From the IMG/VR virus record IMGVR_UViG_3300003322_000772, positions 1-42,785 of that record: a stretch of 42,785 nt of DNA; one strand, 5' to 3'. This DNA comes from a virus. Below the pieces are notes generated by a model that worked only from the letters and a program-made list of their open reading frames with translations, searched no databases and was not told the DNA's origin. This document shows, in pieces, positions 1 to 42,785 of this stretch; within the stretch, counting starts at the first letter, position 1, and each line of letters opens with the position of its first letter. Made by a program: the position numbers and the translations under genes.

Positions 1-2153
1 CCTTTTCCTTTCGTATCTGCCTTCACATCATGCATCATATCTCGCTGCAACAAGTCCAAAGCCTTGAGCAGCCCTTCTTGATGGGTCTTTGCAGCCCCGA
101 TTTGAGCCTCAATGGTGGCAATGAGGTGCCCCGTCTCCACTCCATCTGCCTCGGCAGCTGCTTTCGCTGCCTTGGCTTGCAACTCGACGATCTTAGCGGC
201 ATTGAGCTCTGCTTGCTGCTGAAGCTCAATTGCTACCTGACCGCCGCGCATCCGCAATTCCGCTTCTTTAAGGTCCAACTTCCGGTTCTCGATGTCCAGC
301 TTCGGATTCGGCAGCGGCGGAACAGCATTCGGCCCTTTCGGATTCGGATACAGCCTCTCCACATCCTGAACCCCGAAAGCTTCGAGATAATCCTTCTCCA
401 CCTCGTACTTGTTGTAGCCCTGGGTCGCTGCCGCGGCCGACTTGACAGCCATAGCCCGTTGCTGCTGTTGCGACTTGCTCACCGCCTCTGGGTCAGCTGC
501 TGGCTTAACCGTGAACTTCCCTGCCGTGTAATCATCTCTGGCGATCATTGCTCCCTGCCCGGTAGTCAATTCCGTGTAGTCGACCTGATCTTCCAAGTAC
601 ATCGCGTTGAGATTGACGAGCTTCTGCAGTTCACGGCGGAACGCACGATACATTCGAGCATAGATACCGCTGAAGATCATCATCCCTTGCTCGACCGTGT
701 TGCGGCTCGTTTCTGCGGGGGTGTTTTGCCCCGGATTGACACCCGACATTATATCTGTCGATCCGCTAATCCGCTCCCCGTAATTGATAAGCAATTCCAA
801 AAGGCGGAACAGAACCTCACTCGGTGCATTAACGGGCATCGGCATGATGTTCTTGCGGAGGTCGTCTCCGGTGCTGTCAACGGGCTTCCACTCGAACGGT
901 GCGAAGGAAGTGGAACCTCCCTTCATCTTCACTCCACGCCCGAGGAAACCCCCCGCAGTGTTCTGCATAGTGCCACTGTCCACGAGCTGATTGACGATGG
1001 TGTTGACGCTGGCATTGAGGGGGGCCAGCAGAGTGCCGAGGCCCAGGTCATAGAATCCTCCGTCCGGGTTCGGAATGAAAGGAATCTTCGTAAAGTACTT
1101 GGTAGGGTCGATTCGCAGGATCAAATTGTCCTTGGCATTGCGCAGGCGGTCAATTTCCTGCTTATACTTTAGCAATGCCTCAGAATCGTCCCCGGCCTTG
1201 ACCATATCCGCTTCGAGTTTGCGGATACTGCCATCGTTCTTGCGGTGGACATCTCCAGTGTCAAAGAATCGTGCCACGATACGAAGCACCTGACCACTAT
1301 CAGCCTTCACGGACACGACATAGGGCTCTTCATAGTCATCACCGTCGAGGTCCATCCAGCACAATTGCTCGAGCACAAGGGTGATGTCGACGGAATCTTC
1401 ACCAGGTGGAGTGATACCCTGGGATTGATCCGCCGTCTGCTGTAGCAAGTTGTCGGTGGAGAGGGAGCTGCGGTTGCTGTCAGCCTCCAGAAAGATGCCA
1501 CGGCGAGCCCGCTCTCGCAGATCGTTGTGCGACATGAAGATCTCGTGCGTGACACGATAGGCTTTGTCGATGTCCTTCGTGTAGTAGTCCACCACAAGCC
1601 TGGAGGCTGGAACATACTCCGACACATTGACACCGCCGACGGCATCGAAGTAAGTCTTCTTGAAAGCACAGCCCACGATAGATGCGGCCATCTTTGCTTT
1701 CTCGTCATCGTCCTGCCATGTCTCGCTCTGCTCGACCAGCTGATAGGAGAGGTGCCCCGAGATGCGATTGGCCCGGTCAGCTTTCTTCCCATCTGGGTCC
1801 ATACCCACGACATCGCACTTGACAATGCGACGACCCTTTGACAGAATGGAGACGCGCGACAGAAACTGCAACGCGGCAATCGTGACGAGCGGAAACTTGA
1901 TGTTACTGCACCCCGCCCATGGGAAGCTCTTCTCCTCGACGACTTGTTGTGCCAGCTTCAGAGCCTCGGACATGCGCTGCGTCCATTGCACACGCGAAGC
2001 CTGATCGGCCCGGTAGCCATCTATCACGCAACGTCCCAGTGAATCAAGGAACTCTTGACGAAGATGTTTCGCAATGTTCGGGGAGTTGAGAATCGTCTCC
2101 CACTTCAATTTCGGTGACTGGAGCTCCTGCCCCTGTTCGTCTTTCAGATACAT
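1..2153 (-). CDS. Portal protein (runs off the left end of the window)
   Basis: This is the dodecameric portal expected at the capsid vertex, through which DNA is packaged and released. The frame is open from an ATG at 2153, preceded by an AGAGAGG Shine-Dalgarno, to base 1, giving 717 codons. The N-terminal part has FPWAGCSNIKFPL (about residues 77-89), typical of large P22-style portals. The C-terminal third is rich in Q, K and A and should form a long helix. Joining base 1 to base 42785 keeps the frame open to a TGA at 42698-42700, for about 746 residues in all, near the 725 of P22 gp1. It follows TerL directly, the usual packaging order. A 42-bp palindrome lies 19 bp before the start codon. 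Portal identity rests on size, position and motif style; I could not align it. Confidence 0.88.
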   Translation of the reverse strand, partial: MYLKDEQGQELQSPKLKWETILNSPNIAKHLRQEFLDSLGRCVIDGYRADQASRVQWTQRMSEALKLAQQVVEEKSFPWAGCSNIKFPLVTIAALQFLSRVSILSKGRRIVKCDVVGMDPDGKKADRANRISGHLSYQLVEQSETWQDDDEKAKMAASIVGCAFKKTYFDAVGGVNVSEYVPASRLVVDYYTKDIDKAYRVTHEIFMSHNDLRERARRGIFLEADSNRSSLSTDNLLQQTADQSQGITPPGEDSVDITLVLEQLCWMDLDGDDYEEPYVVSVKADSGQVLRIVARFFDTGDVHRKNDGSIRKLEADMVKAGDDSEALLKYKQEIDRLRNAKDNLILRIDPTKYFTKIPFIPNPDGGFYDLGLGTLLAPLNASVNTIVNQLVDSGTMQNTAGGFLGRGVKMKGGSTSFAPFEWKPVDSTGDDLRKNIMPMPVNAPSEVLFRLLELLINYGERISGSTDIMSGVNPGQNTPAETSRNTVEQGMMIFSGIYARMYRAFRRELQKLVNLNAMYLEDQVDYTELTTGQGAMIARDDYTAGKFTVKPAADPEAVSKSQQQQRAMAVKSAAAATQGYNKYEVEKDYLEAFGVQDVERLYPNPKGPNAVPPLPNPKLDIENRKLDLKEAELRMRGGQVAIELQQQAELNAAKIVELQAKAAKAAAEADGVETGHLIATIEAQIGAAKTHQEGLLKALDLLQRDMMHDVKADTKGK

Positions 2154-2172
2154 GACTGCCTCTCTGATAGTA

Positions 2173-2214
2173 GTTTTGTGCGCGCGTTACTAGCTAGTAA
2201 TGTGCGCATAGAAT
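2173..2214. promoter_or_regulatory. 42-bp palindrome, copy 1 (upstream of portal)
   Basis: Two 18-bp arms (2173-2190 and 2197-2214) flank a 6-bp centre. The half-site consensus over all copies is RTTYYRTGCGCRCRTTAC. It fills the gap between the TerL stop and the portal start. It is probably a protein-binding site controlling the portal gene; the function is inferred. Confidence 0.85.
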
Positions 2215-2223
2215 TCGATTTTG

Positions 2224-3705
2224 CTAATACCCAGTGAAAACATCACGTCCCCCACGACCTGGAGATTCCGTTTTCCGGCTGTATAGTTCGTCTTCGGTCA
2301 GAAAGTCCTCTTCGGAGGTGAGAACCATCTGCTCCATGCCCCGGCTCAGGAGAGCAGTGGAGTCGAACTGGTCATCCAGCAGAGCATCGCTATCGCCGGT
2401 GAACCTCAGAAGCTCCGACTCATAGGCCGCATACCAGGAAGCCTCCTTATTGAATTTGACTGCCCCCGCTCGCATCCTTTTTTGCAGGCTCCTGCCATTA
2501 GTCTTTTTGTCCTTGATCGGTAAAAGGGAGAAGAGATTCAGGAAGAGGTTACGCTTCCGCATTTCCTGGTTGAGCACCGGCTCTATGCTCTTCCAGATCA
2601 TGCCATCTTCAACCAGCCACATCTCGGGATTGTAGCGCTCCTCCAGCAGGAACATCTCATCGATGATCTCGAGCAGGTCCCACCTCCCAACACGCTGATC
2701 GAGGACGTGCAGAGTGTTGCGGGCATCCTGCCCCCCGACTGTCATCGAGGTTCGATTGGCCCTTTGCTTTTTGCTAATGGCGAAGTCGACACCGATAAAG
2801 CACTTCTTCGGAAGCTCGTGATCGTCAGGCGTCATCTCGAGAAAGTCTTCCTTCCTCAGAAACGCCTCGCTGTTGTCGAATGGGTCGTTAAGGTACTCTT
2901 GCGAGTAGCCACTAGCATCGAATTGCTCGATGAAGCTTTGGCGAATCGCCCTCAGTCTTTCTTCCGAGAACTGCTCTGGCCACAGAATGTCACTGAAGTC
3001 ATCGAACGAAGCATGCGCCCGATAGAACTTCGTCTTCCAGGTCTTGTCCTTCATGATCCTGGCCAGCAGCGAGTCCTCGTGCAGGATGGTGCCATGGATT
3101 CGGAGCCTGCCACCCTGCCTTAGTGTCGGTTTGAGGGCGCGGTAGAACCAACGACGGAACTTGACGCGGCGGTCAAAGCTTTCGACCTGTTCGTCATCTT
3201 CCAAGTCGTCACAAACAATGAGCCCGGGACGCGCCCCGCGCCACTTCCGGCCGCGCATCTTTTGCCCACTTCCTCGGGCCAGCACTCGACACTGGTGCCC
3301 GTCCTTGAATTCCAGGATGATGTCCGTTTTGGCGCATGTGAGGAAGCCCTTGATCTGGAAATCCTCGATCATCTGCTCGTTCTCTGTCAGTTCTCGAGTG
3401 ATGTCGCTCAGAAGTTCAATGGCCATTTCCTCGTTGCTGCTGACAAGGATGGCATACCGTTCTACACGAAAGAGCAACTCTGCGAGGATGTAGACAGTCG
3501 TGAGGGCAGTGGTTTTGGCGTGCCCACGAGGTGCGGCTACTCCGGCCTGATCAGCCCCACTGCAGTAGAGAGCCCAGCACTCTCGATGCATCTGGGGGGT
3601 AGGCTTCGTGTCATCGTACTGTGCCGAAAGATACGTGGCGGCGAAGCCCTCGATCATCTGGGCCGTCAGCTTTAAGCGCTTGCCAGGGAGTCGTGCGTGA
3701 GCCAT
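2224..3705 (-). CDS. terL: Terminase large subunit (ATPase/nuclease)
   Basis: This is the DNA-packaging motor, which couples ATP hydrolysis to translocation and cuts concatemers. It has 493 residues, a normal length for TerL. The N-terminal ATPase shows a Walker A-like APRGHAKTT (58-66), a Walker B LIVCDDLED (162-170) and a coupling motif IHGT (203-206). The C-terminal RNase H-like nuclease shows FIGVDFAIS (D307), LVEDG (E366) and DDQFD (444-448), which together supply the acidic metal-binding residues. The start at 3705 overlaps the stop of the upstream TerS-like gene (TGATG) and has an AGAGGGG site. The type of DNA end it makes cannot be read from this sequence. Confidence 0.95.
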   Translation of the reverse strand: MAHARLPGKRLKLTAQMIEGFAATYLSAQYDDTKPTPQMHRECWALYCSGADQAGVAAPRGHAKTTALTTVYILAELLFRVERYAILVSSNEEMAIELLSDITRELTENEQMIEDFQIKGFLTCAKTDIILEFKDGHQCRVLARGSGQKMRGRKWRGARPGLIVCDDLEDDEQVESFDRRVKFRRWFYRALKPTLRQGGRLRIHGTILHEDSLLARIMKDKTWKTKFYRAHASFDDFSDILWPEQFSEERLRAIRQSFIEQFDASGYSQEYLNDPFDNSEAFLRKEDFLEMTPDDHELPKKCFIGVDFAISKKQRANRTSMTVGGQDARNTLHVLDQRVGRWDLLEIIDEMFLLEERYNPEMWLVEDGMIWKSIEPVLNQEMRKRNLFLNLFSLLPIKDKKTNGRSLQKRMRAGAVKFNKEASWYAAYESELLRFTGDSDALLDDQFDSTALLSRGMEQMVLTSEEDFLTEDELYSRKTESPGRGGRDVFTGY

Positions 3706-4451
3706 CAGCCCCTCTCATCCAGAGAATTGTCGATGGTGTGGTCAACTGCAGTGCCCTGTGAAGAGGGCAAAGCAGCGGCGCGACGGGCCAAGCGCTCGGC
3801 CAAGTCCTCGAGAGAAGAAGGCTGCGTGGGTGCTGTAGGTGGCTGATTGCCCGTTCCGAGTCCCAAAGCCTTCACGCCGAGGGCTCCGGCCTTGATGATG
3901 AAGTCCTCGGAGGCCTTGCCTTCCTCCAATTTCTTCTGAATGACCATCACGCTTTGGAACAGGAGACCTCGAAGCATGTCATCCATCGTGCCGGCAAAAA
4001 CTGGATTGGTGACTTCACCGCGGCGGAGCTCTAAGGCTTCCTGAAAGTTGCGACTGACCAGGACTCCGGCAAACCATGATTCCTTGTAGCCGAAGTACGC
4101 CGCGAGCTGCTTCGGAGTGTAGCGCGGATTGTCGATCATCAGCTGCACCATAGCTTCGGCCGTGTAGCGCGGGAAGACTTTTGGTTTCAGAAGATCACTG
4201 CGAGGTACAACAGCCATGCCCAGAGCATTCTCGAGGCTCCCCTCGGCCGTGCGTTCGAGACTGCCATCGGCCAAACCTTCGGAAATGAGGCGGCGCTCGG
4301 CCTGCTCCACTTCGGACTGGGTTCTGACGGTGCTGTCATCGATGGGGAGTCCGGCTTCCTCCATCCGGCTACGCCGAATCAGCTGGGCTGCGGCCTCTTC
4401 CAAAGCCTCCGCATCGTTACTGTCGTGTTCCTGGGTCATGGGCAGCCTCAT
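3705..4451 (-). CDS. Terminase small subunit-like protein, long paralogue
   Basis: A 248-residue acidic protein directly upstream of TerL, so a candidate for the DNA-recognition subunit of terminase. The middle has a helix-turn-helix-like stretch around NPRYTPKQLAAYFGYKESW, followed by a helical segment with QSVMVIQKKLEEG. The same pattern occurs in the gene upstream (4448-4810), so the two are tandem paralogues. The N-terminal 100 residues and the Pro/Ser-rich tail are unique to this copy. The ATG at 4451 overlaps the preceding stop as ATGA. A second ATG at 4439 has a GAGG nearer the usual spacing and could be the true start. Which paralogue recognises the packaging site is unknown. Confidence 0.65.
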   Translation of the reverse strand: MRLPMTQEHDSNDAEALEEAAAQLIRRSRMEEAGLPIDDSTVRTQSEVEQAERRLISEGLADGSLERTAEGSLENALGMAVVPRSDLLKPKVFPRYTAEAMVQLMIDNPRYTPKQLAAYFGYKESWFAGVLVSRNFQEALELRRGEVTNPVFAGTMDDMLRGLLFQSVMVIQKKLEEGKASEDFIIKAGALGVKALGLGTGNQPPTAPTQPSSLEDLAERLARRAAALPSSQGTAVDHTIDNSLDERG

Positions 4452-4810
4452 TTCTTCGGAGGCTCGATGACACCGAGGGAACGCTGGACCATCTGCAACG
4501 AAGCGAGGGCCAGGTCAGCAGAAGCCTCGGGACTGTCGAGCTGCCGCTGGATGGTGCTGATGGATTGCAGCGCCACGGTCTCGAGCTTAGCTTTGAGTCG
4601 TTGCCGGATGATGGGGTCCATCACTTCCTGACGGCGCTGAGCGAGGCGGGCTTGGAAAGCGTCGCTCTTGATGATTCGGCTCATCCACGAGGGCTTATAC
4701 CCGAATTGCTGACACAGTTCCGCTTGTGTGACCAGGGGATTGGCGATCATCTCGTTGATAATCATCTCGTGGACGTGGCTGACCTTCTCGATACCTTGAT
4801 TTCCGGGCAT
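4448..4810 (-). CDS. Terminase small subunit-like protein, short paralogue
   Basis: A 120-residue protein, first gene of the leftward packaging cluster. I chose the ATG at 4810 because a perfect AAAGGAG lies 6 bases before it; an in-frame ATG at 4873 has no comparable site. Residues around NPLVTQAELCQQFGYKPSW form a helix-turn-helix-like unit. It is followed by RRQEVMDP and QSISTIQRQL, which match RRGEVTNP and QSVMVIQKKL of the next gene. The length fits a TerS subunit. It could supply the ring that binds the packaging site, or act with its longer paralogue as a mixed complex. The family assignment rests mainly on gene order. Confidence 0.6.
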   Translation of the reverse strand: MPGNQGIEKVSHVHEMIINEMIANPLVTQAELCQQFGYKPSWMSRIIKSDAFQARLAQRRQEVMDPIIRQRLKAKLETVALQSISTIQRQLDSPEASADLALASLQMVQRSLGVIEPPKK

Positions 4811-5009
4811 GGCGGGCTCCTTTGAGGCTGGTGGGTAGAGCTCTACAGTCGCCGGGGCTGTGATGGACAGCAACTAGGCGTCACATCACTGTCCGACAGG
4901 TCCGGCTCTCTTACAGTTAGGGACAGGTGTGAGGAGCAGAAGGGAGAGGGGGAGTGGGCTGCGACCTGTTTTACCCCGGCGCTCCGCCCCGGTGCCCTTA
5001 AGAAGTACA

Positions 5010-5044
5010 GTAACAGTTAACAATTAACTATTAACAGTTAAGAA
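5010..5044. repeat. Heptamer array 1 (TTARNWR-type)
   Basis: Five tandem 7-bp units in phase, the first degenerate (GTAACAG), then units such as TTAACAA, TTAACTA and TTAACAG. First of four arrays in the noncoding region. Possible iterons for an initiator or a DNA-unwinding element. Confidence 0.75.
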
Positions 5045-5296
5045 GAAGGAGCCCGGCAGGAAGGCAGCAGATTACTGGGTGGACAGGAAGGGGTGAGGAC
5101 ATTAAAATAGAGGGTGGAGCGGGCGGGTACATATACTGCTTCTGGCTCGTGGGTCTTGCTCTCGGGCAACTCGGGGGCTAGCTCCGGGCCACTTCTGGTC
5201 AGTCATCTGTTCTCTTCTTCTCCTTCCTTCTTCCCCCCTTCTTAAAGCAGCGCGCGACGGGGCGGCAAGACCCTCGCCCTCCGGGCCCCCTACTTC

Positions 5297-5344
5297 TTAG
5301 CTGTTAATAGTTAGCTGTTAACTGTTAGTATTAACTGTTAAAGG
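5297..5344. repeat. Heptamer array 2
   Basis: Seven tandem units of TTARNWG type, one shortened to 6 bp. Examples are TTAGCTG, TTAATAG and TTAACTG. It begins exactly 64 bp before the palindrome at 5361. Confidence 0.8.
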
Positions 5345-5360
5345 GGCGGCGGGGCGGTGG

Positions 5361-5402
5361 GTTCTGTGCGCGCGTTACTCCGTCGTAATGTGCGCACAGA
5401 AC
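5361..5402. promoter_or_regulatory. 42-bp palindrome, copy 2 (origin-like region)
   Basis: Arms 5361-5378 and 5385-5402 are nearly perfect, both beginning GTTCTGTGCGC, with a TCCGTC centre. This copy is not just upstream of a gene but follows heptamer array 2, which hints at a role in replication or long-range control. Confidence 0.85.
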
Positions 5403-5593
5403 TGGCTAGACTGGACCGACGGGGCTAGGGTAGGGGTGGTAAGCTCAGTCGAGGACCGAAAATTTCCGCAAAAAAATCTGCCGCAGCCTAATGCAGCAAC
5501 TCCGCCACCGCAATTTCCCCCTCCCCCGCCCCCTGCCGGGTCCCCTCTTCTGGGCTGCAGCGCCCCCGCCCTCTCTTCTCAGTAGCCGAACCG

Positions 5594-5620
5594 CTAGCTG
5601 TTAGTTGTTACTGTTATAAG
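5594..5620. repeat. Heptamer array 3 (short, degenerate)
   Basis: Four units, CTAGCTG, TTAGTTG, a 6-bp TTACTG and TTATAAG. It keeps the roughly 290-bp spacing of the series but is the weakest copy and has no palindrome after it. Confidence 0.6.
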
Positions 5621-5885
5621 AGGGGGCCGGGCGGGTGTGGCTGGATGGCACAGTCCTTGCTTTAGCTGTTGCTTCTAAAAGCAGGGGCCTCGCGCGGGCG
5701 TGCGTGCGGGGGCGCGGTTCTTCTTATTCTTAAAGAAGGGGCGGGCGGGCTCGGCCGTGGGGCCTGGGACTGAGGGGGCGGGCTGAGTAAGGAAAATGGG
5801 GCGCCATGCACACTGGGGTCACGCCCCTCTCCCCTACCCCTCTCCGCCTCAGTCTCCCTCCCCCTCGACCGGGCTCCTCCCCCTA

Positions 5886-5927
5886 TTAACAGTTAATAGT
5901 TAATAGTTAGCTGTTAGTAGTTAACTG
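5886..5927. repeat. Heptamer array 4 (six perfect-length units)
   Basis: Six uninterrupted 7-bp units of TTARNWG type fill exactly 42 bp. It begins 64 bp before the palindrome at 5950, reproducing the spacing of array 2 and its palindrome. Confidence 0.85.
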
Positions 5928-5949
5928 TGCCGTTCGGAGGCGCCGGGGG

Positions 5950-5991
5950 GTTGTGTGCGCACATTACTCCATTGTAATGTGCGCATGGAAT
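5950..5991. promoter_or_regulatory. 42-bp palindrome, copy 3 (upstream of early promoter)
   Basis: Arms 5950-5967 and 5974-5991 with a TCCATT centre. It lies 66 bp upstream of the -35 box at 6058, a distance suited to an activator or to DNA looping with copy 2. Function inferred. Confidence 0.85.
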
Positions 5992-6049
5992 CGGGCCGTG
6001 GCCGTGGGGATGGCATGGTATCTTCCAATCAGGGTCGAACCTAGCAATT

Positions 6050-6086
6050 ATGATAGGTTGACGGCTAGGCTGGGATGCCCTATCAT
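6050..6086 (+). promoter_or_regulatory. Main early sigma70 promoter with inverted-repeat operator
   Basis: TTGACG (6058-6063), a 17-bp spacer, then TATCAT (6081-6086): a strong host-type promoter for the rightward early genes. An 8-bp perfect inverted repeat brackets it, ATGATAGG at 6050-6057 and CCTATCAT at 6079-6086. One half abuts the -35 box and the other covers the -10 box, so a dimeric repressor bound there would block RNA polymerase. No repressor gene is recognised. Confidence 0.75.
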
Positions 6087-6127
6087 TACTACATCAACGC
6101 ACAACACACCACGGAAGGAACCGCCCC

Positions 6128-6316
6128 ATGACTCAGATCTACGCCATCGTCCACGACATCACCACGATTCGCGGCACCGTCTACACTCAGACCGTCAATG
6201 TCGCCGCTCACGATGTCTGCGAAGCCCAAGAAAAGTTCATCGACTACTACGAGTCGAAGGGCTTCGTGCACGGTGAGATTCTGAGCATCCGTCCGATCGC
6301 CTCCGTAGCCAACTAA
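6128..6316 (+). CDS. Small early protein, unknown function
   Basis: A 62-residue protein and the first gene after the early promoter, so probably among the first made in infection. It starts at ATG 6128 with GGAAGGA 9 bases upstream. The sequence alternates beta-like (IYAIVHDITTIRGTVYTQTVNVAAHDV) and helical (EAQEKFIDYYESKGF) parts and is acidic overall. There is no membrane segment or cysteine cluster. First-expressed phage genes often encode host-takeover factors, but nothing in the sequence shows the target. A short hairpin (6324-6339) follows the stop codon. Confidence 0.75.
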   Translation: MTQIYAIVHDITTIRGTVYTQTVNVAAHDVCEAQEKFIDYYESKGFVHGEILSIRPIASVAN

Positions 6317-6323
6317 CTCCCCA

Positions 6324-6339
6324 GCCCTTTACGAAGGGC
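6324..6339 (+). other. Intercistronic hairpin with UACG loop
   Basis: GCCCTT, loop TACG, AAGGGC, perfectly paired, no T-run after it. More likely an mRNA-stabilising or processing element than a terminator. One of six similar hairpins after early-region stop codons. Confidence 0.5.
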
Positions 6340-6360
6340 ACCTCAACCCCGGAGCCCATT

Positions 6361-6459
6361 ATGCCCATCATTGAAGTCATCGCCGAACTCATCGGTGCCA
6401 TCTGCGGATTCCTCTTCCTTTACTACCTCTTTTTCTGGTTCATCGTCATGCTCTCCTGA
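6361..6459 (+). CDS. 32-residue single-span membrane peptide
   Basis: A very short gene in the early operon, with GGAG 6 bases before the ATG. The peptide begins MPIIEVIAELIGAICG and continues as an almost unbroken hydrophobic, aromatic run (FLFLYYLFFWFIVM), so one membrane span with hardly any soluble part. Peptides like this in early operons may act on the host membrane or on incoming phage; the role here is unknown. The case for a real gene rests on the ribosome site, the fit between neighbours and the strong membrane character. Confidence 0.6.
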   Translation: MPIIEVIAELIGAICGFLFLYYLFFWFIVMLS

Positions 6460-6542
6460 CGTCAAACCACTAACCTCTAGTCGCAACCCCTAACCATCCG
6501 GGCATCATGCCCACAACTCGCAGCACCATTGGAGGCTCTACC

Positions 6543-7118
6543 ATGTCGCAACAAAACGAATCCAAGCGCCCAGTCGCCGCCCTTTCCGTCGAGATCGAAG
6601 ACGGCACCCTCGCCATCAACTTCGCCCACGGCCACGCCCTCACGCTCCGCCTCGAAGACCTGAGCCCCGCCATCCGTCATGCCGCGATGATGCACGGTCT
6701 CAAGCAGAAACTCGTGGATGCCGCCGCCATCGCTCGCAACCCTGACACGGGCCGTAGCGCCACGCTCGATGACAAGTATGCCGCCGTCAAGGAAGTCTAT
6801 GACCGCATCACCTCGCCCACTGGCACGTGGAACAAGGTCCGCGAGAACGGCGAGGGCTCCAAGGTCAAAGGCGGCATGCTCGTCCGCGCCATGATGAAGC
6901 TGACCGGCAAACCGCACCAAGCCATCGTCGATTACATCAATGGCCTCACCAAAGAAGAGGTTGCCGCGCTCCGCAAAAACCCGCGCGTCATGGACGCCAT
7001 TGCCGCCCTACAAGCTGAGGAAGTCAAAACGGGCGGCATCAATAGCGACGCCCTGCTCGACGGCATCATGGGGGGCGTCACGTCCGACGAGCCGAAAGCC
7101 GAGACCAAAGCCGAGTAA
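6543..7118 (+). CDS. Early protein with paralogue at 11867 and C-terminal INSDALLD tail
   Basis: 191 residues; the ATG at 6543 is set by a perfect GGAGG 7 bases upstream. The N-terminal third is beta-rich, then a helical core with HGLKQKLVDAAA and VRAMMKLTGK. The same layout recurs in the 197-residue product of 11867-12460 (HGAEQKLGDEIA, VKALMELSGK), so the two are diverged paralogues. The C-terminal part carries INSDALLDGIMGG before a charged KAE tail. That motif reappears at the ends of the 11867 and 15976 products. No enzyme motif is visible. Homologues of this type are, as far as I recall, uncharacterised phage proteins; a DNA- or replisome-binding role is only a guess. Confidence 0.8.
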   Translation: MSQQNESKRPVAALSVEIEDGTLAINFAHGHALTLRLEDLSPAIRHAAMMHGLKQKLVDAAAIARNPDTGRSATLDDKYAAVKEVYDRITSPTGTWNKVRENGEGSKVKGGMLVRAMMKLTGKPHQAIVDYINGLTKEEVAALRKNPRVMDAIAALQAEEVKTGGINSDALLDGIMGGVTSDEPKAETKAE

Positions 7119-7138
7119 CCCTCGCCACAACTAATACG

Positions 7139-7154
7139 GGGGCCGTCGTGCCCC
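7139..7154 (+). other. Intercistronic hairpin
   Basis: GGGGC, 6-nt loop, GCCCC after the stop at 7118 and just before the next ribosome site. No T-run. Confidence 0.4.
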
Positions 7155-7172
7155 TTCGGAGACTCTCAGACC

Positions 7173-7382
7173 ATGAACAAGAAACGAGCCCTCACCATCG
7201 CCCAGCGCCGTGCCGACACCACAGGCATGCGCTATGCCGTCGTCCTCATCGGTGCCATCCATTACACCGTCGAGCCCGCATCCTACTTGCTGTCCGAACG
7301 CGGCCGTCGACAATACCCGCACCACGCAACAGCCATCCCCGTCGACCCCACTCCCACCCATGCGACTACTGACGGAGCCTGA
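7173..7382 (+). CDS. Small basic early protein, unknown
   Basis: 69 residues, basic N-terminus (MNKKRALTIAQRRADTTG), a central beta-like stretch (MRYAVVLIGAIHYTVEPASYLL) and a Pro/Thr/His-rich tail. A GGAG lies ahead of the ATG. The stop codon is one base from the next ATG, so the two genes are translated as a pair. I recognise no family. Confidence 0.7.
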   Translation: MNKKRALTIAQRRADTTGMRYAVVLIGAIHYTVEPASYLLSERGRRQYPHHATAIPVDPTPTHATTDGA

Positions 7383-7383
7383 C

Positions 7384-7812
7384 ATGAGCCTCGACACTCG
7401 CCATCTCGGCTACCTCAAGCCCGACAACACCGTGGCCTTCCAAGCCAATCGCTCAACCATTGAGCAGGCCCGGCTCATCGCCCGCACGCTCGGCACGCGC
7501 CGTGCCGCTTCCTACATGTGCAATCGTGGCTGGAGCATCGAAGCCGCAATGTGGGCTCTCATTGGGCCACGGGCTAGCCTCTTCGTCTCAACCCCTAATC
7601 CGCGAAGCCTCTATATGGATATCGAGCTCTTCCGCCACTCCGATCTCTACCGCGCGATGCGGGACAGCCTTCGCTACCGCACCGAAGACGACATCCTGGA
7701 CGACCTCGCTGCCATGATCGAAGAGATGGACTCCGGCCACGACCCCGAAGCCGTCCTCACCTCGCGCGGACTCTCGACCGGTCATCTGCAAGACATCCTC
7801 AACCAATTCTAA
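7384..7812 (+). CDS. Early protein, helical, unknown
   Basis: 142 residues. The ATG at 7384 directly follows the previous stop, with GGAG overlapping the end of the upstream gene; longer in-frame starts would overlap the preceding gene heavily. Mostly helical, with RSTIEQARLIARTLGTRRAAS in the N-terminal half and an acidic C-terminal half (TEDDILDDLAAMIEEMDSG). No known motif. Its tight coupling to the neighbours places it in the first early operon. Confidence 0.75.
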   Translation: MSLDTRHLGYLKPDNTVAFQANRSTIEQARLIARTLGTRRAASYMCNRGWSIEAAMWALIGPRASLFVSTPNPRSLYMDIELFRHSDLYRAMRDSLRYRTEDDILDDLAAMIEEMDSGHDPEAVLTSRGLSTGHLQDILNQF

Positions 7813-7824
7813 AAGAAACCAGCT

Positions 7825-8316
7825 ATGGCCGCCACAACCCTCTTCCCGTTGCAATCCGCCTACTACGGACGCCTCTCCAAGTTCGCCCTCTCGGTCGCAT
7901 GGGCCTATAACACCGATGCCGGGCAAGCCCTTCAACACGACATTAACAAAATCACCCCCCTTCCGCTTGACATCAACCATCAAAAGCTTCTCTTTGAGTT
8001 GTCATGCGTTCCAGTAAAGGCAATAGCCTCTTCCCTGCACCGAAACGGTGTGACCGATTTCATTGACAAAGCCTCTCGGATGATGTGGGATTTCTTGCTT
8101 GAGGAGGAGGCATATCTCAATGACGTGCCTGAGAATGACATGAAACCTGACGTCAGGTTCTTTTCCATACGCAAGATTTACGACGAGATGGCTACATCCG
8201 GAGATACCCTTCAAGTTCAAGTCGGAGTCGCCCATCGCCTCTTGGAAGAGATCGCGGACGAGTGGCACGAGAGGGACTGTGCCGCATTACCGCCCGTCGC
8301 CCTTCCGCTCCACTGA
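7825..8316 (+). CDS. Early protein, last gene of the first early operon, unknown
   Basis: 163 residues, mostly helical, with an acidic C-terminal half. The start has only a weak purine-rich site (AAAAGAAA), unlike its neighbours. Codon use in 7980-8260 is visibly less GC-biased than in flanking genes (for example AAAGCTTCTC and AGTAAAGGC), suggesting a recently acquired gene. A clear intrinsic terminator 16 bp after the stop closes the operon. I recognise no domain. Confidence 0.65.
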   Translation: MAATTLFPLQSAYYGRLSKFALSVAWAYNTDAGQALQHDINKITPLPLDINHQKLLFELSCVPVKAIASSLHRNGVTDFIDKASRMMWDFLLEEEAYLNDVPENDMKPDVRFFSIRKIYDEMATSGDTLQVQVGVAHRLLEEIADEWHERDCAALPPVALPLH

Positions 8317-8332
8317 CCGCTCAATCATTCAG

Positions 8333-8353
8333 CCCCTCTCCGGAGGGGTTTTT
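8333..8353 (+). terminator. Intrinsic terminator after the first early operon
   Basis: CCCCTC, loop TCCG, GAGGGG, then TTTTT. Textbook rho-independent form. Confidence 0.85.
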
Positions 8354-8571
8354 GCTATGCACTCGCCTATGAACCCGCATCGTCTCGCGCGATGGCCCCG
8401 CCAACGGCCCGGAACGGCCCTACCACGCCGTCATCTCTCCGTGCCCATACCATTCCCTCAACCGAGACCAGAAACGCGTAGCGGCCCTCTATTCCCCGCG
8501 CGCGAAACGTTGTCCTCTCGTACCAGTCTCCCCACCATCCCATCGACTACTGCACGAAAACGTGGCATTGT

Positions 8572-8613
8572 ATTTCATGCGCACATTACTCCGTTGTAAT
8601 ACGCGCACAAAAC
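8572..8613. promoter_or_regulatory. 42-bp palindrome, copy 4
   Basis: Arms 8572-8589 and 8596-8613, centre TCCGTT. It ends 31 bp before the next start codon and lies downstream of a terminator, so transcription probably restarts here. In plus-strand RNA its arms would have A-C mismatches, which argues against an RNA hairpin function. Confidence 0.85.
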
Positions 8614-8644
8614 TCACCCCCGAAACCTAATCTGAGAGGCTCAC

Positions 8645-9139
8645 ATGACCCATTCCAGCATGCAATTCCAAATCGAAGGAACTCCCCTCACTGCTCGTGC
8701 AACCAATTCCAACGAGGGCAAGCCCTTAACCCAAGATGAAATGTCCAATCTCGTTAATCAACTGAGTTCCAGCATGAGCAGCGGCGCATCGCAAGTTAAC
8801 GGTCCAGCATTCATCAAGCCCCCTGTCGACAGGCAAACCACAATCGGCCAGATCAAAGGTCCTGACACTCCCTCAGGTCTCACTGGCTTAGGGATGTCCA
8901 CTATTCGCCTGAGCGTCGACATGCAGCTCGGTGAAGCCTATCGACTAGGCTTTGAAGAGGGGCAAAAGTCCGTTCGCCTTAAAGCCAATAGCCTCGATCC
9001 TGACACGGAAAACTACTTGCGCGCACGCATCAAGAGGCTAGAAGATGAACTCCGAGAAGCGGAGGAGCGGATCACAAGCATCTGTATCTCCTCCGGAAAC
9101 TATCTCAGGGCCAAGGGGCTTCGAAAGGCTGAATCGTGA
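8645..9139 (+). CDS. Early protein with C-terminal coiled coil, unknown
   Basis: 164 residues, with GAGAGG before the ATG. The N-terminal 70 residues are Ser/Gly/Pro-rich and probably disordered. A segment MQLGEAYRLGFEEGQKSVRL leads into a charged coiled coil (YLRARIKRLEDELREAEERI). First gene after palindrome copy 4. It could oligomerise through the coiled coil; no function can be assigned. Confidence 0.75.
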   Translation: MTHSSMQFQIEGTPLTARATNSNEGKPLTQDEMSNLVNQLSSSMSSGASQVNGPAFIKPPVDRQTTIGQIKGPDTPSGLTGLGMSTIRLSVDMQLGEAYRLGFEEGQKSVRLKANSLDPDTENYLRARIKRLEDELREAEERITSICISSGNYLRAKGLRKAES

Positions 9140-9369
9140 CCTACCGTACCTTCAGCCATGTTCCTCTCGAATGGCGCCGCGCGTTCCTCACAACTGGTAC
9201 ATGGCAAGGCATGACCCCCACGGACACGGAACTGACGTATGCCCTAATGAACTGGACACCCGAAACAACCGTTGCGCAGGCCCTCGATACCTTGAAGCAC
9301 CGCCGAATCCTCGATGCTCGCGGTTTCCTGCAGCGTGAGCAACGCCTCCGCATGGCACAGCAAGACTAA
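9136..9369 (+). CDS. Small early protein, GTG start, unknown
   Basis: 77 residues. The GTG start overlaps the preceding stop as GTGA, with AGG upstream, so it is translationally coupled. The product (WRRAFLTTGTWQGMTPTDTE, VAQALDTLKHRRILDARG) looks helical and resembles a small winged-helix-like protein, but no motif is diagnostic. Confidence 0.65.
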   Translation: MTYRTFSHVPLEWRRAFLTTGTWQGMTPTDTELTYALMNWTPETTVAQALDTLKHRRILDARGFLQREQRLRMAQQD

Positions 9370-9396
9370 CAACCAACAAGAAAGGAACAAACAACA

Positions 9397-9573
9397 ATGA
9401 ATCCTGTAACCCTTTGTATCTTTGGCATGCTCATCGGAGCCATCGGAGTGTGGCTCCTGCCCCCGGACCATACCAAGATGACGTGGGCCGACTTCTTCAC
9501 GGCCATTTTTCTGGCGTCCCTATTCTCACTGGTGTTCATGGTGTGGGAAGGGAAGGTGATGTCATGGGCGTGA
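9397..9573 (+). CDS. 58-residue two-span membrane protein
   Basis: ATG with AAAGGA upstream; the stop overlaps the next gene. Two hydrophobic helices are clear: LCIFGMLIGAIGVWLL (about 6-21) and FFTAIFLASLFSLVFMVW (about 33-50), joined by a short polar loop with PDHTK. It is an early inner-membrane hairpin protein. Candidate roles are superinfection exclusion or host membrane interference; a holin is less likely because it lies far from the endolysin and in the early arm. Confidence 0.7.
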   Translation: MNPVTLCIFGMLIGAIGVWLLPPDHTKMTWADFFTAIFLASLFSLVFMVWEGKVMSWA

Positions 9574-10046
9574 ACAATAGCGACATCCGCGAACTCATCG
9601 AAAACGTTCTGAAGCGCCATGGCCCGATAGAAAACCGTGACCTTCTGCGGGACGATCTCGTTGCCGCGCTGTGGGGTCGTCTCGATTGGCCAAAGCCTAA
9701 AATGACCGACACCTACAGCCTTCTGTTGCGGGTTCAGAAGGCAGAAGCCGAAACCGGCGATCCCTACCACATCGGCCTGTACAATGGCATGTCGATGATG
9801 TGCGCGAATGTCGACGGGGATTTTGACTGGATACCGATGCCCTGCAATCCATCGGCAAAGGAAAAGTCCCCGGAGGAGATCGAAAAAGAAGCCAGCGAGA
9901 TGGCCGATATGTTCTATGCAGTTGCAGTAAAGAACGGCATCGAAGACATTTCGGTCAATGGTAAGGCTGACAATGGAAAGTTGGCCCTGACCCTGGCTGA
10001 AGTTTTCGTCGCCGTTGCAAGAGGGAAAGGAGACTCCAATGCGTGA
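9564..10046 (+). CDS. Early protein, unknown (IGLYNG motif)
   Basis: 160 residues. I start it at ATG 9564, with GGGAAGG upstream, inside the end of the membrane gene; the open frame reaches further upstream only by reading through that gene. The sequence has ETGDPYHIGLYNGMSMM, recalling the 'GLYNG(L/I)' segment of many small enterobacterial and pseudomonad phage proteins of unknown role. An acidic helical part follows (EEIEKEASEMADMFYAVAV). No catalytic motif. Confidence 0.7.
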   Translation: MGVNNSDIRELIENVLKRHGPIENRDLLRDDLVAALWGRLDWPKPKMTDTYSLLLRVQKAEAETGDPYHIGLYNGMSMMCANVDGDFDWIPMPCNPSAKEKSPEEIEKEASEMADMFYAVAVKNGIEDISVNGKADNGKLALTLAEVFVAVARGKGDSNA

Positions 10047-10209
10047 ACAGTACGTCCCCATCACTCCCGGCGGCACTCCCTGCACCTGGCTTTCCGCCCC
10101 GACCGAAGCCGAAGCCTGGGACAATCTGCTCAAGGACGCAGCGCATATGCCCTACAAGACCGTGGATGGTTTCAAGGAACGCGGTTACACAGTGGAGAAA
10201 TGGAAATGA
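10039..10209 (+). CDS. Small early protein, unknown
   Basis: 56 residues. The start at 10039 is fixed by AAAGGAG 6 bases upstream; it overlaps the preceding gene by 8 bp. It contains WLSAPTEAEAWDNLLKDAAHMPYKTVDGFKERGY split over a short beta and helix pattern, ending EKWK. Part of a string of overlapping small genes. I know of no function. Confidence 0.7.
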   Translation: MREQYVPITPGGTPCTWLSAPTEAEAWDNLLKDAAHMPYKTVDGFKERGYTVEKWK

Positions 10210-10676
10210 GCGACAAAGACAACGGCGAAAAAGAGAAAATCGATCTCGATTTCCTGGAAAAACTGGCTAAAGGTCATAAGATTGCCCTGCAACAGTACGG
10301 TATCAGCGATCAAATAGACTCATTTTACGCCCCTGACCCGGACAGCATGCTGGAACTGATCGCTCTTGCTCGCGCCGGGCAGCAAGAAGGTAAGCCTGTT
10401 TCTCAGTACCAGCAAAAGGTCTACGAACTCAGCGAGGAAATCCGTGACCTCCGCGCTCAGCTTGCCAGCGCGCAGAGGGATGCAAAGCGATTGGATTTCA
10501 TGGCGTACCACAGTACATCCCTGCACATCGATCCCAAGGACGGTCGGCGCTTCTTGTCTGCACCCTACCACACTGGCATAGCCTGCATCGACGATCACCA
10601 GCGATTCGACACGACGCGCGAAGCCATTGACGCAGCCAGCGCCCAGCTCACCAACTCCACCGGAGGCGAAGCATGA
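10206..10676 (+). CDS. Early protein with coiled coil and RLDFM segment, unknown
   Basis: 156 residues. I prefer ATG 10206 over ATG 10200 because the GGAG at 10194 then has normal spacing. The N-terminal half is charged and helical. A coiled coil (QQKVYELSEEIRDLRAQLAS) leads to AKRLDFMAYH, a segment often seen near the C-terminus of small accessory phage proteins, and to TREAIDAASA. Function unknown. It overlaps the next gene by 4 bp (ATGA). Confidence 0.7.
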   Translation: MSDKDNGEKEKIDLDFLEKLAKGHKIALQQYGISDQIDSFYAPDPDSMLELIALARAGQQEGKPVSQYQQKVYELSEEIRDLRAQLASAQRDAKRLDFMAYHSTSLHIDPKDGRRFLSAPYHTGIACIDDHQRFDTTREAIDAASAQLTNSTGGEA

Positions 10677-10810
10677 TCCGATACCTGAAATGGCTGCTGT
10701 GGGACTCCGTACGCTGCAAGCACATACCCGGCGAATGGCGCCACATAGAAATGGGGATGCGTAAGGCGCGCTGGTGCGTCAAGTGCGGTAAATGCACTGA
10801 TCTGATTTGA
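10673..10810 (+). CDS. 45-residue protein with zinc-ribbon-like cysteines
   Basis: ATG at 10673 with GGAGG 6 bases upstream. The peptide begins MIRYLKWLLWDSVRCKH and ends with WCVKCGKCTDLI. One Cys-x-His near residue 15 and a CxxCxxC cluster at the end could bind one zinc. Peptides of this kind are common in phage accessory regions, but I know of no assigned role. The strong ribosome site and overlap with the gene before support a real gene. Confidence 0.65.
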   Translation: MIRYLKWLLWDSVRCKHIPGEWRHIEMGMRKARWCVKCGKCTDLI

Positions 10811-10818
10811 GGGATAAC

Positions 10819-11673
10819 ATGACCATCAATACGCAAAAATACAAAGAACTGCTGCACGCATATGCCGTGGCTCGCCGGTTCGGCACGGATGCGGAAGAAG
10901 ACGTGGCCTACAAAGCTCTCGTCGCCCACATCGACGCCCCGCTTGAGGCAGAGCGGACGGGAAACGCTAAGTTGCGCGCAGCGCTGGAGGATTTATGTAC
11001 ATCGCTGCCTGATGTCCTATCGAGCTCAGCGGTCGAACGATTTCGAACCAAAGGGAAGTGGGCGCAAGGTAACTCCTATGCCCTGTGTGGGCATACGGAG
11101 ACGGTTACTTATTACGCAGATGACATGGAGAGTGTTTACGCCGCTCTTGACGCAGCTATCCGCACCCTCACCACCCAAGCCGCACCCACTCAAGCAGCAC
11201 CCAGCCTTGGTGACTTGCTGATGCCGAAAGCCGAGCGTGAGCGTATTATGGCGAAGTATGCCACCTCGCCCGTGAGCGAACAGGACGAGCGGCCGCTGCG
11301 CGATTGCCTGAACGCACTACGCACCGCATGGCACGTGAGCGGCAGCGTCCAAAGTCTCCTCGACATCGCCGCAGCCATCGAGCGCGCGGAGTCAGCCCTC
11401 GCCCATAGCGCTCAAGTCGCACAGGGTGATATCGAAACCCGCGATGTGCGCGAAGAACAGTCAAAGTCAGTGGCAATTATGCCAAAGGAAAATGCAAAAG
11501 TTTTAATTGATGAGTCTCACCTAACGATAGAGAATTTTCATTTCCTCTATGATGAAGGTATGATCTTCACTGATTGCATTCGAGCAGTCAAGAAATGGGC
11601 AATGCACCGCTTTGATGAAGAGATTAAAAAGTTTGAGGGGGAGCCTCCTACAGTTAAAGGCGCTTACCCCTGA
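10819..11673 (+). CDS. Composite early protein, unknown
   Basis: 284 residues from ATG 10819 (GAGG upstream; a TTG at 10807 is less likely). The first 210 residues are helical with Ala-rich parts, including a Thr/Gln/Ala/Pro-rich linker near 118-130, in the style of accessory phage proteins. The last 70 residues (from about 11460) are encoded by clearly more AT-rich DNA with different codon use (for example AAAGTTTTAATTGATG) and read as a separate small domain (FHFLYDEGMIFTDCIRAVKKW). This looks like a fusion by recombination. Function unknown. Confidence 0.65.
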   Translation: MTINTQKYKELLHAYAVARRFGTDAEEDVAYKALVAHIDAPLEAERTGNAKLRAALEDLCTSLPDVLSSSAVERFRTKGKWAQGNSYALCGHTETVTYYADDMESVYAALDAAIRTLTTQAAPTQAAPSLGDLLMPKAERERIMAKYATSPVSEQDERPLRDCLNALRTAWHVSGSVQSLLDIAAAIERAESALAHSAQVAQGDIETRDVREEQSKSVAIMPKENAKVLIDESHLTIENFHFLYDEGMIFTDCIRAVKKWAMHRFDEEIKKFEGEPPTVKGAYP

Positions 11674-11714
11674 AAGAGGGTAAAATTACTGCCCAATCCC
11701 CCGGTGCGAAAGGT

Positions 11715-11743
11715 TTGCAAGCCCATCCAAACCCCGCTATCAT
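11715..11743 (+). promoter_or_regulatory. Sigma70-type promoter
   Basis: TTGCAA (11715-11720), 17-bp spacer, TATCAT (11738-11743). The -10 box is identical to that of the early promoter at 6081. It should start RNA near 11750, giving a leader of about 115 nt before the gene at 11867. Confidence 0.65.
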
Positions 11744-11764
11744 ATGACACATGGTCGAGCAGGA

Positions 11765-11805
11765 CGGCGGCACGGTGAAACCGACGGGCGCGAGCCCCAC
11801 CGCCG
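11765..11805 (+). ncRNA. Structured 5' leader, possible three-way junction
   Basis: Outer pairing CGGCGG (11765-11770) with CCGCCG (11800-11805) encloses two hairpins. The first is CGGT-GAA-ACCG. The second is GGGC with a GCGA (GNRA) tetraloop and GCCC. It lies between the promoter at 11715 and the ribosome site at about 11853. It could be a cis-acting regulatory RNA or protein-binding leader. I matched it to no known riboswitch. Confidence 0.5.
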
Positions 11806-11866
11806 GGACCATCCCAAATACCAATGCCCCATAACCAGATGGCGCCACGCGCCGGGAGAAACTAAA

Positions 11867-12460
11867 ATGAACGCAATCGCTGAAGCCGAAGTCAAAACCA
11901 AAGCCCCCGCAACCAAGCTGTCCGTGACGATGGACGACGGCAAAGTCGTCGAATTCACCGGCAAGAAAAAGCTGATCAAGACGGCAACCATCGAAGATGA
12001 CGGTTCGGTCGTCGTGCGCCTGGACTTCGTCAACGGCGAGTATCGCGTTTTCCGTCTGCCAGCCGACCTGATGTCGCGTTTCGCTGCACATGGCGCCGAG
12101 CAGAAGCTGGGCGACGAGATCGCAGGCATCGATGATGTCGAGGATTGCGTCGCCGCTATGGACGAACTCCTGGTGCGCCTGGAACAGGGCGAATGGAACA
12201 TCAAGCGCGAATCCAACGGCATGGCCGGTGCCTCGGTCCTCGTGAAGGCCCTGATGGAACTGTCGGGCAAGTCCAAGCCGGAGATCACCACCTTCCTGGC
12301 CGCCAAGACCCACGCCGAAAAGCTGGCGCTGCGCAGCAATGCCAAGCTGAAGCCGATCATCGATCGTCTGGAAGCTGAGAAGGCCGCGCGCAGCAAGAAG
12401 AAGGCGCCGACCATCGACAGCGACGCAATGCTGGACAGCCTGGAAGCCGCCGCAGCGTAA
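11867..12460 (+). CDS. Early protein, paralogue of the 6543 product, with IDSDAMLD tail
   Basis: 197 residues. Start at 11867 from GGGAG 8 bases upstream; the open frame further upstream crosses the structured leader and is Arg/His-rich nonsense. Beta-rich N-terminus, then HGAEQKLGDEIA, GEWNIKRESNG and VKALMELSGKSK, matching HGLKQKLVDAAA, GTWNKVRENG and VRAMMKLTGKPH of 6543-7118. It ends TIDSDAMLDSLEAAAA. The gene has its own promoter and a strong terminator, so it is an independent and probably highly expressed unit. Role unknown; nucleic-acid binding is plausible but not shown. Confidence 0.8.
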   Translation: MNAIAEAEVKTKAPATKLSVTMDDGKVVEFTGKKKLIKTATIEDDGSVVVRLDFVNGEYRVFRLPADLMSRFAAHGAEQKLGDEIAGIDDVEDCVAAMDELLVRLEQGEWNIKRESNGMAGASVLVKALMELSGKSKPEITTFLAAKTHAEKLALRSNAKLKPIIDRLEAEKAARSKKKAPTIDSDAMLDSLEAAAA

Positions 12461-12485
12461 CTTCCGGGTCCGAAGGGCTGTGTGG

Positions 12486-12500
12486 CGGGGCGAAGCCCCG
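12486..12500 (+). other. Hairpin before the terminator
   Basis: CGGGGC, loop GAA, GCCCCG, after the stop at 12460 and before the terminator at 12535. Probably protects the 3' end of the message. Confidence 0.4.
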
Positions 12501-12534
12501 TGCAGCTGGGTTTGAGCCTCCACAGCTGCCGAAA

Positions 12535-12573
12535 CCCCCGACAGGGACTAGACTGTCGGGGGTTTTGTTTTTT
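12535..12573 (+). terminator. Strong intrinsic terminator
   Basis: A 10-bp stem, CCCCCGACAG with CTGTCGGGGG (12535-12544 and 12553-12562), followed by TTTTGTTTTTT. It directly abuts palindrome copy 5, so termination and the next regulated start are joined. Confidence 0.92.
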
Positions 12574-12610
12574 GTGCGCGCGTTACTACGCTGTAATGCG
12601 CGCATGGAAT
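12569..12610. promoter_or_regulatory. 42-bp palindrome, copy 5
   Basis: Arms 12569-12586 and 12593-12610, centre TACGCT. Its left arm shares the T-run of the terminator. It lies 108 bp before the next gene. Confidence 0.82.
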
Positions 12611-12645
12611 AGGGCCAGACTGAGCCAAAATGGGGCATAACTGCG

Positions 12646-12673
12646 TGCACAAAACGTTCCATGCGCGTATAAT
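12646..12673 (+). promoter_or_regulatory. Promoter with overlapping palindrome half-site
   Basis: A perfect TATAAT (12668-12673) is preceded by a weak TGCACA (12646-12651) at 16 bp. A single half-site of the palindrome family, TTCCATGCGCGTAT at 12657-12670, overlaps the -10 box, as an operator would. The start should be near 12680, upstream of the gene at 12719. Confidence 0.55.
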
Positions 12674-12718
12674 TGAAAATGTCGGCGCGATAGTGCGCTG
12701 CAACTCCCCGGAGGCTCA

Positions 12719-13030
12719 ATGTCACACACTCGACCTGAAATTCTTTCTCTTCTTCTGCACAATGACCGGGCCGTCTGCCGGGCTGTTGTCGCTCTTTACC
12801 GTCGTCAGACGGCATCCGAACAATCCCAGTACTCAACGCAAGAGCAGAATGGCCGTGGCTTTAATGCTTCGGATGCGCCGATGTGCACTCGCGTTGCTAA
12901 AAAACTGCTGGCCGAGCATGATCTGGATGATGAAGAACTCGGGGAAACCCGCCATCGCATGCTGAAGTATACGAACCAGCTGCTCGAAATCGCCGTTGAA
13001 AACGAACTCAAACAATTCATCAATAATTAA
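12719..13030 (+). CDS. Early protein, unknown
   Basis: 103 residues, ATG with CGGAGG 4 bases upstream. Helical throughout: an N-terminal SLLLHNDRAVCRAVVALYRRQT, a Q/S/N-rich link, then ARVAKKLL-like and EIAVENELKQFINN helices. It opens the operon of small genes preceding the helicase. No diagnostic motif; its size and helicity would suit a small regulator or host-protein inhibitor, but that is speculative. Confidence 0.75.
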   Translation: MSHTRPEILSLLLHNDRAVCRAVVALYRRQTASEQSQYSTQEQNGRGFNASDAPMCTRVAKKLLAEHDLDDEELGETRHRMLKYTNQLLEIAVENELKQFINN

Positions 13031-13040
13031 AGGGGACGCA

Positions 13041-13448
13041 ATGACCTTCATGAACCTCGACGACCTCTTGGCCGAAAGCCTCCAGGAACAATCCGACCGC
13101 CAATCCGCAAAAGAAGCCCGCAAAGCCCTGGCTGAAGGCCGTGCCGCTCCCGAAGAGCGCGGTGCCCTTAACAAACTCGTTCGTGGCTGGGAAGAGAAAC
13201 GGGAATGGAACCCCGCTGCAGCTGTGGTGATGTTCTCTCGTCAGATGTGCAATGGCTGCGGCAAGTTCAACTGCCATTTTCTCGGCTTCTACCAGCGACA
13301 ATCCCACAAGACCTCTCGCGCGGACAGATGGATTCCGCATACCAAGCCCACCGATGAGACGTTGCCGCGAGAGGCCAAGTACCAAGACAGCGTGGTCGAG
13401 TGCTGCGAGGATTGCGCGGAAGCATTAGGTTTCGAGGTTCAGGAATAA
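13041..13448 (+). CDS. Zinc-ribbon protein, unknown
   Basis: 135 residues. ATG 13041 with AGGGG 5 bases upstream; a longer frame from 12996 would overlap the previous gene. The N-terminal half is charged and helical. The C-terminal half has CNGCGKFNCHF and later VECCEDCAEALGF, giving two Cys pairs able to hold one zinc. An Arg-rich, aromatic link (YQRQSHKTSRADRWIP) between them could contact nucleic acid or protein. Role unknown. Confidence 0.75.
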   Translation: MTFMNLDDLLAESLQEQSDRQSAKEARKALAEGRAAPEERGALNKLVRGWEEKREWNPAAAVVMFSRQMCNGCGKFNCHFLGFYQRQSHKTSRADRWIPHTKPTDETLPREAKYQDSVVECCEDCAEALGFEVQE

Positions 13449-13458
13449 GGAGCCCGCG

Positions 13459-13548
13459 ATGAATTATCGTTACCAAGCTGCCCTTGAACGCCTCTCCACC
13501 CTGCACTTCAATCTTCTGATGCTGCGGCTGGGTGTTAAACTGAAATAA
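13459..13548 (+). CDS. 29-residue peptide gene
   Basis: A short open frame with a near-perfect AAGGAG 6 bases before its ATG, sitting neatly between two genes. The peptide is basic and amphipathic, starting MNYRYQAALERLSTLHF and ending RLGVKLK. The ribosome site and gene fit argue for a real product; nothing else supports it. Confidence 0.45.
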   Translation: MNYRYQAALERLSTLHFNLLMLRLGVKLK

Positions 13549-13570
13549 CCATTAATACCCAGGAGCCAAA

Positions 13571-13921
13571 ATGAAAGACTTTATCAAGTCCCTTTTCACC
13601 AAACCAGACAAACCAGCCGAATCGGCAGACGATGCATATCTGGACCTCATCGAAAAGGAATACTACTTCACCGCCGCTGAAGGTGTAGCCGGCTCTGAAT
13701 TGTTTTCCGGTGGCCTGACTCAAGTCAACGGTCAGTTGCTGGTCATCGTCCCCCGCGCCCTCGGCTATTTGACCTTCTGTGTTCTCATCTTAAGGACCGG
13801 CAGAGTCGTCACCGGTGAAGCCCACAGCACCAGCTTCGAATCCTACGACGAAAAGAAAGCCAAATACTACGCCCACAAGGCGGCCCTCGCCCGATTGCGT
13901 GTGCTGCTGGGTGAAGAGTAA
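13571..13921 (+). CDS. Gp49-like phage protein (Phage_gp49_66 family)
   Basis: 116 residues, ATG with CAGGAG. The C-terminal half, TFCVLILRTGRVVTGEAH followed by ESYDEKKAKYYAHKAALARL, fits the pattern of the small Gp49/66 family of phage proteins. In that family a short beta pair (T-x-C-x(2)-L-x-N/T-G-x-x-V-x-GE) is followed by a helix that starts F/YDEE. The family is widespread in phages and without known function. The N-terminal 50 residues are variable. Confidence 0.6.
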   Translation: MKDFIKSLFTKPDKPAESADDAYLDLIEKEYYFTAAEGVAGSELFSGGLTQVNGQLLVIVPRALGYLTFCVLILRTGRVVTGEAHSTSFESYDEKKAKYYAHKAALARLRVLLGEE

Positions 13922-13946
13922 CTCTCAACCTTTTTCTGGAGGATCA

Positions 13947-14156
13947 ATGTCCCGTCCCGCCGCCGTAATGCGTCGCATCAGCAAAAACCTCTCCCTGCCG
14001 GAAGATATCGTCACCCGCATGGAGCTGGAACTATACTCGGAAGTCGAAGGTCGCGTACCTGTCGGCGCCCAGTCCGCCCTCATCGAAAAGCTGTTGCGGG
14101 CCTACTTTCAGGCCATCGACAACAGCGAACAGAAAGCAGTAACCCGTCGGTCCTAG
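13947..14156 (+). CDS. Small ribbon-helix-helix-like protein
   Basis: 69 residues; GGAGG lies 5 bases before the ATG at 13947. RISKNLSLPEDIVTRMELEL begins with an alternating strand and continues as a helix, then ALIEKLLRAYFQ gives a second helix: the strand-helix-helix pattern of CopG/Arc-type dimers. Proteins of this type (with LYSEVEGRVP in the turn) are common in phages. If it binds DNA it is a natural candidate regulator for the palindromes; that is a hypothesis. Confidence 0.6.
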   Translation: MSRPAAVMRRISKNLSLPEDIVTRMELELYSEVEGRVPVGAQSALIEKLLRAYFQAIDNSEQKAVTRRS

Positions 14157-14170
14157 TGACCACCTTAACC

Positions 14171-14183
14171 AGGGCGAAGCCCT
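14171..14183 (+). other. Intercistronic hairpin
   Basis: AGGGC, loop GAA, GCCCT between the RHH-like gene and the helicase gene. No T-run. Confidence 0.35.
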
Positions 14184-14212
14184 GACCGTCCATCACCATT
14201 AAGGAAAAGAAA

Positions 14213-15547
14213 ATGGAAGACTCCATTGCAGTAGCAACCGTTGCCGAAACCCCCTTCCTGGGTGAAGCCCCTCCGAACATGTCCGGTCTCGTTGTACTGA
14301 ACAACGAACAAGAAGAAGCCATGGCAAAGCTTTTGGACTTCCTCGCGGACCCCGACCAACAGTTCTTCACCCTTCGCGGCTATGCCGGAACCGGTAAGAC
14401 CTTCCTCATGCAGGAACTCGTTCGCCGTTGCAAAAACACCCGCACCACTTTCGCCTTCACGGCCCCTACCAACAAGGCAGCAAAGGTTCTTCGCGAACTC
14501 ACCGGTCATGCCTGCACCATCTATTCCCTGTTGGGGCTTCGCATCGAGAAGAACGGTGAGCTCAAGGAACTTGTCGGTGGCGAATACTCCGAAGACCTCG
14601 ATGACATCGACGTTATCGTGCTGGACGAAGCCTCGATGGTCAACAGCAAGCTCTTCCACCTGTTGCAGGACCGGGTCGAAGACCATCCCGGCCTCAAGGT
14701 TATCTACATGGGAGACCCGGCGCAGCTGCCTCCCGTCGGTGAAGTGTCGAGTCCGGTCTGGGGTCTCGATTCGCAAGCTGAACTCACCCGCGTCATGCGA
14801 TATGACAATCAAATCCTAAAGTTCGTGACTAATGTCCGGCAGGTGGTTAACAGTCCGGCACCGTGCATCAACATCAAGAGCGACAACGACGGGCACAGCG
14901 AAGGCGTGTGGAAAATGACCCGTGCGCAGTTCAAAGAGGCCGTGTACAACGATGCCTGCAATGGTGCGTTCGGTGATGGGGCCCTGGGCAAAGTCATTGC
15001 ATGGCGCAATGCTCGTGTCGATGAGTATAATGACCTCATTCGCAGGGCCATCTTCGGAGCGGAAGCGGTGCCGGGTAATTTCCTGCAGGGTGAGCGCATC
15101 ATCGCCACGGCACCGTGCAAACGCGGCGACGACTCGTTACTCAACACTGATGACGAAGCTATCGTGGAAAACGTCATCGTGACGACGCACCCCACGAACC
15201 CGAAGTACAGAGCCTTCGAATTGAAGTGCGTCACGGAACTCGGCAAAACGATTCGCCTCATCGTGCTTCACCCCTCTTCGAAGGGTGACTTTGACCGGGA
15301 CTGTGAGGAGCTCGCGCACCAGGCCCGCGAGAAACGCCACATGTGGCGGCAGTTCTGGGCCTTGAAGGACATCTTCCACGAGGTCAAATACGCTTACGCC
15401 ATCACGGCGCACCGTGCACAGGGCAGCACTTACGAAAACGTGTACGTCGATTACCAGGATATTCTCCTGAACCGGAACCGCAAGGAAGCCTTCCAATGCC
15501 TCTACGTGGCGTGCAGTCGTCCGACGAAAAAGCTGGTGCTAGCATGA
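14213..15547 (+). CDS. SF1 DNA helicase (RecD/Dda-like)
   Basis: A 444-residue ATP-dependent 5'-3'-type helicase for replication or recombination. Motif I GYAGTGKT (56-63), motif Ia-like TAPTNKAAKVL (83-93), motif II VLDEAS (136-141) and motif III GDPAQLPPV (167-175) are in the right order. The C-terminal UvrD-like part has YAITAHRAQGSTYENV (about 395-410) and YVACSRPTKKL as motifs V and VI. The length matches T4 Dda (439). The ATG at 14213 follows AAGGAAAAGAAA. First large gene of the replication module; palindrome copy 6 separates it from the following genes. Confidence 0.93.
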   Translation: MEDSIAVATVAETPFLGEAPPNMSGLVVLNNEQEEAMAKLLDFLADPDQQFFTLRGYAGTGKTFLMQELVRRCKNTRTTFAFTAPTNKAAKVLRELTGHACTIYSLLGLRIEKNGELKELVGGEYSEDLDDIDVIVLDEASMVNSKLFHLLQDRVEDHPGLKVIYMGDPAQLPPVGEVSSPVWGLDSQAELTRVMRYDNQILKFVTNVRQVVNSPAPCINIKSDNDGHSEGVWKMTRAQFKEAVYNDACNGAFGDGALGKVIAWRNARVDEYNDLIRRAIFGAEAVPGNFLQGERIIATAPCKRGDDSLLNTDDEAIVENVIVTTHPTNPKYRAFELKCVTELGKTIRLIVLHPSSKGDFDRDCEELAHQAREKRHMWRQFWALKDIFHEVKYAYAITAHRAQGSTYENVYVDYQDILLNRNRKEAFQCLYVACSRPTKKLVLA

Positions 15548-15592
15548 AATCCTGGTGAAATTGTAGTGACATCTGCGATGCCGTGAGGCATT

Positions 15593-15634
15593 ATTCTATG
15601 CGCACGTTACTCGGTTGTAATGTGCGCACAAAAC
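15593..15634. promoter_or_regulatory. 42-bp palindrome, copy 6
   Basis: Arms 15593-15610 and 15617-15634, centre TCGGTT. It ends 20 bp before the next start codon, leaving room only for the ribosome site. Confidence 0.85.
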
Positions 15635-15654
15635 CTAACCAAGAAAGGGCAGTT

Positions 15655-15942
15655 ATGTTCAATCTCGAAGAATTCACCCCTGTTCAAGTCGCTGTGCTGG
15701 GCCGGGAGTACACCTACAAGATGAGCAACCTGTGGCTCGACACCATCGATGCCGGCGACTACGTGATGGTCGACTTCGGATCGAAGGGTTTCGTCATCGG
15801 TGAAGTTCGCAGCATCGGCAAAGTCCCCCTCGACGCCAACGCCAAGTTCAAGTACAAGTGGATCGCCGGCAGCATCTCGAAAGGTGATTTGGCCCTGTAC
15901 AATCAGATCCTGGATGCCGAAGCCCGCACCCGCGCCGCTTAA
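15655..15942 (+). CDS. Small beta-barrel-like protein (PriA N-terminal-like), putative
   Basis: 95 residues from ATG 15655 with AAAGGG upstream. An upstream extension would translate the palindrome. The pattern VQVAVLGREYTYKMSNLWL, then DAGDYVMVDFGSKGFVIGEV, resembles the small barrel at the N-terminus of PriA helicase, which binds 3' DNA ends. Phage replication modules often carry a similar stand-alone protein. The C-terminal helix (DLALYNQILDAEAR) is extra. The match is by pattern only. A cUUCGg hairpin follows the stop. Confidence 0.5.
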   Translation: MFNLEEFTPVQVAVLGREYTYKMSNLWLDTIDAGDYVMVDFGSKGFVIGEVRSIGKVPLDANAKFKYKWIAGSISKGDLALYNQILDAEARTRAA

Positions 15943-15947
15943 CAACT

Positions 15948-15961
15948 GGCCCTTCGGGGCC
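15948..15961 (+). other. Intercistronic hairpin with UUCG tetraloop
   Basis: GGCCC, TTCG, GGGCC: the very stable cUUCGg loop. Placed between a stop codon and the next ribosome site. Confidence 0.5.
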
Positions 15962-15975
15962 TTGGAGTTCACCCC

Positions 15976-16197
15976 ATGTCCGAAACTATCGCAATGAACA
16001 TCGAAATCTGGCGCAAGAAGTGCCGCGACGGCACCATCACCAAAGAAGAAATGCGCGACGCGCTGGCCGCAATTCGCAAGGATCGCATCGGAGCCTCGGC
16101 AACGAGTGCGGCCAGCAAGGAAAAGAAGGCCGTCAAGGCTGCGAAAGAGGCGGCACCGCCCATCGACAGCGATGCGCTGATCGATCAACTGATGTAA
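15976..16197 (+). CDS. Small Lys/Ala-rich protein with IDSDALID tail
   Basis: 73 residues, ATG with GGAG upstream. The N-terminal part (MNIEIWRKKCRDGTITKEEM, RDALAAIRKDR) forms two helices. The middle is Lys/Ala/Ser-rich and probably flexible, and the protein ends PPIDSDALIDQLM. This type of small protein is common next to replication genes in phages. The tail motif is shared with the products of 6543-7118 and 11867-12460, so the three may dock on the same partner. Confidence 0.75.
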   Translation: MSETIAMNIEIWRKKCRDGTITKEEMRDALAAIRKDRIGASATSAASKEKKAVKAAKEAAPPIDSDALIDQLM

Positions 16198-16224
16198 ACC
16201 CGAAAGAAACCTGGAGGCTCACAA

Positions 16225-16494
16225 ATGCAAGTCGAATCCCTGTCCATTTCCCGTCGTCCGTCGTACGACGACAACTTCCCCAACCAACTCGTCGGCACTG
16301 TCAAGCTCAAGGGTACGAATGGGGCCCAGGAAATCCTGCTGACCAATGCAGGACTGTCCAAAATCTTTCAGGTCATCTCGGAGGAAGTTCAAGAAACCGC
16401 TCGCGCTAATGCTTCGGCTGTCGGCACCGGCATGTCCAATGCCATGCACGAACCGCTGATGATGAAGGCCCGCAATATCGAGGTGCTGGAATGA
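16225..16494 (+). CDS. Small protein before the nuclease, unknown
   Basis: 89 residues, GGAGG 7 bases before the ATG. A beta-rich N-terminal half (VGTVKLKGTNGAQEILLTNA) precedes a helix (LSKIFQVISEEVQETARANA). It overlaps the nuclease gene by ATGA, so the two are co-translated and may interact. No known motif. Confidence 0.75.
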   Translation: MQVESLSISRRPSYDDNFPNQLVGTVKLKGTNGAQEILLTNAGLSKIFQVISEEVQETARANASAVGTGMSNAMHEPLMMKARNIEVLE

Positions 16495-17537
16495 CTGAAC
16501 TCATTCGTCCGATGTTCCCCCATTGTGTCGACAGTACCATTCTCTCCGCATTCCGGAGCTGCCGTCGCAAAGCCTTCTACCAATACGTCCAGCACTGGAA
16601 ACCGACTGCCCAGTCCGTGCATCTCGTTGCCGGTGGAGCTTTCGCCTCCGGTATTGAAGCTGCCCGTAATGCCTTCTACGTCCAGGGTCAATCCGCCGAG
16701 GACGCGGAAGCTGCGGGCTTGGAAGCCCTCATCACCCACTACGGGGACTTCCAATGCCCTCCGGAATCGGCCAAGTCCCTGGAACGGATGTGCGGTGCCT
16801 TCGAATTCTACCTGTCTCACTACCCTCTGGGCGCCGACGGCGCGGACCCGATCACACTACCGAACGGGCGCCGTGGCATTGAGTTCAGCTTTGCGGAACC
16901 ATTGGAAGTGCTGCATCCCGTTACGGGCGACCCCATCCTCTACACGGGCCGCAGCGACATGATCGCCCATCGTGCCGGGGGTGTCTACATCTACGATGAA
17001 AAGACCACATCGAGCCTCGGTGCGTCGTGGGTCAACCAGTGGGAGATGCGCGGACAATTCACTGGCTACACGTGGTCCGCTCGCAACCAGGGCCTGAAAC
17101 CGGCTGGAGTCATCGTTCGCGGGGTCAGTATTCTGAAGACAAAGTACGACACCCTAGAGGTGCCGACGTATCGCAGTGATTACGAGATCGATCTCTGGTA
17201 CGAGCAAACTCTGCGGGACGTGCGGGCAATGATCCGGTGCTGGGAGGAGGGGTACTGGGATTACAGCCTCGACGGTGGATGTACCGAGTATGGCGGCTGC
17301 AGCTTCCAACGTGTGTGCAAAAGTAGCGATCCCGAAAGCGTGCTGCCCGTGTACTTTGCGAAACGGGTCTGGGACCCCCTCGAACGCAAGGAGATGACCG
17401 TCGAAGAGTTCGAAGCTTCATGGGGGCACAACGTGCCGGAGCAGCTCATCCTGCCAGCCGTTCCGGTCGCTCCCGCAGCTCCGGCGAATCACGAAGTCCT
17501 GCAGCAATCCTTTCGTGACCTGATGGCACAGAAATGA
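16491..17537 (+). CDS. Cas4/AddB-like PD-(D/E)xK nuclease with putative Fe-S site
   Basis: A 348-residue RecB-family exonuclease-like protein, probably for DNA end processing in recombination or replication. The N-terminal segment SAFRSCRRKAFY (C24) matches the start of Cas4-type folds. The catalytic core shows LYTGRSDMI (D156) and IYDEKTTSS (D169, K171), then Q189 and Y193 in the QFTGY helix. Three more cysteines (C264, C270, C276) near the end of the core pair with C24, the arrangement that holds a 4Fe-4S cluster in Cas4 and AddB. It is coupled to neighbours on both sides by ATGA overlaps. Function inferred from family. Confidence 0.85.
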   Translation: MTELIRPMFPHCVDSTILSAFRSCRRKAFYQYVQHWKPTAQSVHLVAGGAFASGIEAARNAFYVQGQSAEDAEAAGLEALITHYGDFQCPPESAKSLERMCGAFEFYLSHYPLGADGADPITLPNGRRGIEFSFAEPLEVLHPVTGDPILYTGRSDMIAHRAGGVYIYDEKTTSSLGASWVNQWEMRGQFTGYTWSARNQGLKPAGVIVRGVSILKTKYDTLEVPTYRSDYEIDLWYEQTLRDVRAMIRCWEEGYWDYSLDGGCTEYGGCSFQRVCKSSDPESVLPVYFAKRVWDPLERKEMTVEEFEASWGHNVPEQLILPAVPVAPAAPANHEVLQQSFRDLMAQK

Positions 17538-17932
17538 CCGCACCGTTCCGACAACTCTTCTTCGTAGACGGCAAATTCCTGGGAGAAACCGAAAGGGACT
17601 GGTGGAAGCGTCGCCGCCCTCACGTCGTCGGTCCCTGCAGCTACCTGTTCTTCTGTCCGGCTTGTGGGGAGGTGTGGGCGAAGTGCCCCGTCACTCAGGT
17701 AGGAACAGGAACAAGACAGGTCCAACAGTTTGACAGCGTACGGCACCTGTGCCGGAAGTGCTGGTTGCCGCATGCGGATGATCGATGGCAGATTCCGGGG
17801 TCGCTGCTGCTGGATTTCGATGAGGAGTTTGTCGGAGCCTTGCCGGAGGAAGTTCTCAAGAGGGAACTGCTTTTGGCAATTGATCTGTACGAACGAACTC
17901 ACAACTTACAAAAAGCAAAGGAACAAGCATGA
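17534..17932 (+). CDS. Zinc-binding protein between nuclease and recombinase, unknown
   Basis: 132 residues, overlapping both neighbours by 4 bp. CPACGEVWAKC and, about 30 residues on, HLCRKCWLPH form a two-knuckle zinc site. The N-terminus is rich in aromatic and Arg residues (ERDWWKRRRPH). The C-terminal half is helical and acidic. Its place between the Cas4-like nuclease and the Sak4-like ATPase suggests an accessory factor of the recombination complex. No family recognised. Confidence 0.75.
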   Translation: MTAPFRQLFFVDGKFLGETERDWWKRRRPHVVGPCSYLFFCPACGEVWAKCPVTQVGTGTRQVQQFDSVRHLCRKCWLPHADDRWQIPGSLLLDFDEEFVGALPEEVLKRELLLAIDLYERTHNLQKAKEQA

Positions 17933-18768
17933 CCGAACAATCCAGCAAACTCAACGGCACGAACGTACTTCTGATGGGTCCGGCGGGTACGGGCAAGACC
18001 TACTCCCTTGGCACTCTCGTGGAAGCTGGCCTTGAAGTTTTCTACCTGGGCCTGGAGCCGGGCCTCGAATCCCTCCTGGGCTACTTCACCGACAAGGGAA
18101 AGCCCGTTCCCGACAACCTGCACTGGCATCAGGTCGAGGCCCAGAAGGCCTCCTTCTCGGACCTGATGTCCACGGCCCGCAAGATCAACACGATGTCGCT
18201 CGAAACCCTGGCCAAAGCCCAGGACCCGAACCGCTCGAACTACAATCAGTTCGAGAAAATCCTCGAAGCCCTCAACGACTTCAAGGACGACCGCACGGGC
18301 CAGAGCTTCGGTTGCACGGACACCTGGGGACCGGGGCGGGTGCTGGCCATCGACGGCATGGCTGGGCTCGCCAGGGCTGCGATGAGCCTCGTCGTCGGCG
18401 GCAAAGCAGTATCGAACCAGAGCGACTGGGGCATCGCCCAGAAGCAGATCGAGACTCTCATCTTCATGCTCACCAATCAGCTGAAGTGTCACTTCGTGCT
18501 GCTGGCTCACGTCGAGCGCGAGACCGATCCTGTGCTGGGCGGCACCAAGATCATGGTTAGCACCCTCGGCAAAGCGCTGGCTCCGAAACTGCCTCCGATG
18601 TTCTCGGACGTTATTCTGACGTCTCGTGAAGGTGCGAAGTTCACGTGGGATACGGGGAGTGCTCTTGCCGATGTCAAGACTCGTAACCTGCCGATCAAGA
18701 GTGGCCTGGAAGCTGACTTCCGGACGATCATCGAGAAGTGGAAGAGCCGTGGTGGCGTGATCGCCTGA
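17929..18768 (+). CDS. Sak4-like RecA-fold ATPase (recombinase)
   Basis: 279 residues. Walker A GPAGTGKT (17-24), an acidic YLGLEPG strand (39-45) and Walker B RVLAIDG (137-143), then FVLLAHVERE as the sensor strand. The size and short N-terminus fit the phage Sak4/RadB-like single-strand annealing or RecA-like group rather than full RecA. It follows a Cas4-like nuclease and precedes a putative ssDNA-binding protein, the classical phage recombination set. A replisome loader is the alternative reading. Confidence 0.8.
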   Translation: MTEQSSKLNGTNVLLMGPAGTGKTYSLGTLVEAGLEVFYLGLEPGLESLLGYFTDKGKPVPDNLHWHQVEAQKASFSDLMSTARKINTMSLETLAKAQDPNRSNYNQFEKILEALNDFKDDRTGQSFGCTDTWGPGRVLAIDGMAGLARAAMSLVVGGKAVSNQSDWGIAQKQIETLIFMLTNQLKCHFVLLAHVERETDPVLGGTKIMVSTLGKALAPKLPPMFSDVILTSREGAKFTWDTGSALADVKTRNLPIKSGLEADFRTIIEKWKSRGGVIA

Positions 18769-18773
18769 TCGCT

Positions 18774-18815
18774 ATTCCATGCGCACATTACTCCCGCGTA
18801 ACGCGCGCATGGAAT
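18774..18815. promoter_or_regulatory. 42-bp palindrome, copy 7
   Basis: Arms 18774-18791 and 18798-18815, centre TCCCGC. It starts 6 bp after the recombinase stop and ends 23 bp before the -35 box of the promoter at 18839, a position suited to an activator or repressor site. Confidence 0.85.
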
Positions 18816-18838
18816 CCACAAGACTGAGAGAAACCACT

Positions 18839-18866
18839 TTGACAACTTCCTCGCCGTCCGTATAAT
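18839..18866 (+). promoter_or_regulatory. Consensus sigma70 promoter
   Basis: TTGACA (18839-18844), 16-bp spacer, TATAAT (18861-18866): both hexamers perfect. RNA should start near 18873 and read the ssDNA-binding-like gene. Confidence 0.85.
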
Positions 18867-18954
18867 GGTGTTTCGCGTTTCGCAGGGTTCCGCACTCCAA
18901 ACCAAACCCGGCACAACAAACCTTAACCTTTAATCTACTATCCGAAAGCTCAAG

Positions 18955-19401
18955 ATGACCTTCGATGCAGACATTTTCCTGAATTCCTCCGTACAAGGCG
19001 CCAACTCGACCAAGGTGATCCCAGTTCCGATGGGTGAGTACACCGGCGTCATCGAAAAGATCGTTCCGCGCCAGTGGCAATCCAAGGACGGCACCCAAAC
19101 CGGCATCAGTCTGGACGTGATGTGGCTCGTGGAAGACCAAGCCGTCAAGGATTTCGTCGGCCGACCCACCGTGACCGTGAAGCAAGGCATCATGCTGGAC
19201 ACCGACAGCAATGGTGCCCTCGACATGTCCAATGGCCGTAACGTGGGCCTGGGCCGCCTCCGTGCCGCCGTCGGCCTCAACGACCCGGACCGTCCGTTCT
19301 CCTTCCATCAGCTGCCGGGCCAGATGGCCAAGATCACCGTCAGCCATCGCATCGTCGGTGAAGACACGTACGCCGAAGTGAAGACCGTCTCCCGCGTCTA
19401 A
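18955..19401 (+). CDS. Putative ssDNA-binding protein (DUF669-like)
   Basis: 148 residues behind a perfect consensus promoter, so probably abundant. The sequence is beta-rich (IPVPMGEYTGVIEKIVPRQW, TGISLDVMWLVED, KITVSHRIVGEDTYAEVKTV) in the style of an OB-fold. VPMGEYTGVIE matches the 'P-x-GEY' start of the DUF669 group often placed beside Sak4 or annealing proteins. High expression, size and neighbours support an SSB role; no direct motif proves it. The acidic tail typical of bacterial SSB is absent. Confidence 0.6.
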   Translation: MTFDADIFLNSSVQGANSTKVIPVPMGEYTGVIEKIVPRQWQSKDGTQTGISLDVMWLVEDQAVKDFVGRPTVTVKQGIMLDTDSNGALDMSNGRNVGLGRLRAAVGLNDPDRPFSFHQLPGQMAKITVSHRIVGEDTYAEVKTVSRV

Positions 19402-19407
19402 TCCCCC

Positions 19408-19421
19408 GGCCCGGAAGGGCC
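19408..19421 (+). other. Intercistronic hairpin with GGAA loop
   Basis: GGCCC, GGAA, GGGCC six bases after the stop at 19401. No T-run; probably protects the mRNA end. Confidence 0.4.
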
Positions 19422-19567
19422 CGGTCGCCAAGCCCACAAGGCTCTGGCATCAGGGTGGGCCACCAGCCCGACAGCAAATGGTGGCACCAACAATTAACAG
19501 AAAAGTCGTGAAAGCCATTTGAGCCATGACAGCCCACACCAAACAATCCCCATCCTCTTTTCAACTG

Positions 19568-19597
19568 CGCCAGAGCCTATCGAGCTTTGGCGTTTTT
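19568..19597 (+). terminator. Intrinsic terminator upstream of the methyltransferase gene
   Basis: CGCCAGAGC pairs with GCTTTGGCG (one G-U), 7-nt loop, then TTTTT. It stops the high-level transcript of the SSB-like gene. Only 28 bp separate it from the next start codon, so the two genes downstream must rely on readthrough or antitermination. Confidence 0.85.
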
Positions 19598-19625
19598 GCT
19601 TCCACATCCTTCTGAGGCTCAAGCA

Positions 19626-21008
19626 ATGCAACTCGTAAAACGCAATGAAATCGTCATCCCATCTGATCGTCAGCGCACCGAATTCGACCCCGAATTTATC
19701 CAGGAACTCTCCCAAGGCATCCTTCAAAAAGGGCTGTTGCACGCCCCCGTCATGCGCGAGGAAGGGGGTCAGAAGGTCCTCGTTGCCGGGGAAACCCGCC
19801 TCAAGGCCATCGACAATCTGTGGATGCTCGGCGGCACGCTACGCTACAACGGCCAAGCTGTACCCGAAGGCATGGTCCCATTCGTGACCCTCGGCCAGCT
19901 TTCCGAACTCGAAGCCGAGGAAGCCGAGCTCGAAGAAAACGTGCGCCGCCGCAATCTCACCTGGAAGGAAGAGAGCCAGGCCCTCGCAAAACTCCACCGC
20001 ATCCGCTCGCAACGCGCCCAGGCCGAAGGTCGCGTTCACACCGTGGCAGACACGGCCGTTGAAGTGAAAGGACGTAGCGACGGGTCATATCAGGAAGCTG
20101 TGCGCAAGAGCCTCATCGTTTCGAAATTCGTTGACAATCCCGAAGTTGCAAAGGCCAAGAGCGTCGAGGAAGCCTTCAAGATCGTCAAAAAGCAAGAGGC
20201 TCAAGCCAAGCACATAGAACTGGCCAAAACCGTCGGCGCCACCTTCACGGCTTCCATTCACGAAGTCTACAACACTGACTGTTTGACGTGGATGGCGCAG
20301 TGCCCAGAAGGTACATTTGATGTCATTCTCACCGATCCCCCGTACGGTATGGGTGCCGATTCCTTCGGTGATGGTGGCGGCGGCCGTCTGGCAAACAACG
20401 AACACCACTACAAGGACGACTACGCAAGCTGGAAGTCCCTGATGTCACAGTGGGCCCCTCTCTCCTACAAGGTCGCCAAGCACCAGGCTCATGCCTACGT
20501 CTTCTGCGACATCGACAACTTCCACGAACTGAAGAAGATGATGCAGGAAGCTGGCTGGTACGTATTCCGCACACCATTCGTGTGTACGAAGCCTGGCAGC
20601 GGCCGTGTCCCCCTGCCGTCGGAAGGTCCTCGTCGACAGTATGAAATTTTGCTGTACGCCATCAAGAATCACAAAAACACCACGGCCATCTATCCGGATG
20701 TTCTGACTAGCTATGCCGACGACAACACCACGCACGGTGCTCAGAAGCCTGTCGCCCTGTATGAACAGTTGCTGCTTCGGAGCGTGAAACCAGGCGACGT
20801 GGTGCTCGACAGCTTCGCCGGAAGCGGCACCATCTTCCCATCCGCCCACAAATATCAATGCAAGGCCGTGGGCCTGGAAATGAACCCGGAATACTACGCG
20901 ATGTGCCTCAACCGCATGAAGGAACTAAGCGCCCCGAGCGGCGCCTCGTCCACGACTTCCGTGGACGCGCTGAGCAACGAACTGCAAAGCCTCATGGGGG
21001 GCCGCTAA
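19626..21008 (+). CDS. ParB-like domain fused to a beta-class DNA methyltransferase
   Basis: 460 residues. ATG 19626 has GAGG upstream; a longer frame would begin inside the terminator. Residues 1-200 resemble a ParB/Srx-type N-terminal domain: VLVAGETRLKAI (51-62) fits the GE-x-R motif, followed by helices with EENVRRRNLTWKEE. Residues 210-435 are an amino-methyltransferase with motif IV DPPY (237-240) before the SAM-binding motif I DSFAGSGT (395-402), the beta-class order, modifying adenine N6 or cytosine N4. The tail has SVDALSNELQSLMGG, vaguely like the DSDALLD tails of other early proteins. It probably methylates phage DNA; the target site is unknown. Confidence 0.88.
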   Translation: MQLVKRNEIVIPSDRQRTEFDPEFIQELSQGILQKGLLHAPVMREEGGQKVLVAGETRLKAIDNLWMLGGTLRYNGQAVPEGMVPFVTLGQLSELEAEEAELEENVRRRNLTWKEESQALAKLHRIRSQRAQAEGRVHTVADTAVEVKGRSDGSYQEAVRKSLIVSKFVDNPEVAKAKSVEEAFKIVKKQEAQAKHIELAKTVGATFTASIHEVYNTDCLTWMAQCPEGTFDVILTDPPYGMGADSFGDGGGGRLANNEHHYKDDYASWKSLMSQWAPLSYKVAKHQAHAYVFCDIDNFHELKKMMQEAGWYVFRTPFVCTKPGSGRVPLPSEGPRRQYEILLYAIKNHKNTTAIYPDVLTSYADDNTTHGAQKPVALYEQLLLRSVKPGDVVLDSFAGSGTIFPSAHKYQCKAVGLEMNPEYYAMCLNRMKELSAPSGASSTTSVDALSNELQSLMGGR

Positions 21009-21009
21009 T

Positions 21010-23403
21010 ATGCCCATCCACCCAACAGGCCCCAGCAATGCCCGTATCATGCTCGTTGGAGAATTCCCCCACGAACAAGACCTTTTGAACAGCACCCCCT
21101 TCGTCGGTGGCCCTGGCTACGAGCTTCGCAAGATGCTTCAGGAAGTCGGAGTCTATGCTGCGGACTGCTACATCACAATGGTGATGAAGGACCGCATCCC
21201 GCAATCCCGTGTCGAAGCTGTTGTCGCAACCAAGAAAAAGGACATCACAAATGCTCATGTGCTCCACGCAGGTAAATATGTACTCCCAGCTGTGGTGGCT
21301 GGAGTGGAACAACTCCGTGCAGAGGTGGAACGAGTTCGCCCTCATGTGGTGGTCACCTTTGGCAATCTGGCACTGTGGGCTCTTACTGGGCAATGGGGGG
21401 CGATGAACTGGCGATCCTCCATCATGGAGAGCGCGCTCGTGCCAGGTGTCAAAGTGGTGCCGACCTTCAGCCCGGCCATGGTGATGGTACAGTGGAAGCT
21501 GCGGGGGCTGATGGTTCACGACCTCGGAAGGGCCGTCGCACAGTCTGCGTTCCCGGAAATCCGTCGCCGGGAGTACAAGTTCATCGTACGCCCGACCTTC
21601 GAACAGGCTAAAAGCCAGCTGGAACGGATGATTGAGGTTGCCCAGATCTTCCAACAGGAAAATGATGGCAAACTCATGAAGATGGGCGGCGACATCGAGA
21701 CTCGTGCGGGGCACATCTCCTGTATCGCATTCGCATGGTCCCGCACGGAAGCCATCTGCATTCCTCTGATGACCGTGGACAATCCAGAGGGCTATTGGAC
21801 CCTGGAGGAGGAAGCCGAGCTTGTGCATCTGATCTACCGATTGTGCCAACACATCACAGTCGTGGGTCAGAACTGGAACTACGACGCGCAGTATATCTTC
21901 CGTCACTGGCACTTCATCTGCCCGAGCGTGAAGGACACGATGGTCCAGCAGCATACGTGCTTCTCCAATTTGGAAAAGAACCTTGCATTCCTGTCCTCGA
22001 TGTACCTTGACGATCACCTGTACTGGAAGGATGATCGTACGAACTGGAAGAAGGGCGAGGACGGCGAAGGGGAGATTAACTACTGGACGTACAACTGTAC
22101 GGATGCGGTACGTACCCTGGCTATTGAAGAAGTGCTGGGCAAAGTGGTGACGAAGCTCGGCCTCGACGCTGTTGATGACTTTCAGCAGCGTCTCACCGGT
22201 CGTGTGCTGCGCACGATGAACAAGGGCGTGAGAGTGGACTTGCAGGAACGAGCCCGTCTTGCAATGATTCTCCAAGGTGAAGCTGCAAATCGGCAACAAT
22301 GGATGGCAGACGTTATCGGTCGCGAAATCAACATCCGCTCCCCTGCTCAGATGGCAGAGTTCTTCTACAAGGAAATGGGAATGCGGCCCATCATCGACCG
22401 TAAGACGAAGAGCATCACCACCAACGATGAAGCGCTGCACAAGATCGCAGAACGTGAACCGATTCTGCTACCCATCACTCGTAAGATTTCGGAGTTACGG
22501 TCTCTGGGAGTGTTTCACAGCACCTTCGTCAGTGCCCCTCTCGATGTTGATGGTCGGATGCGCTGCTCGTTCAACGTGTGTGGCACGGAAACCTACCGCT
22601 TTGCGTCCAGCAAAAATGCATTCGGGACCGGTGCTAACCTTCAGAACATCCCGAAGGGAGGAGAAACGGAAGATTCGGGCTTGGAGCTGCCAAACATTCG
22701 TGAACTCTACATTCCTGATCCGGGCAAGGTCATCTTTGACATTGACCTCGACAGTGCCGACCTCCGAATCGTTACGGCCGAAAGCAATTGCCTTTGGATG
22801 AAAGAGCAGTTCGCCAACAAGAGGAAACCATATGTGGAGGTGATGCGGGAGTACTACAGCAACAGAACCATGACCAAAGACTCTCACCCACGAGAATATG
22901 CGATGTTCAAATCTCTGTGCCACGGAACCAACTACCTCGGCACAGCAGCAGGCATTGCCCCCCGCATTGGTTTGTTGGTGCACGAAACGGAACGTATCCA
23001 GAAATGGTACTTCGGAATGTGCCCTGAAATTCGGGCGTGGCAGGAGGAAATCAAAAAGCAGGTGTCCGGAAGGCGCTGGATTCAAAACGTCTTTGGCTAC
23101 AAGTATCACTTCTTCGATCGCATCGAGGGTACGATCTTCAATCAGGCTATTGCGTGGATTCCGCAGTCGACCGTCGGTTGTCTGATTAACCGGGCGTGGG
23201 AAAGGATCGAAGACAACCTGCCGGAAGTAGACATCCTTCTGCAGGTGCATGATTCATTGGTCGGTCAATTCGATCTCTGTCATGGGGAGTGGATGCTGAA
23301 GCAGATCATCGAGCAGTCCCAGGTTCCTCTCCCGTACGATGAACCTCTCATTATTCCAGTTGGAATTGCTAGTAGTTCCAAGTCCTGGGGAGATTGTCGA
23401 TAG
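21010..23403 (+). CDS. UDG-like domain fused to family A DNA polymerase
   Basis: 797 residues, the replicative polymerase. Residues 10-180 resemble family 4 uracil-DNA glycosylase: MLVGEFPHEQD (14-24), PFVGG and VVVTFGNLAL (113-122). The catalytic blocks look degenerate (GEFPH for GEAPG, TFSPA for HPSP). A 3'-5' exonuclease follows with DIE (228-230), NWNYD (288-292) and YNCTD (361-365). The polymerase has TETYR with NLQNIP (526-547), motif A DLDSADLR (579-586), motif B R628 to K634 with NYLG, and motif C VHD (746-748). It starts one base after the methyltransferase stop. Similar fusions exist in SPO1-type phages. Confidence 0.93.
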   Translation: MPIHPTGPSNARIMLVGEFPHEQDLLNSTPFVGGPGYELRKMLQEVGVYAADCYITMVMKDRIPQSRVEAVVATKKKDITNAHVLHAGKYVLPAVVAGVEQLRAEVERVRPHVVVTFGNLALWALTGQWGAMNWRSSIMESALVPGVKVVPTFSPAMVMVQWKLRGLMVHDLGRAVAQSAFPEIRRREYKFIVRPTFEQAKSQLERMIEVAQIFQQENDGKLMKMGGDIETRAGHISCIAFAWSRTEAICIPLMTVDNPEGYWTLEEEAELVHLIYRLCQHITVVGQNWNYDAQYIFRHWHFICPSVKDTMVQQHTCFSNLEKNLAFLSSMYLDDHLYWKDDRTNWKKGEDGEGEINYWTYNCTDAVRTLAIEEVLGKVVTKLGLDAVDDFQQRLTGRVLRTMNKGVRVDLQERARLAMILQGEAANRQQWMADVIGREINIRSPAQMAEFFYKEMGMRPIIDRKTKSITTNDEALHKIAEREPILLPITRKISELRSLGVFHSTFVSAPLDVDGRMRCSFNVCGTETYRFASSKNAFGTGANLQNIPKGGETEDSGLELPNIRELYIPDPGKVIFDIDLDSADLRIVTAESNCLWMKEQFANKRKPYVEVMREYYSNRTMTKDSHPREYAMFKSLCHGTNYLGTAAGIAPRIGLLVHETERIQKWYFGMCPEIRAWQEEIKKQVSGRRWIQNVFGYKYHFFDRIEGTIFNQAIAWIPQSTVGCLINRAWERIEDNLPEVDILLQVHDSLVGQFDLCHGEWMLKQIIEQSQVPLPYDEPLIIPVGIASSSKSWGDCR

Positions 23404-23538
23404 GGGATGAGGGGCACCATTTTCGATGCCCCGCCCGCTCACGGAATGGGGGTGCCACGGCCTCAAATCTATGAGAATGTGGTATCCCCCGTCCGCCGCC
23501 CCCGACCTCGCCACGGGCCTCTATTTCGTGCGCACAGT
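23404..23538. other. Convergent junction of early and late arms, with a degenerate palindrome half-site
   Basis: 135 bp between the polymerase stop and the last late gene. It has a weak hairpin (GGGGCA with TGCCCC near 23411-23432) without a T-run. At 23524-23536 it has TTTCGTGCGCACA, a match to the outer part of the palindrome half-site, followed by an imperfect inverted repeat (CACAGT and ACTGTG). It may be a decayed twelfth copy or a terminator region. Confidence 0.45.
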
Positions 23539-24399
23539 TCACTTCCTGACTGTGGTATTGCTCACCAATACCCCCTCAAACCCCCCTGTCACATTGGTGC
23601 CGTTTTGAGCCACGGACGTCACCCGCAACGCAAAATCAGTCTTCTCCGTTAGCACCAAACCATACGGCGCCGAGTGTAAATAGGGTGACGAGGAGGTGAC
23701 CTGGAATTCAATGGGGATGCGAGCATTGCCGACGGAGGACCGTTGCCAAAACCCGAATACGGCATTGTTGACCGTCGCCCCGCTCGCTGACAGTATGGTC
23801 ATGACGGCACTCGAAATGAACAGCGTGTTCCCGGCGGGGACCGTGTAGACGCATTGCCGCGAAAACCCGTAACCGGCCCGAATGAGGCCCAGCGTCGTAC
23901 CCCCTCCCGCCACACGCAACGTCAAATCCCCTGCATTCGATTGCCCACTACCCGAAGTCGTCGTAGTGAAGAGGTTCACCCGAAGACAGGCATTCGGAAC
24001 AGCCACAGGTGTCGTGCCATTGAGGGTCACGACTTGTGCTGCCATCTGCACGTAGCTAGCATCAAGGCAAATGATGGTGACAGTGCGAGCCCCCGTTCCG
24101 GCTGCTGTATCGTTGGCGGAGGAGGAGACGACCTCCAGGCTCTGGGCGGATACTGGGAAGGGGTAGGTGCCCCCTCCTTCCCACACATCCGCTGGCGTTC
24201 CTGCTGTTGCAATGCTGGGATTGTGCCCCAGCGATGCAACCCTCGTATAGCCCGGTACACTGCCAATGGCAATCGCAACATGGCTCTGACCAATGGCTTC
24301 CGGCAGTGAATCCCCGATATTGTAAGTGTTGGTCTGTGCCCAGGCCACCGCAGCAAGAGCAACCAACAGTCCCAGAAAACAACCAAGTAGTTTTTTCAT
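23539..24399 (-). CDS. Secreted beta-rich late protein, unknown
   Basis: 286 residues, last gene of the late arm. ATG 24399 is preceded by GGGGATAAG; upstream codons would translate the palindrome. The N-terminus is a clear Sec signal peptide: MKKLLG, then a hydrophobic core to about residue 20 and AWAQ as the likely cleavage region. The mature part is Thr/Ser/Gly/Val-rich and beta-structured (GQSNAGDLTLRVAGGGTTLG), like virion or adhesin domains, and has three scattered cysteines. A signal peptide is unusual for a virion protein; it may act in the periplasm or at the outer membrane. Palindrome copy 8 lies 17 bp upstream. Confidence 0.75.
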   Translation of the reverse strand: MKKLLGCFLGLLVALAAVAWAQTNTYNIGDSLPEAIGQSHVAIAIGSVPGYTRVASLGHNPSIATAGTPADVWEGGGTYPFPVSAQSLEVVSSSANDTAAGTGARTVTIICLDASYVQMAAQVVTLNGTTPVAVPNACLRVNLFTTTTSGSGQSNAGDLTLRVAGGGTTLGLIRAGYGFSRQCVYTVPAGNTLFISSAVMTILSASGATVNNAVFGFWQRSSVGNARIPIEFQVTSSSPYLHSAPYGLVLTEKTDFALRVTSVAQNGTNVTGGFEGVLVSNTTVRK

Positions 24400-24416
24400 G
24401 TTCTTATCCCCAAAAA

Positions 24417-24458
24417 GTTTTGTGCGCGCATTACTCTGTTGTAATGCGCGCACAAAAT
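24417..24458. promoter_or_regulatory. 42-bp palindrome, copy 8
   Basis: Arms 24417-24434 and 24441-24458, centre TCTGTT; the most nearly perfect copy. It separates the DUF1353-like gene from the secreted-protein gene. Confidence 0.87.
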
Positions 24459-24472
24459 CCGACTCCGAATCG

Positions 24473-24859
24473 TTACTGCCAGTGCGATCCACCACCTATC
24501 CGCACCGCAGCCCAGAACAACCACGCTTCTACTTTGCTGATGCCATCTACCTGCACCATCTCCCGCAGCAACTCATCGGCCCTCTTTCGATTGACCGGCT
24601 TTGCCGTGTAGAGCCAGTCATGGATCGTTCCCGCCTTGCGAGCCCGGTTCCCCAGGATCATGTAAGCCAACGGCACTCGCGGCACGGAACAAAAGTCCGT
24701 CTGAAACCCCGCCGGGGCAGTGAAAACCTCGCCACCCTGATCGACATACGAGAGGGGAACCAGCAACTGGTAAAGCCCCTCCGCAGTATCAGCTAGGAGC
24801 TTCGTTTCCAGTTCCCCTACGAACCGGCCTCGCTCTGCAATTGCAGTGTCACCCGCCAC
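24473..24859 (-). CDS. DUF1353-like protein
   Basis: 128 residues from a GTG at 24859 (AGGGG upstream), overlapping the end of the preceding small gene. VFTAPAGFQTDFCSVPRVPL followed by KAGTIHDWLYTAKPVNRKRADELLREM matches the DUF1353 pattern: G-F-x-(T/F)-D-x-x-S-V-P, then a HD(W/Y)LY block with downstream acidic and Arg residues. The family is found in phages, usually near lysis or tail genes, and is thought to be a small peptidase-like or structural protein. No biochemical role is established that I know of. Confidence 0.75.
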   Translation of the reverse strand: MAGDTAIAERGRFVGELETKLLADTAEGLYQLLVPLSYVDQGGEVFTAPAGFQTDFCSVPRVPLAYMILGNRARKAGTIHDWLYTAKPVNRKRADELLREMVQVDGISKVEAWLFWAAVRIGGGSHWQ

Positions 24860-25004
24860 GCCTCGACCCCCTTTTTTCTGTCTTCTTCACTCCTTCCTTG
24901 GACATCTTTTTGGCCTTCTCCTGTGGGATGCCCACTCTCCGTGCGACTTCTGGGGAGTGGGCAGCGGCTTCGAAGAGGCGATGCTGCTTCTTAGTGTAGG
25001 GCAT
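24849..25004 (-). CDS. 51-residue basic protein, small phage family
   Basis: ATG 25004 has GAGG 7 bases upstream. The peptide starts MPYTKKQHRLFEAAAHSPEV, continues ARRVGIPQEKAKKMSKEG and ends in Lys/Arg-rich residues. I recognise this as a common small phage protein (a Q-H-R-L-F/M-E-A-A-A-H core, then GIP) of unknown role, often found near late genes. It overlaps the DUF1353-like gene by 11 bp. Confidence 0.7.
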   Translation of the reverse strand: MPYTKKQHRLFEAAAHSPEVARRVGIPQEKAKKMSKEGVKKTEKRGSRRGG

Positions 25005-25007
25005 GAT

Positions 25008-25241
25008 TCAAGCCTCCGGGGAAGCATTGTTCGTTGTCGGCGTTGCCGATTGCGAAACGGTTTCCGAAGGGGTCACGTGAGCATCATGCAGGGCCTGCGC
25101 AATACCCTGAATCATGGCCACGCCGACCTTGATTTTCAGGGCCTCGTTGGTGTTACCCGGATGCAGCATCGTGACAGCTTCGCCGATGGGAGCCAGCATC
25201 GTGCTCATTGCGTGCATGAATTTCTCGAAGCTAAAAGACAT
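25008..25241 (-). CDS. Small late protein downstream of the endolysin, unknown
   Basis: 77 residues from ATG 25241 (AAAGGA 6 bases upstream). A helical first half (FEKFMHAMSTMLAPIGEAVT, KVGVAMIQGIAQALHDAHV) and a Ser/Thr/Asn-rich disordered tail. It has a mildly hydrophobic amphipathic helix but no clear membrane span. It could be virion- or lysis-related; no spanin features (lipobox, long coiled coil) are present. Confidence 0.65.
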   Translation of the reverse strand: MSFSFEKFMHAMSTMLAPIGEAVTMLHPGNTNEALKIKVGVAMIQGIAQALHDAHVTPSETVSQSATPTTNNASPEA

Positions 25242-25252
25242 GGCAATTCCTT

Positions 25253-25708
25253 TCAGTTGGTTTTGGTTCCAGAATCGAATAGGGCTTTCTCTTTCCCACG
25301 GCGAATGGTGAGCCCTTTTACCTGCACGCCGTTGTCGTGATCCCATCGCAGCAGCTCATTCGAAGCCCCCGCATAGTCCCCCGCGTTGAGCTTTTTCAAG
25401 AGAGTGCTAGTACGCAGGGCATTGACGCCCACGTTATAGGCGAAGCAGACGAGAGCATCGAACTGTTCCTGCGACAGGGGGACCCTGACGTAGAGGTTGA
25501 TACTCTCTTCGACCTCTCGAATATCATGATCCAGCCAGTAGTCGGCCTGATCTTGAGTGCAGGTCATTCCTGGCTTCACCCCGAAGGTGTGACCCCATCC
25601 AAGTGTCCACACCCCTCCACCATCCTTGTAGGCCGTGAGACGGCAGCTCTCCGATTCCTTGAGAAGCGTCAGGCCCTTCGGCCCGATGCGCATTGCTGTG
25701 ACTATCAT
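25253..25708 (-). CDS. Endolysin, T4-type lysozyme (GH24)
   Basis: 151 residues; degrades the glycan strands of peptidoglycan. SESCRLTAYKDGGGVWTLGWGHT carries the GH24 triad: E20, D29 and T35 have the same spacing as E11, D20 and T26 of T4 lysozyme. The C-terminal part has FDALVCFAYNVG, the usual conserved helix, and the family length is normal. I chose ATG 25708, directly after the holin-like stop; a GTG at 25720 is possible. There is no signal or anchor sequence at the N-terminus, so release should need a holin. Confidence 0.92.
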   Translation of the reverse strand: MIVTAMRIGPKGLTLLKESESCRLTAYKDGGGVWTLGWGHTFGVKPGMTCTQDQADYWLDHDIREVEESINLYVRVPLSQEQFDALVCFAYNVGVNALRTSTLLKKLNAGDYAGASNELLRWDHDNGVQVKGLTIRRGKEKALFDSGTKTN

Positions 25709-25710
25709 GG

Positions 25711-25980
25711 CTACCACCACTTATGCTCAGATGACATACCATACGCGGCCAAAGCAAGAACGGCCGCCCCAATAGCCTTCCACAGCAAACGGCGAATGCC
25801 TTGCCCCAGTCTCTTGTCGAACTCTTCGATGAGAGCGTCAGAGCTTCTGGCCACCAGTTGATCCACCGTCTTCTTGACGATCATCTCCACGTCTGCATCC
25901 GTCAGGACACGGTTGGTGCGTCTGTCCTGGTGATGGTTCTCTCTTTCATTGTCCACAGTACCCCCGTGTCCGAGCCTCAT
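25711..25980 (-). CDS. Holin-like protein with one C-terminal membrane span
   Basis: 89 residues. ATG 25980 has AAAGGG 8 bases upstream; a GTG at 26013 is the alternative. The first 60 residues are charged and helical (ADVEMIVKKTVDQLVARSSDALIEEF). The only membrane segment is LLWKAIGAAVLALAAYG (about 65-81), followed by a short SSEHKWW tail. Its place two bases before the endolysin start supports a holin or holin-partner role. Single-span C-terminal topology resembles class III holins. No second lysis membrane gene or spanin pair was found. Confidence 0.65.
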   Translation of the reverse strand: MRLGHGGTVDNERENHHQDRRTNRVLTDADVEMIVKKTVDQLVARSSDALIEEFDKRLGQGIRRLLWKAIGAAVLALAAYGMSSEHKWW

Positions 25981-26031
25981 TTCAGAATCCCTTTCTTTTT
26001 GTTGATGGGTCACTTGTTGTTGCTGTTGCTG

Positions 26032-26469
26032 CTACTGGTTCAGAATGGCCTGAACCGAAAGTGTCATACTGGGGGTCGAGGCTCCATTGAGCTGCACCCT
26101 CCAGGTCTGTGGCAGGATATCCGATGACGACGCATTGGCAGAGGAAGTGATGCCCGGATAGAGCTTCAGCACCGTGACCCCTGTTGCACTTATGGCGGTC
26201 CCCACCAGCAAATCGTAGTACTCCCCGGTCACGGTGTTCTTACCTTGAATCTTGGCCGTATATGTGCCGCTCGTGTAGGCTGTAACAGAGATGGCAACAT
26301 GAACTCCCTTGTAATAGGAGTTCGTCTGATCAGGGCTGTTGATGGTCGTAGCCGTCTGCGCCGCCGAGGCGATCAACTGATACTGAGCATTGGTCTGTGC
26401 CAGAGCGGCGAGAGGTTGCAGCAACCACAGGCAAAGGAGAAATGCGCAAATCTTTAAAAAGAGTCTCAT
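26032..26469 (-). CDS. Small secreted beta-rich late protein, unknown
   Basis: 145 residues from ATG 26469 (AAAGGA 6 bases upstream). MRLFLKICAFLLCLWLLQPLAALAQ is a clear Sec signal peptide with LAALAQ as the cleavage region (split here for length: charged start, core, then ALAQ). The mature domain begins TNAQYQL and is beta-rich with Thr/Ser. It resembles, in style, the other secreted protein at 23539-24399, which also begins with Gln-Thr-Asn after cleavage. It follows the tailspike, so it may associate with tail or cell surface. No known family. Confidence 0.75.
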   Translation of the reverse strand: MRLFLKICAFLLCLWLLQPLAALAQTNAQYQLIASAAQTATTINSPDQTNSYYKGVHVAISVTAYTSGTYTAKIQGKNTVTGEYYDLLVGTAISATGVTVLKLYPGITSSANASSSDILPQTWRVQLNGASTPSMTLSVQAILNQ

Positions 26470-26494
26470 CTCGTATCCTTTCAGGTCAGAGAAA

Positions 26495-28381
26495 TCAGCT
26501 ACCGATAACTTCAACTGCGAAGTTCGTACCGTTGGCAACAATGGGGATGGTAGCATTGCCGCCACCACTGTCAGAGTAGAACTGGATGGCATAGTAATCA
26601 CCAGTGCCATTCGGCGTGTCGTAGTATTCCCCCTGAAGTATCAAGGGATTGGTGCCGCTGGCCTGGATATCCATCAGCGTCGCAATTTGGGAGCCGTTCT
26701 TGTTCAGCATTACCGCATACCGAGAACCGTTCGTAGTAGCCTGGACGTAAATCGAAGCCCGAATTCGGACGAGCTGATTTTTTCCTGGGGTAATAACAAA
26801 AGTTGTAAGGTTGCCCCAACTGTAGGCATCCGAGATGACAGAGTTCCATTGCGGATTGCCGAAGCCGCCGGAAGTCGTAATGGAAGTCGCAGTAGTCTTG
26901 AGAGCGCAGATGGGATTCGAACCCGGAACTCGAGACACGCAGTTGATGTTGCCGAGGAATCGCGCAGTGCCGTAGGTGTAGTTCGCATCCTGCCCCCACA
27001 TGACATTCTTCGGCTGGTTCCCGAAGAAGGAGATACCCCCGTAGGTTTGGCCCAGGATGGCACCGTAGCTGAAGCCGGATTCCTGAATGTTGTTGACCCG
27101 GACCTGCGAAGCGTGAGCGATGTAGAGGATCGGCTGGCCGTTGTTGATGGTCGCGTAGGCGCCGCCGTTGAAGACCCGTGTGTCCTGCATGTTGAAGGTT
27201 GGGTGCTGCAGGGCCGACGCATTTCCATTGGAGGACAGGATGGCAATACCACCAATCTTGCAATCTTCGATGTAGCCGCCAATCATGGAAGCCTGCATCG
27301 GGTACGGCGTCCCCGTCCCATTGCCGTTCGTGTCTCCTTGATTAAGGGTAACGGCCCAGTCGCAGAAGTGCATGCCAGTCGACAGGATGGTGCAGTTCTG
27401 AATCTGATTGGCCAGGAAGATGCACGACGTGCCTTCCGTGGCACCAGAACTCAGCGAACGGAACAGGCCAATGTCGCAGTTCGAGATGAGACAGTCTTCC
27501 GAAGCACTACCGGCCCAGATCCCGAGGTTGCAGTCCATGATAAGGCAGTGGTCTGTGCCCCATGCCCAGCACTGGACTTCCAGGTAGATGCCACGGCGGA
27601 AGCCGGTGATGTAAAGATTTGTGGCTTTAAATTTCCTGGCATAGGCAGCGTGGATACCCGAAGCATTCGAGGACGAAACATTGTTGACGATAGCCAGATC
27701 ACGAATGTGCACATTCTCAAACTGGTTGGATTCGCTGGTGCCCGGAACATTGATGGCTGGGATGTCACCAGTGTTGAACTGTTTGATGACAGTGCCGCCG
27801 GCAACAGCAAAGGAACCGGTCGTTGTGGACCAGCCAGAGCCATGGAAGATCTGACCTTGCAACAGGTTCAGAGTGCCGTTGATCTTGTAAACGCTCTTCG
27901 GTGCGAAGACGGTCCCACCAATCCCCGCAAAGTTAATGGCTGCTTGCATGGTGCTGGTGTCATCCGTGGTGCCATCGCCTTTTGCCCCAAACCATTTCAC
28001 ATTGATGGCACCGGCATATTCCCTCTTCCAGCGGCCTCCATCCGAAGCCACAAAAATAGTACCTCCGTTGTCGAGACTCGTCGTGTCAGCTGCATCCAGA
28101 TAGAAAGGGCCACCACCACCATCCCCAGCAGCGTAGTAGCCCGTGAGGAAAGCTTGCGTGAAGCGTGTCTTGTCGATGGCCTTCAGGGCCGTTACGGAAT
28201 TCACAACCTCCAAGAACTGATTCTTGAGAATCGCGTCGAGAGTCTGGGAACCGTAACCGATGTTGCCTGCGCCATTGGCAGAGGGCAGACCATTGGGGCC
28301 GTTGATAATGGTATCCACCCCGTTAAGCCATGCTGCCGTGATGGGAGTGGCTGGGTTGTAATCTTGAAAAGGATTGCTCAT
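26495..28381 (-). CDS. Tailspike, pectate-lyase-like beta-helix
   Basis: 628 residues, the receptor-binding protein with probable polysaccharide-degrading activity. Residues 1-120 form a particle-binding and neck part. INVKWFGAKGDGTTDDTSTM with QAAINFAG is the classical start of the pectate lyase 3 / GH55-type beta-helix. The following 300 residues are short strand repeats rich in N, G and I. The last 130 residues (from about KTTATSITTSG) are a separate beta-rich trimer or carbohydrate domain. It overlaps the upstream gene by ATGA. Substrate specificity cannot be read from sequence. Confidence 0.88.
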   Translation of the reverse strand: MSNPFQDYNPATPITAAWLNGVDTIINGPNGLPSANGAGNIGYGSQTLDAILKNQFLEVVNSVTALKAIDKTRFTQAFLTGYYAAGDGGGGPFYLDAADTTSLDNGGTIFVASDGGRWKREYAGAINVKWFGAKGDGTTDDTSTMQAAINFAGIGGTVFAPKSVYKINGTLNLLQGQIFHGSGWSTTTGSFAVAGGTVIKQFNTGDIPAINVPGTSESNQFENVHIRDLAIVNNVSSSNASGIHAAYARKFKATNLYITGFRRGIYLEVQCWAWGTDHCLIMDCNLGIWAGSASEDCLISNCDIGLFRSLSSGATEGTSCIFLANQIQNCTILSTGMHFCDWAVTLNQGDTNGNGTGTPYPMQASMIGGYIEDCKIGGIAILSSNGNASALQHPTFNMQDTRVFNGGAYATINNGQPILYIAHASQVRVNNIQESGFSYGAILGQTYGGISFFGNQPKNVMWGQDANYTYGTARFLGNINCVSRVPGSNPICALKTTATSITTSGGFGNPQWNSVISDAYSWGNLTTFVITPGKNQLVRIRASIYVQATTNGSRYAVMLNKNGSQIATLMDIQASGTNPLILQGEYYDTPNGTGDYYAIQFYSDSGGGNATIPIVANGTNFAVEVIGS

Positions 28382-28890
28382 GGGACTATCCTTGTAAAAA
28401 AAGTTCCTGGAGAGATTGTACTTTCAACCCTGACGAGCATCGGGGGCATCGAGTCGAAAACGTAGCTCAGATCATTACCGCCTCTGTTGATGTTGCCGGG
28501 CACGGCCCACCCAGGAATGGCATAAGAGGGGATGCCAAGGACAACTGTCGAGTGCACCCATGGACCTTGAGGGATTCCTTCCTGAATGAACAGCAAGTTG
28601 ATATTCGAGGGGAAGGCGCATCCGGGATTCGCGTAACCTGGAATGGCATTGCTAGTGCGGAGGCTACAGCCCAGTACGAACTGATCCGGAGGCTGGGGCC
28701 TGCTCCAGGGTACGCTTTGGTTATCCTTCACTCCCCGTACAAAGTCTTGTGGATTGCGAATTTCCTTGTGATGCCTGCAAACCCAGCGATTATCCCAGGT
28801 CTTAACCCCTTGCCCGGACTTTTGTTTCTTGCCACAGAGGTCGCAATAGAAATTCCACTGCCCTTCGGCAAAGTAGTCGGAAACACCCAT
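28378..28890 (-). CDS. Zinc-ribbon virion-associated protein with IPG repeats
   Basis: 170 residues. The N-terminus has FYCDLCGKKQKS, then WDNRWVCRHH and IRNPQDFVRG, a zinc ribbon known from many phage late proteins (CDxCG, then V-C-x(2)-H/D, then R-x-P-Q-D-F-V-R-G). The middle carries repeats built on IPGYANPG and IPGWAVPG. It lies directly before the tailspike and overlaps it by 4 bp, so it is probably a tail or tailspike-adaptor component. The exact role is unknown. Confidence 0.65.
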   Translation of the reverse strand: MGVSDYFAEGQWNFYCDLCGKKQKSGQGVKTWDNRWVCRHHKEIRNPQDFVRGVKDNQSVPWSRPQPPDQFVLGCSLRTSNAIPGYANPGCAFPSNINLLFIQEGIPQGPWVHSTVVLGIPSYAIPGWAVPGNINRGGNDLSYVFDSMPPMLVRVESTISPGTFFTRIVP

Positions 28891-28892
28891 GA

Positions 28893-29231
28893 TTACTGTC
28901 CTGCAACTTCGGCGCCACCAACGGCGAAGGTCACGCCATTGCCTAGCGCATGAAGCTCACGCCCCGCTGAAATCTTTTGATTGATGAGCTCGGGGCACAG
29001 GTAGGATTTCCCAGCCGGGACAGTAACTGTGACAAGGCAATAGTCATCTGCCACAGCCGTCGATGGTGGAGTATTGTAGATAATGCATTGCACAGCCGCT
29101 GCCGTCCGGTTCACCAGCACTGCAGCCTGAATTGTGGCGACCGTGGAAGCCGGAGCCGTGTACAACACTGCTGTGGCACTTGCAGTAAGTTTCTGTGGCT
29201 CAACCAACTGCTTGATTGTGGTGGCTGACAT
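28893..29231 (-). CDS. Small beta-sandwich-like structural protein
   Basis: 112 residues; ATG has GAAAGGA upstream. Thr/Val/Ala-rich with alternating strands (TAVLYTAPASTVATIQAAVL, DYCLVTVTVPAGKSYLCP) and a final GGAEVAGQ. It is the style of small phage virion proteins that coat or extend tails. Two bases separate it from the next gene. No specific family assignment. Confidence 0.65.
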   Translation of the reverse strand: MSATTIKQLVEPQKLTASATAVLYTAPASTVATIQAAVLVNRTAAAVQCIIYNTPPSTAVADDYCLVTVTVPAGKSYLCPELINQKISAGRELHALGNGVTFAVGGAEVAGQ

Positions 29232-29248
29232 TTCGAGTTCCTTTCGGC

Positions 29249-29710
29249 TTACTGTGCCTGCCCGTTTGCGATGAGCAAAGCTTTGATGGCGTTGACGAGG
29301 GCGATGGCAGTTGGAAGGTCCGTAGCATTTGCCGGGAGGGTTACGGGGCCTTGCGGGGCCTTGCCATTGAAGCCAGCCTTACCAACAACTGTCAAATCCG
29401 CGTCGACCTTGACATTGTTGAACTCCACATCCGCTAAGAGCAATGCGGCATCCTGGCGTAACTGACCAACGGCCGCGGACGAATCTGTCACCGTCGCCAG
29501 CATTGTCTGAATATTTCCTAGAGCGGCCAGGGCCTCACCCAAAGCTCCGCCATTAACAGACACTTCTGTAGCACTGGGAGGTGGATTGTCCGGGCTGTAG
29601 GCCTCCACCAGCCTTTTCCGTAGAATCTCCAGCCACCGTTGCCAGATGTCCCTATCGAACCCTGCTTCAGCATAGGGCGGTGTCGGTGGGATGGGCTGTT
29701 GTGAAGCCAT
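29249..29710 (-). CDS. Tail-associated protein, unknown
   Basis: 153 residues, ATG with GAGGA upstream. Begins with a Pro-rich stretch, then FDRDIWQRWLEILRKRLVEA, a helix often found in small proteins near tail fibres. Helical, Ala-rich middle, a beta turn region (VDADLTVVGKAGFNGKAPQG) and a helical end. The 'GKAGFNGKAPQG' run is collagen-like in spirit but too short to form a triple helix. Probably virion-associated. Confidence 0.6.
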   Translation of the reverse strand: MASQQPIPPTPPYAEAGFDRDIWQRWLEILRKRLVEAYSPDNPPPSATEVSVNGGALGEALAALGNIQTMLATVTDSSAAVGQLRQDAALLLADVEFNNVKVDADLTVVGKAGFNGKAPQGPVTLPANATDLPTAIALVNAIKALLIANGQAQ

Positions 29711-29722
29711 CTTCCTCTCCCG

Positions 29723-31039
29723 TCAGTACTTCCAGGCCGTCGCGTAGCCCAGAGCCCGCAGCTCCGGCAACTGCTTCTGGAGCCGTTGTCCGATGTCCGT
29801 GCGGTACATGGGACTGTTCGGGATTTCCAGCTCCTTCAGCACAGCATATGCGCACTCGCATGCATCTCTTACCGTGTCACCGGTCCCGGAAGTCACGAGA
29901 ACGTAGTCCCCGGCAGTGACCATCATCGGTTTCTCGACGATACTGCCGTTCACTTGCACTGGACCTTTGCCCAGCTTCATCTCGGCGGGATGGATGCAAT
30001 GCCGATTCTTGTTCGTGATACCCCACACGGGAAAGCCCGTTACAGCTTTCTTCGTCAGAGTGCTGTAGGGGAAGTCGGGAATGGCCATCACCACTCCGGC
30101 TGCAATCTCGAGATCGGGCTTGAACATGTCACGACCCTGCAACAGATCAAGCATCCATTCGACAGGCTCCGGGTGCAAGGCCTGCTGGATCTGGAAAAGA
30201 GGCCAGCCCGGACGACAGGTGAACTCCAGCGGCCACGGATTGCCCTTCTTGTCAATGATAACGGAGACGTCAATGAAGCCGGTGTACCCTTGACGGAAGA
30301 GCTCCCCTTCGAGCGGACACAGCATCTTCTGAGCCAGGCACGACTGTTCCTCGGTAACATAGCGCATCAGCGTGCCCATCTCGCCCGTATTGACGCCGAC
30401 TTCGCCATTCATGAGCTTCTTGAATTCGAAGTTTTCGAGGAAGTATTGCGAGAATCCATTGCGACCGAACCAGCCGCCCACTGCCATTTCGATGCCTGGG
30501 ATGAATTCCTGCATCAGGAAGTTGGGTTTCCCTTTGCCGACCCTCTGCCAGTGATCAAGCATGAAGCACATGTCCGCCGGGCTCTTGCTGACATACGAAA
30601 GGGCCTTGTCAGCGTCACCGTCGGGCTTCGAGACGTAGCGCTTCTGTGTCCTTTTGACCATTGCTATGGCTTGTGGATACGAGGAGAAGCAGATGCTGGG
30701 GATCGTGTCGATACCGGCAGCTTCAAGAACCCGCTGACCAGTCCCTCGCTCCAATTCCCAGGCAGCGGTGGCGACTGATGGTCCCCATAAGGGAAACCCC
30801 CGTTTGCGGTAGGGTTCCAGGGCGTGGAGGTACTTGGTATTGTCACTGCACATGATGAGGTCCGCCCACTTCATGTGAGGTTCCCAGGCATTGACCTTCT
30901 CAATGAGCCCATCCCCGACTTCGGAGCGGCCACCTTCCTTTGTGGGTCCCATAAAGACCCGCACGCTATGCCCTGCAGCCTCGCAGCGAAGGGCAAAGTC
31001 CAAAAAGCAGGAGGTAGCATCAATCAGAAGGATGTTCAT
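29723..31039 (-). CDS. PurD-like ATP-grasp ligase
   Basis: 438 residues. Overall architecture of phosphoribosylamine-glycine ligase (PurD): Rossmann-like start MNILLIDATSCFLDFALRCE, GPSVATAAWELERGTGQRVL (87-106), KPDGDADKAL (138-147), QEFIPGIEMAVGGWF (177-191), VNTGEMGT (216-223) and YTGFIDVSVIID with LEFTCRPGWP (252-280). ATP-grasp enzymes join a carboxylate to an amine. PurD has EFNxRFGDPE at the metal site; here it is EFTCRPGWPL, so Asn is replaced by Thr and the DPE block is lost, suggesting a different substrate. It sits alone in the late operon with no purine genes nearby. Palindrome copy 9 and a terminator lie upstream, so it is separately controlled. Confidence 0.82.
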   Translation of the reverse strand: MNILLIDATSCFLDFALRCEAAGHSVRVFMGPTKEGGRSEVGDGLIEKVNAWEPHMKWADLIMCSDNTKYLHALEPYRKRGFPLWGPSVATAAWELERGTGQRVLEAAGIDTIPSICFSSYPQAIAMVKRTQKRYVSKPDGDADKALSYVSKSPADMCFMLDHWQRVGKGKPNFLMQEFIPGIEMAVGGWFGRNGFSQYFLENFEFKKLMNGEVGVNTGEMGTLMRYVTEEQSCLAQKMLCPLEGELFRQGYTGFIDVSVIIDKKGNPWPLEFTCRPGWPLFQIQQALHPEPVEWMLDLLQGRDMFKPDLEIAAGVVMAIPDFPYSTLTKKAVTGFPVWGITNKNRHCIHPAEMKLGKGPVQVNGSIVEKPMMVTAGDYVLVTSGTGDTVRDACECAYAVLKELEIPNSPMYRTDIGQRLQKQLPELRALGYATAWKY

Positions 31040-31075
31040 GGCAGTTCAGGTCCGTTCGGTTGCAAGATTATTGGA

Positions 31076-31117
31076 GTTTTGTGCGCACGTTACAGCGGAG
31101 TAATGTGCGCGTAGAAT
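31076..31117. promoter_or_regulatory. 42-bp palindrome, copy 9
   Basis: Arms 31076-31093 and 31100-31117 with an unusual centre AGCGGA. It ends 36 bp before the ATP-grasp start and just after a terminator in the direction of that gene. Confidence 0.85.
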
Positions 31118-31130
31118 TCGGGACAGGGGG

Positions 31131-31188
31131 AAAAAACGGCCAGGCGCGGGTTGCAACTTCCCTGTGGGCCGTAGGCCCGGCCTGGCCC
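31131..31188 (-). terminator. Branched intrinsic terminator after the ejection genes
   Basis: Read on the minus strand: GGCCAGGC pairs with GCCTGGCC across a loop that contains its own GGGCC-TAC-GGCCC hairpin, and is followed by GTTTTTT. It ends the transcript of the ejection genes before the ATP-grasp gene. Confidence 0.75.
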
Positions 31189-31277
31189 AAGTCCCCGAAC
31201 CAGGAGACTTCAGGCTTCCACGTGCTGCCGCGGGGCGGTAGGGGGCACAGAATTGAGCTGGCCGTTGCCCAGTACCA

Positions 31278-31306
31278 TTGACAGAGGGGTGGCAGACCAT
31301 TATAAT
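31278..31306 (+). promoter_or_regulatory. Perfect consensus promoter facing against late transcription
   Basis: TTGACA (31278-31283), 17-bp spacer, TATAAT (31301-31306). All twelve bases match sigma70 consensus at optimal spacing. It points rightward, into the 3' end of the leftward ejection-protein gene, so any transcript would be antisense to it. No gene follows on the plus strand. Confidence 0.75.
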
Positions 31307-31361
31307 AAAACCGGGTTTACGCCCCCGGAGCTGTCGGGCAGGGGGCGGAGGGAGTGGGGGC

Positions 31362-33197
31362 TTACTCTTCCTCTTCTTCAGGACGTCGCCGCCCGGCAGC
31401 CTGGCCGGCGCTGATGCCGCCTTGCCGTGCCATCGCCATCATAAGCATCTGCTGCAGCTGCTGCGAGGCTCTCATCTTCAGCCCCTTGTCGTTCGTCCTC
31501 TTGACTGCCTCGGCCCCGATGCGCAGCTGCTTCAGATCGGCGGGATCGACCAGCTTAGCGTTCACGAGGACCTTCTGGAGACGCTCGAATTCCCCTGCGA
31601 TATCCTTCGGTGGCGTGTTCGCAAGGTGCTTGGCGACAGCACCCTGGATGAAGGGCAGTCCTTGCGGATCACGTGCGAGGCTCTTAGACATCTTCTGGAA
31701 CTCAGACGCCGAGCCGTAACCATACAGGAAGTAGGGCAGCTCATCCTTTGCCTTGGCCAGCTTCTCTGCACTGTAAGCATTTCGGTACTTGGCTTCGATA
31801 TCACCCAGGCCGATGCGGCTGGTATACTGGTTGAAGGCGTCACGCAAAGCCCCACGAATCTCCGTGGCCGTGGCAGAATCCACAGCAGCCGCGCCCGTGG
31901 CGGGCTTGCCTTCCAGTTGTTTGCCCCACTCACGAATTCTGTTGTCCACGGTCTCGGCATACTTGGCCCGCACGGCCGGATTCTTGAGCCGGTCCGCGGT
32001 CAGTGACTTCATCAGGTTCTGATAGTCGGCATTGCTAATGTTGCCGAGTTGGACTTCCGTTACCAGTTTCTTTCTGAACTCGGCGAATTCTGGTGTGGTG
32101 CTGAAGGTTTGACCTTGCTTTACAGCGTCTGTCACACCCTGAAACATGCGCTCACGGTAAATCTGGCTCGCTGGCTTGATCATCTGCGTGATGCGTTCCA
32201 TGTCCTCAGCCTGCTTGCGGGCAGCGGCTCCCTTTTCCTGGGCCTCCTTTTTGCCACGAGCGAAGGACTCTGGCAGGGCGCCCTCTGGGGCCGGCAGAGC
32301 TGGACGTTCGCCAGGCGACGGAGGAGTGCCACCAGGCCCACGGGGAACGATGCCCCGCTCCGGACTCAGCGGGGTCATCTCACCCGTGCTGGTCTCCCAC
32401 GGCGGACGTACACCTTGCTTAATACCATTCAGAGAAGGATCAGCTTTGCGAAGTGCTTCTTGCGTTGCGATTCGATTATCGCTGCCTACGAGATGATCGA
32501 CGTACCAGTCATCCGAACCGCCGAAGAGTTTCTGTTGCATCTTCTTCGCAGCAGCTTCATTAAGCTCGCGATTAGGGGAGAAGATGCCGCTGAAAGCCCG
32601 GCTCACACCAGGCACGTTGCCATAGGCAATGTTACTGACAAAGTGAAGCATCTTCGATGCTGTCTTGGTAAGGAAGGAGGCGGCAGTTTCGCCGGCCCCG
32701 CCAGCGGCAATCCCGGCACCGAAGGTTACTGCCTCCGGCGCACCCATTGCTTTACCGGCTTCATCCACGAGACCCATGGCAGCACCACCGCCAGCTCCAC
32801 GGATCATACGCTCTCGCAGAGGTAGAGCCGACATGGCCTCACCAGCGCCTTCGGCAAAGCGGCCGATGGGGCCAGGAATGACCTTCCCTGCCGCTTTCAG
32901 AACGCCCGGCAACGCGGCACCTGCAGCAGCGCCAGCCACAGCTCCGCCGCCCATGGCACCAGCAACTTCTTTGGGGGCTACAACCTCCGGCTCACGAGGC
33001 TTGAACCAATCCGCCACAGTTCGTGCAGCCCCACTCGCAGCATCCACGTCAACGGGAGTTGCCCCTTCCGTCGGGGCATAGCCCATTCCTTGCGAGCGAA
33101 TGTAATCTGCCAGCTTCTGGGCACTTTTGGTGTCCCCGTTGGCGTGGGCTTGCCGCAGTGCATCATAAGCGGCGGATAGGTCTTTGGCTTCGGCCAT
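31362..33197 (-). CDS. Large ejection (internal virion) protein
   Basis: 611 residues, AAAGGAACAAATC upstream of the ATG. It begins with a helical unit (LSAAYDALRQAHANGDTKSA, then QKLADYIRSQGMGY) typical of phage DNA-transfer proteins. Residues about 75-175 are Gly/Ala-rich hydrophobic stretches (VAGAMGGGAVAGAAAGAALPG, shortened here) that could insert into membrane. The rest is charged and helical with Gln-rich parts and ends in EEEEE. Third of three ejection-type genes in a row, so it is probably delivered from the capsid to form the DNA conduit. No enzymatic motif (such as lytic transglycosylase) is visible. Confidence 0.7.
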   Translation of the reverse strand: MAEAKDLSAAYDALRQAHANGDTKSAQKLADYIRSQGMGYAPTEGATPVDVDAASGAARTVADWFKPREPEVVAPKEVAGAMGGGAVAGAAAGAALPGVLKAAGKVIPGPIGRFAEGAGEAMSALPLRERMIRGAGGGAAMGLVDEAGKAMGAPEAVTFGAGIAAGGAGETAASFLTKTASKMLHFVSNIAYGNVPGVSRAFSGIFSPNRELNEAAAKKMQQKLFGGSDDWYVDHLVGSDNRIATQEALRKADPSLNGIKQGVRPPWETSTGEMTPLSPERGIVPRGPGGTPPSPGERPALPAPEGALPESFARGKKEAQEKGAAARKQAEDMERITQMIKPASQIYRERMFQGVTDAVKQGQTFSTTPEFAEFRKKLVTEVQLGNISNADYQNLMKSLTADRLKNPAVRAKYAETVDNRIREWGKQLEGKPATGAAAVDSATATEIRGALRDAFNQYTSRIGLGDIEAKYRNAYSAEKLAKAKDELPYFLYGYGSASEFQKMSKSLARDPQGLPFIQGAVAKHLANTPPKDIAGEFERLQKVLVNAKLVDPADLKQLRIGAEAVKRTNDKGLKMRASQQLQQMLMMAMARQGGISAGQAAGRRRPEEEEE

Positions 33198-33209
33198 GAT
33201 TTGTTCCTT

Positions 33210-34619
33210 TTACTTTGCTGGGTAGAGGTTCAGAAGGTCCTGGATGTCCGGTGGGGGTGCGGCGGCCTCCTGCCGGTTGAGGGTGTCCGTGATAGACTGC
33301 CGCAGGGATTTCATCTTCTTAATCGTACCCAGCTTAATTCCCTTCTTGGTCGCAGCCTCAATGACCTGTGCCGGAGAAGGATACTTCTCCAACCGCTTCT
33401 CCGCTTCCTCGCGGGTCTTCTGAATCTCCGGGTCCGGGCTCCTGGGCACAGCCTTCAGCCTTTCTCGAACGAAGTCCGCTGCATTGACAAGCTTGAACAT
33501 GATCTCCAGGTCCTTATCACCTGGCTTCGCCTCCACCATGTCGCTCATCTCTTTGATGACGTCCTTGTTCGCGGAGCGCCCGCTTCCTGCCGTCGCCAGC
33601 TGCGCAATCTCGAGACCCAGGCCCTTCGTCGCGGTCTGATAGATCTGCTGGATTTCCGGAGTCTGCTCGTTGCCGCTCATGTTCCGAACAGCATTGAGCA
33701 GGGTGTCGGGACTGCTTAAGTGGGCAAAGATGCTACCCGTTTGATTCTTGGCCATCGTGCCAACAAGGTCCAGACCGCGCACAGTCTCGTTGGCATAGTT
33801 GACAGCGGCGATGGTGTTACGACGGCGAATCTCGCCTCCGGCTGCCTGTTTCTCTTTACGGGCCTCGATAATGCTCTGAGCTAGTTGATTGCGAATAGCC
33901 AGGCTCTCTTTATGATATTCAGTGAGAGACTCGCGCGCCGCTGCCCTATCCTTCTGCGCCTCCACCCGCTCTTGATGGCGATCCTCCTCAGCTTGCTTGC
34001 GTTGACGCTCTTGTTCTTGGTGTTCACGGACCTTCTCCAGGTAGTCCAGCCTTTTCTGCCCGGTCAACGGTGCCATCGCACTCTGCGTTGCAAAGGCTTT
34101 GTACTTCGGATCGGATGGCAAAGGAATGTCAGCCGGATTCACTCCGGAAGCAAGTGCAGCGTCCACTAACTTCTTGTGATTCTCGGGGCTCGGGTCAGCC
34201 AGCACGTCTTGCGCAGCTGTGGAGAGGGCTTCGGCTTTGCGAACGCGAGCCTCTTCCAGGGTCTTCCCTTCTTTCTCAGCAATGTCAAGTTGACCCTTGG
34301 CGAGACGGTCCATCTCTTGTGCCCCGTCAAAGTCCCCACGGAGCAGAGCTTGCTGGCTCGCACGGCCATAGAGCTTTGCGAGTCCAGTGGCGTTAGTCGT
34401 AGGCTCCTCCTGCAGAGCCTGTTCAGATTGCAGCCACTGAGACATTGCTGTCTTATTCTGCAAAGCTTGCTGTTGCAGCTGATTGTTGATTTTGGCTGTT
34501 GCGATTTGCTGCTGACGGAGTTCAAGCTCAGCTTGCGACTGTCGCTGACCGAGAAGTGCCTGCTGACCGGCGAAGTCAGCAGCCGCGGCAGCGTCGAGAG
34601 CCGGAAAAGAAAGTGCCAT
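33210..34619 (-). CDS. Coiled-coil ejection (internal virion) protein
   Basis: 469 residues; start at 34619 with AAGGA-type site upstream. N-terminal 70 residues are Gln/Ala-rich helices (RQSQAELELRQQQIATAKIN). A long charged coiled coil spans about 195-265 (EHQEQERQRKQAEEDRHQER). The final part is helical. Composition and position between two other ejection-like proteins match the P22 gp7/gp20/gp16 style trio, though no residue-level homology is claimed. Confidence 0.7.
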   Translation of the reverse strand: MALSFPALDAAAAADFAGQQALLGQRQSQAELELRQQQIATAKINNQLQQQALQNKTAMSQWLQSEQALQEEPTTNATGLAKLYGRASQQALLRGDFDGAQEMDRLAKGQLDIAEKEGKTLEEARVRKAEALSTAAQDVLADPSPENHKKLVDAALASGVNPADIPLPSDPKYKAFATQSAMAPLTGQKRLDYLEKVREHQEQERQRKQAEEDRHQERVEAQKDRAAARESLTEYHKESLAIRNQLAQSIIEARKEKQAAGGEIRRRNTIAAVNYANETVRGLDLVGTMAKNQTGSIFAHLSSPDTLLNAVRNMSGNEQTPEIQQIYQTATKGLGLEIAQLATAGSGRSANKDVIKEMSDMVEAKPGDKDLEIMFKLVNAADFVRERLKAVPRSPDPEIQKTREEAEKRLEKYPSPAQVIEAATKKGIKLGTIKKMKSLRQSITDTLNRQEAAAPPPDIQDLLNLYPAK

Positions 34620-34631
34620 ATCCTTTGCTCC

Positions 34632-35222
34632 TTAGAAGATGGGACCGGCCGAATACGATGCGTTGTCAACAGGGGGTGACATCCAGTCTTTGAGCCAGCC
34701 ACCTACTTGGCCGGCGATGCCTTCACCCATCTGCTGGCCAGCGGCCGTTGCCCCGGCGAGGTTGCTCTGGATGAGGCCGGCAGCAGTTGCTGGGGAGCCA
34801 ATCTCGGCACCCGAAAGCAAGGCCAGTCTCTGGAACTGATTGCCGTATTCGGTCGACGCCAGATTCTGGCCATAAGACATCAACTCTGCAAGGCGGTTAC
34901 CGCTGTTCAGCATTCCGCTCGCCGCTGCACCACGATTGACAGCTTCCAGACCCTGGTCAAATCGAAACTTGTAAGAGGGGTCCGTCGGAGTGAAATTGCC
35001 CTGCATCAGCTGCTGCAAGGACTGCTGATACTGGCCGCGTTGTGCAGCAAAGGGATCGGCGGCGCCAACTGCGGAGCCGGGAGTGCCAGCGCCACCCGAG
35101 CCCGCTCCTCCACCACCAAGGGCACCGCCAAGCACACCGCCAATGAGACCCCCAACAGGGCCACCGAGGGCCGACCCCGCCGCGGAAAGGACTGGTTTGA
35201 GAAGTCCCGACAAGAAGCCCAT
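34632..35222 (-). CDS. Small ejection (internal virion) protein
   Basis: 196 residues; AAGGA 7 bases before ATG 35222. The N-terminal 50 residues are Gly/Ala/Leu-rich and hydrophobic (PVGGLIGGVLGGALGGGG). Then DPSYKFRFDQGLEAVNRGAA, SGMLNSGNRLAEL and YGQNLASTEYGNQF form a conserved pattern I recognise from many podovirus DNA-ejection proteins. First of three ejection genes; its own palindrome (copy 10) lies 24 bp upstream. Confidence 0.78.
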   Translation of the reverse strand: MGFLSGLLKPVLSAAGSALGGPVGGLIGGVLGGALGGGGAGSGGAGTPGSAVGAADPFAAQRGQYQQSLQQLMQGNFTPTDPSYKFRFDQGLEAVNRGAAASGMLNSGNRLAELMSYGQNLASTEYGNQFQRLALLSGAEIGSPATAAGLIQSNLAGATAAGQQMGEGIAGQVGGWLKDWMSPPVDNASYSAGPIF

Positions 35223-35246
35223 GTTGAAATCCTTTCAGTTTCGAGA

Positions 35247-35288
35247 ATTCCACGCGCACATTACTCCATTGTAATGTGCGCACAAAAC
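35247..35288. promoter_or_regulatory. 42-bp palindrome, copy 10
   Basis: Arms 35247-35264 and 35271-35288, centre TCCATT. It sits between the gp10-like stop and the first ejection gene. Confidence 0.86.
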
Positions 35289-35291
35289 TCA

Positions 35292-36683
35292 TCACGTATT
35301 ACCAAGGTTAATATCGAATTCGAATGCTTCCAGTCTCAACGGTGTGTTGTCCGTATGCAGGAGCTCAAAGGCCCTGCGTCTGCTGCGGCCCAGACTTCGG
35401 AGCTGCTTCCGCATGGACGACATATCAACAGTGCGGAAGGTAGAGTAGCTCTGGTAGTCATCATCCGAATAACGAACGGATACGGTAGTCGAGGCTGTAT
35501 CCCCTACGAGTGTGAGGGCCGAGAAGAATTTCTCTTTTGTACTTCCCCCATCATAGGGCAGAGTCCGAATCCGGCACTGGATAGCCCCCGACACGTCACT
35601 GTACGTTGAGGACGATAGCAAATCCACGTGACCGGCCGTCGTATGCAGCAGATAGTCGTTCATGCCATCGGTGACGTAGAAGGAATATGGCCAGTACGAT
35701 TCCACACTGCCGTTGTATCCTGTCCAGACATACCACTCCTGCATCGTCAAGTCCAGAACCAGCGTAATGTTGAGGTCGCCGAGCAGAAGACAGTAGAAAT
35801 TATGCCCTGTGTACTTGAAAGCCAGGGCCCGAACCAAGGACAGGTTGCTGCGATTGAGCACCTTCTCCACGAACGGAGTGGAGAGGTCAGCCATCGATAG
35901 ACCCGTGAGCATGCGGACAGTGCGTCCACGTGAACCTCCTTGAGAGAGGAAGATAGTTTTGTCGTCCATGGTGACGACGGAATCACCACTGGCACAGCCC
36001 AGCTTGTACGAAGCATTCCCGGCGGGGGAAAGGGGGCTGCCCGGCGGCGGATTGTTGTTGTCGTAGAATCCCTGCGTGCCCTTCGAACAAAAGGCCATTG
36101 CGTAGTTCAGATGGCGGAAGAGCACAACTCCCTGGCCCAGAGCCTGGTCCGTACCGATGAAGTTGAGCGCGGACCATTGTGTCGGGTCTTGAAGTGCCGA
36201 ACCGTGGATGATCCCGTCCTTTCCCATCACGTAATACGTCCCGTCGATGAGCACGAGGCCTCGAACAGTCGTTGCCGGGTAATCCGAGTCCGTGACCTTT
36301 GTGAACGTGATGCCATCAAATGTCCACATCCCAGCCGTCGATTTCAACACCGCAATGGTACTGCTACCAAAAGTGACATCGGAAACCACATCATACAGCA
36401 GATTGAAGACCGTCACCGACGGAATGGTTGCGGCCAATGACCTGTCCAGTGCCCACACCGTATCGTTAATGATTACATAGGACTTCCCATTGAGGTTGAA
36501 GGCCCCTTGCCCAGTCCCGACTGCGAAACTGGCAAAGAGGCTCGTCCCCGGCCTTTTGACCACGAGTTCCCGACCAGGTTCCTGATCGACGTACGAATTG
36601 TAAAGGACGGAATCCTTTGTCAGAGTTCCGTCCCTTGTAGTGATGGTTTGCCGCAGGGGAAACCTTGGGTCATCGGTTGGCAT
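35292..36683 (-). CDS. P22 gp10-like tail hub (packaged DNA stabilisation) protein
   Basis: 463 residues. It shows the typical start of the gp10 family: a SVLYNSYVDQEPG segment, then VVKRPGTSLFASFAVGTGQG, followed by short strand repeats that fit a beta-propeller-like hub (YVIINDTVWALDRSL, TKVTDSDYPATTVRGLVLID). DPTQWSALNF and LFRHLNYAMAFCSKGTQGFYD match the conserved middle. It plugs the portal channel after packaging and carries the tailspike in P22. It overlaps the gp4-like gene by 14 bp, the same order as in P22. Confidence 0.82.
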   Translation of the reverse strand: MPTDDPRFPLRQTITTRDGTLTKDSVLYNSYVDQEPGRELVVKRPGTSLFASFAVGTGQGAFNLNGKSYVIINDTVWALDRSLAATIPSVTVFNLLYDVVSDVTFGSSTIAVLKSTAGMWTFDGITFTKVTDSDYPATTVRGLVLIDGTYYVMGKDGIIHGSALQDPTQWSALNFIGTDQALGQGVVLFRHLNYAMAFCSKGTQGFYDNNNPPPGSPLSPAGNASYKLGCASGDSVVTMDDKTIFLSQGGSRGRTVRMLTGLSMADLSTPFVEKVLNRSNLSLVRALAFKYTGHNFYCLLLGDLNITLVLDLTMQEWYVWTGYNGSVESYWPYSFYVTDGMNDYLLHTTAGHVDLLSSSTYSDVSGAIQCRIRTLPYDGGSTKEKFFSALTLVGDTASTTVSVRYSDDDYQSYSTFRTVDMSSMRKQLRSLGRSRRRAFELLHTDNTPLRLEAFEFDINLGNT

Positions 36684-37383
36684 ATTGTCCCATCGGGTTA
36701 GGAGTGAAGAACACGGAAGCCTGCTCTTGCTGACTGTCTACGAAGGTTTTGCGGTACTCTCGGGCCTTCATGGCAACACGATCCAGGACATTGTCACGAG
36801 CTCCCTGATCCATACCAATCTCATCAGCCAAGCCCCATTTGAGCATCTGGAAGGCTTCCTGAGGGAAATCGGGATTGTCTGTTGCGAGGTCGAAGTCTTG
36901 CACCGGCCGCTGAATCACCACATGCATAGTTGTGGAAGAGTCGAACGGCACATTGTACAGAGTCACAATACCATTGCCGAGCTGCGGATCATAGTACAGC
37001 TGATTCGGAATGCCCTGCGCTTGCTTCATGCCCAGAGTGTCGTAGTCGTAGCGACTCGTAATCGTTAATGAGACATCGGACTGGCTTGCATTCGTTCTCA
37101 AATATGCATCCAGGATGCGCAGAGGACGTGGCTGGTTGATGAGGGGGCCGATTTGATACTGATTCTGTGCCGCCACCATCGGGATGGCGAGGTCCTGCAC
37201 ACACCACAGAAATAGCCCATCGAGCACGAGGGCCTTGCAAAAGATATTGAGGGACTGAGCGCACGAGCTCATGACTTCCGGAGGGATCGTATCCCCGATG
37301 CCATAGACCTGCAACACACGAAGTGCTGCTGTAATAAGGTCATCCCTGTTGATGGTGAAGTCGTAAGAGCCGCTCGTAGCCAT
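36670..37383 (-). CDS. P22 gp4-like head-tail adaptor
   Basis: 237 residues. RDDLITAALRVLQVYGIGDT, then helices with SLNIFCKALVLDGLFLWCVQ, then ISRYDYDTLG-like and NQLYYDPQLGNG segments (here TSRYDYDTLGMKQAQGIPNQ) fit the adaptor proteins that bind under the portal and extend the channel. The last third, PDFPQEAFQMLKWGLADEIG, is the usual C-terminal helix. It is longer than P22 gp4 (166 residues) but of the length common in other podoviruses. Gene order before the gp10-like protein supports the call. Confidence 0.78.
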   Translation of the reverse strand: MATSGSYDFTINRDDLITAALRVLQVYGIGDTIPPEVMSSCAQSLNIFCKALVLDGLFLWCVQDLAIPMVAAQNQYQIGPLINQPRPLRILDAYLRTNASQSDVSLTITSRYDYDTLGMKQAQGIPNQLYYDPQLGNGIVTLYNVPFDSSTTMHVVIQRPVQDFDLATDNPDFPQEAFQMLKWGLADEIGMDQGARDNVLDRVAMKAREYRKTFVDSQQEQASVFFTPNPMGQYANR

Positions 37384-37395
37384 ACTTTCCCCCTT

Positions 37396-37809
37396 CTATC
37401 GAGCCGTTTTGATGCAGGTGATAATGAGGGAGAAGCTCAGGATCTGACCTGCGGTCGCGCCTTGCGTGGTAGCCGTGATATTACCTGTACCACCTGCCCC
37501 AGCATTGTTGACGAGGCCACCGAAGTTCCAGTATTTCATCTTGCCGCGGCCGACGAGCTCTTCGATGCGAACTGGGGTTGTACCGTCCCAGAAGAGATTG
37601 ACAGACAACAGATCCTCGATGGAATACTGAATTTCCTCGATCCGAAGATTGGCCGCTTTAACCGCGCCACTGAAGTCAATGCCCTGCAATGTTGCCGGGG
37701 ATAGCACAGTAGTGCTCGAGAGGTCGCCCGAATCAAGTACGCCTTCGAACTTGACGACCACATTGCGCGGTCCATCCAGAAGGATTTGGGTAGTAGTCGA
37801 ATTTGCCAT
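37396..37809 (-). CDS. Small structural protein between capsid and connector genes
   Basis: 137 residues. Beta-rich: RNVVVKFEGVLDSGD, then KAANLRIEEIQYSIEDLLSV, NLFWDGTTPVRIEELVGRGK and QILSFSLIITCIKTAR. Proteins of this type often sit near head genes in podoviruses and are found in virions, but I know no defined role. A terminator precedes it, so it starts the lower-expressed connector part of the late operon. Confidence 0.65.
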   Translation of the reverse strand: MANSTTTQILLDGPRNVVVKFEGVLDSGDLSSTTVLSPATLQGIDFSGAVKAANLRIEEIQYSIEDLLSVNLFWDGTTPVRIEELVGRGKMKYWNFGGLVNNAGAGGTGNITATTQGATAGQILSFSLIITCIKTAR

Positions 37810-37826
37810 TGCGATTCCTCAGACGG

Positions 37827-37852
37827 AAAAAAGCAGGGACCGAAGCCCCTGC
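37827..37852 (-). terminator. Intrinsic terminator after the capsid gene block
   Basis: Minus strand: GCAGGG, 8-nt loop, CCCTGC, then TTTTTT. It lies 26 bp after the stop of the beta-helical gene and should lower expression of the connector genes relative to the capsid genes. Confidence 0.88.
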
Positions 37853-37878
37853 CCACGCCGCCGCAGCGGCATTCGGGG

Positions 37879-38910
37879 TTACTGCGGAGGCACAGCCAGG
37901 CCACCAGCAGCCGCGCTCGGAGCCGACATGTTGATGAAGCTGTTGGCCAGGGCGTTTGCATCACCGTATTTGGTGATACCGATTGCGGGGCAGTCCTTGA
38001 AATTCAACAGACCGCCCGGCGTCGCGTTGGTGAAGCTCGCCAGAGCCGTCATGGTAGTGCCGCCGGTGGACTTGACACTGTTGACGAACGAACAGTTGTC
38101 GAATGTCGTCCAACGATTGATGCAGTTGGCGCCGGTTCCCAGGATGCCCAACACCGCGGCATTGGTCGCCAGAAACGGGAAGAAACAGCTTTCGAAGCTG
38201 TTTCGGAAGGTGCCACCGGCCAGTTCCAAGCTGGCATTTGCCACGGAGCGGCCGATGATGTCACCACCGATGATGCAGTTGGTGAAGGAGTTTTCCCCCG
38301 TCGTGTTGATCTTGAGACTGCGGCTGCCCGTGTCAGCTGCGGACGCGGCGTCGCTCGCACCGAAGAACCCGCAGTTGATATAGGAGTTGCGACCGCCACT
38401 GTCTGTCCATGCGATCTGGTTCGTGCCCCCGGTGGAGAAGCCATGGAAAATGCTCAGGTTCATGAACAGGCAACCGGCACCCGTCACCACCACGAAGTTA
38501 CCACTGCCGAAGGTAGCCTGGGTGTAGGTGCCGGACGGCGGCGCGATGCGTGAGCGGCTGTAGTTACTGGGAATGCCCAGACCGATGAGGTGCGTGGCGT
38601 TCTTGTTCCAGTTCAGCACTCCACTCGTCGCCGTGGGGTCCACGCTTTGAGCGTTGGCCAGGGACAGCACCGCCGAGCCGGAGTCCAGACCGTTGTTCAT
38701 CAGGATCACGACATCGTTGTTCCCGCTCGTACAGAGCTGCAGAGCCCGGTACAGGGTCTTGACGGCACGCTTCGGGTTGTTGCCCTCGTAGCCGTCATTG
38801 CCATTGACCGGATCGCAGAAGAAGTAGTTTCCGGTGAAGGGGGCCGGAACACCCGGAATCACCGGAACACCGAAGGAGGTTAAACCTCCAGGCGCGTTAG
38901 TGAAAGGCAT
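37879..38910 (-). CDS. Beta-helical capsid-associated protein
   Basis: 343 residues; perfect GGAGG before ATG 38910. Starts with GNYFFCDPVNGNDGYEGNNP and then shows the repetitive pattern of a right-handed beta-helix: short N/G/S/F-rich strands such as NSYINCGFFGAS, NSFTNCIIGGDI and NSFESCFFPFLA at regular spacing of about 20-35 residues. Its position right after the major capsid gene and before a terminator suggests it is made in high amount. Capsid decoration or a head fibre is likely; an enzyme is possible but no catalytic site is visible. Confidence 0.7.
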   Translation of the reverse strand: MPFTNAPGGLTSFGVPVIPGVPAPFTGNYFFCDPVNGNDGYEGNNPKRAVKTLYRALQLCTSGNNDVVILMNNGLDSGSAVLSLANAQSVDPTATSGVLNWNKNATHLIGLGIPSNYSRSRIAPPSGTYTQATFGSGNFVVVTGAGCLFMNLSIFHGFSTGGTNQIAWTDSGGRNSYINCGFFGASDAASAADTGSRSLKINTTGENSFTNCIIGGDIIGRSVANASLELAGGTFRNSFESCFFPFLATNAAVLGILGTGANCINRWTTFDNCSFVNSVKSTGGTTMTALASFTNATPGGLLNFKDCPAIGITKYGDANALANSFINMSAPSAAAGGLAVPPQ

Positions 38911-38922
38911 TGCAACCTCCTT

Positions 38923-39840
38923 TTACGGTGCGTTGGAGCCGAACAGGCCACGCGGGTTCGCCCACAGGAAAACATAGCGCTCGTACGCTGCAACCTTGTA
39001 GTTGCGAGTGTCGGCGTCGTTGTCCTCCCAGATCTGCAGGCCTTCACGCTCCTGGTAGATCATGCCATCGGTACAGCCGGTCGTGATGAACCACGGGCCG
39101 GTGCCCGTGAGGTACGGGTTGCTCACCACACCGCCGGACAGGTAGCCATCGACATTGATGGGGTTGATGTCGTTATTCATCGTGCCGACTTGCTTCGGCG
39201 TACCCAGGATGCGGCGCGCATTGAAGATGTTGTTCGGGTGCACGATGAGGCGCTGGCCGGTCAGAGGCTCGATGAAGCCACGGTCATCGCGGGACTGCAT
39301 CATCAGGATGAGCATGTCCTCGACAGCTGCCTGCGACAGGGCTGCATCGACGGTGAGCTTGTTCTGCCAGGTGCCGCCGCTCATGTTCGGGTGTGCCGTG
39401 TTCAGCAGGCTCACGCCATCACCGCCCTTGTAGGCGGCATTGAAGGCACGGCTGTAGACGTTGGCGCAGTTGATCTGTTTGGTCTCGTGGAACGAACGAC
39501 GCAGCTTCTCGACGCGGTTCTTGGTGAGCTTCAGGTACAGGTTGTCCTTGAGCTCTTCGTGAGTGGTGATGATACCCAGGCCATATGCGGCGTTCGTGCC
39601 GCGGGTAATGAAGCCTTGCTGCATCGAGTCGAACATGATGGGCTGGCCTTCGGGCTTACGCGGAGCGATGCCCAGGCCAACAGCCTGCACATACTCTTCG
39701 TAGTTCTTGTCCGAAGTCACTTTCGTGAACATCATCTCGTGGAACGGGACCGTGCCTTTTGCGGCGCTGTCCCACCAACTCTTGACACCGGGCCAAAGGC
39801 CCTTAGGAAAACTGGCGGTGGATTGAATCATGCCGGGCAT
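38923..39840 (-). CDS. Major capsid protein
   Basis: 305 residues; AGGAG 6 bases before ATG 39840. The pattern fits a HK97-fold capsid protein of podovirus type: SWWDSAAKGTVPFHEMMFTK, DSMQQGFITRGTNAAYGLGI, EELKDNLYLKLTKNRVEKLR as the long backbone helix, LLNTAHPNMSGGTWQNKLTV, then PLTGQRLIVHPNNIFNARRI and RYVFLWANPRGLFG at the end. It follows the scaffold and decoration-like genes and is flanked by strong ribosome sites. No cleaved N-terminal domain or protease is visible. The call rests on sequence style and position. Confidence 0.85.
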   Translation of the reverse strand: MPGMIQSTASFPKGLWPGVKSWWDSAAKGTVPFHEMMFTKVTSDKNYEEYVQAVGLGIAPRKPEGQPIMFDSMQQGFITRGTNAAYGLGIITTHEELKDNLYLKLTKNRVEKLRRSFHETKQINCANVYSRAFNAAYKGGDGVSLLNTAHPNMSGGTWQNKLTVDAALSQAAVEDMLILMMQSRDDRGFIEPLTGQRLIVHPNNIFNARRILGTPKQVGTMNNDINPINVDGYLSGGVVSNPYLTGTGPWFITTGCTDGMIYQEREGLQIWEDNDADTRNYKVAAYERYVFLWANPRGLFGSNAP

Positions 39841-39883
39841 GTTAAGCTCCTTTTCTGTTAGTGAAAGGCTTTAGGCTTTGGCA

Positions 39884-40498
39884 TCAGATGCCGGCCGTAT
39901 TGCCCTGCAGTTCGTGTTGGTTGATCTTCACCAGCCACTTGGCGTTGACCAGGGTCGGGTCATTGTCCGCGCGTTGGATGGCGCCCATGAGACGCAGCGG
40001 CAGGGCTTGCGTGGTGGCGATGCTCGACACGGCCAGCACGGTCGCGGAGTTCTGCTGCGGCGACGTCGGATTGGTGACGGTGAAGGCAGCATTCTTCGAC
40101 ATCTGCGACGTCGAGAGCACAGCGCTGCCGTCGTCCTGGATTTCGAACAGGACGCTCGGATCATCCACCACGAGAATGTAGTAGTCCTGGTTCTTGGTGG
40201 CCGGGATGTTCTGGATCGTCAGATCCAGGTTCGTACCGACGAGCGACGGCTGAGCGCCGGGGCCAGCCGACAGGACGCCGACCATCACACCACGAATCGT
40301 GTCCGTACCGTTGGTGATTTTGGTCACGCCGGGAATGAAGTTGGCATCGGTGACGGCCGCCGATTTGACGGCGTCGCCGGGGTTGAACTGGTTGGTGTCT
40401 GCTTGCGGAATGAAGTAGACATTCGTTGCACCGTTCCATGCCGAGCCGTCCAGGTATCGGGAGGGAACGAGGCCCTTGGGGGCATTCAAGTTAGCCAT
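39884..40498 (-). CDS. Putative head decoration protein
   Basis: 204 residues; AAGGA before ATG 40498. Beta-rich throughout (NVYFIPQADTNQFNPGDAVK, RGVMVGVLSAGP, NLDLTIQNIPATKNQDYYIL). Starts MANLNAPKGLVPSRYLDGSA, a segment seen in many phage proteins encoded next to the capsid gene. In related phages these are abundant head or decoration proteins. Order scaffold, unknown, decoration, capsid is common. No direct proof from sequence. Confidence 0.65.
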   Translation of the reverse strand: MANLNAPKGLVPSRYLDGSAWNGATNVYFIPQADTNQFNPGDAVKSAAVTDANFIPGVTKITNGTDTIRGVMVGVLSAGPGAQPSLVGTNLDLTIQNIPATKNQDYYILVVDDPSVLFEIQDDGSAVLSTSQMSKNAAFTVTNPTSPQQNSATVLAVSSIATTQALPLRLMGAIQRADNDPTLVNAKWLVKINQHELQGNTAGI

Positions 40499-40521
40499 GA
40501 TGGCAAGTTCCTTTCAAGTAG

Positions 40522-40541
40522 AAACCCGGCACTGGGCCGGG
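40522..40541 (-). terminator. Weak terminator or attenuator
   Basis: Minus strand: CCCGGC, loop CCAGT, GCCGGG, then TTTCT. The T-run is short, so it may only attenuate. Confidence 0.45.
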
Positions 40542-40586
40542 GGAGGAGTAATCTTATGCCTGGGACAGCCCCCACAGGGCCGGCTG

Positions 40587-41168
40587 CTAGCGCGAGCGTC
40601 CGTTCAACCTGGTTTCGAAGCCCTTCGGGCTGTAGCGGTCGTCGGCACGGTTGGCGCTTTCGAGAATGTCTCGGTCCCGCTCATCAGCGAGATCGTTTAC
40701 CACCATTTGTACATCTTCCCAGAGCTCCTCTGGGCACTTGAGGAGGTACGCTCGCATCGCCTTCCCGTCCTCGGTAGTGCCGACATACTTGCTGACACGA
40801 TTCGTCACCTCGGAGTCCTCGACGATACGCTTCGTCAGACTTTGCATGCCGACTTCGTCCGGCGAGACGAAATCGAAACCAGCACCCAGCAGGCGCTCGA
40901 TACGATTGTCCACATCGTTTTCCCAGAACAGATGCATGCCGGGGATGGTGTGGCCCACCGTGAGTTTCAGTTGCAGGCCCCCAAGATTGCTGAGACGAGC
41001 GCGCGCGGCCTGCTTGCGATCTTGCACGTCACGGCTGCGCTGTGCCTCTTCGGTTTCCTGGGCTTCAGCTTCTTGTCGTTGTCGGCGCACGCGGGCCACA
41101 TCCTCCAGACCGCGAGCTTCTCCAGACGATGTCACCGCACCGCTGCTTTCTTTTTCCTTGAACGTCAT
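40587..41168 (-). CDS. Late protein between scaffold and decoration genes, unknown
   Basis: 193 residues; AAGGA before ATG 41168. N-terminal 60 residues are highly charged and helical (VRRQRQEAEAQETEEAQRSR). The C-terminal part, LTVGHTIPGMHLFWENDVDN, then RIERLLGAGFDFVSPDEVGM and KCPEELWEDVQMVVNDLADE, is a compact alpha/beta unit also found in other phages near capsid genes. A minor head or assembly protein is likely; no known fold identified. Confidence 0.7.
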   Translation of the reverse strand: MTFKEKESSGAVTSSGEARGLEDVARVRRQRQEAEAQETEEAQRSRDVQDRKQAARARLSNLGGLQLKLTVGHTIPGMHLFWENDVDNRIERLLGAGFDFVSPDEVGMQSLTKRIVEDSEVTNRVSKYVGTTEDGKAMRAYLLKCPEELWEDVQMVVNDLADERDRDILESANRADDRYSPKGFETRLNGRSR

Positions 41169-41197
41169 GACTATTCCTTCTCTGTTGTCTTATGGTG

Positions 41198-42091
41198 TTA
41201 CCAGTTGTAATTCTTGAGGAAATCCTCGGCGGTCATCAGACCGTCCTTGACGAACTTCCTCATCAGCAGGCGATCTTCAGGAGGCAGGTCGCGCTCGGTT
41301 TTGCCTTGGGGGGTGGAGGAACCAACAGAGCCACTTTCCACGGCCCCCGGACGGCTGCGAGGAGACTGAAATTGCTGTGGAAAGGTCTTTCGCATTTCTG
41401 CGGCAACCTCCTCCAAGAACTCGCGATCTCGCTTCGTGTTGCCAGCCGCACGGAGCTCTTCACCGACGGCGATGGCATATGCCCGCATGCGTGGATTGTC
41501 ACGAAACCACTGGTTGCCATCCTCGACCCAGGACTGTAGAACAGGGTTTTCGGCATCCGGATCGGCAACCGGCTTTTTCTCCGTCGGAGCTTCCGCCTGC
41601 TGCTTGAGCTTCTGCTTTTCAGCCTGGAGAACTTCCAGTCGATCTTCGATCTCGAGAACTTCCTCGTGCTCCCCGTTGGAAGTGGCTTCTGCTTTCTGCA
41701 ATCGCAGTTGCCGGATCGTTGCATCCAGTTCTCTATCCTTGCGCTCCATGGCTTCCTTGTGGAAAGCCCGGAATTGCTGCATAGTCTCGTTCTGCTCTTC
41801 GAGCTTCTGCTTGAGAGTCGTTACTTCCTTCTGGAGACGGGAACTGAATTGACGGCCACGCTCTACGAAGGTGTTGGCATCGACCCACTTCGACGGATCA
41901 CCGGTGTACTGGTCCTGCGGACGCCAGCCCATGCGACGGGCTTCGGCCAGTACTTCCGGCGACGATTCATTGCTGGTGGCGGAGCCGCCACTGCCGCCGG
42001 TCAGGTCTTCACTGCCGAGGTCGTTTTCGTTTCCGGTTTCCAGCTGCAACTGCAACTCGGCGTCGCTCACATTTCCATCTTCGATACCCAT
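41198..42091 (-). CDS. Putative scaffolding protein
   Basis: 297 residues; AAGGA 7 bases before ATG 42091. Acidic N-terminus, SARRMGWRPQDQYTGDP-like segment (here EARRMGWRPQDQYTGDPSKW) as often seen at the start of podovirus scaffold proteins, then a long coiled coil (about 80-190, KEVTTLKQKLEEQNETMQQF and following). The C-terminal part ends with MRKFVKDGLMTAEDFLKNYNW split over a helix-turn-helix. Placement upstream of the capsid gene, acidity and coiled coil are the classical scaffold features. Palindrome copy 11 is 24 bp upstream. Confidence 0.78.
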   Translation of the reverse strand: MGIEDGNVSDAELQLQLETGNENDLGSEDLTGGSGGSATSNESSPEVLAEARRMGWRPQDQYTGDPSKWVDANTFVERGRQFSSRLQKEVTTLKQKLEEQNETMQQFRAFHKEAMERKDRELDATIRQLRLQKAEATSNGEHEEVLEIEDRLEVLQAEKQKLKQQAEAPTEKKPVADPDAENPVLQSWVEDGNQWFRDNPRMRAYAIAVGEELRAAGNTKRDREFLEEVAAEMRKTFPQQFQSPRSRPGAVESGSVGSSTPQGKTERDLPPEDRLLMRKFVKDGLMTAEDFLKNYNW

Positions 42092-42115
42092 GCTTTATTC
42101 CTTTTAGTTTGGCTA

Positions 42116-42157
42116 ATTGTATGCGCGCATTACTCCATTGTAACGCGCGCACAGAAT
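42116..42157. promoter_or_regulatory. 42-bp palindrome, copy 11
   Basis: Arms 42116-42133 and 42140-42157, centre TCCATT. It lies between the GroES-like stop and the scaffold start and so precedes the capsid gene block. Confidence 0.86.
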
Positions 42158-42158
42158 A

Positions 42159-42548
42159 CTATTCCTGCGGTACCAGCGGAGTGATGATATCCAGGTCATT
42201 GACGAAGCGATAGGTCTTGCCGTCAACGGGGCTCACATGGAACTTACCAGTGTACTCCCCGATGAGAACCTTATCCCCCACGTCGCAGAAATCAGTGGAC
42301 TTGTCATTCCAGGCATCATGACCGATTTCGAGCACGGTGGCCCAGACGCACTTGCTGCGGTCCTGCTCAATGGTTTTCGTGGTGAGAACGATGCCGCTTT
42401 CGGTCGTGGTCTCCGTGGGCGCCGGTTCCAGTAACAGCCGATGACCGGTCGCACGGAAGCCGCTCTTGTTCGTTGCCATCGGACCTTTGCGAGCGCGCCA
42501 GCCCTCCGTCCGCATCCACATCTTCGTTTCTTGTCCTTGCTCTGCCAT
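42159..42548 (-). CDS. GroES-like cochaperonin
   Basis: 129 residues; perfect GGAGG 6 bases before ATG 42548. Residues 30-127 follow the Cpn10 pattern: ATGHRLLLEPAP, a mobile-loop-like TTTESGIVLTTK (47-58; GIVL is the GroEL-contact tripeptide region), KCVWATVLEIG, CDVGDKVLIGEYTGKF, and YRFVNDLDIITPL at the end. It probably caps host GroEL to enlarge the folding chamber for the capsid protein, as T4 gp31 does. The first 24 residues (Trp/Arg/Lys-rich) are an extension not found in bacterial GroES. No GroEL partner gene is present. Confidence 0.85.
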   Translation of the reverse strand: MAEQGQETKMWMRTEGWRARKGPMATNKSGFRATGHRLLLEPAPTETTTESGIVLTTKTIEQDRSKCVWATVLEIGHDAWNDKSTDFCDVGDKVLIGEYTGKFHVSPVDGKTYRFVNDLDIITPLVPQE

Positions 42549-42549
42549 G

Positions 42550-42783
42550 TTAATCCTCCAGAAAATCGATCAATGCCTTTAAAACTTCCATTCCGCCCAG
42601 CGCCGTTGCATTGGCGAGGGCGGTCTCTTCAATCGTGGGCCTCTGGAATGCCTTTGCAACCCAGTCCTCCTGCCCTTCACGAACCCGCGACTTCAGTTCA
42701 TTGAGGAGCGCCTTCGTTGCCGGGTACGACTTCCATTCCTGGATTTCCTCGGTCGTCAAGCTTTCCAACCTTTGCTTGTCCAT
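42550..42783 (-). CDS. Small helical protein overlapping the portal end
   Basis: 77 residues, MDKQRLESLTTEEIQEWKSY then KALLNELKSRVREGQEDWVA and a short C-terminal ALIDFLED. All-helical and acidic. On a circular map AAGGAAAAGG from the first bases of the window supplies its ribosome site. Its first 28 codons are out of frame with the portal C-terminus, an overlap of about 86 bp. Proteins of this type follow the portal in other phages and may be minor head or assembly factors. Function unknown. Confidence 0.7.
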   Translation of the reverse strand: MDKQRLESLTTEEIQEWKSYPATKALLNELKSRVREGQEDWVAKAFQRPTIEETALANATALGGMEVLKALIDFLED

Positions 42784-42785
42784 TC
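42698..42785 (-). CDS. C-terminal end of the portal gene across the map junction
   Basis: If base 1 is joined to base 42785, the portal frame continues here for 28 codons after the junction codon and stops with TGA at 42698-42700. The encoded tail reads KLDDRGNPGMEVVPGNEGAP near its end, a plausible flexible portal tail rather than frame noise. It overlaps the 77-residue gene in another frame. Confidence 0.75.
   Translation of the reverse strand, partial: NGQAKVGKLDDRGNPGMEVVPGNEGAPQ

Follow-up and report, generated by a model that had tools for sequence, protein, structure and literature searches.

What is the role of four clusters of TTARNWG-type heptamers that lie together in one gene-free gap of a phage genome? 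The window, that is, the whole stretch of 42,785 nucleotides analysed here, is a 42.8-kb metagenomic contig of a tailed phage. A sequence-only reading had seen in these arrays, two of which start 64 bp ahead of a palindrome, an iteron-type replication origin or a nucleoprotein assembly site. Judged from sequence comparison, the gap is probably the replication-origin and control region of this phage, and the arrays are not supported as a conserved working part of that origin.

The gene-free gap and its position in relatives

The gap (4874–6127, ~1.3 kb) contains no gene with a family match and separates the terS-terL operon from the early genes, which are transcribed rightward from 6128. Its surroundings are as follows:

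2224–3705, minus strand: terL, large terminase (PHROG 38, E 5e-68), the synteny anchor
3705–4451, minus strand: terS-like paralog, an ORF in tandem with the next one and upstream of terL
4448–4813, minus strand: terS-like gene (ORF; small terminase, HTH type), left border of the gap
6058–6086, plus strand: sigma-70-like early promoter, TTGACG-17-TATCAT, 10/12 consensus
6128–6316, plus strand: first early gene (ORF, 62 aa), right border of the gap
19587–21008: ParB_N-methyltransferase fusion
21010–23403: DNA polymerase A with an N-terminal uracil-DNA-glycosylase domain

For the terS-like gene at the border, no family model matched in Pfam or PHROGs. Sequence comparison showed that the two copies match each other and are paired beside terL in all relatives, and we read both as small terminases from their sequence and position. 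The product of 6128–6316 also found no family match in Pfam or PHROGs. Early products encoded further downstream include a Dda-like helicase, a PD-(D/E)XK nuclease, a Sak4-like annealing protein, the ParB_N-methyltransferase and the uracil-glycosylase/PolA fusion. Two distantly related proteins (6507–7118 and 11744–12460, 31% identity), with no function assigned, are both kept in relatives. A promoter consensus scan gave two matches in the region, at 5080 and 6058 on the plus strand, against 0.5 expected, and an Rfam scan gave no score near the gathering threshold. Inverted ATGATAGG / CCTATCAT (6040–6088) stand on either side of the promoter at 6058 and may be an operator.

Querying viral contigs with the PolA protein returned 53 relatives, and a terL alignment query returned 80 loci; a single terL protein query returned none. 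With terL as a guide, the same arrangement was located in 17 of 30 records of these relatives, the gap being syntenic, with terS on one side and the gene at 6507 on the other. What stays constant in the relatives is the position of the gap, a palindrome family and a core of ~70 bp.

Heptamer arrays in GC-rich DNA

The four clusters of TTARNWG-type heptamers are real, and all of them lie inside the noncoding gap:

5010–5043, minus strand: A1, inverted, TTAACTG TTAATAG TTAATTG TTAACTG
5297–5342, plus strand: A2, TTAGCTG TTAATAG TTAGCTG TTAACTG TTAGTA TTAACTG (four perfect units followed by a 6-mer and more)
5597–5617 (to 5625 with motif M, below), plus strand: A3, about three imperfect units, the weakest array
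5886–5927, plus strand: A4, six units, TTAACAG TTAATAG TTAATAG TTAGCTG TTAGTAG TTAACTG

Three of the starts first proposed (5010, 5297 and 5886) proved exact, and the third array, placed at 5594, begins at about 5597. From array to array the spacings are 287, 300 and 289 bp. Period-7 self-match is 0.78 (A1), 0.62 (A2), 0.57 (A3) and 0.74 (A4), an order that 10,000 composition shuffles reached with P = 0 (A1), 1e-4 (A2), 0.029 (A3) and 0 (A4); A4, A1 and A2 are the top three period-7 windows genome-wide. A three-unit pattern allowing up to two mismatches has 13 matches in the window genome, compared with one for the reversed control. As originally noted, the arrays are AT-rich islands in GC-rich DNA (24–33% GC, against 60–78% in the 40-bp flanks). 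The 16 units fall into seven types that vary at positions 4–6 only, TTA and G being constant, a constancy that is partly circular because units were picked by pattern.

Two further properties concern the DNA around the arrays. A 50-nt imperfect inverted repeat (84%, 5011–5327) has A1 and A2 at its two ends and encloses 217 bp; the interval 5044–5290 has no homolog among the relatives compared, and the segment from A1 to A2 could be an inserted or mobile element. Each array is also flanked by one pyrimidine-rich and one purine-rich arm, and its fold is a GC-closed hairpin (z −1.2 to −3.1). We set these GC-clamped hairpins aside: they are there, but modest, and pyrimidine/purine strand bias alone could produce them.

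Do the arrays belong to a known class of heptamer repeats? TAACTGA repeats of Beggiatoaceae, Cyanobacteria and Bacteroidetes are intergenic and of unknown function (PMC4679880). The window arrays share with them an intergenic position, direct repetition in 7-bp units, an almost identical letter string (TAACTG) and stops in several frames. They differ in that TAACTGA repeats consist of identical units, mostly just 5′ of start codons, in many sets per genome, whereas the window has four degenerate clusters in one gap; PMC4679880 discusses no phage. Like long simple sequence repeats and cyanobacterial STRR heptanucleotides, the window arrays have period 7 and are AT-rich; unlike STRR, whose units are mostly identical, as they are among the public matches listed, they have seven unit types among 16. 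Tandem copies of one identical heptamer, by which TAACTGA and STRR repeats are recognised, were thus not seen.

The stops raise the idea that the arrays are translation barriers, in which TTAR supplies stops on both strands and the 7-bp step covers all frames, blocking stray translation in GC-rich DNA. A1, A2 and A4 do carry stop codons in all six frames, and stop counts exceed those of composition shuffles (P 0.006 for A1, <2e-4 for A2 and for A4, 0.07 for A3). However, the stops follow from the TTAR motif itself, CACCATG-type heptamers of other relatives are stop-free, and most relatives have no arrays. We rate the stops as a by-product and consider such a barrier hardly credible.

Palindromes, motif M and the conserved core

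Two members of a genome-wide palindrome family, and a conserved element ~100 bp to the right of the first of them, lie among the arrays:

5361–5402: palindrome 2, 42 bp, 18-nt arms 89% complementary
5458–5527, plus strand: conserved core, ~70 bp, GAAAATTTCCGCAAAAAAATCTG ... TTTCCCCCTCCCCC, at ~30 distinct family loci
5950–5991: palindrome 3, 42 bp, upstream of the early promoter, ~70 bp before it

The eleven 42-bp palindromes start at 2173, 5361, 5950, 8572, 12569, 15593, 18774, 24417, 31076, 35247 and 42116, and nine of them have no adjoining array, the copies at 5361 and 5950 being the exceptions. Nearly all complete relatives have several intergenic copies (2–11 at a strict cut-off); none was found in G022 or G027. 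Across relatives the family keeps the core ATTAC-N6-GTAAT and its ends while the arms are phage-specific, a pattern that fits an operator co-evolving with its protein. We also considered the palindromes as RNA hairpins, but the orientation of G-U/A-C mismatches, compared by eye with local gene direction, was patternless, and a DNA operator is therefore preferred. Since the same palindrome recurs before other genes, it is most likely the operator of a dimeric phage regulator.

Is the 64-bp spacing a functional ruler? A2 and A4 start 64 bp ahead of palindromes 2 and 3, and arrays and palindromes alike are 589 bp apart, exactly as the sequence-only reading had it. At the 589 offset the arrays match at 28/34 positions and the palindrome blocks at 36/45, with ~30 bp between them unmatched, so the two distances may reflect one duplicated module and not two independent measurements. 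Moreover, the start of a degenerate 7-bp array is arbitrary, and at an offset of 596 the arrays still match at 25/34; a duplicated module thus explains the 64 bp about as well as a ruler does.

The relatives offered a second view of this distance through motif M (CAGTAATNNTAACGGGTAWAAG), which in seven relatives starts 35–68 bp ahead of a palindrome. Distances from M to the nearest palindrome in eight relatives, a list that includes the loose M match of G014, are 59, 64, 47, 35, 39, 68, 64 and 49 bp. Nearness to the palindrome is kept and the exact distance is variable, and we rejected 64 bp as a conserved spacing. With up to two mismatches, M occurs four times in 893 kb, and one of these occurrences (CTGTTAGTTGTTACTGTTATAAG at 5598, two mismatches) lies inside A3. 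The end of A2 also resembles M, with three mismatches (5322–5344), a loose link.

M could also point to transcription. In such a reading the arrays would serve the divergently transcribed terS and early operons as promoter or operator elements and have no part in replication. M looks like an extended −10 (for example TGTTATAAG), M and palindrome lie between terS and the early genes, and palindrome 3 precedes the early promoter. Against this, the M-type TATAAG has no properly spaced −35, and the consensus scan picked out only 5080 and 6058 on the plus strand. We consider a purely transcriptional role very doubtful.

The core, RAAAWTTTNNAAAAAATCTG...GGTGCATTACA...TTTCCCCCTCCCCC, has an A-tract/T-tract block and a C-rich strand; the A/T-tract block (5458–5480) is itself conserved in relatives. 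Core-bearing loci reach down to ~59% terL identity, and MW202796 has a version of the core in a divergent gap at 44% terL identity. We take the core for a candidate unwinding or priming element. In G001 and G002, C-tracts of up to 20 C lie beside the core, and the G-rich strand opposite them could form an R-loop or a G-quadruplex.

The heptamer arrays are distributed quite differently. A three-unit search (up to two mismatches) found them in 4 of 44 records, namely the window, G008, G011 and G036; conservation of the arrays with their 64-bp spacing in related phages, suggested as a check, is not supported. The best period-7 window of G008, 1283 bp upstream of terL (1306 bp for A1 in the window), falls in the homologous gap. 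In G011 arrays stand beside palindromes, but in another intergenic region, and G014 has a shorter array, so heptamer arrays are patchy among relatives. By blastn, A3 matches G014 (32 nt, 91%, E 4e-4) and G008 (27 nt, 93%, E 0.005), the only relatives with an A3-like segment, both at ~63–64% terL identity. In the window, G008 and G016 the strongest repeated 7-mer cluster of the genome falls in this gap. The heptamer differs in G016 (CACCATG) and in the gap of G023 (CAAACAC), and most relatives examined have no repeat cluster there, which argues that iterons are not required family-wide. By these comparisons the arrays appear mostly particular to the window phage, and the conserved parts are the neighbouring elements. 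As a separate observation, sites resembling the bacterial centromere parS (exact or one mismatch to TGTTTCACGTGAAACA) occur in G001 and G002 (loci L081 and L080) and also in G009, G022 and G027; the window phage has the ParB_N-methyltransferase fusion listed above.

Given this distribution, could the arrays have arisen by replication slippage, neutral or nearly so and with no function of their own, in a fast-evolving gap that might still be an origin? They are missing from most relatives while core and palindromes stay, and unrelated period-7 repeats occupy the same gap of G016 and G023. According to a passage of PMC4679880 that cites Mrazek 2007, in most genomes no class of 5–11 nt repeats is commoner than heptanucleotides, for which slippage of the DNA polymerase has been suggested as the source. 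A scan of genome collections for TTARNWG x4 found more than 100 perfect stretches in viral and more than 100 in bacterial collections among the matches listed, which were mostly unrelated simple repeats. Slippage accounts less readily for a single motif in four separate clusters, one of them inverted, with seven unit types among 16 units, where the public arrays among the matches listed mostly have one or two identical units. The A3-like DNA kept in two other phages and the constant TTA and G positions (with the circularity noted above) also speak against it. On balance we think slippage alone unlikely, although it is a serious competitor.

Evidence for a probable origin, and a tentative mechanism

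The strongest sign of the gap being an origin in this phage family comes from G008, whose gap has 11 DnaA-box-like sites in 1.6 kb while all other parts of its genome together have 6 (P ~7e-16). These sites, within one mismatch of TTATCCACA, cluster to the right of the core. In this respect G008 resembles DnaA-box origins of the bacterial oriC type; the window gap differs, with no DnaA box. GC-skew, which had been suggested as a check, was run and decided neither way: its extremes fall at the point of divergent transcription. GC- and AT-skew extremes do so in many genomes, and we rejected skew as an origin marker because transcription diverges at the same place.

In phage lambda, ori combines four O-protein iterons, an AT-rich stretch and an inverted repeat. 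The window gap likewise combines tandem sites, an AT-rich block and a dyad, and holds several direct repeats of one motif in noncoding DNA, as iteron origins do. Unlike those of iteron origins, however, its units are 7 bp and not ~18–22 bp, and its clusters are ~290 bp apart with one inverted. Strict arrays are missing from most close relatives, in which an iteron origin would be expected to keep its repeats. No initiator gene was recognised among the 30 proteins compared with PHROGs or the 20 compared with Pfam, many early genes matching nothing. Of the iteron-type origin first proposed, what survives is the gap as a good candidate, by virtue of its synteny in 17 relatives, the core at ~30 loci and the DnaA boxes of G008; the arrays and their 64 bp as a fixed machine do not.

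A gap beside terS might instead serve packaging. Some phages have pac or cos at or beside terS, and here the adjoining TerS pair would read a packaging start in the gap, with arrays and palindromes as its sites. In many relatives the contig stops no more than 4.5 kb upstream of terL, and for a good share of these the distance is 0.7–1.8 kb. These ends nevertheless fall at scattered sequences with no single site, C-tracts can break assemblies, and a single pac site would not recur across the genome as the palindromes do. The circular contigs of several relatives, which overlap by 79–127 bp, are uninformative on packaging. We regard a packaging start as improbable, though like slippage it is still in contention.

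We tentatively favour, at somewhat less than even confidence, an origin and early-control region at 4874–6127 in which the arrays are M-like DNA amplified in 7-bp steps and acting as extra weak sites. How might it work? (i) The A-tract/T-tract block of the core, with its C-rich strand, would be the site of melting or priming; (ii) the palindrome, bound by a dimeric phage regulator, would provide regulation; (iii) lineage-specific amplification of M-like DNA, 7 bp at a time, would have produced the four clusters, one of them inverted; and (iv) the heptamer arrays would give the M-reading protein additional weak sites to recognise and would also be easily melted DNA. The core and palindrome half of this mechanism draws on conservation; the half concerning M and the heptamers, like origin function, protein binding and amplification from M, is what we infer.

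A bolder variant keeps the core and lets each lineage swap its initiator repeats: host DnaA boxes in G008, TTARNWG in the window, CACCATG in G016 and a weaker GATAGC-type in G001, with a spiralling filament reading the 7-bp arrays. We hold this to be quite unlikely; if it were true, one origin would depend on a different firing protein from phage to phage.

We know of no mapped origin in the phage family that combines a UDG-PolA polymerase with a Dda-like helicase. The gap provides a testable origin candidate for this uncultured family, with a 70-bp core open to cloning and assay. Should the arrays be products of slippage, they are ordinary; if the repeats adjoining the core do turn over, from DnaA boxes to heptamers, these phages would offer a view of an origin changing its initiator.

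Follow-up and report, generated by a model that had tools for sequence, protein, structure and literature searches.

A PurD-derived ATP-grasp ligase encoded among the virion genes of a tailed phage is probably not a GAR synthetase

One of the closest known counterparts of the ligase reported here is PurD. For the A. aeolicus enzyme, the published contact list assigns Lys143, Lys214, Glu192, Lys103 and Glu185 to ATP, and Arg287, Asp212 and Glu292 to glycine (PMC8880213). The PurD motif R-[LF]-G-D-P-E corresponds to PS00184 (PMC3261824). Not every PurD-like protein is a GAR synthetase (GARS), however. A 2011 study of archaeal purine synthesis judged the extra haloarchaeal proteins rrnAC0307 and Hlac_1553 not to be GARS; as described there, they have no GARS_N match, miss Mg sites, have lost the Asp of R[LF]GDPE and carry a divergent P-loop (PMC3261824). 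The phage ligase shares traits given in that description of the non-GARS paralogs: its GARS_N match and its GDPE Asp are lost, and its P-loop is divergent.

We analysed a window of 42,785 bases, the whole virus record IMGVR_UViG_3300003322_000772, which belongs to a tailed phage and carries the genes for head closure Hc3, capsid and tail spike on its minus strand (Pfam, PHROGs). The ligase gene lies on the same strand (29723-31039) and encodes an intact protein of 438 amino acids. An initial annotation, made from the sequence, had described an open reading frame at this position with a PurD-like layout and an EFTCRPGWP block. Frame, coordinates, layout and block were all recovered, and Pfam, TIGR00877, phmmer and the full-length fold agree with them. 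In Pfam, GARS_A scored 36.4 bits (cut-off 27) and GARS_C 31.7 bits, which is below its cut-off of 34.8. NCBIfam TIGR00877 (purD) gave 74 bits (E 1e-20) and did not reach its curated cut-off of 288. Solved PurD was matched by phmmer with E 7.5e-14, and a profile of the ligase matched canonical PurD at 100% with E 2.3e-45. When the ligase was compared with four relatives (L103, L104, L001 and L003), dN/dS was about 0.11-0.15, with dN of 0.26-0.31 and a dS of about 1.9-2.5 that is near saturation. Purifying selection acts on the gene, and a random open reading frame at 29723-31039 is ruled out by conservation together with dN/dS.

A first scan of IMG/VR returned 17 loci whose products are 41-68% identical to the ligase over the best segment. 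With a broader alignment, at least 572 stretches were found to encode a relative, the weaker of which may include ordinary PurD; the best 80 were used. A PHROGs search with the ligase protein nevertheless gave no match, and the top match in the viral structure library was a generic ATP-grasp protein, 11% identical. Bacterial and archaeal genomes contained 402 relatives. Among the best 80 of these 402, nine are phage-like (40-57% identical, two of them in Paraburkholderia isolates), and the remaining, cellular relatives are 30-35% identical, from taxa that include Patescibacteria, Micrarchaeota, Thaumarchaeota, Acidobacteria, Elusimicrobia and Balneolaceae. Annotated phage records yielded 14 matches. 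The copy in MW202796, 51% identical, is missing from the annotation of that record. The other 13 align over 48-96% of the query with 21-30% identity; two of these, inspected in translation, carry EFN or EYN with RFGDPE, which makes them canonical PurD. This little-noticed family is present in many phages, bacteria and archaea. A search of the open-access PMC literature found no description of the ligase clade in phages, an absence that is not proof. Two further arrangements were seen among the records: two PurD-like genes are adjacent in a Nanoarchaeota contig (L102:6652-7992), and the ligase of record G032 (L191, 10693-11999) is split into two overlapping frames by a frameshift or a sequencing error.

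The 177 sequences were reduced to 140 at less than 92% identity, of which 131 form the rows of alignment A4 (65 phage, 66 cellular). L019, L020, L021 and six PurD were kept out of this alignment, and the partial copies L014, L016, L017, L022, L136, L164 and L174 are absent both from it and from the count of 98 loci given below. In a tree of 81 hand-picked rows of the 177, the 45 phage, 30 cellular and 6 PurD rows each fall on one side of a branch (SH-aLRT 95, 96 and 100), a clean split that is partly expected because the groups had been named from identity. The 75 clade rows stand apart from the six PurD with an SH-aLRT of 100 in this tree, which was built without haloarchaeal rrnAC0307 and Hlac_1553.

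The AlphaFold2 model of the ligase has a pLDDT of 95 and a pTM of 0.92. It aligns with PurD 2yw2 along its whole length (Z 36.0, 396 residues, 23% identity) and clearly less well with PurK and PurT (Z ~24). Structure prediction against PurD and other ATP-grasp families, the check suggested in the initial annotation, returned a complete PurD fold, and the model is both a full-length PurD fold and an ATP-grasp fold. Residues were mapped from PurD to the ligase by sequence profile rather than by superposition of coordinates. Of the published A. aeolicus PurD contacts (PMC8880213), K143 (K138 in the ligase), K214 (K207), E192 (E184) and R287 (R276) are kept, and K103 (R98), E185 (Q177), D212 (E205) and E292 (L281) are altered. 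N285 (T274) and D290 (W279) are further replacements. Across the 131 rows the PurD ATP-binding residues are invariant or conservatively replaced, and E95, R98, K138, E184, E205, K207, E272, T274 and R276 are the same in every row. These include the residues by which an ATP-grasp enzyme is recognized: two ATP lysines (K138, K207), the ribose Glu (E184) and the metal Glu (E272).

The EFTCRPGWP block occupies codons 272-280 (30200-30226, minus strand), where PurD has EFNxRxGDP. E272, T274, R276 and P280 are invariant in the 131 rows; W279 is found in 65/65 phage rows, whose cellular counterparts predominantly have Tyr at this position (60/66). The ligase therefore lacks the PurD motifs R-[LF]-G-D-P-E and EFN, having RPGWP in place of the former and, like all 131 rows, T274 in the latter. 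At the N-terminus, the GGREH loop (GGREHAL in PurD) is replaced by ATSCFLD in the window protein. Two acids have been added. Codon 257 (30269-30271, minus strand) encodes Asp257, an extra candidate metal ligand that is Asp in 63 of the 65 phage rows and, among the 66 cellular rows, Asp in 55 and Asn in 11; the PurD sequence aligned with the ligase has Tyr at this point. The second, Glu220, is present in 129/131 rows (TGEMGT compared with TGGMGA in PurD). EFTxRxGxP, TGEMGT/TGEQGT and Asp257 form the signature of a PurD-derived paralogous clade.

Other ATP-grasp ligases carry an acidic metal ligand on the strand that corresponds to Asp257. In D-Ala-D-Ala ligase the metal residues are D257/E270/N272, and in PurT and PurK the third position of the metal motif is not Asn. 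Asp257 looks to occupy this usual ATP-grasp metal position, in a site that would be remodelled and not broken; by analogy with these other ligases, Asp257, Glu272 and Thr274 look to stand in for the Glu and Asn of PurD. The altered metal site of the initial annotation is real when measured against PurD, but its ligands seem to be swapped rather than lost, because Asp257 is conserved and the equivalent strand of other ATP-grasp enzymes bears an acid.

The full PurD fold and the largely intact ATP site could also belong to a diverged true GAR synthetase that boosts the purine supply late in infection as an auxiliary metabolic gene, and surveys place phage purD among the purine genes (PMC11097641, PMC11360552, PMC12043954). 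We regard this as quite improbable. The score lies far under the PurD cut-off, the Asn of EFN is kept in none of the 131 rows, the acids of the PurD GDPE are replaced, and the N-terminal loop is lost. Moreover, real PurD above the cut-off occurs beside the clade member in 9 of the 18 genomes that hold one, including both Paraburkholderia. The nine genomes without PurD above the cut-off (G001-G007, G013, G018) are seven small archaeal or CPR genomes, the Acidobacteria MAG G013 and the Rhodanobacteraceae genome G018 (5.5 Mb), in which the sole near-full-length match is the phage-type copy. A clade member could replace PurD in single hosts, although incomplete or masked assemblies also explain this pattern. 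When purM and purF were searched for in these seven small genomes and in two larger genomes, neither was found in G001 and G003, so that in two of the seven small genomes a clade member exists without purF and purM; the other five have a purM- and/or purF-like match below the cut-off. The initial annotation had noted no purine or nucleotide genes near the ligase; among the 30 window ORFs, part of all ORFs, that were scanned with Pfam, none belonged to purine synthesis. On motif, score and co-occurrence we reject a true GAR synthetase, and what stands is the earlier picture of a PurD-type ATP-grasp ligase with changed substrate and metal sites, encoded in the late (virion) direction and probably not making GAR.

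All neighbours described next are on the minus strand. Upstream of the ligase lie the gene for head closure Hc3 (phrog_578, 35292-36683), a gene for a second putative internal virion protein of 469 amino acids (33210-34619), whose role is suggested by its position, and a large gene (31362-33197) for a 611-aa protein that position and size mark as a putative internal virion or ejection protein. The 611-aa protein has no Pfam or PHROG match; homologs are present in phages G019 and L103. Downstream follow a small gene with a homolog in G019 (29249-29710), a gene for a 112-aa protein (phrog_20100, 28893-29231), one for a 170-aa Cys/His-rich protein of cluster c5 that related phages also keep downstream of their ligase (28378-28890), and the tail fibre/spike gene with a pectate-lyase-like match (26495-28381; Pfam/PHROGs). 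We compared this arrangement in 98 loci, the window included; a gene was counted as large if it was open-ended or encoded 450 aa or more. In 45 loci the start of the ligase abuts or overlaps the stop of such a gene on the same strand; in 31 it follows at 16-700 nt (322 nt in the window) and in 10 at a greater distance; seven loci are too short to tell and five differ. L015 and L030 are without the usual upstream gene. The upstream large proteins fall into several sequence clusters. Downstream of the ligase are small tail-type proteins and, in many phages, lysozyme-like and small membrane proteins, which, without a family match, we read from their sequence as probable lysozyme, holin and spanin.

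Of 80 loci anchored on Hc3, 31 contain the ligase; where at least 7 kb downstream is available, it is present in 25 of 27. Some of these loci are near-copies, and in L252 the ligase is on the other side. No ligase was found anywhere in the 48-kb record of G019, whose polymerase and major capsid protein are 72% and 88% identical over the aligned part to those of the window. There, the terminator and palindrome directly precede the homolog of the 29249-29710 gene. G020 (30 kb), also without the ligase, has a 1371-aa gene followed after 198 nt by a downstream gene. Within a large group of tailed phages the ligase gene is long conserved yet dispensable, since it is widely kept but cleanly absent from these two relatives.

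An inverted-repeat scan detected a palindrome upstream of the ligase (31074-31119) with 20-nt arms and the core TTAC-N6-GTAA at 31090-31103. The ~40-bp palindrome with this core, whose arms resemble TTCTATGCGCACA, occurs 11 times in the window, compared with 0.08 expected (2187, 5375, 5964, 8586, 12583, 15607, 18788, 24431, 31090, 35261, 42130). The copies are apparently intergenic, several of them ~40-60 nt ahead of a start codon, and the core is also found in related phages (8 copies in L103, 14 in G019). It is probably a phage-wide promoter or operator. The core lies no more than 120 nt ahead of the ligase in only 10 of the 98 loci. A terminator-like GC stem, GGCCAGGC/GCCTGGCC, with a 34-nt loop followed by T6, is present at ~31132-31187 (minus strand), although a simple terminator scan did not pick it up. 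That scan placed a terminator-like hairpin after the upstream large gene (31311-31328, minus strand); such sites are no commoner in the region than in shuffles, and the upstream spacer folds no better than shuffles (z -0.49). Across the window, no RNA element reached Rfam gathering scores and ARAGORN found no tRNA. A perfect sigma-70 consensus, TTGACA-17-TATAAT (31278-31306, plus strand), faces away from the ligase and runs opposite to the ejection-type gene. The initial annotation had credited the ligase with its own palindrome and terminator. Both do precede it, but they are not private to it, because the palindrome has 11 copies and the next gene begins 12 nt past the ligase stop; the 11 copies rule out a private operator. 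Similarly, separate regulation of the ligase and the ejection genes agrees with the window and with some near kin, but not with the 45 loci in which the genes touch or overlap, nor with the genome-wide palindrome. Spacing and strand make it likely that the window ligase heads a transcription unit that extends across the small genes as far as the tail spike.

With fold, kinship, residue changes, conservation, gene position and absence in two relatives established by computation, we consider it probable, from sequence and model, that the protein is a catalytically competent ATP-grasp carboxylate-amine ligase of the PurD-derived clade and not a GAR synthetase. In the proposed reaction, a carboxylate held by Arg276 would be phosphorylated by ATP to an acyl-phosphate, which an amine would attack to form an amide. 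Phosphorylation of a carboxylate is most likely because the PurD fold and ATP site are kept, and both substrates should differ from those of PurD because its glycine contacts and the loop on the phosphoribosylamine side are replaced. The most likely target, tentatively, is not DNA but a small metabolite of the infected cell that resembles an amino acid or peptide; in our ranking a small molecule comes ahead of a virion protein, with DNA far behind both. The ligase may make or alter such a metabolite and thereby affect the host, a defence system or a competing phage, with cellular kin doing similar tailoring, a possibility that we hold open without leaning fully on it. Cellular kin adjoin methyltransferases (9 of 66 scanned neighbours) and haem-oxygenase-like iron enzymes (7 of 66), some have an arginase-family or GNAT protein beside them, and absence from some phages suits an accessory role. 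However, such neighbours are scattered and belong to a clade other than the phage one, and the phage genes have no recurring partner of this kind next to them. The cellular neighbours, mostly not conserved, gave no firm lead to the reaction. In L037, L057, L061, L076, L077 and L094 (Burkholderiales and kin), a methyltransferase or haem-oxygenase-like iron enzyme adjoins the ligase relative, and these neighbourhoods are possibly a small biosynthetic operon.

The place of the ligase immediately behind a large gene, often overlapping it, in 45 of 98 loci and with several upstream clusters, together with its late orientation, would suit a post-translational ligase that couples an amino acid or peptide to one of the virion proteins before assembly, most likely the upstream ejection-type protein. 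We think this unlikely: G019 and G020 retain the large gene without the ligase, added genes also collect at the last place of an operon, and cellular kin mostly lack conserved neighbours, with no virion gene among the families shown for the neighbours scanned. A PurD-type N domain, moreover, usually takes a small nucleotide-like substrate. A related and rather unlikely scenario is that a PurD paralog became a dedicated amide ligase, co-made with the ejection protein and charging that protein or a cooperating small molecule with an amino acid. If true, an amide ligase beside an ejection protein would mean a ligase-made virion modification, a reaction not yet described. The initial annotation had also considered late modification of DNA, ahead of packaging, or of the cell surface. 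For the cell surface there was no evidence in either direction. Modification of nucleotides or DNA would agree with late timing and with the nucleotide-like substrates of PurD, but no hydroxymethylase, radical-SAM, PLP or other partner was found in the 30 window ORFs scanned, and the sole candidate is an ordinary-looking DNA methylase. A hypermodification cassette was therefore rejected, and we hold DNA as the target to be highly improbable. Far from the ligase, the window encodes a ParB-like N domain joined to an N6/N4 DNA methylase (19587-21008, plus strand) and a uracil-DNA glycosylase domain fused to DNA polymerase A (21010-23403, plus strand).

Genes of this clade can be recorded as viral purine genes. 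The ligase should not be booked as one; it most likely joins molecules other than those of PurD, because its rebuilt active site defines a separate family. The clear signature of the clade, its intact catalytic residues and the existence of natural relatives that lack the gene allow the reaction to be sought directly. Once found, it would help to tell the role of extra PurD in archaea and bacteria.

PurT and PurK catalyse different reactions; they share the superfamily with the ligase (Z ~24), but their structural match is clearly weaker than that of PurD. With PurD (TIGR00877; 2yw2, 1gso, 2xcl) the ligase shares the whole fold, the domain order, the Lys/Lys/Glu of the ATP site, the Glu of EF(N/T) and the motif Arg. 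Unlike PurD, it scores 74 of 288 bits, has lost the GGREHAL loop, shows no purine context, and carries D212 to E, E292 to L, N285 to T and D290 to W exchanges plus the extra Asp257 and Glu220. Among annotated phages, MW202796 (Caudoviricetes sp. ct2os315, Manatee Spring) has its 51% identical gene directly after ejection-type genes, whereas its tail-fibre genes are at another place and its replication genes differ. The extra haloarchaeal PurD-like proteins are approached by the Halarchaeum relative L021, 30% identical and within the cellular clade; rrnAC0307 and Hlac_1553, compared here by their published description, are cellular and not viral. Non-GARS relatives in haloarchaea were thus already known in 2011 (PMC3261824), and what is new, by the literature searched, is the phage lineage.

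Follow-up and report, generated by a model that had tools for sequence, protein, structure and literature searches.

What is the function of a perfect host-type promoter that stands between two leftward late genes of a phage and points rightward, into the end of one of them? The question is raised by a 42,785-bp virus record (IMG/VR IMGVR_UViG_3300003322_000772, G000 among our genomes), hereafter the window, meaning the whole stretch of DNA that was analysed. An earlier note had pointed out TTGACA-17-TATAAT on the plus strand between two leftward genes, and the sequence bears this out (Table 1). The site lies inside a 322-bp non-coding gap between an ejection-type gene and a PurD-like gene; at an admitted spacing of 16-18 nt it matches the hexamers at 12 of 12 positions, bearing in mind that the consensus is that of sigma-70 and may not be exactly that of the host. 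Perfect 12/12 sites with a spacer of 17 are expected 0.0008 (dinucleotide model) to 0.0016 (mononucleotide model) times in the 42.8-kb window. Two perfect sites are present, with spacers of 16 and 17; the second (TTGACA-16-TATAAT, 18839-18866) lies just past a copy of the dispersed palindrome discussed below and upstream of a rightward gene (18955-19401).

The gene that the promoter faces, its antisense target, is called "ejection-type" because it comes after 34632-35222, a match to a DNA-ejection family, and because of its position in relatives; the 611-aa gene itself gave no family match. The PurD-like gene on the other side is phage-borne, follows the ejection gene and has at least 572 relatives in IMG/VR. 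Within the gap, a strong terminator running from 31187 to 31131 would end late transcription past the ejection gene, and a counterpart with a different stem sequence stands at the same place in two relatives, G001 and G002.

Table 1. Coordinates of the gap, its flanking genes and the dispersed palindrome (positions in the window unless G001 is named).
Feature	Position	Strand	Remarks
Perfect sigma-70 promoter, TTGACA-17-TATAAT	31278..31306	+	TTGACA 31278-31283, spacer 17 nt, TATAAT 31301-31306; sequence match and positional conservation in relatives
Predicted RNA start and non-coding first ~49 nt	31313..31361	+	start inferred 7 nt downstream of the -10
Large ejection-type gene, 611 aa, antisense target	31362..33197	-	homologues in G001, G002 and G005 at 51-53% identity
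Weak terminator-like hairpin and TTTTATTATA	31311..31328	-	late strand, overlaps promoter start; -9.3 kcal/mol
Strong intrinsic terminator, leftward (late)	31131..31187	-	GGCCAGGC...GCCTGGCC-G-TTTTTT; folds of -36.2, -36.9 and -32.6 kcal/mol
Palindrome copy, 42 bp, 1 of 11	31076..31117	.	RTTYYRYGCGCRCRTTAC-N6-GTAA...; 37 bp upstream of the PurD-like start
PurD-like ATP-grasp gene, 438 aa	29723..31039	-	Pfam GARS_A / GARS_C; PDB phosphoribosylamine-glycine ligases, E 7.5e-14
Palindrome copies	2173-2214, 5361-5402, 5950-5991, 8572-8613, 12569-12610, 15593-15634
Palindrome copies (continued)	18774-18815, 24417-24458, 31076-31117, 35247-35288, 42116-42157
Palindromes of the two half-site types, examples from G001	4360-4401, 4733-4774, 22297-22338

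Whether such a site is kept by selection can be asked of the relatives. Megablast and tblastn against the phage collection, like single-protein search in IMG/VR, found no close ones; relatives were reached via the palindrome pattern (five IMG/VR contigs) and via alignment searches, which took in 80 capsid loci and 80 PurD-like loci. Of the five contigs, G001 (47.5 kb) and G002 (48.4 kb) are mostly syntenic with the window, with capsid proteins ~87-90% identical. Gaps of at least 150 bp (n=43) formed 15 clusters, and one representative per cluster was scored: the best site reached at least 10, at least 11 and exactly 12 of the 12 positions in 9/15, 7/15 and 5/15 clusters, against shuffle means of 1.09, 0.09 and 0.01 clusters, and in 6/15 the representative scored held no site of at least 10/12. 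When the gaps are aligned, the promoter hexamers line up and the flanks do not. These counts argue strongly for selection of a good sigma-70 promoter in the gap, and a chance origin is ruled out by the expectation (~0.001) together with the conservation in relatives. Because the site is both rare by chance and conserved by position, 31278-31306 is very likely to be a functional host sigma-70 promoter; that it would be "early" and "host-driven", as the earlier note had it, we infer from the consensus. A late-strand promoter at the same place was also considered, given that TATAAT reads on both strands, and was rejected: inspection by eye showed no -35 partner, and G002 has not retained the -10.

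The site could also be an accident of termination, in which the late-strand T-run TTTTATTATA after a CCGGG...CCCGG hairpin mimics a -10 and TTGACA is there by chance. The window does have such a weak hairpin and T-run (-9.3 kcal/mol), and a similar hairpin is found in L171; G001, G002 and L149, however, lack the hairpin and keep the promoter, the strong terminator occupies another place (31187 to 31131), a TTGACA at the correct spacing would be an improbable coincidence, and 7/15 gaps carry at least 11/12. We consider this origin improbable, and a terminator by-product was rejected on the ground that three relatives retain the promoter although the hairpin is missing. The same hairpin had been proposed as a GC structure at the start of the RNA: it is present (31311-31328) but only moderate, the first 75 nt of the plus-strand RNA folding no better than shuffled sequence (z -0.6).

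The direction in which this promoter fires differs among relatives. In five divergent phages it points toward the ejection gene and is thus antisense: the window, G001 (TTGACA-18-TATACT), G002 (TTGACA-18-TAAACT), L149 (3300048914_000134, TTGACA-17-TACAAT) and L171 (3300048822_000009, TTGACA-17-TATAAT). It points toward the PurD-like gene in L156, L167, L181, L193, L199, L219, L070 and the L182-L191 group. In a tree of the PurD-like protein, a basal grade is made up of the antisense phages with this gene, three in number, and the sense phages fall within one clade (support 100/99), such that the basal grade together with G001 and G002 keep the antisense orientation and one derived clade has reversed it; the ancestral orientation is not certain because the tree was rooted at its midpoint. 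G001 and G002 lack the PurD-like gene here and nevertheless retain the promoter, which therefore is not there simply to express that gene.

These orientations bear directly on the suggestion that early antisense transcription keeps the late operon off until late, by polymerase collision or by RNA pairing with the ejection message. The antisense orientation is kept in five divergent phages; in the window just ~49 nt separate the predicted start at 31313 from the ejection stop codon, beyond which the RNA would be antisense; and precedents exist in PAK_P3 (PMC4933390) and LUZ100 (PMC10134795). However, the promoter is sense-oriented in the derived clade, and in G001, G002 and L149 the ejection gene and the promoter are some 400 nt apart, the non-coding DNA between them including a palindrome copy; silencing of the late operon therefore cannot be the group-wide function. 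Since the site lies close to where the ejection genes have their distal end, it could shield the promoter-proximal late genes only via long read-through. Altogether we find early silencing rather doubtful; that antisense interference may be biologically important in the window phage itself we hold as a tentative possibility.

What, then, could the promoter produce? As the earlier note had said, no plus-strand gene follows it: there is no conserved or convincing plus-strand ORF downstream, and no ORF shared downstream of the promoter was found among relatives. A short plus-strand gene missed by annotation could be sought in a 121-aa GTG ORF starting at 31354 (+), but its sole ribosome site is weak and badly placed, it runs antisense to a conserved gene, and it has no counterpart in G001, G002, L149 or the sense clade. 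Such a gene is highly improbable and was ruled out for lack of a conserved ORF. On the contig of L171, which is the same as that of L123, a possible 107-aa sense ORF with cysteine pairs (L123 19353-19676) holds the antisense promoter and fills the ejection gap; it gave no Pfam match. The product of the promoter is probably non-coding. A known RNA family was ruled out by an Rfam search, in which no family reached the gathering threshold and the sole signal, SorX, was sub-threshold (18.5 vs 46.6 bits) and fell on the late-strand terminator. Nor did a search in the direction of the promoter reveal an intrinsic terminator in the antisense phages. Compared between the orientation classes by blastn, on both strands, the gaps matched essentially in the palindromes alone; the downstream sequences are unalignable across lineages except for G001 with G002 and some short words, and no conserved sequence or fold of the transcribed stretch was found beyond G001/G002.

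Those short words are part of the case for a function to which direction is irrelevant, either an RNA gene (a trans-acting small RNA) or an RNA-primed process (a transcription-activated replication start). The promoter stays in its location while its direction flips, and many relatives have a non-coding gap that measures 300-1100 bp. Downstream of the promoter, 5/12 representatives, from both orientation classes, carry GGCTAGC on the RNA strand and none carries it on the complementary strand, and TGTTGACTC near the start is common to G001 and L184 although their orientations are opposite. The counts of such shared words fall, however, inside the range of the largest shuffle values, making them suggestive only, and neither an Rfam match nor a conserved fold accompanies them. 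This function is doubtful too; since the wider group has not kept one direction, we rate a trans-acting RNA, or transcription that serves replication, about on a par with interference with late messages. A small RNA or another orientation-independent role would fit the group better, local antisense interference being possible in the window phage.

The reading that we prefer, and regard as probable, is that a functional host promoter fires an untranslated RNA from the gap. The host housekeeping RNA polymerase would recognise the promoter without phage factors, and firing in early infection is therefore probable; the untranslated RNA would plausibly be made from that time on. In the window phage and four relatives it would head for the 3' end of the ejection gene and probably enter it, and may there collide or pair with late messages; in the derived clade the same strong promoter faces the other way. 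Against this reading count the 6/15 gap clusters in which no site of at least 10/12 was seen, the poor conservation downstream, the missing terminator and the possible ORF around the promoter of L171. As the trait common to the group is a strong host promoter in the gap, we take the RNA or its transcription to be primary and the antisense effect to be lineage-specific. From the DNA we infer the activity and timing of this promoter and the length and function of its product. The earlier suggestion of an antisense or small RNA thus divides: a host-type promoter for a non-coding RNA is well supported by its conservation, and late-operon silencing does not hold as a group-wide function. A bolder extension would see here an undescribed phage RNA locus, with a strong host promoter that a large uncultured phage group keeps in one gap and has flipped in evolution, a direction-independent RNA acting in trans or in replication priming, and transcription units marked by phage-specific palindromes; we think this unlikely.

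Antisense and small RNAs of lytic phages have mostly been discovered one transcriptome at a time. Lambda OOP and P22 sar are short phage RNAs made from sigma-70 promoters and antisense to an adjoining gene; unlike the RNA predicted here, they act on regulatory genes, stop at intrinsic terminators of a kind not found downstream of the present promoter, and are experimentally proven. Antisense RNAs made early over structural genes of phages have already been described, in PAK_P3 and LUZ100. In the Pseudomonas phage PAK_P3, early antisense RNAs over structural genes are proposed to restrain late genes early; 20 antisense RNAs were detected by RNA-seq, nearly all within genes (PMC4933390). Antisense in the structural region is common to PAK_P3 and the window, where the promoter is antisense to structural genes and its product, with no conserved ORF, probably lacks coding capacity, but the PAK_P3 RNAs were observed, whereas the window has one gap promoter predicted from sequence, with an orientation that varies among relatives. 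For LUZ100, the passages cited here, which also refer to LIT1 and LUZ7, describe a non-coding antisense RNA that lies downstream of the gene for the major capsid protein (PMC10134795). An antisense RNA in a podovirus structural region is the likeness to the window; LUZ100 is T7-like, its RNA was measured by ONT-cappable-seq and involves other genes, and a conserved positional promoter is not reported in those passages. What DNA alone adds in the present case is a strong host promoter in a late region that is kept by selection in divergent phages and flipped at least once, and this flip offers a clean comparison between antisense silencing and the RNA itself.

The gap also holds one copy of a 42-bp palindrome that is arguably more novel than the promoter. 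Eleven copies are present in the window, where none would be expected, and 10-14 per genome in G001 and G002; it has arms of ~18 bp and a 6-bp loop, and nearly all copies are intergenic. Among palindromes between co-directional genes in four genomes, 16/28 have a start codon 20-37 bp downstream. When 22 phages are compared, the inner RTTAC and the outer RTT hardly vary, the invariance of TTAC/GTAA and the 6-bp spacer being partly imposed by the search pattern, and the intervening 9 bp vary, with a mean identity of 6.3/9 within a phage vs 4.2/9 between phages. The pattern had no match in bacterial genomes. In G001 and G002 (L036-L041), half-sites of two types, TGCGC and CCCTC, coexist in one genome, including in chimeric palindromes that combine a half of each type. 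There are more A.C mismatches than G.U pairs on the sense strand (72 vs 37), the reverse of what selection for an mRNA hairpin would leave, which argues against mRNA hairpins (terminators or processing sites), a possibility that we disfavour, and for a DNA-binding site. We tentatively propose that a phage regulator may bind the palindromes where transcription units begin. A terminator, then a palindrome, then a gene follow one another at 31187-31076 and again at 12528-12610, where a palindrome copy stands directly after a strong rightward terminator (12528-12569, AACCCCCGACAG...CTGTCGGGGGTTTTGTTTTTT). Candidate regulators are a pair of paralogues of ~195 aa (6543-7118 and 11867-12460), of unknown family, which are conserved in relatives and encoded near palindromes.

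Dispersed repeats of this kind have counterparts in mycobacteriophages. Cluster O phages carry dispersed palindromes, many copies per genome and often intergenic, and Cluster K phages have, ahead of their start codons, extended start-associated sequences (ESAS), which are imperfect inverted repeats of 17 bp, split by a spacer, whose consensus is genome-specific, with a 13-bp GGGATAGGAGCCC sequence lying between repeat and start codon (PMC4351075, PMC3203893). The palindrome of the window is alike in copy number and in its intergenic or pre-start placement, 16/28 copies standing 20-37 bp before a start codon and ESAS repeats likewise preceding start codons at a fixed place, but it has another sequence, arms of ~18 bp, a 6-bp spacer and TTAC/GTAA ends and belongs to another phage group; it is likened to these elements only and not classed as an ESAS. 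The nearby palindromes offer a second, testable route into the late regulation of this phage group.

Several other features of the window were noted. Repeats of the TTAACTGTTAAT type (5010-5043, 5297-5330 and 5886-5933) lie in a long divergent gap, and similar words occur in the ejection gap of G001/G002. The genes at the contig ends (42550-42783 and 3-2153, the window ends being 1-3 and 42783-42785) adjoin each other in G001, and the window is therefore probably a complete, circularly permuted genome. A ParB-N domain fused to an N6/N4 DNA methyltransferase (19626-21008) is encoded next to the DNA polymerase gene, and a gene for a GroES-like co-chaperonin (42159-42548) lies within the late operon.
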